From a virus: a DNA stretch of 36,307 bases. Below are positions 1 through 36,307 of this stretch, piece after piece. Positions within the stretch are counted from its first letter, which is position 1. Every line of letters starts with the position of its first letter. Location: the IMG/VR virus record IMGVR_UViG_3300046736_000099, positions 1 to 36,307 of that record; one strand, written 5' to 3'. Both the position numbers and the translations under genes were made by a program. Under the pieces are notes generated by a model. That model did no database searches and was not told the DNA's origin. It saw nothing but the letters and a program-made list of their open reading frames with translations.

Positions 1-127
1 GCTGTTCCATATTGATCCTTAAGATCGGGGGCGGCTATTCACCGCCCCCAGTTGGTTCACTGGTCAGGAGGAAGGCTAGCTGGCAATACGGCAGGCCCAG
101 GCGGGATTCCGCGCGGCCCAGCCATAC
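1..127. repeat. Left copy of the 127-bp terminal direct repeat
   Basis: These bases are identical to 36181-36307. They hold the start codon of the 70-aa linker gene, the hairpin behind the coat gene and the last codons of the coat gene. The simplest reading is a circular contig whose ends overlap by one assembly word; 127 is a common largest k-mer. A physical terminal redundancy of only 127 bp is less likely for a headful-packaging P22-like phage. Confidence 0.95.
27..49 (-). terminator. Strong hairpin between coat gene and gp4-side genes
   Basis: An 8-bp perfect GC stem (27-34 pairs with 42-49) with a 7-nt loop lies 26 bp past the coat stop codon. On the minus strand it is followed by CGATCTTAAGG, not a U-tract, so it is not a classical intrinsic terminator. 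It may be a leaky attenuator or a 3'-end stabiliser that lets the coat mRNA be more abundant than the tail genes downstream. The same hairpin recurs at 36207-36229 in the right-end repeat. Confidence 0.5.
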
Positions 128-1293
128 ATAACATCGGCACGGGTAATAAACCGATCGGTCGCGATGTCGTAGGCGCTGACAAAGCGGATCGAAAGGCCGG
201 TCTTGGGATCGGTTGCGACTTTGGCCATATGGACGCCCTGCGGCTGCTCTAGCGGCACCATCGCGAAGCAGAAGGCTTCCTTATGGAAGGCTATGCCCTG
301 CGGCGACAGCGTGTTTGCGGTACCCAGGAAGGTAAGAGCCGCACCGGCCCCCGGCGCCGCGCTCACGTTCTTATTCGGTCCCGTCGCCACGATGGCCGGG
401 CTGATCGGGAGCGTCAGATCACCGGTGACATTGCTGCTGGTGTCGGCCGTGACAACAAACTGCTTCAGGGCCGCCAAAGTGTCGCCGCTTACCGGATTCA
501 CCGCGTACACCCCCAGGATCGTGAACACATCGCCCTTTTTGACACGAGGCGCCACGGCCGCCGTCCAACCGGTAGTCAAAAGGTTAGATCCGGTCTGCGC
601 TGCCACTGTCGTCTGCGGAGCGCCGCCCAAAGGTCCGACCGCTTGGGTCCGGATATTCTGATCCATCGCCCAAGTGAAGCCAGCCGCGGTGCCCATGCGC
701 CCGCGCCGGTACTGCTTGTCGATCTCGGTCGATGACTGAAACAGCGTCTTCAACGCATCGACAATGGTCACCTCCATGGCAGGGTTCACGACGATCGAGC
801 GGTTGTTGTCCACCGGCGCCGCGTTCTCGCTGAGCTTTTGCCCGGCCTGGAGATAAGTAAGCAGCGTGCTCGGGACGGTTCCCGGGGCGCCAACCACATT
901 CGGGGTCGTCTGGGTGGCCATCGTCAGGCCGGAGACATCGCAGGCATTCGCCAGCGCTACCGCCGCCGAATCCAGATAACGGTCACCGAACTGATCGATG
1001 GTGAGCGTCATGTCTTTGGAGGTGAACGAGAACGCCGTGTGCATCTGCGTGTCGATCACCAGGTTCACCGACGCTTCCGTCGTGTCCTGTTCCGAAATCG
1101 CCGCGCCCGACACAGCCGTGTACCGGTTTGGAACTCTTAATTTCAACGTGTCGCCGATCTTTCCGCCCTTGTTGGCGAAGCGATCGTCGTACTCGTGCGA
1201 GCACAATTCGGTGAAGACCAGGTTGTTTTTGAACCGCATCAGCAGTTCGTTTGCGATCACCGTGGGGGTGAGCAGTACATTGGTGGAGCTCAT
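76..1293 (-). CDS. Major capsid (coat) protein, P22 gp5-like
   Basis: This 405-aa protein resembles the P22 coat family in length (P22 gp5 is 430 aa), position and content. The N-terminal stretch around residues 10-60 (LLTPTVIANELL, then a GDTLKLRVP strand) is typical of HK97-fold coat proteins of this group. A central segment of about residues 220-320, rich in G, V, T and P, is where P22 gp5 carries its inserted I-domain; that assignment is inferred from position. The gene follows the scaffold gene by 4 bp and begins ATG-AGC after AAAGAG. It is the last gene before the assembly junction and is followed by a GC hairpin. Confidence 0.92.
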   Translation of the reverse strand: MSSTNVLLTPTVIANELLMRFKNNLVFTELCSHEYDDRFANKGGKIGDTLKLRVPNRYTAVSGAAISEQDTTEASVNLVIDTQMHTAFSFTSKDMTLTIDQFGDRYLDSAAVALANACDVSGLTMATQTTPNVVGAPGTVPSTLLTYLQAGQKLSENAAPVDNNRSIVVNPAMEVTIVDALKTLFQSSTEIDKQYRRGRMGTAAGFTWAMDQNIRTQAVGPLGGAPQTTVAAQTGSNLLTTGWTAAVAPRVKKGDVFTILGVYAVNPVSGDTLAALKQFVVTADTSSNVTGDLTLPISPAIVATGPNKNVSAAPGAGAALTFLGTANTLSPQGIAFHKEAFCFAMVPLEQPQGVHMAKVATDPKTGLSIRFVSAYDIATDRFITRADVMYGWAARNPAWACRIAS

Positions 1294-1297
1294 TTAT

Positions 1298-2215
1298 TTA
1301 TCTCTTTCGTTGCGCCATCCGGACCTTCTCCCATGCCGAGAAATCCTCCCCCAGGTCCGCGTCCATCAGCGATGGCGCCGAGACTTTGGTGGCGGTGTTT
1401 ACCGGCCGGATCGGTTCCGGCGCGCGCGTTAACTTCGGTTGCGTTTTCGGAGCCGCGGGTGTGGTGTTCTGCGCCGCGATCTGGGCCTCGAGCCGCCCCA
1501 TCTCCCGCGCCGCCGCCACTGGCGCCAGCTGCGAGATCCGGACAGCCTCATCGACGTGCGAGCCCAGCCAATAAGCCAGCTCGGCGCCGTGTTCGGATTC
1601 CAGGATCACTTCCCGCATCGTTTCCGAGACCGGTGTGTCGTCGGAGTAAGCCACCGCCGCAAAATCAGCGTACTTTTCAGCTGCCGCCTTCGCCCGGGCC
1701 TGGAAACCTTTAGCGCGTTCGGTCTCGCGCTCTTTAGCGGCCTGCTCGGCCTGCGACTTCTGTTGCGTCGCCACCAGAGCCGCCACCTTCTGATCGGTTT
1801 TCCAGTCGGCCAGGGCTTCGACATATTTGTCGTAGTCGTCGTAATCGTCCACTTTGGGACGAGCCGCCGGTTCCGCTGGTTCAGGCACAGCCTCGGAAGC
1901 GCGCGCAGCAGGTTTCCTGCCAGTCGTCGACTCCCAATCCGCCAGCTTCTCCTGCAGTTCCGCTTTCTCTCGCGTCAGCCGGTCAATCCGCCGCTGGAAT
2001 CCGCCTTTGCCTTTTCTGACTTCGGCTTCTTCCTGCTCCGCTTCTTTCCCCGCTTCCGAATCGGGTGCGCTTTCAGCCGCGGGTTTCGCGGCCCCGGAGG
2101 GTGTCGTCTCCACCGCCGGCGCTTTCGGCTCTCCGCCGTTCTGGCGCCATTCGATGTAATCGCTGAAATCTTCCGGCGCTTCCGCGGCCGGTGTCGTTAC
2201 TGCTGGGTCACTCAT
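1298..2215 (-). CDS. Scaffolding protein, P22 gp8-like
   Basis: This 305-aa protein matches the length of P22 scaffold (303 aa) and sits in the scaffold position between portal and coat. Residues about 15-70 are acidic and rich in A, E and P. Residues about 70-115 and 145-190 are charged, helix-forming and coiled-coil-like. The C terminus ends in a short basic helix (WEKVRMAQRKR). In P22 a basic C-terminal helix-turn-helix binds the coat protein, so this tail is the likely coat-binding element. The protein should drive procapsid assembly and then leave. Confidence 0.82.
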   Translation of the reverse strand: MSDPAVTTPAAEAPEDFSDYIEWRQNGGEPKAPAVETTPSGAAKPAAESAPDSEAGKEAEQEEAEVRKGKGGFQRRIDRLTREKAELQEKLADWESTTGRKPAARASEAVPEPAEPAARPKVDDYDDYDKYVEALADWKTDQKVAALVATQQKSQAEQAAKERETERAKGFQARAKAAAEKYADFAAVAYSDDTPVSETMREVILESEHGAELAYWLGSHVDEAVRISQLAPVAAAREMGRLEAQIAAQNTTPAAPKTQPKLTRAPEPIRPVNTATKVSAPSLMDADLGEDFSAWEKVRMAQRKR

Positions 2216-2262
2216 GTTTTATATACCTGAATGGATTGATCCGCGGTTAACAATGCCAGCCG

Positions 2263-4305
2263 CTAGGCCACAAAAGCCTGTCCCTGCCCGCCCATCTGCT
2301 GGGGGGCCTCTTCCGGTGTGTTCGGTGTGGCGAGTTCGGAGATCATGCTGCGCACAGCCATCAACTCCTGCCGCAGCAGCTCGATATTCTCCCGGCTCGC
2401 CAGCTGCGCCTCGACCTTCACCAGTTCCATCTGCGCCTCGAGCGCCGCGATCCGCTCCTTGCTGTCGAGTTCCAGCTTCTTCGTCCGGATCGTATCGGTC
2501 GCCTTATCGAGCGCCTCGGACAGCTGCTCATTCTGCTGGGCCATCTGCTGCATCTGCTGCTGGGCCTCAGCCGGTATGCGCTGCTTCTCGCCGTCGTCAT
2601 CTTCGGCCAGGTTCGCGGGCAGTACCTTCCGCAGGCGCTCGGCGATCTGCTGGGCGCCGGGCCAGTCCATATTCTTCACCATCAGGTCGCCCGCCACCTG
2701 CATCAGCGGCGGGTAGGCTTGCGAGAGTTCCATCATGCTCGCCACAGCTTCCTGCCGTTTCGTCGAGTAACTCGGGCCCACCGATACCGTGACGTCGTAC
2801 TTGCCGACCGCCAGATCGTAGATACGCATCACGCCCTTCTCGACAGTCGGCTGGTTGATGGCGACGATCCGCTCTTCTTCTTCCTTGCCGATGATCCGCA
2901 GCACCCGCGGCGCATCGTAGATCTTAGGAATCAGGTCCACCAGGATCCGGCCGAGCCGCTTGATGGCACGCGCCAGGTTGTCGGCGTAATGGAAGTTGGC
3001 GACATCGCCTTCCTTCTGCCGCGCCAGAATCGCCCGTCCGCTCTGCTCGTTCGAACGCGCCCCGAGTGACGCATCGTAGATTCCCGTCGTCGCCTTCAGA
3101 TCGTCGGCGCTCTGCATCCGCAGCATCGACATCGCCTGGATCGGCGGTTCGAATGTCTGGCGCTGCGGTGGCGGCATCGGCTGCCCGCCCACCGATGTCG
3201 GCTTGTACTCGAGGTACGGCTGGTTGCGTGTGTTCGCCTGCAGCCACTGCCGCTCGTACCCTTCGAACTGGCCGGCCGCGCCGATGAACGGCGCCTTCGG
3301 GGCGAGGGCGATCATCTCCGCCTCGGCCGTCGCCCAGTAGTTATACATCCTTTGCGGATCACGGGCGAAGCGCACCAGGCCGCACAGCATCCGCTCGCCG
3401 TCGAGCATGATCTCGTCGCCCAGGACCGGAACGATCGGAATGTACTTCCCGGGCCATTCCTTTTCATCTAAGACTTCGACGCCGTTAATCTTGCACCAGT
3501 AGACCTTCGGCACATCGACCTCGCGCGTCCGGATCACCTCGATGCCTGGAGGTACCTGGTCGAGTGTGACGACCATGCCATCGGCGAGTAGCGCCAGGGT
3601 CGCCTTCTCCCGTTCAATGTGCCAGTACTCGGCGATGCGAATGCCCTTATCGCTAAACCACCCCGGCGCCCTATCCCCCACCCCCCCCATATCCGCCAGG
3701 CCGGCCACCTCGCTATCTGGAAACTGCTCCTTGAACTCGTCCTTGTCGAGATCCTGAATGACAAAACAGTACCGCGCGTCGCTGTAATCCGGCTTCTGAC
3801 AGCCCGGATCGAAGTAGACGCTGAACGCGCTTTTCACACGCTCGATCCTCACTTCCTGATCGAAGGACTCCTCAGAGACGTAGTCCGTGCACACCCGAAA
3901 GTACCCGAAACCGAAGGTCGCCGCGTGTTCGGCCGCCGTGTCGTAGGCCACTTCGGCATCACTTGAGACTTCGATGTGCCGGATGACACCCTGGAAGATC
4001 TCGGCCGTCTCGGTGTCGGCGGCATCGTCGACTGGGTTGATCTGGATCGACGGCCGGTTCTGCCGGATCTCGTTGGTGACTTGCCTTAAAAACTGCGGGA
4101 TCCGGTTGATCGTCAGGCATGGCCGCGAGTCCAGTTTCCGCTGCGCCGTGATGTGTTCCGGCCATTGCTCCCCGGCACGGAAACGCAGATCCTCGAGCGC
4201 CTCTTTCCGGATCGAGTCCTCGGCGTCGGAGGCACACTGGAATCGCGCCCGTGCTTCGGCCAGCAGCTTCTCGTGCCCTTTGAGACCTTTGGTTTCTTCT
4301 GACAT
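2263..4305 (-). CDS. Portal protein, P22 gp1-like
   Basis: This protein of about 680 aa (P22 gp1 is 725 aa) forms the dodecameric DNA channel at one vertex and docks the terminase. Typical P22-like portal segments are visible: an N-terminal helix with FRAGEQWP, then LTINRIPQFLRQVTNEIRQNRPSIQINP, a YFDPGCQKPDYSDARYCF segment and RSNEQSGRAILARQKEGD. The last 100 residues are a Q/E-rich coiled coil with MQQMAQQNEQ, like the portal barrel. I chose ATG at 4305, which overlaps the terminase stop by one base (TGATG), over an upstream GTG at 4317. A G8 run in the coding strand (3681-3688) is a possible slippage or sequencing-error spot, but the frame stays open. Confidence 0.92.
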   Translation of the reverse strand: MSEETKGLKGHEKLLAEARARFQCASDAEDSIRKEALEDLRFRAGEQWPEHITAQRKLDSRPCLTINRIPQFLRQVTNEIRQNRPSIQINPVDDAADTETAEIFQGVIRHIEVSSDAEVAYDTAAEHAATFGFGYFRVCTDYVSEESFDQEVRIERVKSAFSVYFDPGCQKPDYSDARYCFVIQDLDKDEFKEQFPDSEVAGLADMGGVGDRAPGWFSDKGIRIAEYWHIEREKATLALLADGMVVTLDQVPPGIEVIRTREVDVPKVYWCKINGVEVLDEKEWPGKYIPIVPVLGDEIMLDGERMLCGLVRFARDPQRMYNYWATAEAEMIALAPKAPFIGAAGQFEGYERQWLQANTRNQPYLEYKPTSVGGQPMPPPQRQTFEPPIQAMSMLRMQSADDLKATTGIYDASLGARSNEQSGRAILARQKEGDVANFHYADNLARAIKRLGRILVDLIPKIYDAPRVLRIIGKEEEERIVAINQPTVEKGVMRIYDLAVGKYDVTVSVGPSYSTKRQEAVASMMELSQAYPPLMQVAGDLMVKNMDWPGAQQIAERLRKVLPANLAEDDDGEKQRIPAEAQQQMQQMAQQNEQLSEALDKATDTIRTKKLELDSKERIAALEAQMELVKVEAQLASRENIELLRQELMAVRSMISELATPNTPEEAPQQMGGQGQAFVA

Positions 4306-5765
4306 CAGGCCATCCACCCGCCGCCGTAATTGCCGCCGATCACTGTCCCTGGAAATTCACTATTAGGCTTCGGCGCCGGAAGGGTCTTCATGCGCTCCCG
4401 GCCGCTCATCACGAAATATCTGGTGCAGTCCATGAGATGGTCTTTCTCCTTGACGATTTGCCCTTTGTCGTCGCGGCGGTACAGCCGGAACTCCTCGAGC
4501 CAGTTCGTCAGCGACTTGAATACTTTCAGCCGGCCGGAGCTCAACAGCTGCCACACCTGGTAGAGTCCCGACTCCCGCGCGTTCACGGCCACATCGAGAT
4601 CGAGGCCCAGGTCCACATAGTCCTGCAGTAGTTGCTCCCCATCCCGCTGGCCGCGGCCGCGCGCCGCCGGATCGATCACCCCGGGAATCCAGGCGCCACG
4701 CCCCTTGATCGCCTCGGTGTGGATCACTGGCTCAGCGTTGCCGCGGTAGTGCTCCGAGTACAGGTAGATCGTGCTCGTCTCCCGGTCGAGCGCTCCCCAT
4801 ACCGCCGCCGTCCGGTTCCACCCGACGTCCAGCCCGTAGCCCCGCGGCCAGTGCGCCGGTAACGGAAAGTCGGCCACGGTAATGTCGCTCTCCGGTACCG
4901 GGTAGATCGCACCGCTCCCCAACGCCGGCATACCCTTGGCCCGGGCGTCCCGCTGATGAGGAGGAATCGACGCCCACAGCTCGTCTTTCACTTCCCTGGA
5001 CAAGTGAGGCACATCGTCCCAGGTACAGGACACAACAAACCGGGTGCTTGTGGTCGCGGCGCCGGTAGTTCCACCTGGCAGGAACGTGAGCACCAGCGGC
5101 GTTAGCCCGTTCAACGGTGTGAAGGTGCACATGACCAGGCCGTTGGTCGTCATCGTGCGCAGTAAGCACTCGGAGTAGACATCCTCGGGCGGCTCCTCGT
5201 CGAGCCAGATCACATCCTGCTCGGTTCCCTGAAACGACGGCCGGCGCTGATCGTAGCTTTTCAGCACCAGCGTGCTGATACCGCCGGATGCGTGCCGCAC
5301 CCAGATCGTGTCGATGGCGTCAGCTGTGCCTGCCTTCGCCGTCGTCTTGACGATGGCATCCCCCGGAATCATCCCGGTACCATGTGAGCCCGCGGGTCCG
5401 AGCAGTTTGTCCTGGATGATCTCGCGGACTGTCTTGGACGTATCCCCGGCGGCCCAGCACTTGATCGGCCTGTCGAAGCGGCGCCCTTCCCACCAGGCTG
5501 GATACTTTCCAGTGAGATGTGTGGTGACCTCGTACGCCCCTACGCCCTCGGTCTTTCCGACACGGTTGGCCGCCAGCATCAACCGCTCCCGGTGATCACG
5601 GCCGGCGGCAAAGAACGATATGTGCCGCGGGTAGAGTTCCCGCCGCAGCTCACCGGCCTCCGGGTAGTACCGGTTGATCTTCGTCCGCGCCCGCCGGCGC
5701 CGCTCGGCCTCAGCGGCTAACGACAGCTCGTTGAATAAGCCCGGTGAAAATTGCGAGTTCGTCAT
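4305..5765 (-). CDS. terL: Terminase large subunit (packaging ATPase/nuclease)
   Basis: This 486-aa protein translocates DNA into procapsids and cuts the concatemer. The Walker A motif is AANRVGKTE at residues 65-73. Walker B with the catalytic acids is VIWLDEE at 185-191. The coupling motif TFTPLNG is at 214-220. The C-terminal RNase H-like nuclease shows the expected acids at D313 (GYGLDVGWN), D365 (GVIDPAA) and D442 or D446 (KDHLMDCTRY). P22 gp2 is 499 aa. The start overlaps the preceding gene by 56 bp. The stop overlaps the portal ATG, so the packaging genes are translationally coupled. Confidence 0.95.
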   Translation of the reverse strand: MTNSQFSPGLFNELSLAAEAERRRRARTKINRYYPEAGELRRELYPRHISFFAAGRDHRERLMLAANRVGKTEGVGAYEVTTHLTGKYPAWWEGRRFDRPIKCWAAGDTSKTVREIIQDKLLGPAGSHGTGMIPGDAIVKTTAKAGTADAIDTIWVRHASGGISTLVLKSYDQRRPSFQGTEQDVIWLDEEPPEDVYSECLLRTMTTNGLVMCTFTPLNGLTPLVLTFLPGGTTGAATTSTRFVVSCTWDDVPHLSREVKDELWASIPPHQRDARAKGMPALGSGAIYPVPESDITVADFPLPAHWPRGYGLDVGWNRTAAVWGALDRETSTIYLYSEHYRGNAEPVIHTEAIKGRGAWIPGVIDPAARGRGQRDGEQLLQDYVDLGLDLDVAVNARESGLYQVWQLLSSGRLKVFKSLTNWLEEFRLYRRDDKGQIVKEKDHLMDCTRYFVMSGRERMKTLPAPKPNSEFPGTVIGGNYGGGWMA

Positions 5766-6102
5766 CGTTGAAACCGCTTAGATCAAACTTCACGGGTCCG
5801 CCTTCGGCTCCCGTCAACTCCAACTGCGTCTTAGCACTGTAGCCCGTGCGGTCTAGAACATCACGAGCCACCTGGATCTGCATCCCGGGCTGCTTCCTGT
5901 CCCTTAACCGCTGCTCGAACACCGTCAGCGACGGATCCACCATCGCCCGCAGCCGCTCTGCCGCGCTGCGCTGCACTTGCGGCGCCCTGCCGCCGTGCAC
6001 GACACACACACTCCCGCCAAGGATGGCGCTGCGGCAACATCGCTTCTTCGAATGTTTGCTGGTGGCTGTGCATTGCCGGTCCGTGAGGTCTACCTTTCCC
6101 AT
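5710..6102 (-). CDS. HGG-motif zinc protein, probable small terminase subunit
   Basis: This 130-aa protein begins with a cysteine/histidine cluster (C11, C22-C23, C34 and HGG at about 37-39) followed by APQV. That pattern is known from small proteins encoded just before large terminases. The C-terminal half (about 50-110) is helical and charged. Position directly upstream of terL with a 56-bp overlap suggests it recognises the packaging site as the small subunit. No P22 gp3 homology is visible, so this is inferred from motif and context. Confidence 0.7.
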   Translation of the reverse strand: MGKVDLTDRQCTATSKHSKKRCCRSAILGGSVCVVHGGRAPQVQRSAAERLRAMVDPSLTVFEQRLRDRKQPGMQIQVARDVLDRTGYSAKTQLELTGAEGGPVKFDLSGFNDDELAIFTGLIQRAVVSR

Positions 6103-6110
6103 GGGGTACC

Positions 6111-6545
6111 CTACGCCAATTCCTGCTTTTCGTATACAACCCGAACGCTGCCGCGCCTGGCTGTCGCGCTTACCATTCGCCTCTTCGTCGGCCGCTCCGG
6201 CAGTTGGGCGATCGGCACTCGCCGCTGCTCCTGCTGCTTCATCATCCGGTTGACCGAATCGTAACCTCCGCCCGGGACGCTACCCTTTCCCGCGGCCTGG
6301 CCCAGCAGGATGCGGAACGTCTCCGCCAGCCGGATGCCCCCCGGCACAGGCGACGCCCGCCCCTGTTTAATCCATCTCGCGGCGTGCTTGGCTGAGACAC
6401 ATCCGCTGTGCCCGCGCGGCGGGTTCAATATTCGTATGGTGCCTGTTGACACTTCGGGTATGCTTGCGCGGTCCGTACTGGCTACGCTTCCCGGGTATAC
6501 CCGGGATTCCGACCGGAGTGCAGTCCGGATGCGGTTGGCGCTCAA
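6111..6545 (-). CDS. Hypothetical protein upstream of the terminase genes
   Basis: This open frame of 144 codons ends 8 bp before the putative small terminase gene. The part that looks protein-like starts around residue 35: GTIRILNPPRG, then SAKHAARWIKQGRA, a pattern seen in short phage proteins of unknown role. The listed start is TTG at 6545; a GTG at 6452 would remove the first 31 codons, whose DNA contains the palindrome CCCGGGTATACCCGGG, and may be the true start. Neither start has a strong ribosome site. It would be the first gene of the late (packaging) operon. Function unknown. Confidence 0.5.
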   Translation of the reverse strand: MSANRIRTALRSESRVYPGSVASTDRASIPEVSTGTIRILNPPRGHSGCVSAKHAARWIKQGRASPVPGGIRLAETFRILLGQAAGKGSVPGGGYDSVNRMMKQQEQRRVPIAQLPERPTKRRMVSATARRGSVRVVYEKQELA

Positions 6546-6604
6546 ATTGCGCTGAATTCAACCTTACACGGTAACTCTTGCGTTTGCAACAGCGGATAGA
6601 GAAT

Positions 6605-6695
6605 CCCGTATATACGGGAAAACACGTTCCCGTATACGGGAAAGTACGGGAAAGTACGGGAAGCAACACGGGGAAACACGGGGAAACACGGGGAA
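6605..6695. repeat. CGGGAA repeat array with two palindromes
   Basis: The array holds palindromes CCCGTATATACGGG (6605-6618) and TTCCCGTATACGGGAA (6627-6642), then two copies of AAAGTACGGG (6641-6660) and three tandem copies of ACACGGGGAA (6666-6695). The common core CGGG(G)AA recurs with about 10-bp spacing from 6637 on, close to one helical turn, so a protein could bind copies on one face. The array lies between the late operon and attP. Candidates are excision-factor sites, a late-operon operator or replication iterons. Confidence 0.75.
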
Positions 6696-6712
6696 AGGGC
6701 AGGGAAGAGGGC

Positions 6713-6756
6713 GGCCCCATTTTTGGAACTGGCCCCACTTTGGCCCCATTTTGTAC
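6713..6756 (+). promoter_or_regulatory. Probable integrase arm-type sites, left of attP core
   Basis: Three direct copies of a GGCCCCA motif lie here: GGCCCCATTTTT (6713), GGCCCCACTTT (6731) and GGCCCCATTTTGTAC (6742-6756). The last is repeated perfectly, in the same orientation, on the other side of the attP core at 6955-6969. Direct repeats on both flanks of a core site are the usual form of lambda-type arm sites bound by the integrase N-terminal domain. Binding is inferred. Confidence 0.6.
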
Positions 6757-6820
6757 TCGTATCGGTACACTCCTGTGTGTGAAAACCCTTTATTTCCGCC
6801 AATAGAATCACACACATGAC

Positions 6821-6888
6821 GGTAGACACCAGATTCAGGTTCTAGTACTCGCAAGAGTGTGGAGGTTCAAGTCCTCTCATCCGCACCA
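6821..6888 (+). other. attP core: 3' part of a tRNA-Leu(CAG) gene
   Basis: The segment reads as a tRNA-Leu from the D-loop (GGTAGAC) to CCA. The anticodon loop TTCAGGT (6834-6840) has anticodon CAG at 6836-6838 and stem 6829-6833/6841-6845 with one C-A mismatch. The long variable arm ACTC-GCAA-GAGT is at 6847-6858. The T stem-loop is GGAGG-TTCAAGT-CCTCT (6861-6877). The 3' acceptor strand CATCCGC-A-CCA runs 6878-6888. The 5' acceptor strand and most of the D-arm are missing, so it is not a functional tRNA. It lies 30 bp from the integrase stop, as expected for a phage integrating into the 3' end of a host tRNA gene and restoring it. Confidence 0.88.
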
Positions 6889-6918
6889 CTTAGAAAACAA
6901 AGAGTTTAAGCAGCACGG

Positions 6919-8055
6919 TCAAGAGGGTTTTTTAGATAAAGCTGGCCCCCAATTGGCCCCATTTTGTACCGGTTCTGTACCGGCCCCAATTAAATCCGGG
7001 GCCGCTTCCGGTTGCTGGTTCCGCAGCGCCGAGATTTTTTTGATCACCTCGGCATCGAGGATGTTGTAGCGCTGGAGCATCGAGTTCGTCTTATGGCCGG
7101 AGATCATCATCACGGTCGACTCCGGCGCCCCGGCCTGGATCCAATCCCGCACCGCCGTTCGACGCAGGTCATGGAACTGCAGGTCCGGCATCCCGGCACG
7201 GGTCACCGCTTTCTCCCAGGCGGAACGGAAGTTCTTTATCTTCCTGCCTGGTTCCCATTCGAACAGGTATTCTTTGTTCCGCTCGACAGCCCAGGCGCAG
7301 TAGGCGAACATCTCGCCGTCGAGGATCGGTGAGGTCTGCGACTTCTGATTCTTCACCTGGCTTCGTCGAACCCAGATCAGCTTGTTCTCGAGATCGACCT
7401 GGTGGAGCCGCAGATTGAGCAGGCTCCCGCGGCGTAGACCGGTGTAGTAGGCGCAACAGAAGATCCCCCTCAGTTCCTCCGGCAGAGCCGAGCGAACCAG
7501 CGAGTATTCGGACGGTGTCAGGAACCCGGTGCGAACGTTATCCGGTTCCTTCAGGTGCGGAATCTCGGGCGCGGCCGGAATCAGTTTGTGCCTCGCCGAC
7601 GCCGCCAGTTTGAAGGCGCCGCGGAGTTGGGATAGCTCGCGGTTGATCGTAGAATCGCTGACGAGCTTCCGCCGCGCCTCGATGTAGCGCCAGGCGTGCT
7701 GGTAGGTGTAGTCGATCGCGCGCAGCCGCGCCGTCTCGGCGAGCGAAGAGTTGATCCGCCAGGTCATGATCTCGGCCGAGGCCAGGCGGCGCTCCTTGGC
7801 GTCTGCAAGCGCCAGTTGCAGACAATCGCCGATGGTCACGTCGCAGACCGCCTTGGTCGCCGACGTTAACTGGCCGGCCTGCGCCTCGGCGATCCGCTGC
7901 CGTAACAGATTTTCCGCCGCGGCCTTTTCATTGCCGCCAACTGCTTCCTTGCGTTCGCCGTGTGCGTCGAACCAGCGGATATACCACTTGCCGCGCTTAA
8001 ACCGGACACTACCGGTTTTATGCTGCCTTCTCTTTTTCTCCGGTTTCCTGGCCAT
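6919..8055 (-). CDS. int: Tyrosine-type site-specific integrase
   Basis: This 378-aa protein is a full-length lambda-type integrase. Residues about 10-40 form an arm-binding strand region (KTGSVRFKRGKWYIRWFD), about 70-165 a core-binding helical domain and 175-345 the catalytic domain. Catalytic residues are R208 (TGLRRGSL), H295 and R298 (HDLRRT), H321 (SGHKT) and nucleophile Y330 (LQRYN). It should recombine attP at 6821-6888 with a host tRNA-Leu(CAG) gene. Its C-terminal codons contain GGCCCCA repeats that are probable arm sites, so coding and binding functions overlap. The start follows the stop of the preceding small gene by one base. It is probably cotranscribed from the promoter at 8581-8609. 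Confidence 0.96.
   Translation of the reverse strand: MARKPEKKRRQHKTGSVRFKRGKWYIRWFDAHGERKEAVGGNEKAAAENLLRQRIAEAQAGQLTSATKAVCDVTIGDCLQLALADAKERRLASAEIMTWRINSSLAETARLRAIDYTYQHAWRYIEARRKLVSDSTINRELSQLRGAFKLAASARHKLIPAAPEIPHLKEPDNVRTGFLTPSEYSLVRSALPEELRGIFCCAYYTGLRRGSLLNLRLHQVDLENKLIWVRRSQVKNQKSQTSPILDGEMFAYCAWAVERNKEYLFEWEPGRKIKNFRSAWEKAVTRAGMPDLQFHDLRRTAVRDWIQAGAPESTVMMISGHKTNSMLQRYNILDAEVIKKISALRNQQPEAAPDLIGAGTEPVQNGANWGPALSKKPS
6944..6990 (+). promoter_or_regulatory. Probable integrase arm-type sites, right of attP core
   Basis: Three GGCCCC motifs occur in the 3' end of the integrase gene: GGCCCCCAATT (6944), GGCCCCATTTTGTAC (6955-6969) and GGCCCCAATTA (6982). The middle one matches 6742-6756 over 15 bases. 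Together with the left set they bracket the tRNA-derived core in a three-plus-three arrangement. Confidence 0.6.
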
Positions 8056-8056
8056 A

Positions 8057-8257
8057 CTACGCCCCCGCCGGGGAGCAGATATGTTTTTTAGGTTGCCGAT
8101 TCAGCGCATACAGCCCGCAGGCGCAGCGCTCAACCGTTCGGGGTCTTCCAGTGCCGGGAGAGTTGGTGACGCGCCTGGACGAGGCTATGGAGGCGGCTAG
8201 GCTCAGTAATTCGGCCTCCGGGATTTTATGGCCGCAGGGGAGAGCGATAATCTTCAT
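8057..8257 (-). CDS. Small cysteine-containing protein upstream of int
   Basis: This 66-aa protein has LPCGHKIPEAELLSLAA at the N terminus and a C-terminal GRPRTVERCACG...HIC segment. The four cysteines and two histidines suggest a small zinc-binding fold. I recall similar short proteins, with GRPRT followed by a CxCG pair, in phages and soil-bacterial genomes, without a known role. It lies between an 88-aa gene and int in one transcription unit, so it could help control integration; that is a guess from position. Confidence 0.7.
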   Translation of the reverse strand: MKIIALPCGHKIPEAELLSLAASIASSRRVTNSPGTGRPRTVERCACGLYALNRQPKKHICSPAGA

Positions 8258-8266
8258 TATTTTGGC

Positions 8267-8533
8267 CTAGCGGAATAGTTTGGCACTATCGCCGAGGACG
8301 TCTTCTTCCGGCTGTGCGCCGCGATCACCAAGAGCAGCAACGCAGGCATCGGCGATTTCGTTATTCATGCGGCGTTCTTTGGACCGGCGGTCGTCCTCGG
8401 CTTGCAATGTCTTCCCCCAGGAGTTACCCATCAGGCTGCAGTCGTTCTGGCAGTCGATCAAGTGCTGTAGGTCGCTATCGCTGATCGCTCTCAGCGTGTC
8501 CGGGGTTAGTTGGTTGATCTGATCTTGGGTCAT
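8267..8533 (-). CDS. Small hypothetical protein, first gene of the int unit
   Basis: This 88-aa, mostly helical and acidic protein starts MTQDQINQLTPDTLRAISDSDL. It shows no recognised domain. The ATG at 8533 follows a good ribosome site (AGAGGA, 9 bases upstream) and lies about 40 bases behind the promoter at 8581-8609, which supports it as a real first gene of the integration operon. It could be a directionality or regulatory factor, but no DNA-binding motif is evident. Confidence 0.7.
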   Translation of the reverse strand: MTQDQINQLTPDTLRAISDSDLQHLIDCQNDCSLMGNSWGKTLQAEDDRRSKERRMNNEIADACVAALGDRGAQPEEDVLGDSAKLFR

Positions 8534-8580
8534 TTTCGTTGTCCTCTGCCGGGCTGCTTTCGCCTCTGCCCTACTCTTTA

Positions 8581-8609
8581 ATCATAAAACACCTGGTGTT
8601 TTGTGTCAA
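8581..8609 (-). promoter_or_regulatory. Strong sigma70-type promoter for the int unit
   Basis: On the minus strand TTGACA (8609-8604) and TATGAT (8586-8581) are separated by exactly 17 bases. The -35 box is perfect and the -10 box has five of six consensus bases. Transcription would start near 8574 and reach the ATG at 8533 after a leader of about 40 bases. A palindrome fills the spacer, so the promoter is almost certainly regulated. Confidence 0.85.
8586..8602. promoter_or_regulatory. Operator 1: perfect 17-bp palindrome
   Basis: AAAACACC-T-GGTGTTTT has two perfect 8-bp half-sites around one central base. It occupies the promoter spacer and touches the -10 box. A protein bound here would exclude RNA polymerase. 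Its binder is unknown; the excisionase-like HTH protein and the RHH proteins of this genome are candidates. Confidence 0.8.
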
Positions 8610-8612
8610 TCT

Positions 8613-8629
8613 AAATCAGCAGGTGTTTT
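8613..8629. promoter_or_regulatory. Operator 2: imperfect copy upstream of the -35 box
   Basis: AAATCAGC-A-GGTGTTTT keeps one perfect half-site and six of eight bases of the other. Its centre (8621) is 27 bp from that of operator 1 (8594), and it lies just upstream of the -35 box. Two sites suggest cooperative binding. Confidence 0.65.
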
Positions 8630-8685
8630 GATTTTTTGTTAATAGACCCGGCGTTAGCGTCAACGGTTTAATGGCAAGGAGCCGA

Positions 8686-8925
8686 CTACGTCTTTGCCGC
8701 CTCGATAAACTTCTCCAGGTCTCTGAGACGGAAGCGCGGGCGGCTGTCGATGTTCACCGCGATGAGCCGGCCGCTCGTCATGAAGTTCCGCACCTGCTCC
8801 CGGCTGCAGGCCAGGAACTGGGCCGCCTCGTCCATCGTGTACAGGTCTTTAGGCGGGATGCCCTTCTTCACTTCTTCCACGATCATGGAAGCCACTTCTT
8901 TCGCCCACGCTTCGGCGCCGCTCAT
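8686..8925 (-). CDS. Excisionase-like winged-helix DNA-binding protein
   Basis: This 79-aa protein carries a MerR/excisionase-type HTH (HTH_17) at residues about 28-74: LYTMDEAAQFLACSREQVRNF, followed by SGRLIAVNIDSRPRFRLRDLEKFI. Such small proteins act as Xis or as regulators. It is the last gene of the long early operon and lies directly upstream of the operator-promoter of the integrase unit. That position suits a factor that bends attP DNA or represses int. The start is preceded only by a moderate GAAAGG site. Confidence 0.8.
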   Translation of the reverse strand: MSGAEAWAKEVASMIVEEVKKGIPPKDLYTMDEAAQFLACSREQVRNFMTSGRLIAVNIDSRPRFRLRDLEKFIEAAKT

Positions 8926-8956
8926 ACTGCTACCAGCCTTTCTTCCACCGCTTCGC

Positions 8957-9115
8957 TCACCACACCCACCCCTTGCTCATCGCCCAGCAGATCGACACCA
9001 ACATGCAGAGCGCGAACAGCCGCACGAGCCAGCGGTCGTCTTCCAGATCCTCCTGCCGTCGCTGCTCCTCTCGCTCCCACCGGTTAGGGTCCTCGTCCTC
9101 GTCCCGGCGTTTCAC
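8957..9115 (-). CDS. Small membrane protein with charged N terminus (GTG start)
   Basis: This 52-aa protein begins VKRRDEDEDPNRWEREEQRRQEDLEDD. It ends in one hydrophobic segment, about residues 29-48 (LVRLFALCMLVSICWAM). I chose GTG at 9115 over the upstream ATG at 9142 because GTGA overlaps the stop of the preceding gene by four bases, as in neighbouring gene pairs. A single C-terminal helix fits a tail-anchored protein. It could be a lysis or superinfection factor, but nothing specific supports that. Confidence 0.6.
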   Translation of the reverse strand: MKRRDEDEDPNRWEREEQRRQEDLEDDRWLVRLFALCMLVSICWAMSKGWVW

Positions 9116-9417
9116 TTCGCCTCGGCCTCGCTGACAGCACATGCGGCGACCTCCATTTCGGCGAGTTTGCCATTGGCTTCATCGAGCCGGTCGAGCGCCT
9201 CATCGCGTTCACGCCTGGCGGCCGCGAGTTCGAGCTCGGTCTCCTGCATGCGCGCGGCGCCGAGGATCGCCGCGGCCGACTGCCGCATGTCGATGACGTC
9301 GTGGGCGTCCATGTCGGCGATCTTGTAGAGGGCGGCGGCCAGCCGGGCGGCGATGTTTTTGTAGCCGTCGCGCTCGACTTCGATCTGCCGGTTCCGGTCC
9401 TTCGCGTTTACTCGCAT
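9112..9417 (-). CDS. Coiled-coil hypothetical protein
   Basis: This 101-aa protein has a coiled-coil C-terminal half (ELELAAARRERDEALDRLDEANGKLAEME at about residues 60-90) and a helical N-terminal half. No catalytic motif is seen. Its ATG lies inside the end of the preceding gene after AAGGGGAAGC, so translation is coupled on both sides. Small coiled-coil proteins with RDEAL repeats are common in phage early operons and have no assigned role. Confidence 0.65.
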   Translation of the reverse strand: MRVNAKDRNRQIEVERDGYKNIAARLAAALYKIADMDAHDVIDMRQSAAAILGAARMQETELELAAARRERDEALDRLDEANGKLAEMEVAACAVSEAEAK

Positions 9418-9791
9418 TGCTTCCCCTTTTCCTCGGCCGCCTGCTCGATGAGAAACTCTTCAGCGAAATAGTCGCCCATCCCCAACACGGCGCCACGCTC
9501 GTTCCAGCCGTCGCGGGCAATCTCCGCGGCACAGCGGGCCTGTTCCCGCCGGGTACATTCCATGGCCGGCGTAGTAAGTTCCGCCGTTTTCACTTGTGGT
9601 CCCTCCGGTTCAAAAATCGCGTCCGGCTCGCCGTGCCGCCGCCGTAGTTCGCCGTTCCAGGCGTCGTAGAGTTTATCCATGAGTTCGCCCGCCGGCGCCT
9701 CGTGATTGGCCGCTCCGGCGCCGGGTTCGGTGACGCCCATCTCGGCGAGCAGATGCTCCACCGCCGTCATCAGTTCGTTTGTCTCAGGCAT
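9408..9791 (-). CDS. Hypothetical early protein
   Basis: This 127-aa acidic protein starts MPETNELMTAVEHLLAEMGV. I chose ATG at 9791 rather than an upstream GTG/TTG-type start at 9824 because the upstream codons overlap a short membrane-protein gene. Residues about 70-125 contain CTRREQARCAAEIARDGWNERGAVLGMGD, which resembles short segments in other phage early proteins. No known domain. The 3' end overlaps the next gene by 10 bases. Confidence 0.6.
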   Translation of the reverse strand: MPETNELMTAVEHLLAEMGVTEPGAGAANHEAPAGELMDKLYDAWNGELRRRHGEPDAIFEPEGPQVKTAELTTPAMECTRREQARCAAEIARDGWNERGAVLGMGDYFAEEFLIEQAAEEKGKQCE

Positions 9792-9882
9792 GGAATAGTA
9801 AGCTCCAGACGATAACGGCCACATAAGCGGCCAGCCCGACGATGACGGCAGCGAACGCGCATTCCAGGTAACGCGGCTTCAT
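9784..9882 (-). CDS. 32-aa single-helix membrane protein
   Basis: This very short gene encodes MKPRYLECAF followed by AAVIVGLAAYVAVIVWSLLF and HA. That is a basic N terminus, one clear transmembrane helix (about residues 10-30) and a short tail. It starts with ATGA overlapping the previous stop and has GGAGAG seven bases upstream, so it is probably translated. It overlaps the following gene by eight bases. Such micro-proteins include phage holin-like and membrane-regulator peptides; the role is unknown. Confidence 0.62.
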   Translation of the reverse strand: MKPRYLECAFAAVIVGLAAYVAVIVWSLLFHA

Positions 9883-10076
9883 CGAGATCTCTCCAGCTGC
9901 TCGGAAGTGGAACTCCGCTGCGCTCGCCGTTGTTCCCGCTTCCGAGCAGCCCGCCTATTGTCACCGGCCCAAAGTTCGATCGCGTGCCATAGGTCGCTCC
10001 TCGAAGGCCCGTAGATGAGGAGCAGCAAGCCGGATATGAGGGCGGCGAAGATACACCACGCAGTAAGATCGCTCAC
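9879..10076 (-). CDS. Small membrane protein with basic tail (GTG start)
   Basis: This 65-aa protein has one transmembrane helix at residues 5-23 (TAWCIFAALISGLLLLIYG). An amphipathic WHAIELWAG segment follows, then a highly basic tail (RRAARKREQRRAQR). It starts with GTG at 10076 in a GTGA overlap with the preceding stop and ends in an ATGA overlap with the 32-aa membrane gene. The two adjacent membrane proteins may act together, for example as a holin/antiholin-like pair. This is inference only. Confidence 0.65.
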   Translation of the reverse strand: MSDLTAWCIFAALISGLLLLIYGPSRSDLWHAIELWAGDNRRAARKREQRRAQRSSTSEQLERSR

Positions 10077-10309
10077 GGTTTAACCTCCGAGCCTGCCGGT
10101 TCGGCTGTTACGTGGAGCGCCTTTCGCAACCGGTCTATGGAGACGCCTGTGTGCAGGGTGTCCTTCCAGAACGGCGTGTCCCAGCGGGCGATGACGGCGC
10201 GGGCGGCTTCGGCCAGGAAGTCGAGCTTCACCCGGAGCTTGACCGTCCGCATGTTGGCGGCCATGAGATCCTTCCGCAACGCCTTCAGTAGCTCGCTATC
10301 GGTTGGCAT
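10073..10309 (-). CDS. Hypothetical early protein
   Basis: This 78-aa protein starts MPTDSELLKALRKDLMAANMR. I chose ATG at 10309 because GGAGGT lies at good spacing upstream; the longer frame starting at 10372 overlaps the previous gene more deeply. Its content is amphipathic helices, then ARWDTPFWKDTLHTGVSIDRLRKAL. No known family. It is coupled to the next gene through a GTGA overlap. Confidence 0.65.
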   Translation of the reverse strand: MPTDSELLKALRKDLMAANMRTVKLRVKLDFLAEAARAVIARWDTPFWKDTLHTGVSIDRLRKALHVTAEPAGSEVKP

Positions 10310-10766
10310 CAGGGATACCTCCGAGGGCGGCAGCCGCCACATCAAGGCAAACCGCGACGCAGTGCCGGTCATCGTCCCGGCTGCGGCTTTCCTGCGCCGT
10401 CCGGTAGCACCCCGCGTGGATCCTCTCCAGCGCCGTCCGCATCCGCTCCTCGATCGCCTCCGCGGCCCGCCGCTCCTCGGCTAGGCGATTGTTCGACTCC
10501 AGTAGGAAATCGCGGCGCTCCCGTAACTCGCGCACCTCCTCCCTCGTGCAGGCGATGCACTGTGTGAACGGCTCCATCGCCGCGGTGTGCTCTATATGCC
10601 AGTGCGGCGGGCAGAACATGATCTCCCGCACCGCGTGCGCCGCCGCCCGCCAGGCTTCGCGCGATGGCTCGTCCATCTCCGGCCAGGGCCGCAGTACATC
10701 CCCCATGTACGTCCGATACCCTTCGTACGCCACCTGGGCATCCTCGACAACGGTCATCTCGCTCAT
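10296..10766 (-). CDS. Hypothetical early protein with paired Cys/His residues
   Basis: This 156-aa protein starts MSEMTVVEDAQVAYEGYRTYMGDV at 10766, behind a strong AGGAGGA site and in an ATGA overlap with the preceding gene. Longer frames upstream are only the shadow of that gene. The middle holds a FCPPHWHIEHTAAMEPFTQCIACTREEVREL segment with C and H residues that could bind a metal, followed by a coiled coil. The function is unknown. Confidence 0.65.
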   Translation of the reverse strand: MSEMTVVEDAQVAYEGYRTYMGDVLRPWPEMDEPSREAWRAAAHAVREIMFCPPHWHIEHTAAMEPFTQCIACTREEVRELRERRDFLLESNNRLAEERRAAEAIEERMRTALERIHAGCYRTAQESRSRDDDRHCVAVCLDVAAAALGGIPDANR

Positions 10767-11005
10767 CGTGCTTCCTCCTTCGCCCTTCTCTCCCGCTCCT
10801 GCCGGCCGGCTTCCTCGAGCACGTCGAGCGAGTAGACATCCACCGTTTGCGGATAAGCGCTCTTCGGGCTCCGCGGCTGCGGTAGCACCGGCACGAACCG
10901 CAGAAACCGCAGCGCGCCTTTCACCCGCCGGTGGAATAGCTCGTCCTCCCGTTGCTTCTCCGCGGCCGCGGCTTTCGCCTGTACATCGCCGAACTTGAGA
11001 TTCAT
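10763..11005 (-). CDS. Hypothetical early protein
   Basis: This 80-aa protein starts MNLKFGDVQAKAAAAEKQRE. ATG at 11005 overlaps the preceding stop as ATGA and is preceded by AAGGAAGG, so it is preferred over an in-frame ATG at 11065 that would overlap the previous gene by 64 bp. The N-terminal third is a charged helix, the middle is basic and proline-rich, and the end is again charged. No domain recognised. Confidence 0.6.
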   Translation of the reverse strand: MNLKFGDVQAKAAAAEKQREDELFHRRVKGALRFLRFVPVLPQPRSPKSAYPQTVDVYSLDVLEEAGRQERERRAKEEAR

Positions 11006-11217
11006 GTGGCAGCCTTCCTTCCGGCAGACCGCGAAGTCGAAACCGGCAAACTGGAAACATCGCATTGCACCCGCTCCTCGAGCGCCGTTAATCGCGCTGT
11101 TGTTTCCTGCAGGATCCGGTGCAGCCGGGCTATCTCGGCGTCGATCAGGTCGATACGTTTCTCGTTGGAGAGCGCTATTTCCTTCGCCGTCATCCAGGTG
11201 CGCTGTGGGTCGCTCAT
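11002..11217 (-). CDS. Small coiled-coil protein
   Basis: This 71-aa protein starts MSDPQRTWMTAKEIALSNEKRIDLI at 11217, in an ATGA overlap with the preceding gene. A helical core of about residues 18-50 (IDLIDAEIARLHRILQETTARLTALEERV) is a short coiled coil. No function can be assigned. Confidence 0.62.
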   Translation of the reverse strand: MSDPQRTWMTAKEIALSNEKRIDLIDAEIARLHRILQETTARLTALEERVQCDVSSLPVSTSRSAGRKAAT

Positions 11218-11633
11218 TGCGTCACCATCCCCTCCCGCGGCGACGCGATAAACGTGCCGCCCTGGCACACACAACGGCCCACAAGCGCGTAAGGCATGCC
11301 GCGGTACTCCGTGGTGCTTCGTACCCAGCCGCTTTCGCAGTAGCCGCAGAACCGCCTGGCCGGCCGGGTGTCGTCGAGCGGCGCCGGACTCTGCGCCTCC
11401 ACCCACACCCGCAACTCCCCGGGCGACGGCACCCGGTTCGTCTCCGGGTTGGCCGCGCGGCAGGTATCGGCCAGGATGGCGTCGACCGCCCCCCTGGCGA
11501 TCTGCTCGGTCACCGCGGCCTCCTGCAGCGCGTTGACCAGTTCCTGGAACCCGTTTACGCCGATCGAGGCGTAGTAGGGCAAGCCCTCCATGCGCTCGAT
11601 CTGGCGCTTACAGAATTGCTTAGTGAGCGGCAT
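11214..11633 (-). CDS. Replication-associated protein with zinc ribbon (putative)
   Basis: This 139-aa protein has an all-helical N-terminal part with VPSPGELRVWVEA (about 68-80). A C-terminal zinc-ribbon-like pattern follows: C96-x2-C99 (CGYC) and C121-x-C123. Proteins of this build often follow DUF1376 proteins in phage replication modules and may act as helicase-loader-like partners; that role is inferred from context. The start overlaps the DUF1376 gene by 14 bp. Confidence 0.65.
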   Translation of the reverse strand: MPLTKQFCKRQIERMEGLPYYASIGVNGFQELVNALQEAAVTEQIARGAVDAILADTCRAANPETNRVPSPGELRVWVEAQSPAPLDDTRPARRFCGYCESGWVRSTTEYRGMPYALVGRCVCQGGTFIASPREGMVTQ

Positions 11634-12426
11634 TGTCGTCCTCCAAAAGTTCGTAGCGGCCGGTTGGTTTGGCGGGCTGAACGATCACCGGCGGTTTTTT
11701 TTTCCAGCCTCCGGCGTCCAGCCACTTCTCGAGCGGCCTGGCGAAACGGTTGCCGTCGATAGACCAATGCGCGGCCCAGGAAAGCAAACCGCGGTGAACT
11801 TCGGCCATGAAGCCAGCGAATTTATCCGGGTCGCCGCCCAGCCGGTTCAGGTGGTTTTCGCAGAACAGCCAGGGGAAGCGCGGCTCGCATGGCGACGGAT
11901 GGATTTCGAGGAGGCGATCGACCCAGTACGCCGGTTCGCCTTCGGTCGGCAAAATCGGCTGGGGGGAGGGGGGGACTGCTACGGATGAGGATGCGGATGC
12001 GGATGCGGATGCGGATGGTTCGAACAGAATCGCGTTTTCGTTCGAACGCCCGTTCATGCGCCTATTGAACGGACGTTCAACGTCCGTTCGTTTTTTTGAG
12101 CGTCTCGCGGCTCCGGATTTCACCCCCGCGTTTCTTTTTTGCTCATGCCATCGCTCAAGTTCCGGACGGCGCTCGTCGACTTTCCAATGGAATAACCTTC
12201 TATCCTGCTCGTAAAACAACGGCTTTACAGCCTCCCAGCATTTCAGGAAATCCTTTAACTTGAAGGCGGCAATCGATGCCAACAGCGACTCTTCCATCGG
12301 TAATGATCCTTCGATCCAGCAGTAATCGAGTAGCTCACGGTAAAGGCACCGTTCAGCCGGCGATAGTTTAATCCTCGTTTCCGATGATCGCCAGTCGGCG
12401 ACGTACCAGGGGTAAGAGTGGATCAC
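11620..12426 (-). CDS. DUF1376 (YdaU-like) replication-initiation protein
   Basis: This 268-aa protein has an N-terminal DUF1376 domain, residues about 1-100 (YPWYVADWRSSETRIKLSPAERCLYRELLDYCW). The domain is found in phage and prophage proteins at the place of replication initiators. A basic stretch (RRSKKR) and a low-complexity SASASASASS linker follow, then a C-terminal domain of about residues 165-255. The linker is encoded by six near-identical hexamers at 11983-12018. The gene is coupled by ATGA to the nuclease gene upstream. It probably opens the phage origin or recruits the host helicase, as no helicase is encoded here. Confidence 0.82.
   Translation of the reverse strand: MIHSYPWYVADWRSSETRIKLSPAERCLYRELLDYCWIEGSLPMEESLLASIAAFKLKDFLKCWEAVKPLFYEQDRRLFHWKVDERRPELERWHEQKRNAGVKSGAARRSKKRTDVERPFNRRMNGRSNENAILFEPSASASASASSSVAVPPSPQPILPTEGEPAYWVDRLLEIHPSPCEPRFPWLFCENHLNRLGGDPDKFAGFMAEVHRGLLSWAAHWSIDGNRFARPLEKWLDAGGWKKKPPVIVQPAKPTGRYELLEDDNAAH
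11983..12018 (+). repeat. Hexanucleotide microsatellite GGATGC
   Basis: Six consecutive hexamers (GGATGA, four GGATGC, GGATGG) encode the Ser-Ala linker of the DUF1376 protein on the opposite strand. Length changes in steps of six would stay in frame and alter only linker length. A G-rich run (about 11961-11974) lies close by. Confidence 0.85.
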
Positions 12427-12962
12427 CCAGCGCCCCTTTCCCCGAACTCAAAACGGGCGGATTTAGCGGCTTTTATCCCGTCTAAGCAGATAGGAAAATC
12501 AGCAATCTGAAAGATGTAGAAGTATTGGTGCCTGGAAACTTTTGCCCAATCCGAACAACCTTCGTTGTATTCGCATTCATTAGGCCAGGCGACTGAGGCC
12601 GGTGTGTCATCGTCTGGAGGGCCAAAAAACATCACCGCCGTTTGCCCGGTGTGTAAGGCTAAGGCACACAGTTTGTCCTCTTCCAGCGTGCATCCGAAGT
12701 GGATTTCAGGCAGGCACGGTTTAATCTCAAGCCAGGTACTCGTCTTTGGAAGGAAGAAGTCCGGGAGATAACAGCCTATATCAATCCCATGCTGGCAGTT
12801 TAGACTCGGCCCGTATTTAGACAGGTCGTATCCTTCCGGCTCGTATTTCCATTCGATGCCGCAGGTATCAAAGAACACCGCCCAACGGGCCTCTAGACGG
12901 CTTCGAAAACGATAGCCTTTATACCGGGTTTCAATAGCTTTTACCGTCGTTTGCATACTCAT
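12423..12962 (-). CDS. Small PD-(D/E)XK nuclease
   Basis: This 179-aa protein starts MSMQTTVKAIETRYKGYRFRSRLEARWAVFF. The core is typical of phage PD-(D/E)XK nucleases: E24 in RSRLEARWA, then P67-D68 in YLPDFFLP and E79-x-K81 in WLEIKP. The start at 12962 is in an ATGA overlap with the rusA stop; an in-frame start at 12989 is less likely. The family often accompanies replication and Holliday-junction genes. Its likely role is DNA processing during replication or recombination. This gene and the next two look more A/T-rich than their neighbours. Confidence 0.8.
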   Translation of the reverse strand: MSMQTTVKAIETRYKGYRFRSRLEARWAVFFDTCGIEWKYEPEGYDLSKYGPSLNCQHGIDIGCYLPDFFLPKTSTWLEIKPCLPEIHFGCTLEEDKLCALALHTGQTAVMFFGPPDDDTPASVAWPNECEYNEGCSDWAKVSRHQYFYIFQIADFPICLDGIKAAKSARFEFGERGAG

Positions 12963-13387
12963 TCCACCCCCCGAATCCGGATAAGACAACCAGGCGATTC
13001 GAGGGCGTCCGGGTCCTCTCCGGGGAACACTTTTGCCAGCCGTCCGTACTCGACAATACGGGCATCGTCCTCGTAGACGCCGGCAATCGTCAGGGCGTCT
13101 TCTGTACTGCGCGCCAGCTTACTTAGGTCGGGTGCTGACTTGGGCCAGGTGCGCTTTGTTTTCGGCGCCGACTTAGGTTTTTTCATCGTGAAAATCATGT
13201 CGACGATGACTGGCCCGCAGATCATCGGCTGATTCCCCATTGCCTCCCGGGCGCACCAGGCGACGGAATCACGCCACGGTTTCACAAGTTTGGAGGACTC
13301 CGTGAGGATGGCGCGTCCCTTCACTATCCCCTTAAATGACTTGGATCCCTGTGGACCTGGAATTCCAAACACAACGATCTCAATCAC
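12959..13387 (-). CDS. rusA: RusA-family Holliday junction resolvase
   Basis: This 142-aa protein matches RusA in length and motifs. The N terminus IVVFGIPGPQGSKSF is followed by the catalytic block PDLSKLARSTEDALTIAGVYEDDARIVE, with D87, D97 and D107-D108 as metal ligands. It should cut four-way junctions made during phage replication and recombination and so clear DNA for packaging. The 5' end overlaps the HNH gene and the 3' end overlaps the small nuclease gene, each by four bases. Confidence 0.92.
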   Translation of the reverse strand: MIEIVVFGIPGPQGSKSFKGIVKGRAILTESSKLVKPWRDSVAWCAREAMGNQPMICGPVIVDMIFTMKKPKSAPKTKRTWPKSAPDLSKLARSTEDALTIAGVYEDDARIVEYGRLAKVFPGEDPDALESPGCLIRIRGVE

Positions 13388-13863
13388 TTTGACGCCCTCC
13401 TTTTATCTGGAGATCGAGTAAGCGCGTCCTCCTGCGACCAACCGTTATCCAGCCGCTGCCGCAGGGTGCTCCGGCTAATCCCGGTCCTTATTGACCAGTG
13501 GGAGAGCGGCATTGTTAGGCCGTTCATTGTCAGTCTCACAACGCATTCCCGGTTCGACTGTTGAATGTCAATGGTTGACCACCGGCAATTTTCCGGACTA
13601 TAACCCCGTTGATTGTCTATACGGTCGAGAGAGTGAACCGCCGATGGCCGCATTCCCATATCGGAGATGAAATTAGGAAATGATTTAAGCCACCGGTCAC
13701 AAACAGTTATCCCTCGCCCTCCATATCGGGCGTAGCTTTTGTTTGAAGGACAAACGCACCGCTTAATCATCGATCTCCAGGCGCCATATTCTGGCGTTCC
13801 ATACCCGCCGTGGCGTGGCATGAATTGACCATTGGCTTTGTGTTTTAAATTCACGTTTCCCAT
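13384..13863 (-). CDS. HNH homing-type endonuclease with HTH tail
   Basis: This 159-aa protein belongs to the free-standing phage HNH family. It has YGGRGITVCDRWLKSFPNF (about 47-65), then H77-S-L-D80-RIDN and Y88-SPENCRW (metal and DNA-binding core). A C-terminal helix-turn-helix-like segment follows, about 118-148 (LSHWSIRTGISRSTLRQRL). ATG at 13863 was chosen because the frame further upstream is only the shadow of the next gene. Such genes are often selfish insertions. Its DNA is visibly less GC-rich than the flanks, which suits recent acquisition. Confidence 0.85.
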   Translation of the reverse strand: MGNVNLKHKANGQFMPRHGGYGTPEYGAWRSMIKRCVCPSNKSYARYGGRGITVCDRWLKSFPNFISDMGMRPSAVHSLDRIDNQRGYSPENCRWSTIDIQQSNRECVVRLTMNGLTMPLSHWSIRTGISRSTLRQRLDNGWSQEDALTRSPDKRRASK

Positions 13864-13888
13864 CTGCGCTTCCCGCTCACTTTTCCAG

Positions 13889-14134
13889 CTAGCCGAACAT
13901 GAACTTGATGACCGGATCGTCGTTCGGGTCGTCCTTCGGATCGTCGTTCGGGTCAGCGGGCGGTGGATCCTGAGTAGGCCTATCAACGCCTTTCAAGACT
14001 CTCGCCAGCGCCTTCCGTACGTCCGGATCCAGGAAAATGGTGCTGGTGTCGCGGATCCCGTTGTTCGTGGTCAGGATAAGGTGGTAGCCGTCAGACTCGG
14101 CATACACGCCATCGCCGAGATAGGTCTTCTCCAT
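13889..14134 (-). CDS. Hypothetical protein with DDP-repeat tail
   Basis: This 81-aa protein starts MEKTYLGDGVYAESDGYHLILTTNNG, a pattern common in small phage proteins of unknown role (GDGVYA...G...LTT.NG). A C-terminal acidic, proline-rich tail holds three related copies of (N/K)DDP, encoded by near-repeats at about 13906-13960. The tail length may vary between relatives. It sits between the 83-aa gene and the HNH gene. Confidence 0.72.
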   Translation of the reverse strand: MEKTYLGDGVYAESDGYHLILTTNNGIRDTSTIFLDPDVRKALARVLKGVDRPTQDPPPADPNDDPKDDPNDDPVIKFMFG

Positions 14135-14386
14135 TTAGATACTCCTCCAGTAACCGGCGGCGTCAATCGCGTCCGGCTTCACCGTCACAAAACGTTTCAT
14201 TTTGTAGCAGGTTGGGGTTGGCTGTGGCTTCAGGTTTTTGTACGGCGGCGCTTGCTCCACATGGATCAAAAGCCGTGGTTCCAACCTGGCGTCTGGACGT
14301 TGCCAGCATTCCTTTACCCCGTAGGGATTCTTGCCGTTGTAAAAATCGTTCTCGCAGCCTTCGCAATGTTTTACGTCAATCGACAT
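14135..14386 (-). CDS. Small cysteine-rich hypothetical protein
   Basis: This 83-aa protein starts MSIDVKHCEGCENDFYNGKNPYGVKECW. C8, C11 and C27 plus C60 give a zinc-finger-like set. The rest (QPTPTCYKMKRFVTVKPDAIDAAGYWRSI) is basic. The gene lies immediately before the 81-aa gene and 20 bp after the SSB-like gene. It may assist the recombination proteins, but no family is recognised. Confidence 0.68.
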   Translation of the reverse strand: MSIDVKHCEGCENDFYNGKNPYGVKECWQRPDARLEPRLLIHVEQAPPYKNLKPQPTPTCYKMKRFVTVKPDAIDAAGYWRSI

Positions 14387-14406
14387 CTGGAAACCTCCCT
14401 GGTCTA

Positions 14407-15111
14407 CTAGAACGGAATGTCGCTATCGTCGATTTCCATCGATCCGAGAGCGCCTGCCGGTTTAAGCGGTTGCGGGTCCAACGCATAACCGGTGGCCGGA
14501 TCCTGGACGGCATCCGGCACCGCCGGCCGCTGTGCCGGGCGTGGTTGCGACACCAGCGCCGGAGTTGCGGGCGCTGGCCGCGGCGGCAGTCCGGAGATGC
14601 GGCCATTTGCGGCGGCCGCCGGCACGGGTTGAGCCGCGGGCGTGATCTTCCCGCCATTGAGCGCCTTGCCGAAGAGCAGGTCAAGCTGTTTAATGGCCTT
14701 GCTGTCGGCCAGCGCTACTTCCGCCGAACTGCCCGCCTCGCGGACCGGGCCCCAATCCTCCCACAGCCCGCTGCCATCGACGCCCGGTTTGTGGTTGCAG
14801 ACCATTTCGATCTGGCCATCCAGGATGATCGGCTGCGGATAGCGCGGATCAAGCTGCATGAACTTGTCGCCTGTGAATCCGAGCGCGCGAAGGTCTTCCG
14901 CGGCCCACTCGGCTGTGTTCGCGTTGATTACGCGCTTGTACGTCCGGGTGTACTTGTTGGTCAGTTCCACCCATCCGCTAGGTTCCATGATGTACTCGAC
15001 CCGGAAATCACAGAAGAACTGGGAGTTGCCTCTCGAAGTGACCGAGAATCCCTGGTGGCCGGTAAACGCGCAGGCGTAACGGCCGGGTTTATAGAACGGT
15101 CCGCTAGCCAT
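14407..15111 (-). CDS. SSB-like recombination accessory protein (DUF669-like)
   Basis: This 234-aa protein starts MASGPFYKPGRYACAFTGHQGFSV and has a beta-rich N-terminal half (about 1-130). A long Pro/Ala-rich linker follows, and the last residues are EIDDSDIPF. That acidic end closely resembles the tail of single-strand DNA-binding proteins, which recruits partner enzymes. Placement behind a Sak4-like ATPase is typical of DUF669-type phage proteins thought to act as SSB. ATG at 15111 overlaps the ATPase gene by eight bases; longer frames are shadows. DNA binding is inferred, not shown. Confidence 0.72.
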   Translation of the reverse strand: MASGPFYKPGRYACAFTGHQGFSVTSRGNSQFFCDFRVEYIMEPSGWVELTNKYTRTYKRVINANTAEWAAEDLRALGFTGDKFMQLDPRYPQPIILDGQIEMVCNHKPGVDGSGLWEDWGPVREAGSSAEVALADSKAIKQLDLLFGKALNGGKITPAAQPVPAAAANGRISGLPPRPAPATPALVSQPRPAQRPAVPDAVQDPATGYALDPQPLKPAGALGSMEIDDSDIPF

Positions 15112-15997
15112 TGGCGACACCCGCTTCCCTGGCCGCCTTCGCGGCGGCGACGAACGCGCCCCAGGTCTCGAGCGCCGAGGATCCGCACTCGATCTCCGCC
15201 GGCAGGCCGAGCCGGTTTTTGGCATCCCAGGCCGCCGTGCGCTGCGTCATGAGGATCCGCTCGACACCGCCGACAGCCTTGGCGCGCTTGGTCGGGTCCG
15301 TTTCCTCCTTGCCGTTCTTGCCGACCACCATGGTCTGGTAATGACCGAACAGAACGATGTCGGCCCACTCTTTGGTGAGCGCCCATGTTTTGTCGTGCAT
15401 CTTTGTCTGGTACCGGTCGTAGTCGGAACCCTCGGGATTCTTAAAGTTCTTCACCTGGGTATGGCACAACAGGATGATCGACATCCGTTTCTCGGTTCGC
15501 AGCCGGTCCAGTTTCGAGAGAAACTCGCGCCAGGGGGCGAGCGATGTTTCGAACCCTTTATGGAAACCCATGAACCCGCGCTCGCCCCAGTCGCCGCCGT
15601 ACTCGGTGTCGCAGGTGTACTCGTGGCAGAGCCGCTCGATGCCGTTGACGGTGTCGATCGCCAGCGTCCGGTAGGAATGCTCCTCAGTCAACAGGAAGTC
15701 CAACTGGCTGTTCACGTCCTGCCAGTTCTGCGCCGCGTTAGGGAAATGCGGCGTCTCGGGTAGCTGGTTGGCGTCGATCAGCGTTTCCAGCCCGGTCTCC
15801 CCACGGGCCTGAATGAAAATGACTTTCGGCGCCATCGCCGCGAAGCTCGTCTTACCCCACCCTTCGGTGCCGTGGAGGATAAGGCGATTAGGAAGGCCGG
15901 GACCTTTCCCGGTGATGTCGCCGAGTGAATATTTAGGCGCCAGCGGTGGCTGTGCCGGTCCGCCCTGCCGGCGCGCCGGTAGCGTGGGTGTTGCCAT
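15104..15997 (-). CDS. Sak4-like RecA-fold ATPase (recombinase)
   Basis: This 297-aa protein has Walker A at residues 43-51 (GTEGWGKTS) and Walker B at 111-119 (TLAIDTVNG, D115). The later LLCHTQVKNFKNPEG stretch fits the phage AAA_24/Sak4 single-strand annealing-type recombinase family. It should work with the SSB-like protein and the nuclease on either side in double-strand break repair and replication restart. ATG at 15997 follows AGGAGATGCAAC. The first 65 bp overlap the tail of the nuclease gene in another frame. Confidence 0.85.
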   Translation of the reverse strand: MATPTLPARRQGGPAQPPLAPKYSLGDITGKGPGLPNRLILHGTEGWGKTSFAAMAPKVIFIQARGETGLETLIDANQLPETPHFPNAAQNWQDVNSQLDFLLTEEHSYRTLAIDTVNGIERLCHEYTCDTEYGGDWGERGFMGFHKGFETSLAPWREFLSKLDRLRTEKRMSIILLCHTQVKNFKNPEGSDYDRYQTKMHDKTWALTKEWADIVLFGHYQTMVVGKNGKEETDPTKRAKAVGGVERILMTQRTAAWDAKNRLGLPAEIECGSSALETWGAFVAAAKAAREAGVANG

Positions 15998-17027
15998 GTT
16001 GCATCTCCTTGATAGTGGTGAAATAAGCCGCGAGCGCCTTGTGCCAGAGCGTGCCGAAGGCGAGTGTTTCGATCTCGTCCAGATCGGCGGTTTCAATTCC
16101 CAGATCGTAGGCCAGGTACTCTTTGCGCCGGCACAGCTGGAAAGTGCGGATGCGCGAATTGGTGAGGATCGAGCGGCCGCCCTGCTGATCGTCGAAAACG
16201 GGCAGCTCGCCGTGAACGTACTCCTTCGGCTTCCATTTACCGGAGTCCGCCGAATCGTGGCCGGAACAGATCGGCAGGTACATGCAGGCCCGGCCGTAGT
16301 TCATGCAGGCGCCGGAGTTGCGGCCGCGGCGCTTGCTGACTCTCGCTTCCCGGAACTCCTGCCCGTTGTCCCAGAGCTCTTCGGCATAGGTGAGGAGCTG
16401 GCCCTGCAGGCGGGTGATGCGCCGCCGCTGGAAGTAGCGGCCCATGTTCTCGCCGGTGCATTCGGCGATGAGCCGGGCCTCATACAGCGGCAGCGACTCA
16501 CGAGTATCGGCCAGGGCGGCCTGGATGGTGTCCGCCGGGAACGGCGCGCCGAAGTACGTGCCCTCGTTCTCGAGCGTCTTCTGTTCGGCTTTCGTAAGAG
16601 CCCGCGGGCGGATGCCGGGCTTGCGCATCACATCCCAGATGGCCCAATTGGCCTTTTCGCCGTTGATGTGTTTCAGGAGCAGGTAGTGATCGAGCTGGGA
16701 CTCGACCTCGAGCACCTTCCAGTACGTGTCGCCGGCATCGTCGATGGCGTCCGACGTCGTCTTATGATCCATGATGCCCGGGCCTTGGGCGTCTTCCATT
16801 TCGACGTCGATGATTCCGCCGTTGATGAACGTGCGGGACCTGGCGCCGGTGCCGGGATTGAAAAGCGGGGAGGATATAAACTCCTCCACTTCCCGGATCT
16901 GGAACTGATTCCAGGTCGAGCCATAGCGGTAGTCGTAGCCGACGAGCATGGCGCGGACGGTGGCCTGGCGGATCGAGTACTCCGGCTCGGCGTCGACGAC
17001 GGCGATGGCGGCTTCAAGCGGCGTCAT
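15933..17027 (-). CDS. Iron-sulfur PD-(D/E)XK nuclease, apparently circularly permuted
   Basis: This 364-aa Cas4/AddB-like exonuclease carries D74 (GGIIDVE), D87-H88-K89 (IMDHKTT), Q111-x3-Y115 (SQLDHYL) and a cysteine cluster C241-x6-C248-x5-C254. In related phage nucleases the segment SRI-x-T-x5-C-x-RK-x-Y-x-AYDLG, followed by FGT-x2-H, forms the N terminus. Here it lies at residues 290-333, after the natural end (VHGELP), with C299 and H329 intact. The N terminus starts where that segment normally ends. All four cluster cysteines are present. It probably resects DNA ends for the Sak4-like protein. It starts at ATG 17027 after GGGAG. Confidence 0.85.
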   Translation of the reverse strand: MTPLEAAIAVVDAEPEYSIRQATVRAMLVGYDYRYGSTWNQFQIREVEEFISSPLFNPGTGARSRTFINGGIIDVEMEDAQGPGIMDHKTTSDAIDDAGDTYWKVLEVESQLDHYLLLKHINGEKANWAIWDVMRKPGIRPRALTKAEQKTLENEGTYFGAPFPADTIQAALADTRESLPLYEARLIAECTGENMGRYFQRRRITRLQGQLLTYAEELWDNGQEFREARVSKRRGRNSGACMNYGRACMYLPICSGHDSADSGKWKPKEYVHGELPVFDDQQGGRSILTNSRIRTFQLCRRKEYLAYDLGIETADLDEIETLAFGTLWHKALAAYFTTIKEMQHGNTHATGAPAGRTGTATAGA

Positions 17028-17118
17028 TCAATACTCCCTGCCTTTCAATGCGAATACGTGCGGGTTCTCGTCCCGCCGGTGCCGAGTGGCGCTGGTGGGG
17101 ACAACTGCGGCTGAGTGG

Positions 17119-17442
17119 TTAGTCCATCAATCCGAGACGATCGGCTTCGTCGCGGATCAGCCTGGACAGTACGACGGGAATAAATCGGCCAGTTTTCCTG
17201 GAGATTCTTTTGAGCAGAATGCGGTCTGAGACGAGCATGGAATAAGACAGCTTTACCATCTCATTTCCATTGGATTTCTGTTCAAGCTCCTCGTCCTGAT
17301 AGGTGGGTGGCGCTGCGTTTCGGGTATAAGAGAAACTTGGCATGGGTTGTAGTTTGTACTGCCTTCGAGTCACTGTCAAGAAGTAAATTCCCGAAGAAAA
17401 TGCGAAGGGAAGAAACGTCGTACTGGGGATAACATCGCGCAT
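17119..17442 (-). CDS. Ribbon-helix-helix-like regulator (putative)
   Basis: This 107-aa protein has a C-terminal 45 residues that fit the ribbon-helix-helix pattern: strand MVKLSYSMLV, helix SDRILLKRISRKTG, turn RFIP, helix VVLSRLIRDEADRLG. The first 60 residues are irregular, and the true start could be ATG 17343 or even ATG at codon 62. It lies just upstream of the recombination operon, so it may control early transcription from the 17443-17560 intergenic region. Confidence 0.55.
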   Translation of the reverse strand: MRDVIPSTTFLPFAFSSGIYFLTVTRRQYKLQPMPSFSYTRNAAPPTYQDEELEQKSNGNEMVKLSYSMLVSDRILLKRISRKTGRFIPVVLSRLIRDEADRLGLMD

Positions 17443-17560
17443 TCACCTGGAATCAATGGGATAGGGAAAAAAAGCACCACTTTTAAACCTCTTTTGGTAC
17501 CTACGGTACTCAGCGGTGCTATTGAAAAACTTTACAACTCCTCGTTTAGGCCAAGGAATT
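17443..17560. promoter_or_regulatory. Divergent intergenic region with inverted repeats
   Basis: This A/T-rich gap lies between a minus-strand and a possible plus-strand gene. It holds the palindrome GTACC-TAC-GGTAC (17497-17509) and, read on the minus strand, CTGAGTACCGTAG (17513-17501). The latter is shared with the promoter region of another RHH gene at 18327-18315. No near-consensus sigma70 promoter was found, so promoter positions are unresolved. Confidence 0.5.
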
Positions 17561-17698
17561 ATGGCCAAAAACGGTTCCGGTAATTCCAATAGAAGTAATA
17601 AAAGTCTCGGACCTATTACTTTCAAGTGTTGTAACAGTGCCAATAGGAGCAACGCCCTTGCAGTCCGTCATTGTGGCGGTCGCAAAAGACACCCCTAG
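17561..17698 (+). CDS. Small basic Cys protein (uncertain)
   Basis: This 45-codon frame encodes MAKNGSGNSNRSNKSLGPIT, then FKCC (C23, C24), and ends RHCGGRKRHP. The basic composition and cysteine/histidine placement suggest a tiny nucleic-acid-binding protein. AAGGA lies three bases before ATG, which is close. An inverted repeat AAGTAATA/TATTACTT sits inside the frame at 17593-17621. It could also be a chance frame in a regulatory region. Confidence 0.35.
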   Translation: MAKNGSGNSNRSNKSLGPITFKCCNSANRSNALAVRHCGGRKRHP

Positions 17699-18047
17699 AT
17701 AAAGGGGTGAAGTAACTTCCAGGGGAGGACTGGCGTGCGGCCGGGATCGGACACACGATAACTACCCAGGCGTATGGCGAGCTCCTCGCCGCCGGGTATT
17801 ATGCGCCTGACGATGTGTTAGGAAGCCACGTCTTTAATTGGTGACCTGTCGGCCGTGCATGTCTATCGCGTGCATCGGAGGAGCAGGACGCCTTTTATTG
17901 GAATGGCCTGTCTGGGTTTGTGACTGGGAAGGGAGAATTATGGGGGAGTAATTCCCGGGCGCGTAAACGAGGGGTTGGCGCATCCCACAAACAGGGCGTT
18001 CATGGGGCTACTGTCTCGATCTGCTGTTATCCGGACTTGCGACCGGG
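17699..18047. ncRNA. Gene-poor stretch with nested inverted repeats; candidate structured RNA
   Basis: I see no convincing protein in these 350 bp, but several stems. CACCCC/GGGGTG is at 17690-17709. A 9-bp stem with one bulge (17758-17767 with 17794-17802) encloses GGCGAG-CTC-CTCGCC (17776-17790). CAGGCG (17767-17772) can instead pair with CGCCTG (17804-17809), giving a switch-like alternative or pseudoknot. ACACA/TGTGT (17751-17755 with 17814-17818) could close the unit. GGGAGAATTA/TAATTCCC lies near 17931-17955. Strand is not determinable by eye. It could also be a decayed gene. Confidence 0.3.
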
Positions 18048-18073
18048 AATAAAACGGAGGGCCGGGCCCTCCG
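18048..18073 (-). terminator. Rho-independent terminator of the minus-strand RHH gene
   Basis: CGGAGGGCCGGGCCCTCCG (18055-18073) is a perfect palindrome with 9-bp arms. On the minus strand it is followed by TTTTATT. It lies 28 bp past the stop of the 66-aa RHH gene, which supports that gene as a separately transcribed unit. Confidence 0.82.
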
Positions 18074-18101
18074 CCGCCGTCAGGTGGTTCCTGGCGCCGC
18101 T

Positions 18102-18302
18102 CTACGACTTGCTTCGCTTAGCCTTTGTTTTAACGGGCTGCCGGGTGTCAACCCAGTTCTGTATTGATTCGATTAAGGCGGCTTTCGCTGTCGCCCCACT
18201 CGCCACTGCCTTGGATCGAAAGTCGAGCCAAAGCGCGGTGGGGACATCGATAGTCGTCGTGGTCATCAGTCGCTGGTCTACCTGTGCTACTGTTCCATCC
18301 AT
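18102..18302 (-). CDS. Ribbon-helix-helix transcriptional regulator
   Basis: This 66-aa protein has a CopG/Arc-like pattern: strand MTTTTIDVP (about 13-21), helix TALWLDFRSKAVASG, turn, helix AKAALIESIQNWVDTR, and a basic tail KTKAKRSKS. ATG at 18302 or at codon 13 (18266) may be the start; neither has a strong ribosome site. It has its own promoter candidate and terminator and lies head-to-head with another RHH gene. That layout suits a regulator pair controlling their shared intergenic region. Confidence 0.72.
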   Translation of the reverse strand: MDGTVAQVDQRLMTTTTIDVPTALWLDFRSKAVASGATAKAALIESIQNWVDTRQPVKTKAKRSKS

Positions 18303-18327
18303 AGGAGGTAGTTTCTCCGGTACTCAG

Positions 18328-18355
18328 TTTATGCGGAAACCAGTCAATCAGTCAA
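18328..18355 (-). promoter_or_regulatory. Promoter candidate for the minus-strand RHH gene
   Basis: On the minus strand TTGACT (18355-18350) and CATAAA (18333-18328) are 16 bases apart. The -35 element is part of a tandem TTGACTGA-TTGACTGG repeat, and an inverted repeat CAGTCAAGACTG (18349-18360) overlaps it. The motif CTGAGTACCG (18327-18318) follows the -10 box immediately. Tandem repeats and this motif are candidate RHH operators. Confidence 0.55.
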
Positions 18356-18388
18356 GACTGAAATGCTGAACGACTGACGAATTTTTCA

Positions 18389-18748
18389 ATGTCTCGATCT
18401 AAAACAGATAAAACCTCCAGCGTTATGACAGTGCGTGTGCCTACCACACTGAAAATCGATATCGATAAGCGACTGGCGGCCGAACAGATATCCATCCAAG
18501 ATCTTTTATTCACATTTCTGGAACGCTGGGTGAAAGAAGGCACCGCCGGCACAAGTTTCGCCACGCCGAAACTCGCCATCGACTTCGCCACGCACGGCTC
18601 ATCTATTCTCGGCGAAGCCAAATTCAGCGGCCAAGCCCAGCCCCAACTTTCCCAGGAGGACCTCGCTCATATCCGGAAACTCTTAGCGAAACTGAACCAA
18701 CCGGACGCCCCCCAAAAAACAAGAACCCCCCGGAAACGAAGTAGCTAG
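18389..18748 (+). CDS. Ribbon-helix-helix protein with C-terminal extension
   Basis: This 119-aa protein has an RHH domain at residues about 12-50: strand MTVRVPTT, helix LKIDIDKRLAAEQ, helix IQDLLFTFLERWVKE. A hinge and a helical segment (about 88-105) follow, ending in a basic tail PRKRSS. It is transcribed away from the other RHH gene, with about 85 bp between them. The ribosome site is weak. P22 itself uses RHH repressors (Arc and Mnt) in its immunity region, so a role in lysogeny control is reasonable but unproven. Confidence 0.72.
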   Translation: MSRSKTDKTSSVMTVRVPTTLKIDIDKRLAAEQISIQDLLFTFLERWVKEGTAGTSFATPKLAIDFATHGSSILGEAKFSGQAQPQLSQEDLAHIRKLLAKLNQPDAPQKTRTPRKRSS

Positions 18749-18780
18749 ACCGGGACGATCAATACAGAACGGAGAATATT

Positions 18781-18978
18781 ATGGCTGATCGAACAACGAA
18801 GATCCTATTAGGACTGATCGCAACTGCACTTTGGTTGAACCTTGCAGATCGGCTCCTTACGCCTAAGCACGTGTTTGCTCAAGACTTTTCTTCGATCGAG
18901 AGCTTGCTTCGTTCCATTGAGAGGGATGTAGATGACATCGAAGACGGAACATGCGTGAATAAGAAGATCTGCCCGTAG
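18781..18978 (+). CDS. Small exported protein (probable moron)
   Basis: This 65-aa protein has a hydrophobic N-terminal segment (about 7-25, KILLGLIATALWLNLA) and a possible signal-peptidase site after HVFA (about residue 33). The mature part is about 30 residues, rich in S, E and D, with two cysteines (C58, C64) that could pair in the periplasm. GGAGA precedes the ATG. It follows the plus-strand RHH gene by 32 bp and ends before a strong terminator, so it is transcribed opposite to the lytic genes. That is typical of a gene expressed in the lysogen. Role unknown. Confidence 0.7.
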   Translation: MADRTTKILLGLIATALWLNLADRLLTPKHVFAQDFSSIESLLRSIERDVDDIEDGTCVNKKICP

Positions 18979-19039
18979 CCAGCCACCCATGGCAGAATAG
19001 AATCTCGACCAACTTCCTTTCTGCAGAACCTTAGATAAC

Positions 19040-19074
19040 GCCCGCCGCTATTTAATTCACGGCGGGCTATTTTT
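19040..19074 (+). terminator. Rho-independent terminator
   Basis: GCCCGCCG (19040-19047) pairs with CGGCGGGC (19060-19067) across a 12-base loop and is followed by TATTTTT. It closes the plus-strand unit of the RHH protein and the exported protein. Confidence 0.88.
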
Positions 19075-19103
19075 GATATCCTCGGAGCCAGTGGGGAGGG
19101 CGA

Positions 19104-19292
19104 ATGTCGATCCTGACGATCCTTCTAAGCCTGGCGCTGTTCGGGTTCATCCTGTGGTTGATCACGAGTTTTATTCCGATGCCTGACCCGATCAAACGGA
19201 TCATCATCGCAATCGCCGTGCTGTTTTTGATTTTATGGCTGCTCGAAGGTATGGGCGCACTCGGCCCGTTGAGCCGGCCGCTGCGATTCTAG
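19104..19292 (+). CDS. Two-helix membrane protein (Thivi_2564-like)
   Basis: This 62-aa protein has two transmembrane helices: about 2-24 (SILTILLSLALFGFILWLI) and about 32-50 (RIIIAIAVLFLILWLLE), joined by IPMPDPIK. The sequence fits a small bacterial membrane family found in bacteria and phages (Thivi_2564). It starts after GGGGAGGGCG, downstream of the terminator, and converges with the 129-aa gene, overlapping it by four bases. A holin role is possible given its size and topology, but an anti-superinfection role is equally possible. Confidence 0.7.
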   Translation: MSILTILLSLALFGFILWLITSFIPMPDPIKRIIIAIAVLFLILWLLEGMGALGPLSRPLRF

Positions 19293-19678
19293 GCGGCCTG
19301 CTCCGGCGCCGAAGTCGGGATCGGATCGGGCGGCGTAATGATAATCCAGTCATACGTGATGTCAGGCACGCTTGGATTACCGTAGAACCGGCGCTGGTTG
19401 TAGGTGTGGTCCGGCCCCCAACCGTGGACGTCGATCTGCGTATCGATCACATCGCCCTCGGCGGCGTACTCCGTCGCCAACCGGGAACGGGTGCCAAACG
19501 TATCGTTGTGTTCCATGTCCTCCTCGGTTGCCTCCATCGTCCGGAGTTCGATTACCCGGGCGGGAACCGTGATCCGGTGAATATCCCCTCCACTTGCGGA
19601 CATATACATCCGCTCGGTGGTGATGTCAAAATCTAGCCAGGCGATCTCGGCCAGCTTCGCTTTCAATTCTTCGTTCAT
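19289..19678 (-). CDS. Hypothetical protein at the end of the late operon
   Basis: This 129-aa acidic protein starts MNEELKAKLAEIAWLDFDITTERMYMSASGGD. The middle is beta-rich with ITVPARVIELRTMEATEEDMEHND; the end is YDWIIITPPDPIPTS. No recognised domain. It is the last minus-strand gene after the ejection proteins and may be a virion accessory protein. Confidence 0.68.
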   Translation of the reverse strand: MNEELKAKLAEIAWLDFDITTERMYMSASGGDIHRITVPARVIELRTMEATEEDMEHNDTFGTRSRLATEYAAEGDVIDTQIDVHGWGPDHTYNQRRFYGNPSVPDITYDWIIITPPDPIPTSAPEQAA

Positions 19679-19702
19679 ATATGCTCCTTTGCGTTCTGTC
19701 GT

Positions 19703-22700
19703 TTACTTCCCGCCGTCCTTCTCGGTCTCCTGCTCTTTCTCGAGCTTGTCGATGATCGTCATAAGGTTGTTAAACGCGACCGTTGCCGCGGCCTTCTGAC
19801 CGATCGGTATTTTCATGCTGGTCGTTAACGCCCGCGATGCCCGCGGCGAATAGAGCATCTTGGCGAGCACCGGGTTGGCCAGGACCATCGCCACACCCGT
19901 CATGGGATTAGTGAGCACCATCCCGGCCTGCGCGGTAAACGAGCCCACGTGCGCGGTCCCGGATGGGTTGGGGTTTCGCCCGAACATCTCACCCGCCTGG
20001 AAGAAATTGTCCAAGTCTTTGATGATCGCCGGGTCCTTAAACAGAATCTTCTTACTTTCCGGCCCCAGTTCTTTCCAGCGTTTTGCAAGCTTTTCGCTGC
20101 CTTTAAACTCCCCGGTTTTGCTCCCCTCCTCGATCAGCTTTTCCAGGTACGCCCGGCCAACTTTCGGTATCTCCGGCCCGGCACGGCCGGCGATATCCTT
20201 CAGGAACTCAATCCCGCTGTCGCCGGCGTAGGTTAACTGGTTGAACGCCTGCACCGGCTCTTTACTGAGCCTGGACGTCAAATCCGAGTGCATCTTCGCC
20301 GACTCAAAATACTTTGTGATGTCGGCGATCAGTTGAGGGCTCTTGAAGAGCTCCAGTTTCGACTGCGGCCCCAGTTGCTCCCAGCTATTGGCAATCGACT
20401 GGCCGACGTTAAACTCCCCGGTCTTGCTCGCATTCTGCAGCAGTTCCTGGAGATATGCCCGGCCGACTTTCGGTATCTCGTGCGGCGTCTGCCGGGCTAT
20501 ATCGCGCAGGAAGTCGATACCGGTATCACCGGCGTAGGTCAGCTGATTGAATGCCTTTACCGGCTCCTTGCTCAGTTTCGCCGCCAGGTCTCCCTGCGTC
20601 TTTGCGACCTTAAAGAAATTCGAGATGTCCTGAATCAATAGCGGGTTTTTAAAGAGCGCGGTCTTCGTTCCCGGTCCCAACTGCTCCCAGTTACTCAGGA
20701 TCGACTGCCCGACATTGAACTCTCCGCTTCCCTTCGCCTTCTCGAACAGACCCTGCAGGTATGCCCGGGCCACCTTCGGCATCTCGCCAGGCGTTTGAGT
20801 CGCTACGCCACGTAGCAGGTCGATGCCGCTGTCCTTGGCATAGGTCAATTGTCGAAACAGCTGCACCGGCTCGCTCGATAACTGCCCTTGCAGATCACTA
20901 TGCTCAGCGGCGCGCGCAAAGGCATTCTCCAACGCCTGGACGTTAGAGCGGCCCCCGAACAAAGCATCTTTCGTATCGGGTCCGAGCTTATTCCACTTCT
21001 CCAGCCAATCACCCGCGCCCTTCTTCTCCAGTAACTCGTCCAGGTAGGCTCGCCCGACTCGCGGTATTTCGTTCGGCACCTGCTCCATGGTCTGGCGCAC
21101 CAGGGCAATTCCCGAATCCCCGCCGTAGGTCATCCGGTTATAGGCGTCGACCGGCTCTCCCCTCTGTCCGACCACCTTCTCCCGCACGCCGGCGGTCGTG
21201 TATTTCTCCGCCGTCGCCTTGTTGCCAAGCTTGTAAGCTTCTACCGCCTCCGGTCCCGCCGCGCTGATCCCCTCCGTTACCGCATCCTCCAGGTGTTGCA
21301 CCGCCTTCGCCGCTAAGCCTTGCGAGAGCGTCTTTAGTTCCGGCAGATCGGCGCCACGCGCCGCGGCTTTTATCGCCGACAGACTCTCCCTGGCCGCACT
21401 CGATGCTATGAAATCATCCGCCGCGAGAATGTTATTCAGAGCCAGCAACCCGGTGCTCGCGCGTCGCTGCGCTACAGGAATCGTAGCCTCGAAATGCTCA
21501 ACAATTGGCTTTAACGCTGTTTTAGTGGCGCGGAGATCCACCGGCAGCGCTACCTCCTTCATGATCGGCGCCTCGGCCACGTTCACACCGGCCGACGCCG
21601 CCGTTCGCAGAACCGATGCCTGCTCATGCGGCTGTAACTTGGCAAAGGGCTTGTCGGCGAGGCTCATCGCAAACGCATCTAAATTTGCCTGCACATCCGG
21701 GGTGCGCCCGGTCGAGACCGGCACTTGCCGCGTATTCGCCGGATCCGCTTCAAATGCGCGTAGGGCATCAAAATGGCTGTCGGCCGTCGTGTCGTGCTTG
21801 AGAATCTCTGCTTTCAGCGCTCCACCCAGTGACTCGCCTGCCTGCTGTGGCGTGATCGGCTGCGGGTACACCTTATCCCTTGCCTGTTCGGCTTGCTGCT
21901 GGATCGCCCTGGCCTGCCCTTCGAGCGCAGTTCGAACGCCTCCACCCGCCTGTTCCGGCGTCACTGGCTGCGGGTGCACCTGGCCAGCCAGGACATCTCC
22001 TTGTCCCGCAAGCGCCGTCGATTTACCGCGTACAGCCTGCTGCACGCCCTCACCGGCCTGCTCCGGCGAAATAGGCTGTGGATGCACCTTGTTCGCAAGG
22101 ACTTCCCCTTCACGCGCGAGAGCAGTCGATTGGCCGCGCATAACCTGCTGTACCGCCTCGCCCGCCTGTTGAGGAGATATAGGGGCAGGGTTCACCGTAT
22201 CGGCGATCTGCCCCCCGGCACCCTCGAGCGCCGCCATCTGGTTCGCCTGCGCCCTCTTACTGATCCCGGCGGAGCCGAACTGGTTCTGCGCGATCGTCTT
22301 AACGTTCTGTACGAGCTTACTGCCGCTGCGTGTCGCCAGATCAACCGGGACACCCTGCGCGTCCGCCCACGCAACGGCGGCGGCCTCAGCCGGATTCAGT
22401 TGCGGCTTCACCGCTGGCCCTACGGTTACTGATCCCTTCCTCTGCATCGTTAACGGCGCCGCGAGTTGTAGTGCGAGCCCGGCGGTCTTGCCCAGCCCTT
22501 CGGCATACCTGCCGGCCACCAGATCATCGCCGGCATCGTTAACGGCCGGTCCAAACAGCGGGATCGCATACCCGAGCGCATAGCGCGACGCGTCCAGGTA
22601 ATTACCCTTCGACCAGGCGTCCCGCGCTTTGTCGAGTTGATCGGCCTGGGCCTTAAGAATTCCCGAGCCCATCTGCCCGACCTTCTCGACCGGATTACTG

Positions 22701-22957
22701 CTGGTCAGGGCGCCCACCAATGGGAACGGATCCATCGTATCCGCGGCCGCGCCGATGAAACGCCCGGTGGCATTCAGCGCCGAGTCGAACATGCCGGGTT
22801 GCTCACCTCCGGTCACAGATGCCTGCTGCGGCCCGGCGGGCGCTGTGTCGACCACTTGGGCGCCTCTCGCCAGCGCCGCATCCAAGTTCGCCCTGGGGAT
22901 CGCTCCCACCCGCCCGTCCGGCAGACGAACCCGTACCTTGTCCTGTGGTTCCGCCAT
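19703..22957 (-). CDS. Large DNA-ejection / internal virion protein with two repeat arrays
   Basis: This 1084-aa protein sits where P22 has gp16 (609 aa). Residues 1-55 resemble short N-terminal segments of other internal virion proteins (VRVRLPDGRVGAIP...NLDAALARGA). Residues 255-398 hold four 36-residue repeats with (V/I)xPQPI(S/T)PxQAGE. About 603-1000 hold four repeats of about 100 residues with LTYAGDSGI, EIPKVGRAYL and WEQLGP. The C terminus has small hydrophobic segments (TNPMTGVAMVLANPVLAKML). In P22 the ejected proteins form a channel across the cell envelope. A muramidase motif is not evident. Translation starts one base after the previous stop, behind GGAGG. Confidence 0.8.
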   Translation of the reverse strand: MAEPQDKVRVRLPDGRVGAIPRANLDAALARGAQVVDTAPAGPQQASVTGGEQPGMFDSALNATGRFIGAAADTMDPFPLVGALTSSNPVEKVGQMGSGILKAQADQLDKARDAWSKGNYLDASRYALGYAIPLFGPAVNDAGDDLVAGRYAEGLGKTAGLALQLAAPLTMQRKGSVTVGPAVKPQLNPAEAAAVAWADAQGVPVDLATRSGSKLVQNVKTIAQNQFGSAGISKRAQANQMAALEGAGGQIADTVNPAPISPQQAGEAVQQVMRGQSTALAREGEVLANKVHPQPISPEQAGEGVQQAVRGKSTALAGQGDVLAGQVHPQPVTPEQAGGGVRTALEGQARAIQQQAEQARDKVYPQPITPQQAGESLGGALKAEILKHDTTADSHFDALRAFEADPANTRQVPVSTGRTPDVQANLDAFAMSLADKPFAKLQPHEQASVLRTAASAGVNVAEAPIMKEVALPVDLRATKTALKPIVEHFEATIPVAQRRASTGLLALNNILAADDFIASSAARESLSAIKAAARGADLPELKTLSQGLAAKAVQHLEDAVTEGISAAGPEAVEAYKLGNKATAEKYTTAGVREKVVGQRGEPVDAYNRMTYGGDSGIALVRQTMEQVPNEIPRVGRAYLDELLEKKGAGDWLEKWNKLGPDTKDALFGGRSNVQALENAFARAAEHSDLQGQLSSEPVQLFRQLTYAKDSGIDLLRGVATQTPGEMPKVARAYLQGLFEKAKGSGEFNVGQSILSNWEQLGPGTKTALFKNPLLIQDISNFFKVAKTQGDLAAKLSKEPVKAFNQLTYAGDTGIDFLRDIARQTPHEIPKVGRAYLQELLQNASKTGEFNVGQSIANSWEQLGPQSKLELFKSPQLIADITKYFESAKMHSDLTSRLSKEPVQAFNQLTYAGDSGIEFLKDIAGRAGPEIPKVGRAYLEKLIEEGSKTGEFKGSEKLAKRWKELGPESKKILFKDPAIIKDLDNFFQAGEMFGRNPNPSGTAHVGSFTAQAGMVLTNPMTGVAMVLANPVLAKMLYSPRASRALTTSMKIPIGQKAAATVAFNNLMTIIDKLEKEQETEKDGGK
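19960..21151 (-). repeat. Four long tandem repeats in the ejection protein
   Basis: About 300-bp units encode four successive copies of a 95-103-residue helical module. The best-conserved blocks are QLTYAGDSGI, EIPKVGRAYL and WEQLGP-x-(S/T)K, and copies two to four share L-SKEPV at the joints. The first copy is the most divergent. Confidence 0.85.
21764..22195 (-). repeat. Four 108-bp tandem repeats in the ejection protein
   Basis: Four consecutive 36-codon units run from residue 255 to 398, each starting V-x-P-x-PI(S/T)P-x-QAGE and continuing into an A/Q-rich helix. The fourth unit diverges in its second half. The unit length fits a repeated helix with a proline-marked turn. Confidence 0.88.
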
Positions 22958-24331
22958 TTACCTGCCCTCCTCAAACCCGAGGTCGCCGAACACATCCGCC
23001 ACCGGCGGGCCGTCGTGCACCGCCGCCGCCCGGCCGCTCTCCCGGTGAAGAGACTCCAGCAGCGCCTTCCGCGCCGCTGACTTCCGCGTGAGCACTTTTG
23101 GTCCGTCACCCGGTTGCGGGAAGTATGTGATCCGATCGTTCTCGTATTCACTCGGTGCGATCGCCGCGCCGGAATCCTTCCGGAGCCGAGCCTCGGTAAA
23201 CTGCCGCTGCGCCTGGGAGTAGACCTGATTCTCGTCGCTCTGCATGAAGTTCGGCGCCCACTTCTGCCAGCCCTGCGCCGCCAGCCCCTTTTTCGTCATC
23301 GACTCCTGCATCTGGTCGAGCGTGTCAGAGGCATCTTTCGCCCGCGAATAGAAACCATATACCCGCTGCTCGGCGGCGCTCGGTGGCTTGTTGTCCTTCC
23401 GCAGTGTTACCAACTCCCGTGCGCGGCTGTCGGTCATATTCTGCCCGCGGACCGTGTTCTCCTCCGCCTTGAGGTTGTGCCGGCCGGTCTCGGCAGCATT
23501 GGCCGCCGTCTGCTCGGCGGTCGTCCGCTGCTGCGCCGTCATTCCCATTCGTGACACAATGCTCACCGCGGCCGGCGAGTACATCACCGGGATTCGCTTC
23601 GCCACTTCCGGCGGCAATGTCGCCCGCCATTGATCGTAGGCCGCCTGGTTATTCACGCCGCCCACCGACTGCCCGGCCGTCACCAGTTGCTTCGCTTCAG
23701 ACTCCGCCTGCACCCCGGGAAGTTTTGCCGTAAACTCTTTCGCTTCCCGCTCTTCCTTGGTGACTTTGCGCCCTTCCTCCTTCGCCTTGTACTGATCCTC
23801 GAGTACCTTCCTGGCCTCTTCTAACTGCTGCTGCACATCGAGCGCGCTCTGAATGTGCTGTTTCAGGAACCCGGCCACCTCATCGGTGAAGCCGGACTGC
23901 ACTACCGTGTCGTGCGTGGCCTGGTCGATCAGTCCCAGCTCGCGCAGCTGCCCGGCGCCGCGGACAAGCGTCGGCGTATCCACCACCGTGCTCGCCACTT
24001 TGCCGAAGATCTTCGCCTGCAAGTCGGCAAAGTTTAGCTTCTCCTTTTGGAAATCGACATCCGCCTTGCGCTGCTCGCTGAGGGATTTCTGGTGCGCCAT
24101 CCCGCGCACCGGATCAATCTTTATCAGCTCTTCCAAAGGCGCGCCCCTGCCCACCGCCTCCCGGTACTGCTTGTCATAGGCGGCGTCCTGTGTCGCCTTA
24201 TCCAGCTGCAATTGACGGACAGCGGCTACTTGCTGATTCTGCTCGTGTTCCTGCTGCGCCAGGCGAATCCGCTGTGGATCGATGTACGCCGGCGCCCGGT
24301 ACCCTAATGGAATACTTGGATCGATTGGCAT
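22958..24331 (-). CDS. DNA-ejection protein, P22 gp20-like position
   Basis: This 457-aa, largely helical protein (P22 gp20 is 471 aa) starts MPIDPSIPLGYRAPAYIDPQRIRLAQQEHEQNQQ. The C-terminal part has QFTEARLRKDSGAAIAPSEYENDRITYFPQPGDGP, a segment common in internal virion proteins of P22-like phages. Long coiled coils occupy about 25-110 and 165-215. It should be packaged in the head and injected with the DNA. It is directly coupled to the large ejection protein gene (TAA then ATG). Confidence 0.82.
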   Translation of the reverse strand: MPIDPSIPLGYRAPAYIDPQRIRLAQQEHEQNQQVAAVRQLQLDKATQDAAYDKQYREAVGRGAPLEELIKIDPVRGMAHQKSLSEQRKADVDFQKEKLNFADLQAKIFGKVASTVVDTPTLVRGAGQLRELGLIDQATHDTVVQSGFTDEVAGFLKQHIQSALDVQQQLEEARKVLEDQYKAKEEGRKVTKEEREAKEFTAKLPGVQAESEAKQLVTAGQSVGGVNNQAAYDQWRATLPPEVAKRIPVMYSPAAVSIVSRMGMTAQQRTTAEQTAANAAETGRHNLKAEENTVRGQNMTDSRARELVTLRKDNKPPSAAEQRVYGFYSRAKDASDTLDQMQESMTKKGLAAQGWQKWAPNFMQSDENQVYSQAQRQFTEARLRKDSGAAIAPSEYENDRITYFPQPGDGPKVLTRKSAARKALLESLHRESGRAAAVHDGPPVADVFGDLGFEEGR

Positions 24332-24351
24332 GTTCTTTTCCTCTCCCTGGC

Positions 24352-25434
24352 CTATCGCCCTACCGTGCGCCCGGTCGGATTAAAGCGTTTACTCCCAGCC
24401 AGGCCGCCAGCCACTGCGTTGCCGACGCCGCTCACCGCTCCGGACCAGGCGTTGGCCGCCCCCACCGTGCCGGCCGCCCGGGCATTGGCGCCGCCGAGTA
24501 GCGCATCCCCGGCATTACGGACTCCATTTAACTTCCAGTCGCCGCCCTGCGCCGCCGCATCAAACTGCAGCTTCCCGGCCGTGTTCGCGGCATTAGTGCG
24601 CCAGTTGCCCGCCGTGGTCGATGCCCGCAGCCCGATATCGCCGGCGCTTTCGGCGCCCCGCATTCCCGCGTTGCCGGTGAACTCGGCGCCGCGGAGCGTG
24701 TTGCTGCTCACGCCGCTGCCGTAGGCATTCGCCGCATTGATCTGCTGGCCGACGGCGTTCTGCCCGATCCCCGCCAGGCCGCTCAACATTTCGAACCGCT
24801 GCCCCCGTTCCTTATTAAACCGGTCGAAGGCGGCGGCGTACTCGGTCGATGCCGCGCCCTGCGCATAGCGGTCCATGGCCTTCATCACCCCACCGCCGCT
24901 CACCGCGCCCCTGGCCGCCTGCGAGCGCGCAAGCGCCTTCTGCCCTTGCTCTAGCCGCCACTGGTAACTCGGATCATCCTGGCCGAACTCGAACTTCTTT
25001 GAAAGGTCTCCGCCCTCGGCCAGCCCGCTCGCGAGTTGATTCACTGCGCCCGACCCGGCGGTCGTATATGGACTAGTCAGTCCGGAAACCTCCCGGTACA
25101 GTCCGCCTAGCGTCTCGTTGGCGCTATTCACCCCGGCTGTCATCCCGGCCTGGGCCTGCCCGCTCGCGTCGAAGATCCGGTCCTGCGCCAGGTTGCCGGC
25201 GTCCTGCACGGTATTCGCCGCGGCGCCCGAGGTGTCGATGATGTCCGCCCGCGCCCCGGCGGCCGCGGCGTCCAGGTCCCGGGCGCTGCCGGTGGCCGCC
25301 TCGGTATTCATCCGCGCTACGTCATTGGCAGCGTCACTCTGCGTCTGGGCGGCTTTCTTCGCTGCCCGTGAGCCCATGATCCCGCCGAAGATAGAAGTCC
25401 CGATGGAAATCGCGGGGATTACTGCCGCTGGCAT
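24352..25434 (-). CDS. DNA-ejection protein, P22 gp7-like position
   Basis: This 360-aa Ala/Gly-rich protein has an N-terminal hydrophobic segment (AVIPAISIGTSIFGGIMG). The block DPSYQWRLEQGQKALARSQAARGAVSGGGVMKAMDRYAQGAASTEY (about 152-200) is typical of DNA-transfer proteins of P22-like phages. The C-terminal third is repetitive (NAANAYGSG, AGNWRTNAANTAGK, GANARAAG). P22 gp7 is 229 aa, so this one is longer. It is probably the first protein ejected and may contact the outer membrane. Confidence 0.82.
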   Translation of the reverse strand: MPAAVIPAISIGTSIFGGIMGSRAAKKAAQTQSDAANDVARMNTEAATGSARDLDAAAAGARADIIDTSGAAANTVQDAGNLAQDRIFDASGQAQAGMTAGVNSANETLGGLYREVSGLTSPYTTAGSGAVNQLASGLAEGGDLSKKFEFGQDDPSYQWRLEQGQKALARSQAARGAVSGGGVMKAMDRYAQGAASTEYAAAFDRFNKERGQRFEMLSGLAGIGQNAVGQQINAANAYGSGVSSNTLRGAEFTGNAGMRGAESAGDIGLRASTTAGNWRTNAANTAGKLQFDAAAQGGDWKLNGVRNAGDALLGGANARAAGTVGAANAWSGAVSGVGNAVAGGLAGSKRFNPTGRTVGR

Positions 25435-25445
25435 AAAGCGCCTCC

Positions 25446-25913
25446 TTAAGCGCCGCTCATTCCGAGCAGCACCTGGTCATACAAAACGCCGTCCTTTAGA
25501 AACGACGCTGGGTTTCTCCCGTACTCCTGCATGCCCGCGCGCACAGCGAATCGGATCGCCAGCTGGTTGGACTGTGGAACGGTCGTTACGAGCCGCCGGC
25601 AGGGCGTGTTAGCCCAGATCCATGCGGCCATTTCCTTTGCGGCTGCCTGCCCCCGCGGCCCGTAGGCGCACGGCAACAGGCACGTGTGAATCTCCCAACA
25701 GATCGAATTCAGCGGCACCAGCATCCACAGCCCCAGCAGCTCTTCGCCGTCCTCGGCCAGGACGTACCAGATCAACTCGCTCTCGGCCGGCTGGAACTCC
25801 CCGGCCGGCGGACACCCGTCGTCGGATATATGAGGATACACCGAAGGATCCGCCATGACCCTGCGAATCAGCTCGTAGTCGTCCGTCCGGCGCAGCGTGA
25901 TGCTAGTACACAT
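25446..25913 (-). CDS. GNAT-fold protein, P22 gp14-like (DUF2824)
   Basis: This 155-aa protein reads as a GNAT acetyltransferase fold. It has LIRRVMADPSVYPHISDDG at the start, then ELLGLWMLVPLNSICWEIHTCLLP and GPRGQAAAKEMAAWIWANTPCRRLVTTVPQSNQLAIRFAVRAGMQEYG. The QSNQLAIRFAVRAGM block is the usual acyl-CoA-site region. P22 gp14 lies at the same place, before gp7, is DUF2824/GNAT-like and is needed for head maturation. Whether it acetylates anything is unknown. Confidence 0.8.
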   Translation of the reverse strand: MCTSITLRRTDDYELIRRVMADPSVYPHISDDGCPPAGEFQPAESELIWYVLAEDGEELLGLWMLVPLNSICWEIHTCLLPCAYGPRGQAAAKEMAAWIWANTPCRRLVTTVPQSNQLAIRFAVRAGMQEYGRNPASFLKDGVLYDQVLLGMSGA

Positions 25914-26499
25914 AGTTCTTCACCTGGCCGCCGCCTTCGGTTTCGCCATCGGCGGTGAGACACTCGTCGGCAATACCGATATTGGGGATGAACACGCGCG
26001 TCCCGACTCCATCACGGCGCCAGGCTCCGGACGGCCGATTCCAGGTGCGCAGCCCGACGCCCTCGCGGCGGAACACATCCGGCGGCTGGACGGTGATAGC
26101 GCTCCAGCGGCGGGCGCCGATGCCGCGGCGCCGCAGTATACCGATCGTCCCGTTGTCGGCCTCATCCCAGCGGCGGGTGCCGTTGCCTTCCCGGCGGAAG
26201 ATGCCGCCGGCGCTGGCCGGCGTTGCGATCCATACCCGGGCGCCGATGCCGTCCCGGTGAAAGGCCAGCGTGATCCAGGGCTGCCCCGGAAAGTAGCGCG
26301 GTCCGAAATACTCGTGGCCGAAATAGTGATGCCCGAAGTAATTGCCATAGTTAAGGCCGCCGCCGGGGAAGTAGCGCGGCCCGAAGTAGTTCGCGCCGAA
26401 ATAGTGCGGCCCCCAATAAACGCCCTGCGTGTCAGGAGCGATGGACCGCCCGTAGACGCCGCTTCCATATACGCCGGAGCCATAACCAGATAAAGGCAT
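25903..26499 (-). CDS. Virion protein with YFG and RREGxGxRxW repeats
   Basis: This 198-aa protein starts MPLSGYGSGVYGSGVYG. Residues about 27-72 are rich in Y, F, G and H, with repeats such as NYFGPRYFPG, HHYFGHEYFGPRYFPG. Then come five copies of (F/W)RR(E/D)G(V/I/N)GxR(V/R/T)(W/F) with 17-22-residue spacing (about 80-175). Proteins with YFG repeats occur near head-tail genes in other phages. It overlaps the GNAT gene by 11 bases. It is probably structural. Confidence 0.72.
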   Translation of the reverse strand: MPLSGYGSGVYGSGVYGRSIAPDTQGVYWGPHYFGANYFGPRYFPGGGLNYGNYFGHHYFGHEYFGPRYFPGQPWITLAFHRDGIGARVWIATPASAGGIFRREGNGTRRWDEADNGTIGILRRRGIGARRWSAITVQPPDVFRREGVGLRTWNRPSGAWRRDGVGTRVFIPNIGIADECLTADGETEGGGQVKNYVY

Positions 26500-26515
26500 T
26501 TTCTTCCCAGCGAAC

Positions 26516-26731
26516 TCATTGGCTTACTTTGACGAGTTCCTTACGGCCGGGCGCGATCTGCCAGCGCCCCTGTAGTTTGTGCTGGCGGACGAATAGGGAT
26601 AGCGCGCCCTGTAGCATGGCGTTCAGCGGCATCATCTGCTGATCGATCTCGGCGATGATCCCGATGGCGGCATCGTCCAATGGATAGACCTCCTGGGCCA
26701 CGGCTTCTTGGGTTTGCTGTTCTTCGTTCAT
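26516..26731 (-). CDS. Small hypothetical protein of the tail region
   Basis: This 71-aa acidic protein starts MNEEQQTQEAVAQEVYPLDDAAIGIIAEIDQQMMPLNAMLQGALSLFVRQHKLQG. The helical middle resembles small chaperone-like phage proteins, but no family is certain. It is coupled to the preceding 95-aa gene by an ATGA overlap. Confidence 0.68.
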   Translation of the reverse strand: MNEEQQTQEAVAQEVYPLDDAAIGIIAEIDQQMMPLNAMLQGALSLFVRQHKLQGRWQIAPGRKELVKVSQ

Positions 26732-27015
26732 ACGAACTTGTTGACCGTCCCTTCCACCGCGGCTTGCAGCCCCGCGTCAGTGATGGCCGCGCCATCCTGT
26801 TGGACTGCCGGGTCCATCACCGTAGGCGGCTGGATCTGCGCCGCCATCATGTCCGCTTGCTGGTAGCAGGACTTCGCCCATCCCAACCGTGAGGTATGTC
26901 CAGGTGTCGCGACGGGTTCAAGCATGATGAATCCCGCGTACTGTAGGCACGCAATCTTCACTCGCCCGCGAAATTCGCTATCTGTAGTAAGCGCAGCACT
27001 CTCGCTGTATGTCAT
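26728..27015 (-). CDS. Small hypothetical protein of the tail region
   Basis: This 95-aa protein starts MTYSESAALTTDSEFRGRVKIACLQYAGFIMLEP after AGGAGAAGTAGAAC. The segment EFRGRVKIACLQYA resembles short proteins encoded in tail modules of other phages. The rest is helical with QQDGAAITDAGLQAAVEGTVNKFV. Function unknown. Confidence 0.7.
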   Translation of the reverse strand: MTYSESAALTTDSEFRGRVKIACLQYAGFIMLEPVATPGHTSRLGWAKSCYQQADMMAAQIQPPTVMDPAVQQDGAAITDAGLQAAVEGTVNKFV

Positions 27016-27031
27016 GTTCTACTTCTCCTTG

Positions 27032-28288
27032 TTATCCGACTTGAACCCATCCGGTGTTTGTGGTGACGAAGATCTTCTGCAAGTCCCGGTCGAAGACCAC
27101 CATCCCCTGATCCCCTGCTGAGATAGCCAGCCGCTGCGCGGAGGTCATGCGGTTTAAAGTCAAAGCCCGGTCCGTGCGTTGCAGATCAATCGACGCTCCC
27201 GTAGTCGGCGCGGTTGAGCCTAGCGCCATGCCGCCGGAAGACGTGTTGATCTGGACTAGCTGGGCACCCGCCACATTCTGGATCACAACAGCCCCGGCAC
27301 CATCCGTGGATGGCCGGATGTTGACCGTGGGATCACCCCGGAAGATTAAGCCTTTGAAGGTCTGCGTCTGGAACGTACTGGTTGCCGTGTCCAACTGCGC
27401 GGCTACGCCACCAGCCGTGGTTTGGAATTGAATAGCATTCACTCCATCCGTACCCATAGGCCGCAGAACTACAGCGGAGTTGCCCCAATAAGTTACGGAG
27501 CGCACCCCTCCCGTCCCGGCCACGAATTGGCTTAAGGTTGTATCTATGCTGGCGGCGAGAGTAAGGGAGGCAGTCTCAAACCGGATCCCATCAGCAGAAT
27601 CCACCGTGGGGCGGATGGTCACTTTGGCCACGCCCAGGAATCCGTTAGCCTTGAACGTGTTGGCAATGGCACTCGGGTTTAAGGTGTCCACGGTCAATAT
27701 TGGGGTACCCGCCGCATTCTGGAATTGGATCGAGTTGGCAGAGTCCGCTGTGGGGCGCACCACAACGGAAGGAGTGCCAAGCAGAAGCGGACCCACGAAC
27801 CCCGCCACAGAAGAGAAGCGGCCCGTGGTCTGGGTGTCAATGAATGCCGCAATTGTTCCCGCCCCGTTCTGAAATTGGATCGCTGTCGCGCTATCCACTG
27901 TGGGGCGAAGAATCGCACTCGGTGTGCCGATAAACACAGGCGAGGTAACGCTGGCGCTGGCGGCGGCGGCACCGAAAGACAGAGTCCCGGTAACGCCCAG
28001 GGTGCCGGTGATCGTGGCGGACCCGCCAACCGTCAGGTTGCCCGGGGTGGAGATCGATCCCGCATTCACATTGCCGGTGATCGTGGCGGAATTAGCGGAG
28101 ACCTGTCCGCTGACCGTGACACCCCCGGTGACGGTTACCGTGCCCGTGAATACCGGATTGGCCTTGTTCGCCTTCAGGAATATCTCGGCGTCCTGGAGAA
28201 CGAATAAAGCGTTGAGTTCGTCGGCCCACGTTTCAAAGTCGCTGCCGACCGTGGGCATATTCCAGCCGTAATTAGGTGTGTTGGGCAT
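27032..28288 (-). CDS. Tail fibre protein with five beta-repeat modules
   Basis: This 418-aa protein is beta-rich with a fibre-like build. Residues 1-50 (NYGWNMPTVGSDFETWADELNALF) match the N-terminal adaptor of many phage fibres. Residues about 55-110 are GTVTVTGG-type repeats. About 110-350 hold five modules of 45-50 residues with (I/V)RPTxDSAxxIQFQNxAG. The end, TTGASIDLQRTDRALTLNRMTSAQRLAISAGDQGMVVFDRDLQKIFVTTNTGW, is a common fibre-terminal motif. It is the best host-recognition candidate; no tailspike enzyme was found. Confidence 0.82.
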   Translation of the reverse strand: MPNTPNYGWNMPTVGSDFETWADELNALFVLQDAEIFLKANKANPVFTGTVTVTGGVTVSGQVSANSATITGNVNAGSISTPGNLTVGGSATITGTLGVTGTLSFGAAAASASVTSPVFIGTPSAILRPTVDSATAIQFQNGAGTIAAFIDTQTTGRFSSVAGFVGPLLLGTPSVVVRPTADSANSIQFQNAAGTPILTVDTLNPSAIANTFKANGFLGVAKVTIRPTVDSADGIRFETASLTLAASIDTTLSQFVAGTGGVRSVTYWGNSAVVLRPMGTDGVNAIQFQTTAGGVAAQLDTATSTFQTQTFKGLIFRGDPTVNIRPSTDGAGAVVIQNVAGAQLVQINTSSGGMALGSTAPTTGASIDLQRTDRALTLNRMTSAQRLAISAGDQGMVVFDRDLQKIFVTTNTGWVQVG

Positions 28289-28293
28289 GCGTT

Positions 28294-28803
28294 TTAACTA
28301 ACGTCGTGCGTCTGCGTGCTGCGGTTGCCAACGGCGTCCACATTCGCCTGAATGCGGTTTTTCGTGTCGCCCATATCGCGGAAGAAGACGGTCGTCGTAC
28401 CAAGGCCGCTAGCCTTGCCAAATAACACCGACGCCATCAGCCGCATGAAATGCGTGGCCGTGTAAGCGCCTTCGAGGACATACGCCCAGACCGCCGCCGC
28501 CGCCGCCGCGGGAAGATCGTCGTTCGTCGCGATGGCTACCTGCACGAACCGCTCCGCGTCGTCGCAACCCGCCGCCGTCGCCCGCACCACAAGATCCCCG
28601 AGCGTATTCGTGTCCGTCGTAGAGAGCGCGATCTGATACCAGCCGCTGCTGCGCTCGGTCACCGTCGCCCCGGCGGCGCCGAACGCCGACCCGTTCTTCG
28701 ACAGGGTGACGGCGAGGGTCATGCCCAGCGCCGGGGAGACGTGATCGGCGGCGAGGAACACCTTCAGCATCAAATTCCGGCCGGTGTTTTGTTTGGTAAT
28801 CAT
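28294..28803 (-). CDS. Structural protein near the fibre (beta-sandwich-like)
   Basis: This 169-aa protein starts MITKQNTGRNLMLKVFLAADHVSPALGMTLAVTLSKNG. Residues 10-100 look like an Ig-like or carrier domain (VTERSSGWYQIALSTTDTNTLGDLVVRAT), a form common in virion proteins. The C-terminal part (FRDMGDTKNRIQANVDAVGNR) resembles tail-associated segments. It lies between the fibre and other tail genes. Confidence 0.7.
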   Translation of the reverse strand: MITKQNTGRNLMLKVFLAADHVSPALGMTLAVTLSKNGSAFGAAGATVTERSSGWYQIALSTTDTNTLGDLVVRATAAGCDDAERFVQVAIATNDDLPAAAAAAVWAYVLEGAYTATHFMRLMASVLFGKASGLGTTTVFFRDMGDTKNRIQANVDAVGNRSTQTHDVS

Positions 28804-28806
28804 GGC

Positions 28807-29022
28807 TCACATTCCTAACTTGACGCGGGAGAGCGGAACTCCGCCTCCTCCCGCCGCTCCGTCAGCGGGCACATTCGTGAAATACACCAGCTGCAGTGCC
28901 CCATAACCGCCACCGTCAACCCCGAATGCCGATCCCTCGAGGAGAGTTCTTGTGAACGTGGCGGCGGGAGCCACGACGACCTCGCGCACGATTGTTAAAC
29001 CGGACCTGTCATTACCTGGCAT
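28807..29022 (-). CDS. Small virion protein
   Basis: This 71-aa protein starts MPGNDRSGLTIVREVVVAPAATFTRTLLEGSAFGVDGGGYGALQLVYF. It is a short, Gly/Ala-rich beta-type protein. Its place in the tail cluster and adjacency to a structural gene suggest a virion part. No family recognised. Confidence 0.62.
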   Translation of the reverse strand: MPGNDRSGLTIVREVVVAPAATFTRTLLEGSAFGVDGGGYGALQLVYFTNVPADGAAGGGGVPLSRVKLGM

Positions 29023-29033
29023 AGTGGTTCTCC

Positions 29034-29930
29034 TTAGCCGATAGCCACGAGCAGTGTTCCTGTTTTGCCTTGCCCAAGTCCCAGGACACAGTTGTCGGTG
29101 ATGGCAAACCAGGCGTGGCCGTCATAGGAGGCGACGGCGGTGCTGTCCCCCGCGTATACCTTGGTGGTGACCATGCAGTTGTGGATGATTCCGCGCCACT
29201 TGCACACCGCCGCCGTGGAACCGGAACCGAAACCGAGCACGGCTTCCTTCGTGACATAGGAGTCATCACTCCACGCCACCCAGTTGTTGGTATCGTGCGG
29301 TATGTCGGCCGGCGTCATCAGCCGGTGCGTGGCATTATGCGAGTCTGAATTCGTATTGGTTAGCGCATTGTTCCAGATCTGACTGGCCCAGACGCCGCCG
29401 AAGTCGTTCAGGTAAAGGCCGCTCACCGATGTCCGGAACGAAGCCGTAATTCCGGTCGCGTCGTCAGCCGGGGCATTCCCATGAATCCACCCGAGATCGC
29501 CGGTCGTGATGCCGTTCAGGTGATCGGGTATATGCAGCGTCCCGCCGCATACGAAAGACCGGGCGGTTGACGGTTGCGCGTTGAAAACAAAAAAGTTGTA
29601 TTTACTGGCGATCACGCGGAAGACTTTTCCCGCGGCCGGCAGCAGGAAATAGGCCTGCGAGGTAAGCGTGCCGGCGTCGTTCTCGATCTTTACCTGGGCG
29701 CAGCTTCCGCTCCCCGGGTCCAGCAGCCGGACACGAATGCTGTTTGACTTGGGGGAAGCGGTGACGGCTGATTTCATCACGACCGTTCCGGTGCCGGCGC
29801 CCGAAATCGTAGACCATCCGGCGGCGGATAATTGCGCCTCCAACCCGGTCACGATCTCCTGGCGAGAGCCCGTCGTCGTCGTGAAAGTGGTGTTAACGAC
29901 CGTCCCGCCGGAATAAGGAATACTAGACAT
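29034..29930 (-). CDS. Tail protein with N-terminal AAGW module
   Basis: This 298-aa protein starts MSSIPYSGGTVVNTTFTTTTG. ATG 29930 has GGAGG nine bases upstream, so it is preferred to the TTG at 29939. The module VTGLEAQLSAAGWSTIS (about 27-43) is shared in outline with the two proteins at 30371 and 31665. The rest is rich in G, T, S and V with many aromatic residues (WASQIWNN, GWIHG, HAWFAI), as in fibre-associated proteins. Confidence 0.72.
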   Translation of the reverse strand: MSSIPYSGGTVVNTTFTTTTGSRQEIVTGLEAQLSAAGWSTISGAGTGTVVMKSAVTASPKSNSIRVRLLDPGSGSCAQVKIENDAGTLTSQAYFLLPAAGKVFRVIASKYNFFVFNAQPSTARSFVCGGTLHIPDHLNGITTGDLGWIHGNAPADDATGITASFRTSVSGLYLNDFGGVWASQIWNNALTNTNSDSHNATHRLMTPADIPHDTNNWVAWSDDSYVTKEAVLGFGSGSTAAVCKWRGIIHNCMVTTKVYAGDSTAVASYDGHAWFAITDNCVLGLGQGKTGTLLVAIG

Positions 29931-29966
29931 GATCTCCAACCTCCCAAACTGAAATAAGCCGCACCA

Positions 29967-30362
29967 TCACACTTCCGTCCCTTGCGCCGATCCGACCGGA
30001 AGGACGAACGGCACCCCCGGCAGCACGACCAGCGGCGTGTCGAACTCCCAGTAATCGACGAAGTTGCCGCCCGAGGAAGCCGTGTAGACGGCGATACCCA
30101 CCAGGGTCACCCCGGCTGCCGGTGTGCCGTAGGCGTGGGTGGTGGCGTTGCTGACGATGGCGGAGGTCACCGTGGGAAAGTTGGCGGTGTTCGAGGTCTT
30201 CGCGCAGCGGGTGATCCCGGCGTCGGCCCACTCCGATCCGCCGCCGGCCGCCGTGGGCGCCACCGTCATCCCGGCGAAATACAGCGTCGGCCCCAGCGCG
30301 CCCTGGTTGTAGATCTGGTTCAAAAGCCAGTTGCATGTGTAGGTTGATTTGAATCCGGCCAT
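29967..30362 (-). CDS. Tail fibre-like protein
   Basis: This 131-aa protein starts MAGFKSTYTCNWLLNQIYNQGALGPTLYFAGMTVAPTAAGGGSEW. The pattern of a short helix, a TLYFAGMTV strand, then GGSEWADAGITR is known from small phage tail-fibre-type proteins. ATG 30362 lies 8 bp after the previous stop; a longer frame to 30665 is the shadow of that gene. It is probably a structural tail subunit. Confidence 0.72.
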   Translation of the reverse strand: MAGFKSTYTCNWLLNQIYNQGALGPTLYFAGMTVAPTAAGGGSEWADAGITRCAKTSNTANFPTVTSAIVSNATTHAYGTPAAGVTLVGIAVYTASSGGNFVDYWEFDTPLVVLPGVPFVLPVGSAQGTEV

Positions 30363-30370
30363 AATACTCC

Positions 30371-31675
30371 TTACCCCGCCTGCCCTAGAATCCACATATC
30401 GTTGAGTACATCGCCGACCGGGACGGACCTGGAAAAACAGGTCCATGTATTCCCGTCGTACATCATGGTCGATCCGAGCTTGGCGTTCCCGGTGGTCATT
30501 ACGATGTCCCACAGCTTCCCGGCGATCATCGGCGGCGGCCCGGGTAGCGGCGTGGAGGGAAGCAGGACATAGGGCGCCTCGATCAGCGGCTGCCCGGCGA
30601 TGCTCACTGTCGGGTAGCCCCTGGTGCCGCGGACGAGCATGGCGATCTTTTGGTAGCCGTCGCAATCCCCGGCGCGGAAACCGCTCGAAAACAGCTGGCC
30701 GCTATACCCGCTCCCCAGACTCTCGTTCCAATGGAGAGTCTCCCGTAACTGATCTCCCCGCCCGTTGAGGTCGCCGTTATAGCTGCCGATCACCATGGTC
30801 TTGATTCCGGCGGTCAGATGTTCCTCCATCGGCTGGATGTGGCTTACCAGTAACGAGGAGTTGTCGGTGCGGGTTACCTCCGCTCCCGGTTCCGGCCAGA
30901 GCAGGAACTGGTGTTCATTCGCGCAGACATTGTAGGTGCCGGGATTGATCGGCATATAGAACTCATTGCCGCCGCCCGATGAGGTGACGCCCAGGCAGAT
31001 CTGCGCCCGTCCTAATCCGTCGTAGGAGAGAAACCCGCCTAATCCGCTCACCATCCTCGTTTGTATTTTGATCTCGAGGTATTCCCCATCAATCTCCGGT
31101 GAGCGGAGGGTGTAGTAACCTTTCAGCGTCGTTCCCGGCCCCGCCCCCACGATAATCGGGACCTCATCGGCCTCAAACGCAGGGGAGCTGGAGATAAACG
31201 TGAACGCGAAGTCGCCGCCGTCAACCGCGCCCATAGTCACGTCCCAGATGCCGAGCAGATTCAGGAAGTCGGTCAGGTTGGCCGCCGTGCCCGTTTGGGT
31301 GGCCTCAAACGGATACCACACGATCCCGGCAGTGCCTTCCGGGCAAATGGGAATCGATGCGTTTGGATCGTAGGAGTTAAACAACGCATCGGCTGCACTG
31401 GCGCGCGCCCATTCCGGCCCGCGGGTGCTTTTGCATTGGGCGGGCGTCATCGGAACAGGTTCGCCCGTGGTGAGTCCGGCGCTGAAATAATAACCGGGGC
31501 GGCGTTGCACGGCTTCGCTCGGGCGAAGGTCCACCACAGCCCACCCGGCGTCTTCCAGCACTTGCTTAATAGCCAGTCCGGCGTTGGTGTAAGAGGGCCC
31601 ATACACCAGCCGGCGGATGCCCGTCGAGCTTTCGCTGTACTTCACGGCCGGGTTGTAGAACGGGTTAATAAGCAA
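30371..31675 (-). CDS. Tail protein, unknown (TTG start)
   Basis: This protein of up to 434 aa starts at TTG 31675 (LINPFYNPAVKYSESSTGIRRLVYGPSYTN), overlapping the previous stop by 11 bases behind GGTGG. A GTG at 31645 is an alternative. It has the segment AIKQVLEDAGWAVVDLRP (about 35-52), like its neighbours, and a long beta-rich body with PINPGTYNVCANEHQFLLWPEPGAE. P22 has no equivalent that I recognise. It is probably part of the tail tip or fibre. Confidence 0.7.
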   Translation of the reverse strand: MLINPFYNPAVKYSESSTGIRRLVYGPSYTNAGLAIKQVLEDAGWAVVDLRPSEAVQRRPGYYFSAGLTTGEPVPMTPAQCKSTRGPEWARASAADALFNSYDPNASIPICPEGTAGIVWYPFEATQTGTAANLTDFLNLLGIWDVTMGAVDGGDFAFTFISSSPAFEADEVPIIVGAGPGTTLKGYYTLRSPEIDGEYLEIKIQTRMVSGLGGFLSYDGLGRAQICLGVTSSGGGNEFYMPINPGTYNVCANEHQFLLWPEPGAEVTRTDNSSLLVSHIQPMEEHLTAGIKTMVIGSYNGDLNGRGDQLRETLHWNESLGSGYSGQLFSSGFRAGDCDGYQKIAMLVRGTRGYPTVSIAGQPLIEAPYVLLPSTPLPGPPPMIAGKLWDIVMTTGNAKLGSTMMYDGNTWTCFSRSVPVGDVLNDMWILGQAG

Positions 31676-32645
31676 CGTTTTCGACCACCGTTCCGCTGCC
31701 AGGGATCCCGGTCAACAGCAAAAGGCTGAACAGTGTGCCGTCGTCCGGCCGGAACAGCACATTGGTATCGCCGGTACTGTGGTTCACCCAGTGGGTGGTT
31801 CTATCTCCTTCGGTTTCGTAAATCTCCTCCGTCGCCTCCAAATCCATCTGCACCGAAAGCAGGCAGGCGTCGTATAGCTGGCCGTAAATGTGGCCGCGCA
31901 GCCACAGCAGCGGGTCGCCGGCCATGGGCGTGTTATCGGTGAACCGGATGCCGCCGGGGAGGAACACCGTCGCGCCGCCGATCGGGCTGGCATAGCCGGC
32001 GGGCCGGAAGATGCCCAGTTGCAGCGCGTCCTGCTCGAGAACCTCCGGGTAACTGGAAATAACCCCATTGCGGCAGAAGGAGAACCGTTTGCAGATGTGA
32101 CCGCTGCGGAAACTTTCGAGCGTGGGAGCGCCGAACAGGGCCACGCCGCTGTCGCCGCCACTGGAAAACCATAACTCGGTGGTCTCTTCCGCGGCGGAGG
32201 GCGACTGCGCCTCGCATTGCGGCGTGGGTGTTGTCAATCCGGCTGCGTAGGGAATGCCGCCGCACACCGACACCGGGAGATGCGGGAAGCTGCGATGCGA
32301 TATGCCGGTTCGGGCGATGAAAAGCGAACAGCAGTTGATCCAGACCGTGTGCGTTGTATCGACGTCCATATACAGGTGATGGATCAACCCTTCCGGATTG
32401 GGGGTGACGGAACTGACCCACTGGAACGCCGCGCACCCGGCGAAGTTGGGATCGGAGGGGTTCCAGATCCGCACCTGGACCGCCAGGTTCTGCGGCGATT
32501 CGCAGGCGTAGACGTGGCCGGTGAGGTAGGTGGCGGCCGTCCATCCCGCCGCCAGCAGCATCGCATGGAGGTCGGTGAGAAACGTGGCTGGGCTGGCGCT
32601 GATAGTGTCCATGATGATCGGTTTACTGGTAAATGCCAGCCCCAT
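31665..32645 (-). CDS. Tail protein with AAGW module
   Basis: This protein of about 326 aa starts MGLAFTSKPIIMDTISASPATFLTDLHAMLLAAGWTAAT. ATG 32645 overlaps the previous stop (TAATG). The module TDLHAMLLAAGW parallels the proteins at 29034 and 30371. The body has many cysteines (HVYACESPQ, AGCAAFQ, INCCSLF), unusual for a phage structural protein. Its end overlaps the next gene. Confidence 0.7.
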   Translation of the reverse strand: MGLAFTSKPIIMDTISASPATFLTDLHAMLLAAGWTAATYLTGHVYACESPQNLAVQVRIWNPSDPNFAGCAAFQWVSSVTPNPEGLIHHLYMDVDTTHTVWINCCSLFIARTGISHRSFPHLPVSVCGGIPYAAGLTTPTPQCEAQSPSAAEETTELWFSSGGDSGVALFGAPTLESFRSGHICKRFSFCRNGVISSYPEVLEQDALQLGIFRPAGYASPIGGATVFLPGGIRFTDNTPMAGDPLLWLRGHIYGQLYDACLLSVQMDLEATEEIYETEGDRTTHWVNHSTGDTNVLFRPDDGTLFSLLLLTGIPGSGTVVENVAY

Positions 32646-33151
32646 TACTCCGCTATCCACTCGAGGGTGAACGCCGCCACGCCCGCGGCTTCTATCTGCC
32701 CGTCGCTCTCGACCACATCCCAGATCAGCACATCCCCATCGAGCAGCGGCTCCGGGTCATTTGCGAATTCAGTGAACTCGATCGGCGTGTCCACCTCGGT
32801 GTCGGCCGGAATAGTGCAGCTGATGATTTCCACAGCCGCATCGGGCGCCGTCACCCGGTTTATCCGTACGGTGAGATCGGCCGTGATCGGCAGCCGCAGC
32901 ACGCCCACCACCCGGCTCGCGTTCCCGGCGACATAAATCGTCGTATGGTCGGCGATATCGTCGCCCACCGTCGAATCCTTGAGCAGCAGCGTCCGGATCC
33001 GCCCCTTCTTACCGCCCGCCGATTCCTGATCGGCAAATTGCATCAGGTAGTAGAGCCACGGTACGCTGACCGTGCCTTCCGGCGTCGTGAGCGGCGTCTG
33101 CACCGGCATCGGCACACGAACCCGCTGCCGCGGCAGGGGAACCGTGCTCAC
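32645..33151 (-). CDS. Structural protein after the gp10-like gene
   Basis: This 168-aa protein starts MSTVPLPRQRVRVPMPVQTPLTTPEGTVSVPWLYYLMQFADQ. The segment WLYYLMQF followed by a beta-rich domain occurs in tail-associated proteins of other phages. The end, GVAAFTLEWIAE, fits a beta-sandwich. It is in the position of P22 gp26 but shows no long trimeric coiled coil, so it is not called a needle. It is coupled to the gp10-like gene by ATGA. Confidence 0.68.
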   Translation of the reverse strand: MSTVPLPRQRVRVPMPVQTPLTTPEGTVSVPWLYYLMQFADQESAGGKKGRIRTLLLKDSTVGDDIADHTTIYVAGNASRVVGVLRLPITADLTVRINRVTAPDAAVEIISCTIPADTEVDTPIEFTEFANDPEPLLDGDVLIWDVVESDGQIEAAGVAAFTLEWIAE

Positions 33152-34545
33152 GAACCATCTCCCGCCTGCAGGTCGAGATACGCCGCCGTATAGGCGATCG
33201 CCTCCGTCGCCGCCGTTGTCACCCGGTACACGCGGTCCCGCGGCCGTCCCAGCCGGCGCCAGATCAACCGCTTCGTCGTCTCACCCGACGCCCCGGCCGT
33301 CAGGGATTTCTCCCCAGTGAAGGTCTTCCCGCCGTCGTCGCTGATCGCGAGCGATACCGCGGGCGCCGCCGTCACCGTACCCACATCCATGTCCAGCTGC
33401 AGCCGGTTGTGCCGCGTCACCTTCTGCTCTGACGATAAGTGCGGCGCCTGGCGGATGCGCGTGATCGCCGTCCCGTTGTCGGAGTAGACTTCCGGGTTAA
33501 GCCGGTAGATCCGGCCGCTGATCCCATCGGCCACGTACTGCTTCCCGGCAAAGGTGCTACACCCGTAGGACATCCAGGCGCCGGCGTTGAAACTCCGCTC
33601 GTGCCATAGATCCGAGACGCTGTCGTATACCCAGGTCTTCCCGGCCGTTGGGAAGGTCAGCACATAGAACTGATGCCCGCCCTGCTGATAGCTCCAGCCG
33701 ATCGCGTCGCTCGTCGTCGCGTAACTGCGAATCGCGAACTCGACGGCATGCGTCGAGACCCGCTTCGGCTGATAGCCGACCGCCCGCCACACCACGCCCA
33801 CGCCGCGCTCGTCGCCACCTAGCCATAGGATGCTGTTGTCGATGCGCGCCACGCTGTCGGGCGCCCACAGTCCCTGATCGACCCAGGCGCCCTCGATCCG
33901 CTGGAACGGGAAATCCGCGTTTCCCGAGTTGTACCAGAGCTCGGTCGTCTTCCTTCCAAAGATCCAGAGCTGCTGGTGATCGACGAAGATCTTATTGCAG
34001 CGGTCCTGGCCGCCCGTCCTAAGAGCAAAATCCAGGTCGTCGAAGACCAAATCCAAGACACCGCTGATGTTGATCTGGTTCGAATCCGGCCGCAGGACGA
34101 TAAAGTAGCCGTCGAGATAGGCTCCGCTCACCGCCGTCAGCGGGTCCGCTTCCACGGTATTGATCGCTTCCACCGCGGTCCCGAGAGTCTTATACGCCTG
34201 CGTGCCGGAAATGATGAGCAGGTCTGAACCGTTCGAGAAGATGTAGGCCGGGTTCGCCGATCCGCCGAGGGATCCGGTGAATGTGGTGACGATCGCGCCG
34301 GAAGAGTTGATCTCGTAGAGCGTCGGGCCGGCGATCGCGAACATCCGCTCATCGCCTGCCCACAGGCACCGCACATTCGCCCCGAGCGTGCAGAACAGCG
34401 TTGTCCCGGGCGTGCCGTAGAGTACCCACTTACTCTTACCCGTCTGGCTCTCGACTAACTCCGGGTACAGGTTCACGCAGCGGTCGCCTGCCACGTTCAC
34501 CGCCTGCGAGCGGTACGCCGGTCCGATAAAGCCCGGGTACTCCAT
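33148..34545 (-). CDS. Tail hub/packaged-DNA stabilisation protein, P22 gp10-like
   Basis: This 465-aa protein (P22 gp10 is 472 aa) starts MEYPGFIGPAYRSQAVNVAGDRCVNLYPE, the usual start of gp10 relatives. Repeats of beta type with IFGRKTTELWYNSGNADFPFQRIEGA, WLGGDERG and WSYQQGGHQFYVLTFP are typical of this family. It forms the hexameric plug under the portal and gp4 ring that keeps DNA in the head and carries the fibres. It follows the two gp4-like genes directly. Confidence 0.9.
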   Translation of the reverse strand: MEYPGFIGPAYRSQAVNVAGDRCVNLYPELVESQTGKSKWVLYGTPGTTLFCTLGANVRCLWAGDERMFAIAGPTLYEINSSGAIVTTFTGSLGGSANPAYIFSNGSDLLIISGTQAYKTLGTAVEAINTVEADPLTAVSGAYLDGYFIVLRPDSNQINISGVLDLVFDDLDFALRTGGQDRCNKIFVDHQQLWIFGRKTTELWYNSGNADFPFQRIEGAWVDQGLWAPDSVARIDNSILWLGGDERGVGVVWRAVGYQPKRVSTHAVEFAIRSYATTSDAIGWSYQQGGHQFYVLTFPTAGKTWVYDSVSDLWHERSFNAGAWMSYGCSTFAGKQYVADGISGRIYRLNPEVYSDNGTAITRIRQAPHLSSEQKVTRHNRLQLDMDVGTVTAAPAVSLAISDDGGKTFTGEKSLTAGASGETTKRLIWRRLGRPRDRVYRVTTAATEAIAYTAAYLDLQAGDGS

Positions 34546-35265
34546 CTATCGATACTCCCCCGTCACGATGTCGAAACCGCCGTCGCCGGTGAGCGCCGGA
34601 TCGATCTTCATATCCAGGAACGGCGCGTTCAGCATCTTGATCCAAGCCTTTTGTTCCCGAGCCCGCTCGATCACCATGCCGTGCTGCTGCATCGTTGATT
34701 TGTTTTGAATCGTGAACGCCGGCATCAGGTACTCGGCCAGGTTGAAGCGCAGCGCGATCTCATACCCGGGCGGCAGGTCGTATTCGGTCGTCGCCAGATC
34801 GGCGAACGCCACCACCGGCGACCAGCAGTACAGGGCCACTTTAAGCGACGCATCCTCCGGCACCGGCCACAGGCTCACATTGCTCAGCGGATAGGCGCCG
34901 TCATAGTAGAGTCTCGACGGCAGGCCAACCTGATCCTTCACGCAGATCTCAACCCACTGATCGAGCGACAACGTATCCATCGGCGTTTCGTGCCTGTCGC
35001 TAACGAGTCCGGCGCGCTCGATCCGCACCGGCCGCGGCACCTCCCAGTCGGCCGCCGGGCCGATCGTATAGGTCTGTTGATTGGCTACCAGATTCAGCAC
35101 CTGCCGCGCTGTTACCGGGATCATGAGCCGCTCGATCGACCAGGCGTCGATCATGGCGTTGAGCATGGCGAGCCCTTCGCCGAGCGCCTCCGGCGATGGC
35201 GTCTGCCCGATCCGGGTGACACCGATCAGCCGGAAAGCGTCCTTGATGAGCGTCTGCGCCAGCAT
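34546..35265 (-). CDS. Tail accessory/head-closure protein, P22 gp4-like (copy B)
   Basis: This 239-aa protein starts MLAQTLIKDAFRLIGVTRIGQTPSPEALGEGLAMLNAMIDAWSIERLMI and resembles gp4 of P22 (166 aa), which binds the portal and starts tail assembly. Central SLWPVPEDASLKVALYCWSP and the LPPGYEIALRFNLAEYLMP block are family hallmarks. It is paralogous to the next gene upstream and overlaps it by one base (TGATG). Confidence 0.85.
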   Translation of the reverse strand: MLAQTLIKDAFRLIGVTRIGQTPSPEALGEGLAMLNAMIDAWSIERLMIPVTARQVLNLVANQQTYTIGPAADWEVPRPVRIERAGLVSDRHETPMDTLSLDQWVEICVKDQVGLPSRLYYDGAYPLSNVSLWPVPEDASLKVALYCWSPVVAFADLATTEYDLPPGYEIALRFNLAEYLMPAFTIQNKSTMQQHGMVIERAREQKAWIKMLNAPFLDMKIDPALTGDGGFDIVTGEYR

Positions 35266-35981
35266 CAGCCCACCCCCGGCGGCGGCGCCAGCGCGCTCAC
35301 CTGGCCGGTAACAGGCGTTGCGCCAGGCGCGGCCATATTCAGCATGCGCAGCGCCGCTTTCGACTCCGCGGCGATCTGCTGTACCTGTGGCGTCGGCACG
35401 ATGCCGAACTGCGGCGCCACCTCCACCGCCAGGTTGAACTTCAACGCCCGGTCATAGCCCGGCGGGAAGGTGTAGGCGGTCGTCAGGTCGGCGAAGGACT
35501 GCAGCTGCGACCAGGTCCACAGCTCGAGCTGCGGCGCCGTCCCGGTAAAGGTCGGCACCGGCCAGAGGTAGAGCGTCGTCAACGGAAAGGCCATGTCGGC
35601 GTACAGCACCCGCGGGATTACTCCCGAAGCACCGCGCTCGACAATGTCGGACCACTGCTTCTCGTCGATGAGATCGAGCGGCTGGCTGATCTTCCCGCTC
35701 CCGCCCGCGTTGGCGATCAGGATCGACGCCCGCTCGTACTTCACCGGCCTCACCACGTTGAAGACGCCGGTGGTCCCGATCGTATAGCTCTGCGTCGCCG
35801 TCACCAGCGGATGCTCGCTGCGGAGCATCGTGAAGATATTCATCCGCTCGATTGACCAGCTCGCCAGCATGTCATTGGCCGCCAGGAGGGCGTCCGTCGA
35901 TTCAGATGTCGACGGACTTTCCCCCTGCGTCAGCGCGCCCAGCAGGTTCATGGCGGCATTTACTAATTGCTGCCCGGTCAC
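35265..35981 (-). CDS. Tail accessory/head-closure protein, P22 gp4-like (copy A)
   Basis: This 238-aa protein starts MTGQQLVNAAMNLLGALTQGESPSTSESTDALLAANDMLASWSIERMNI. It shares length, WSIER, YLWPVPTFTG and the FPPGYDRALKFNLAVEVAP block with copy B. The two genes are adjacent and look like a tandem duplication with strong divergence. One may have become a second ring of the tail. The end, LAPPPGVG, is proline-rich. Confidence 0.85.
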   Translation of the reverse strand: MTGQQLVNAAMNLLGALTQGESPSTSESTDALLAANDMLASWSIERMNIFTMLRSEHPLVTATQSYTIGTTGVFNVVRPVKYERASILIANAGGSGKISQPLDLIDEKQWSDIVERGASGVIPRVLYADMAFPLTTLYLWPVPTFTGTAPQLELWTWSQLQSFADLTTAYTFPPGYDRALKFNLAVEVAPQFGIVPTPQVQQIAAESKAALRMLNMAAPGATPVTGQVSALAPPPGVG

Positions 35982-36190
35982 TTATGCCCCCGCTTTTTAG
36001 CCGGCTCTTCCTGCCTGTACGGCTCATCCGGGTCACAGTCTGGCTCAGGCTCGGGCTCGAGGAAGGCGGCCGGCGTCACGGCCCATTTATCGCCCAGCGC
36101 CGCCTGCTCGTCCGGATCCTGCACTAATACCGGCGGTAACGTGCGGTGATACATCCACTTCGGATAAAACTGTTCCATTTGCTGTTCCAT
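35978..36190 (-). CDS. Small proline/acid-rich protein between coat and gp4 genes
   Basis: This 70-aa protein starts MEQQMEQFYPKWMYHRTLPPVLVQDPDEQAALGDKWAVTPAAF and ends in an acidic stretch of E, P and D followed by KKRGHK. The first codons read across the assembly junction. AAGGA lies upstream of ATG 36190. Proteins with YPKWMYH and a DPDEQAALG segment occur between the coat and gp4 genes in related phages. The role is unknown, perhaps capsid-associated. It overlaps the first gp4-like gene by four bases. Confidence 0.75.
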   Translation of the reverse strand: MEQQMEQFYPKWMYHRTLPPVLVQDPDEQAALGDKWAVTPAAFLEPEPEPDCDPDEPYRQEEPAKKRGHK

Positions 36191-36307
36191 ATTGATCCTT
36201 AAGATCGGGGGCGGCTATTCACCGCCCCCAGTTGGTTCACTGGTCAGGAGGAAGGCTAGCTGGCAATACGGCAGGCCCAGGCGGGATTCCGCGCGGCCCA
36301 GCCATAC
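36181..36307. repeat. Right copy of the 127-bp terminal direct repeat
   Basis: Identical to 1-127. It repeats the start of the 70-aa linker gene, the hairpin after the coat gene (36207-36229) and the last codons of the coat gene (36256-36307). The unique genome length is therefore 36,180 bp. Confidence 0.95.

Follow-up and report, generated by a model that had tools for sequence, protein, structure and literature searches.

Can a phage exonuclease carry its N-terminal segment behind its own C-terminal end, and if so, is this order a genuine circular permutation of the protein? The question is raised by a gene in the window analyzed here, that is, a complete IMG/VR virus record of 36,307 bases, a metagenome-derived virus contig that encodes an integrase, a portal, a terminase, and a major head protein. 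A preliminary description of this DNA, made from its letters alone, had claimed that the usual N-terminal segment of a PD-(D/E)XK nuclease sits after the normal C-terminal end within one continuous frame, the strand of which was left unstated. The frame is indeed continuous, as the gene forms a single minus-strand ORF that runs, uninterrupted by stops or frameshifts, from an ATG at 17027 to its stop codon at 15933 (table 1), and it is the sole source of PDDEXK_1 matches in the window. Elsewhere on the contig, a 1084-aa ORF without PHROG match (19703–22957) possibly encodes a tail or receptor-binding protein.

Table 1. Features of the nuclease gene and of its downstream neighbors in the window.
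Feature	Position	Strand	Basis
Circularly permuted PD-(D/E)XK nuclease CDS, 364 aa	15933..17027	minus	ORF and full-length homologues
Body, residues 3-284 (PHROG 1218 positions ~88-329, all after the usual N-terminal segment)	16176..17021	minus	profile searches
Presumed catalytic D74 (motif II, GxxD), invariant	16806..16808	minus	alignment; role by analogy with Asp123 of Cas4 Pcal_0546 (PMC4176176)
Presumed catalytic D87-H88-K89 (motif III, "DHK"); D87 and K89 invariant	16761..16769	minus	alignment; role by analogy with Cas4
QxxxY motif, Q111-Y115, both invariant	16683..16697	minus	alignment; motif named in PMC4176176
Three-cysteine block C241, C248, C254, invariant (C-terminal block of canonical members)	16266..16307	minus	alignment
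Join, residues 276-284, canonical C-terminal "VHxELP" end to canonical N-terminal "LTNSR" start	16176..16202	minus	comparison with canonical sisters
Moved segment, residues 285-347 (canonical N-terminal segment, PHROG 1218 positions 9-64)	15987..16175	minus	profile searches
C299, fourth presumed Fe-S ligand (N-terminal Cys of canonical members)	16131..16133	minus	alignment; Cys64 / Cys32 in Cas4
H329, presumed metal-ligand His (FGT..H)	16041..16043	minus	alignment; His94 / His62 in Cas4
Sak4-like ssDNA-annealing AAA ATPase, directly downstream of the nuclease	15104..15997	minus	AAA_24 E 3e-35; PHROG 124 E 6e-30
Probable ssDNA-binding protein with acidic tip "IDDSDIPF", at the place held in Tunturi phages by the annotated SSB	14407..15225	minus	similarity to Tunturi SSB

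The Two Parts of the Nuclease Stand in Swapped Order

Profile searches bear out the claim of a displaced segment. Compared with PHROG 1218 ("exonuclease"), residues 12–154 of the window nuclease match positions 88–226, when residues 287–343 match positions 9–64, and each part, when aligned separately, finds the family at a level clearly beyond chance: The first 285 residues alone match positions 88–226 (E 1.8e-9), and the C-terminal segment alone matches positions 9–64 (E 5.5e-8). In the relatives from Tunturi phages (see below), the match of the body extends as far as position 329. The motif stretch SRI..C.RK.Y..AYDLG..FGT..H, previously placed at residues 290–333, spans residues 291–329 within a profile extent of about 285–343, and in the predicted model (see below) the helix of the moved segment runs up to residue 347. 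Alignment of permuted proteins with 17 canonical phage proteins by HHalign gave the same picture, the body matching template columns 96–301 (E 2.5e-23) and the segment columns 8–63 (E 1.5e-12), swapped relative to the body. After re-ordering, the alignment yields a single collinear match of 268 columns (E 9.9e-36), and the window protein, re-ordered by hand, covers positions 3–246 of the 247 of Pfam PDDEXK_1 in one collinear stretch.

Both canonical parts are thus present and complete in one frame, neither being duplicated, and their order is swapped, which is what defines a circular permutation at the level of sequence. As a whole, the window protein matches PHROG 1218 (E 4.6e-19) and PDDEXK_1 (PF12705; 36 bits for a cut-off of 22) and retains the motif residues of the family without its canonical order; on this profile evidence, it is a permuted variant of the PHROG 1218 / PDDEXK_1 exonuclease family. 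The window and Tunturi proteins gave no match to the Pfam Cas_Cas4 model (DUF83, PF01930) at E values up to 1, and for the nuclease an NCBIfam search returned no useful match and a search of PDB sequences nothing relevant. Overall, the reading that we favor, with a probability of about 0.93, is that a phage Cas4/AddB-type PD-(D/E)XK exonuclease has been circularly permuted in nature, and for this enzyme we infer the folding, the cluster, and the role.

One way for this reading to fail was that canonical relatives already have the order of the window protein. This is not the case: The PHROG 1218 and PDDEXK_1 profiles, like the actinophage and Bacillus phage proteins, all have the segment before the body. 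The PHROG 1218 exonucleases annotated as "Cas4 family exonuclease" in these phages (PermaG, BSTP12, Atuin, and others) share the same two parts and the same motifs, and genes of the PermaG/BSTP12/Atuin type are, as at the permuted locus, followed by a RecA/Sak4-like AAA ATPase, but they keep the normal order; accordingly, PermaG and two further canonical proteins (L053 and L055) each match PHROG 1218 in one collinear stretch.

Four IMG/VR sister loci, L121, L122, L124, and L126, also encode the segment first and the body second. Relative to the window protein, L121 and L122 show about 26% identity in the body, and segment identity ranges from 32% to 55% over the four sisters. The closest canonical relatives among the loci collected are L124 (body 34% identity, E 7e-33; segment 35%) and L126 (body 31%; segment 55%), both in normal order, and these two have a C-terminal end motif in common with the permuted proteins. 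Their C-termini read "AHEELETE" (L124) and "HPELTSGD" (L126), the segment of L126 starts with LLTHSRLSTYRTC ("LLTHSRLSTY..C"), and the permuted proteins read ..VHGELPVFDDQQGGRSILTNSRIRTFQLC.. across the join. From the comparison of these ends with the join, it follows that the join falls at the meeting point of the canonical ends: A short linker connects the former C- and N-termini, and the chain now starts in the loop that canonical members have after the FGTxxH helix.

The Permuted Order Is Shared by Isolates and Environmental Viruses

A continuous frame on a metagenome-derived virus contig could in principle be an artefact of assembly or annotation, through the joining of two genes or the mis-assembly of a repeat. 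Isolates refute this explanation. Indeed, the isolated Acidobacteriota (Tunturiibacter) phages Tunturi_1 and Tunturi_2 encode full-length relatives with the same order (44–45% identity), and scans of viral contigs with protein alignments gave many further permuted members. With separate profiles for body and segment, 100 loci were classified as having the body then the segment in one ORF, as opposed to 13 with the segment then the body; as some contigs are represented repeatedly, the figure to quote is the 59 distinct proteins, window included, counted by their last 300 residues. The widest of these scans used motifs located in the body and hence selected for neither order. The same fused single-frame order is thereby found in two isolates and in dozens of independent contigs, and purifying selection acts along the whole chain, so that the chance of an artefact is practically negligible. 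For the moved segment, dN/dS lies between 0.10 and 0.20 in five of six pairs, versus 0.05–0.18 for the body, the sixth pair being saturated in dS; the segment is under purifying selection at its present position.

Used as a single query, the window protein yielded no member in scans of viral and genome contigs, the patterns being too specific, when the alignment-based scans succeeded. One permuted-gene contig stems from a Planctomycetaceae MAG, plasmid records gave no match to the nuclease, and among the annotated phages searched, the permuted nuclease occurs only in the two Tunturi phages, where it is plainly named "exonuclease". In one virus (L031:3310-4330; also L119 and L120), a frame break interrupts the permuted gene in its body part. 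In predicted-structure collections, the BFVD entries A0A6J5NSY1 and A0A6J5MFE0, both from uncultured Caudovirales, match the model of the permuted protein nearly end to end; for A0A6J5NSY1, named "PD-(D/E)XK nuclease superfamily" in UniProt, the match is full-length with a TM-score of 0.76. On the basis of these models, the two are probably further permuted members.

As judged from these sequences, the permuted order is a conserved trait of a large and diverse virus lineage rather than a one-off, and its carriers are widespread environmental viruses of bacteria. Its fixation across such a lineage shows that this nuclease can do without a direct connection from the FGTxxH segment to the body. 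The nuclease family itself is already known and it is the topology that is new: In a literature search, with subscription journals mostly outside its coverage, a permuted Cas4, AddB, or PDDEXK nuclease was nowhere described, and the paper on the Tunturi phages does not mention the exonuclease. There is also a warning for annotation here, as collinear profile searches give two partial matches and same-order structure searches see only the body.

Origin of the Permuted Order

The usual route to a circular permutation is duplication, fusion, and trimming. By this route, the permuted gene would likely have arisen through tandem duplication and fusion of a canonical gene, followed by the loss of the outer halves. 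The loci classified include no protein with the segment at both ends and no tandem segment–body–segment intermediate, the segment of one locus (L024) running to the contig edge. In the Tunturi phages, a 66-aa ORF overlapping the nuclease end was considered as a relic of a second nuclease copy downstream, and was rejected for showing no similarity to the body profile.

Historically, one half of the duplication route amounts to the joining of a body with the initial part of another nuclease gene, and the segment is recognizable by itself. One may therefore conceive of a body devoid of its own N-terminal segment and fused to such a part, in which the extra piece would be regulatory and not structural. 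We regard this as very improbable, since the segment holds the fourth cysteine and the metal-ligand histidine, both invariant in 33 permuted proteins, and is under selection about as strong as that on the body, when a second copy of either part was not seen in the loci examined.

As to the number of events, a tree inferred without the closest canonical sisters unites the permuted proteins in one clade (support 100/99). With these sisters included, two changes of order are most parsimonious in most bootstrap trees, and in some trees the canonical sisters fall within the permuted group; branches are long, and the data do not reject a single clade (p-AU 0.435). The simplest account is that of a single permutation. 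It is rather unlikely that the order changed more than once, be it through two independent permutations or through a permutation that was later undone, via recombination among phage genes, in the lineage of L121, L122, L124, and L126.

Predicted Fold and Putative Iron–Sulfur Cluster

That permuting these ends is structurally plausible had been argued in the preliminary description from the meeting of the N- and C-terminal cysteines at one cluster, and this is indeed the situation in canonical Cas4, where an N-terminal cysteine is followed by three C-terminal ones and all meet at one cluster (PMC4176176). Given 33 permuted sequences, AlphaFold2 predicts one compact domain with confidence (pLDDT 89.3, pTM 0.85), in which the moved segment mostly exceeds a pLDDT of 90 and disorder is restricted to the last 17 residues. 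The permuted chain would thereby fold into the usual nuclease domain.

Comparison with solved structures points in the same direction. In VIA-align, residues 1–258 of the permuted model align to residues 77–267 of ACE1, an Argonaute-associated Cas4 family protein (9iab; also 9iac), with 174 aligned residues at 3.3 A, and residues 1–257 align to residues 840–1039 of AdnA (9np6; Z 9.3), with 177 aligned residues at 3.1 A. The Z of the ACE1 match is 7.8, and as a Z below 8 can by itself be due to chance, the evidence lies in the contrast between ranges in these sequential alignments: The model of a canonical control (L053), albeit poorer (pLDDT 65.6), aligns to residues 0–267 of ACE1 (Z 14.4) and 791–1039 of AdnA (Z 16.2). 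The nuclease domains of ACE1, AdnA, and AddB share the fold of the body (Z 7.8–9.3), but nothing at the beginning of the permuted chain corresponds to their first 50–76 residues; in the predicted model, this unmatched N-terminal part is the part found at the permuted protein's end. The confident single-domain model and the complementary ranges in order-dependent alignments would both fit a fold like that of the unpermuted form.

A single-chain prediction is also compatible with a domain swap, in which the order is truly permuted and the C-terminal segment completes the neighboring subunit of a swapped dimer or ring. The sequence facts would agree with such an oligomer just as well, the join has a short linker of about nine residues, and the Cas4 protein SSO0001 does form a ring of ten subunits (PMC4176176). 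However, the confident placement of the moved segment within one chain speaks against a swap, and since the canonical end cysteines share one cluster, a short linker should suffice; we thus consider a swap quite improbable and retain a permuted domain completed within its own chain.

In the alignment of the 33 permuted proteins, D74, D87, K89, Q111, Y115, and H329 are invariant, and so are C241, C248, C254, and C299, the four cysteines that are the hallmark of iron-staple nucleases; all four, together with H329, stand where the preliminary description had put them. The predicted iron–sulfur character is well supported by these invariant cysteines, which would together hold one cluster, and D74, D87, K89, Q111, and H329 would form a metal-dependent active site. 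The CRISPR-associated Cas4 proteins SSO0001 and Pcal_0546 likewise have four Fe-S cysteines, a metal-ligand histidine, D..(E/D)xK, and QxxxY (PMC4176176), but with the first cysteine and the histidine at the chain start instead of the chain end. As all ligands lie within 59 consecutive residues of the permuted protein, the predicted cluster would hold together a local module at the C-terminus and cannot staple the two chain ends, so that nature here provides a test case for the "iron staple" idea. Among canonical actinophage relatives, three (L032, L035, and L036) are missing at least one cysteine of the C-terminal block of three, and the cluster may be absent in this branch.

Genomic Context and Likely Role

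Wherever the sequence continues for about 400 bases or more beyond a permuted gene, a Sak4 homologue is encoded on the 3' side of this gene, usually with an SSB-like gene behind it. Canonical L121, L122, L124, and L126 are also near a Sak4 homologue, their nuclease likewise preceding Sak4 and SSB. Considering these conserved neighbors together with the retained counterparts of the Cas4 metal ligands (His, Asp, Glu/Asp) and QxxxY motif, the simplest reading is end resection for single-strand annealing recombination, and the nuclease is probably the DNA-end-resecting enzyme of a phage recombination module: It would resect DNA ends, the single strands of which would then be paired by the adjacent Sak4-like annealase and the SSB-like protein.

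The permuted enzyme might instead have been recruited to another role, for example counter-defense or replication-fork processing, and no longer act as an end-resecting exonuclease. Other roles have been reported for Cas4-like phage proteins, such as the Cas4 of a Campylobacter phage, a precedent that we take from its citation in PMC5704561. Still, the catalytic motifs are kept and the gene occupies the same slot as in its four canonical sisters, in light of which such a recruitment seems unlikely and end resection remains the role that we favor.

The disordered C-terminal tail of the nuclease overlaps the start of the Sak4-like gene in another frame (15933–15997, 65 bases). Two of the three pairs compared show a dN/dS greater than 1 in this tail (57 and 105 sites), which probably reflects a constraint that acts on the overlapping frame instead. 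Further downstream, the SSB-like gene (14407–15225) has no Pfam or PHROG match of its own, and its translation probably begins at an internal ATG ("MASGPFYKPG").
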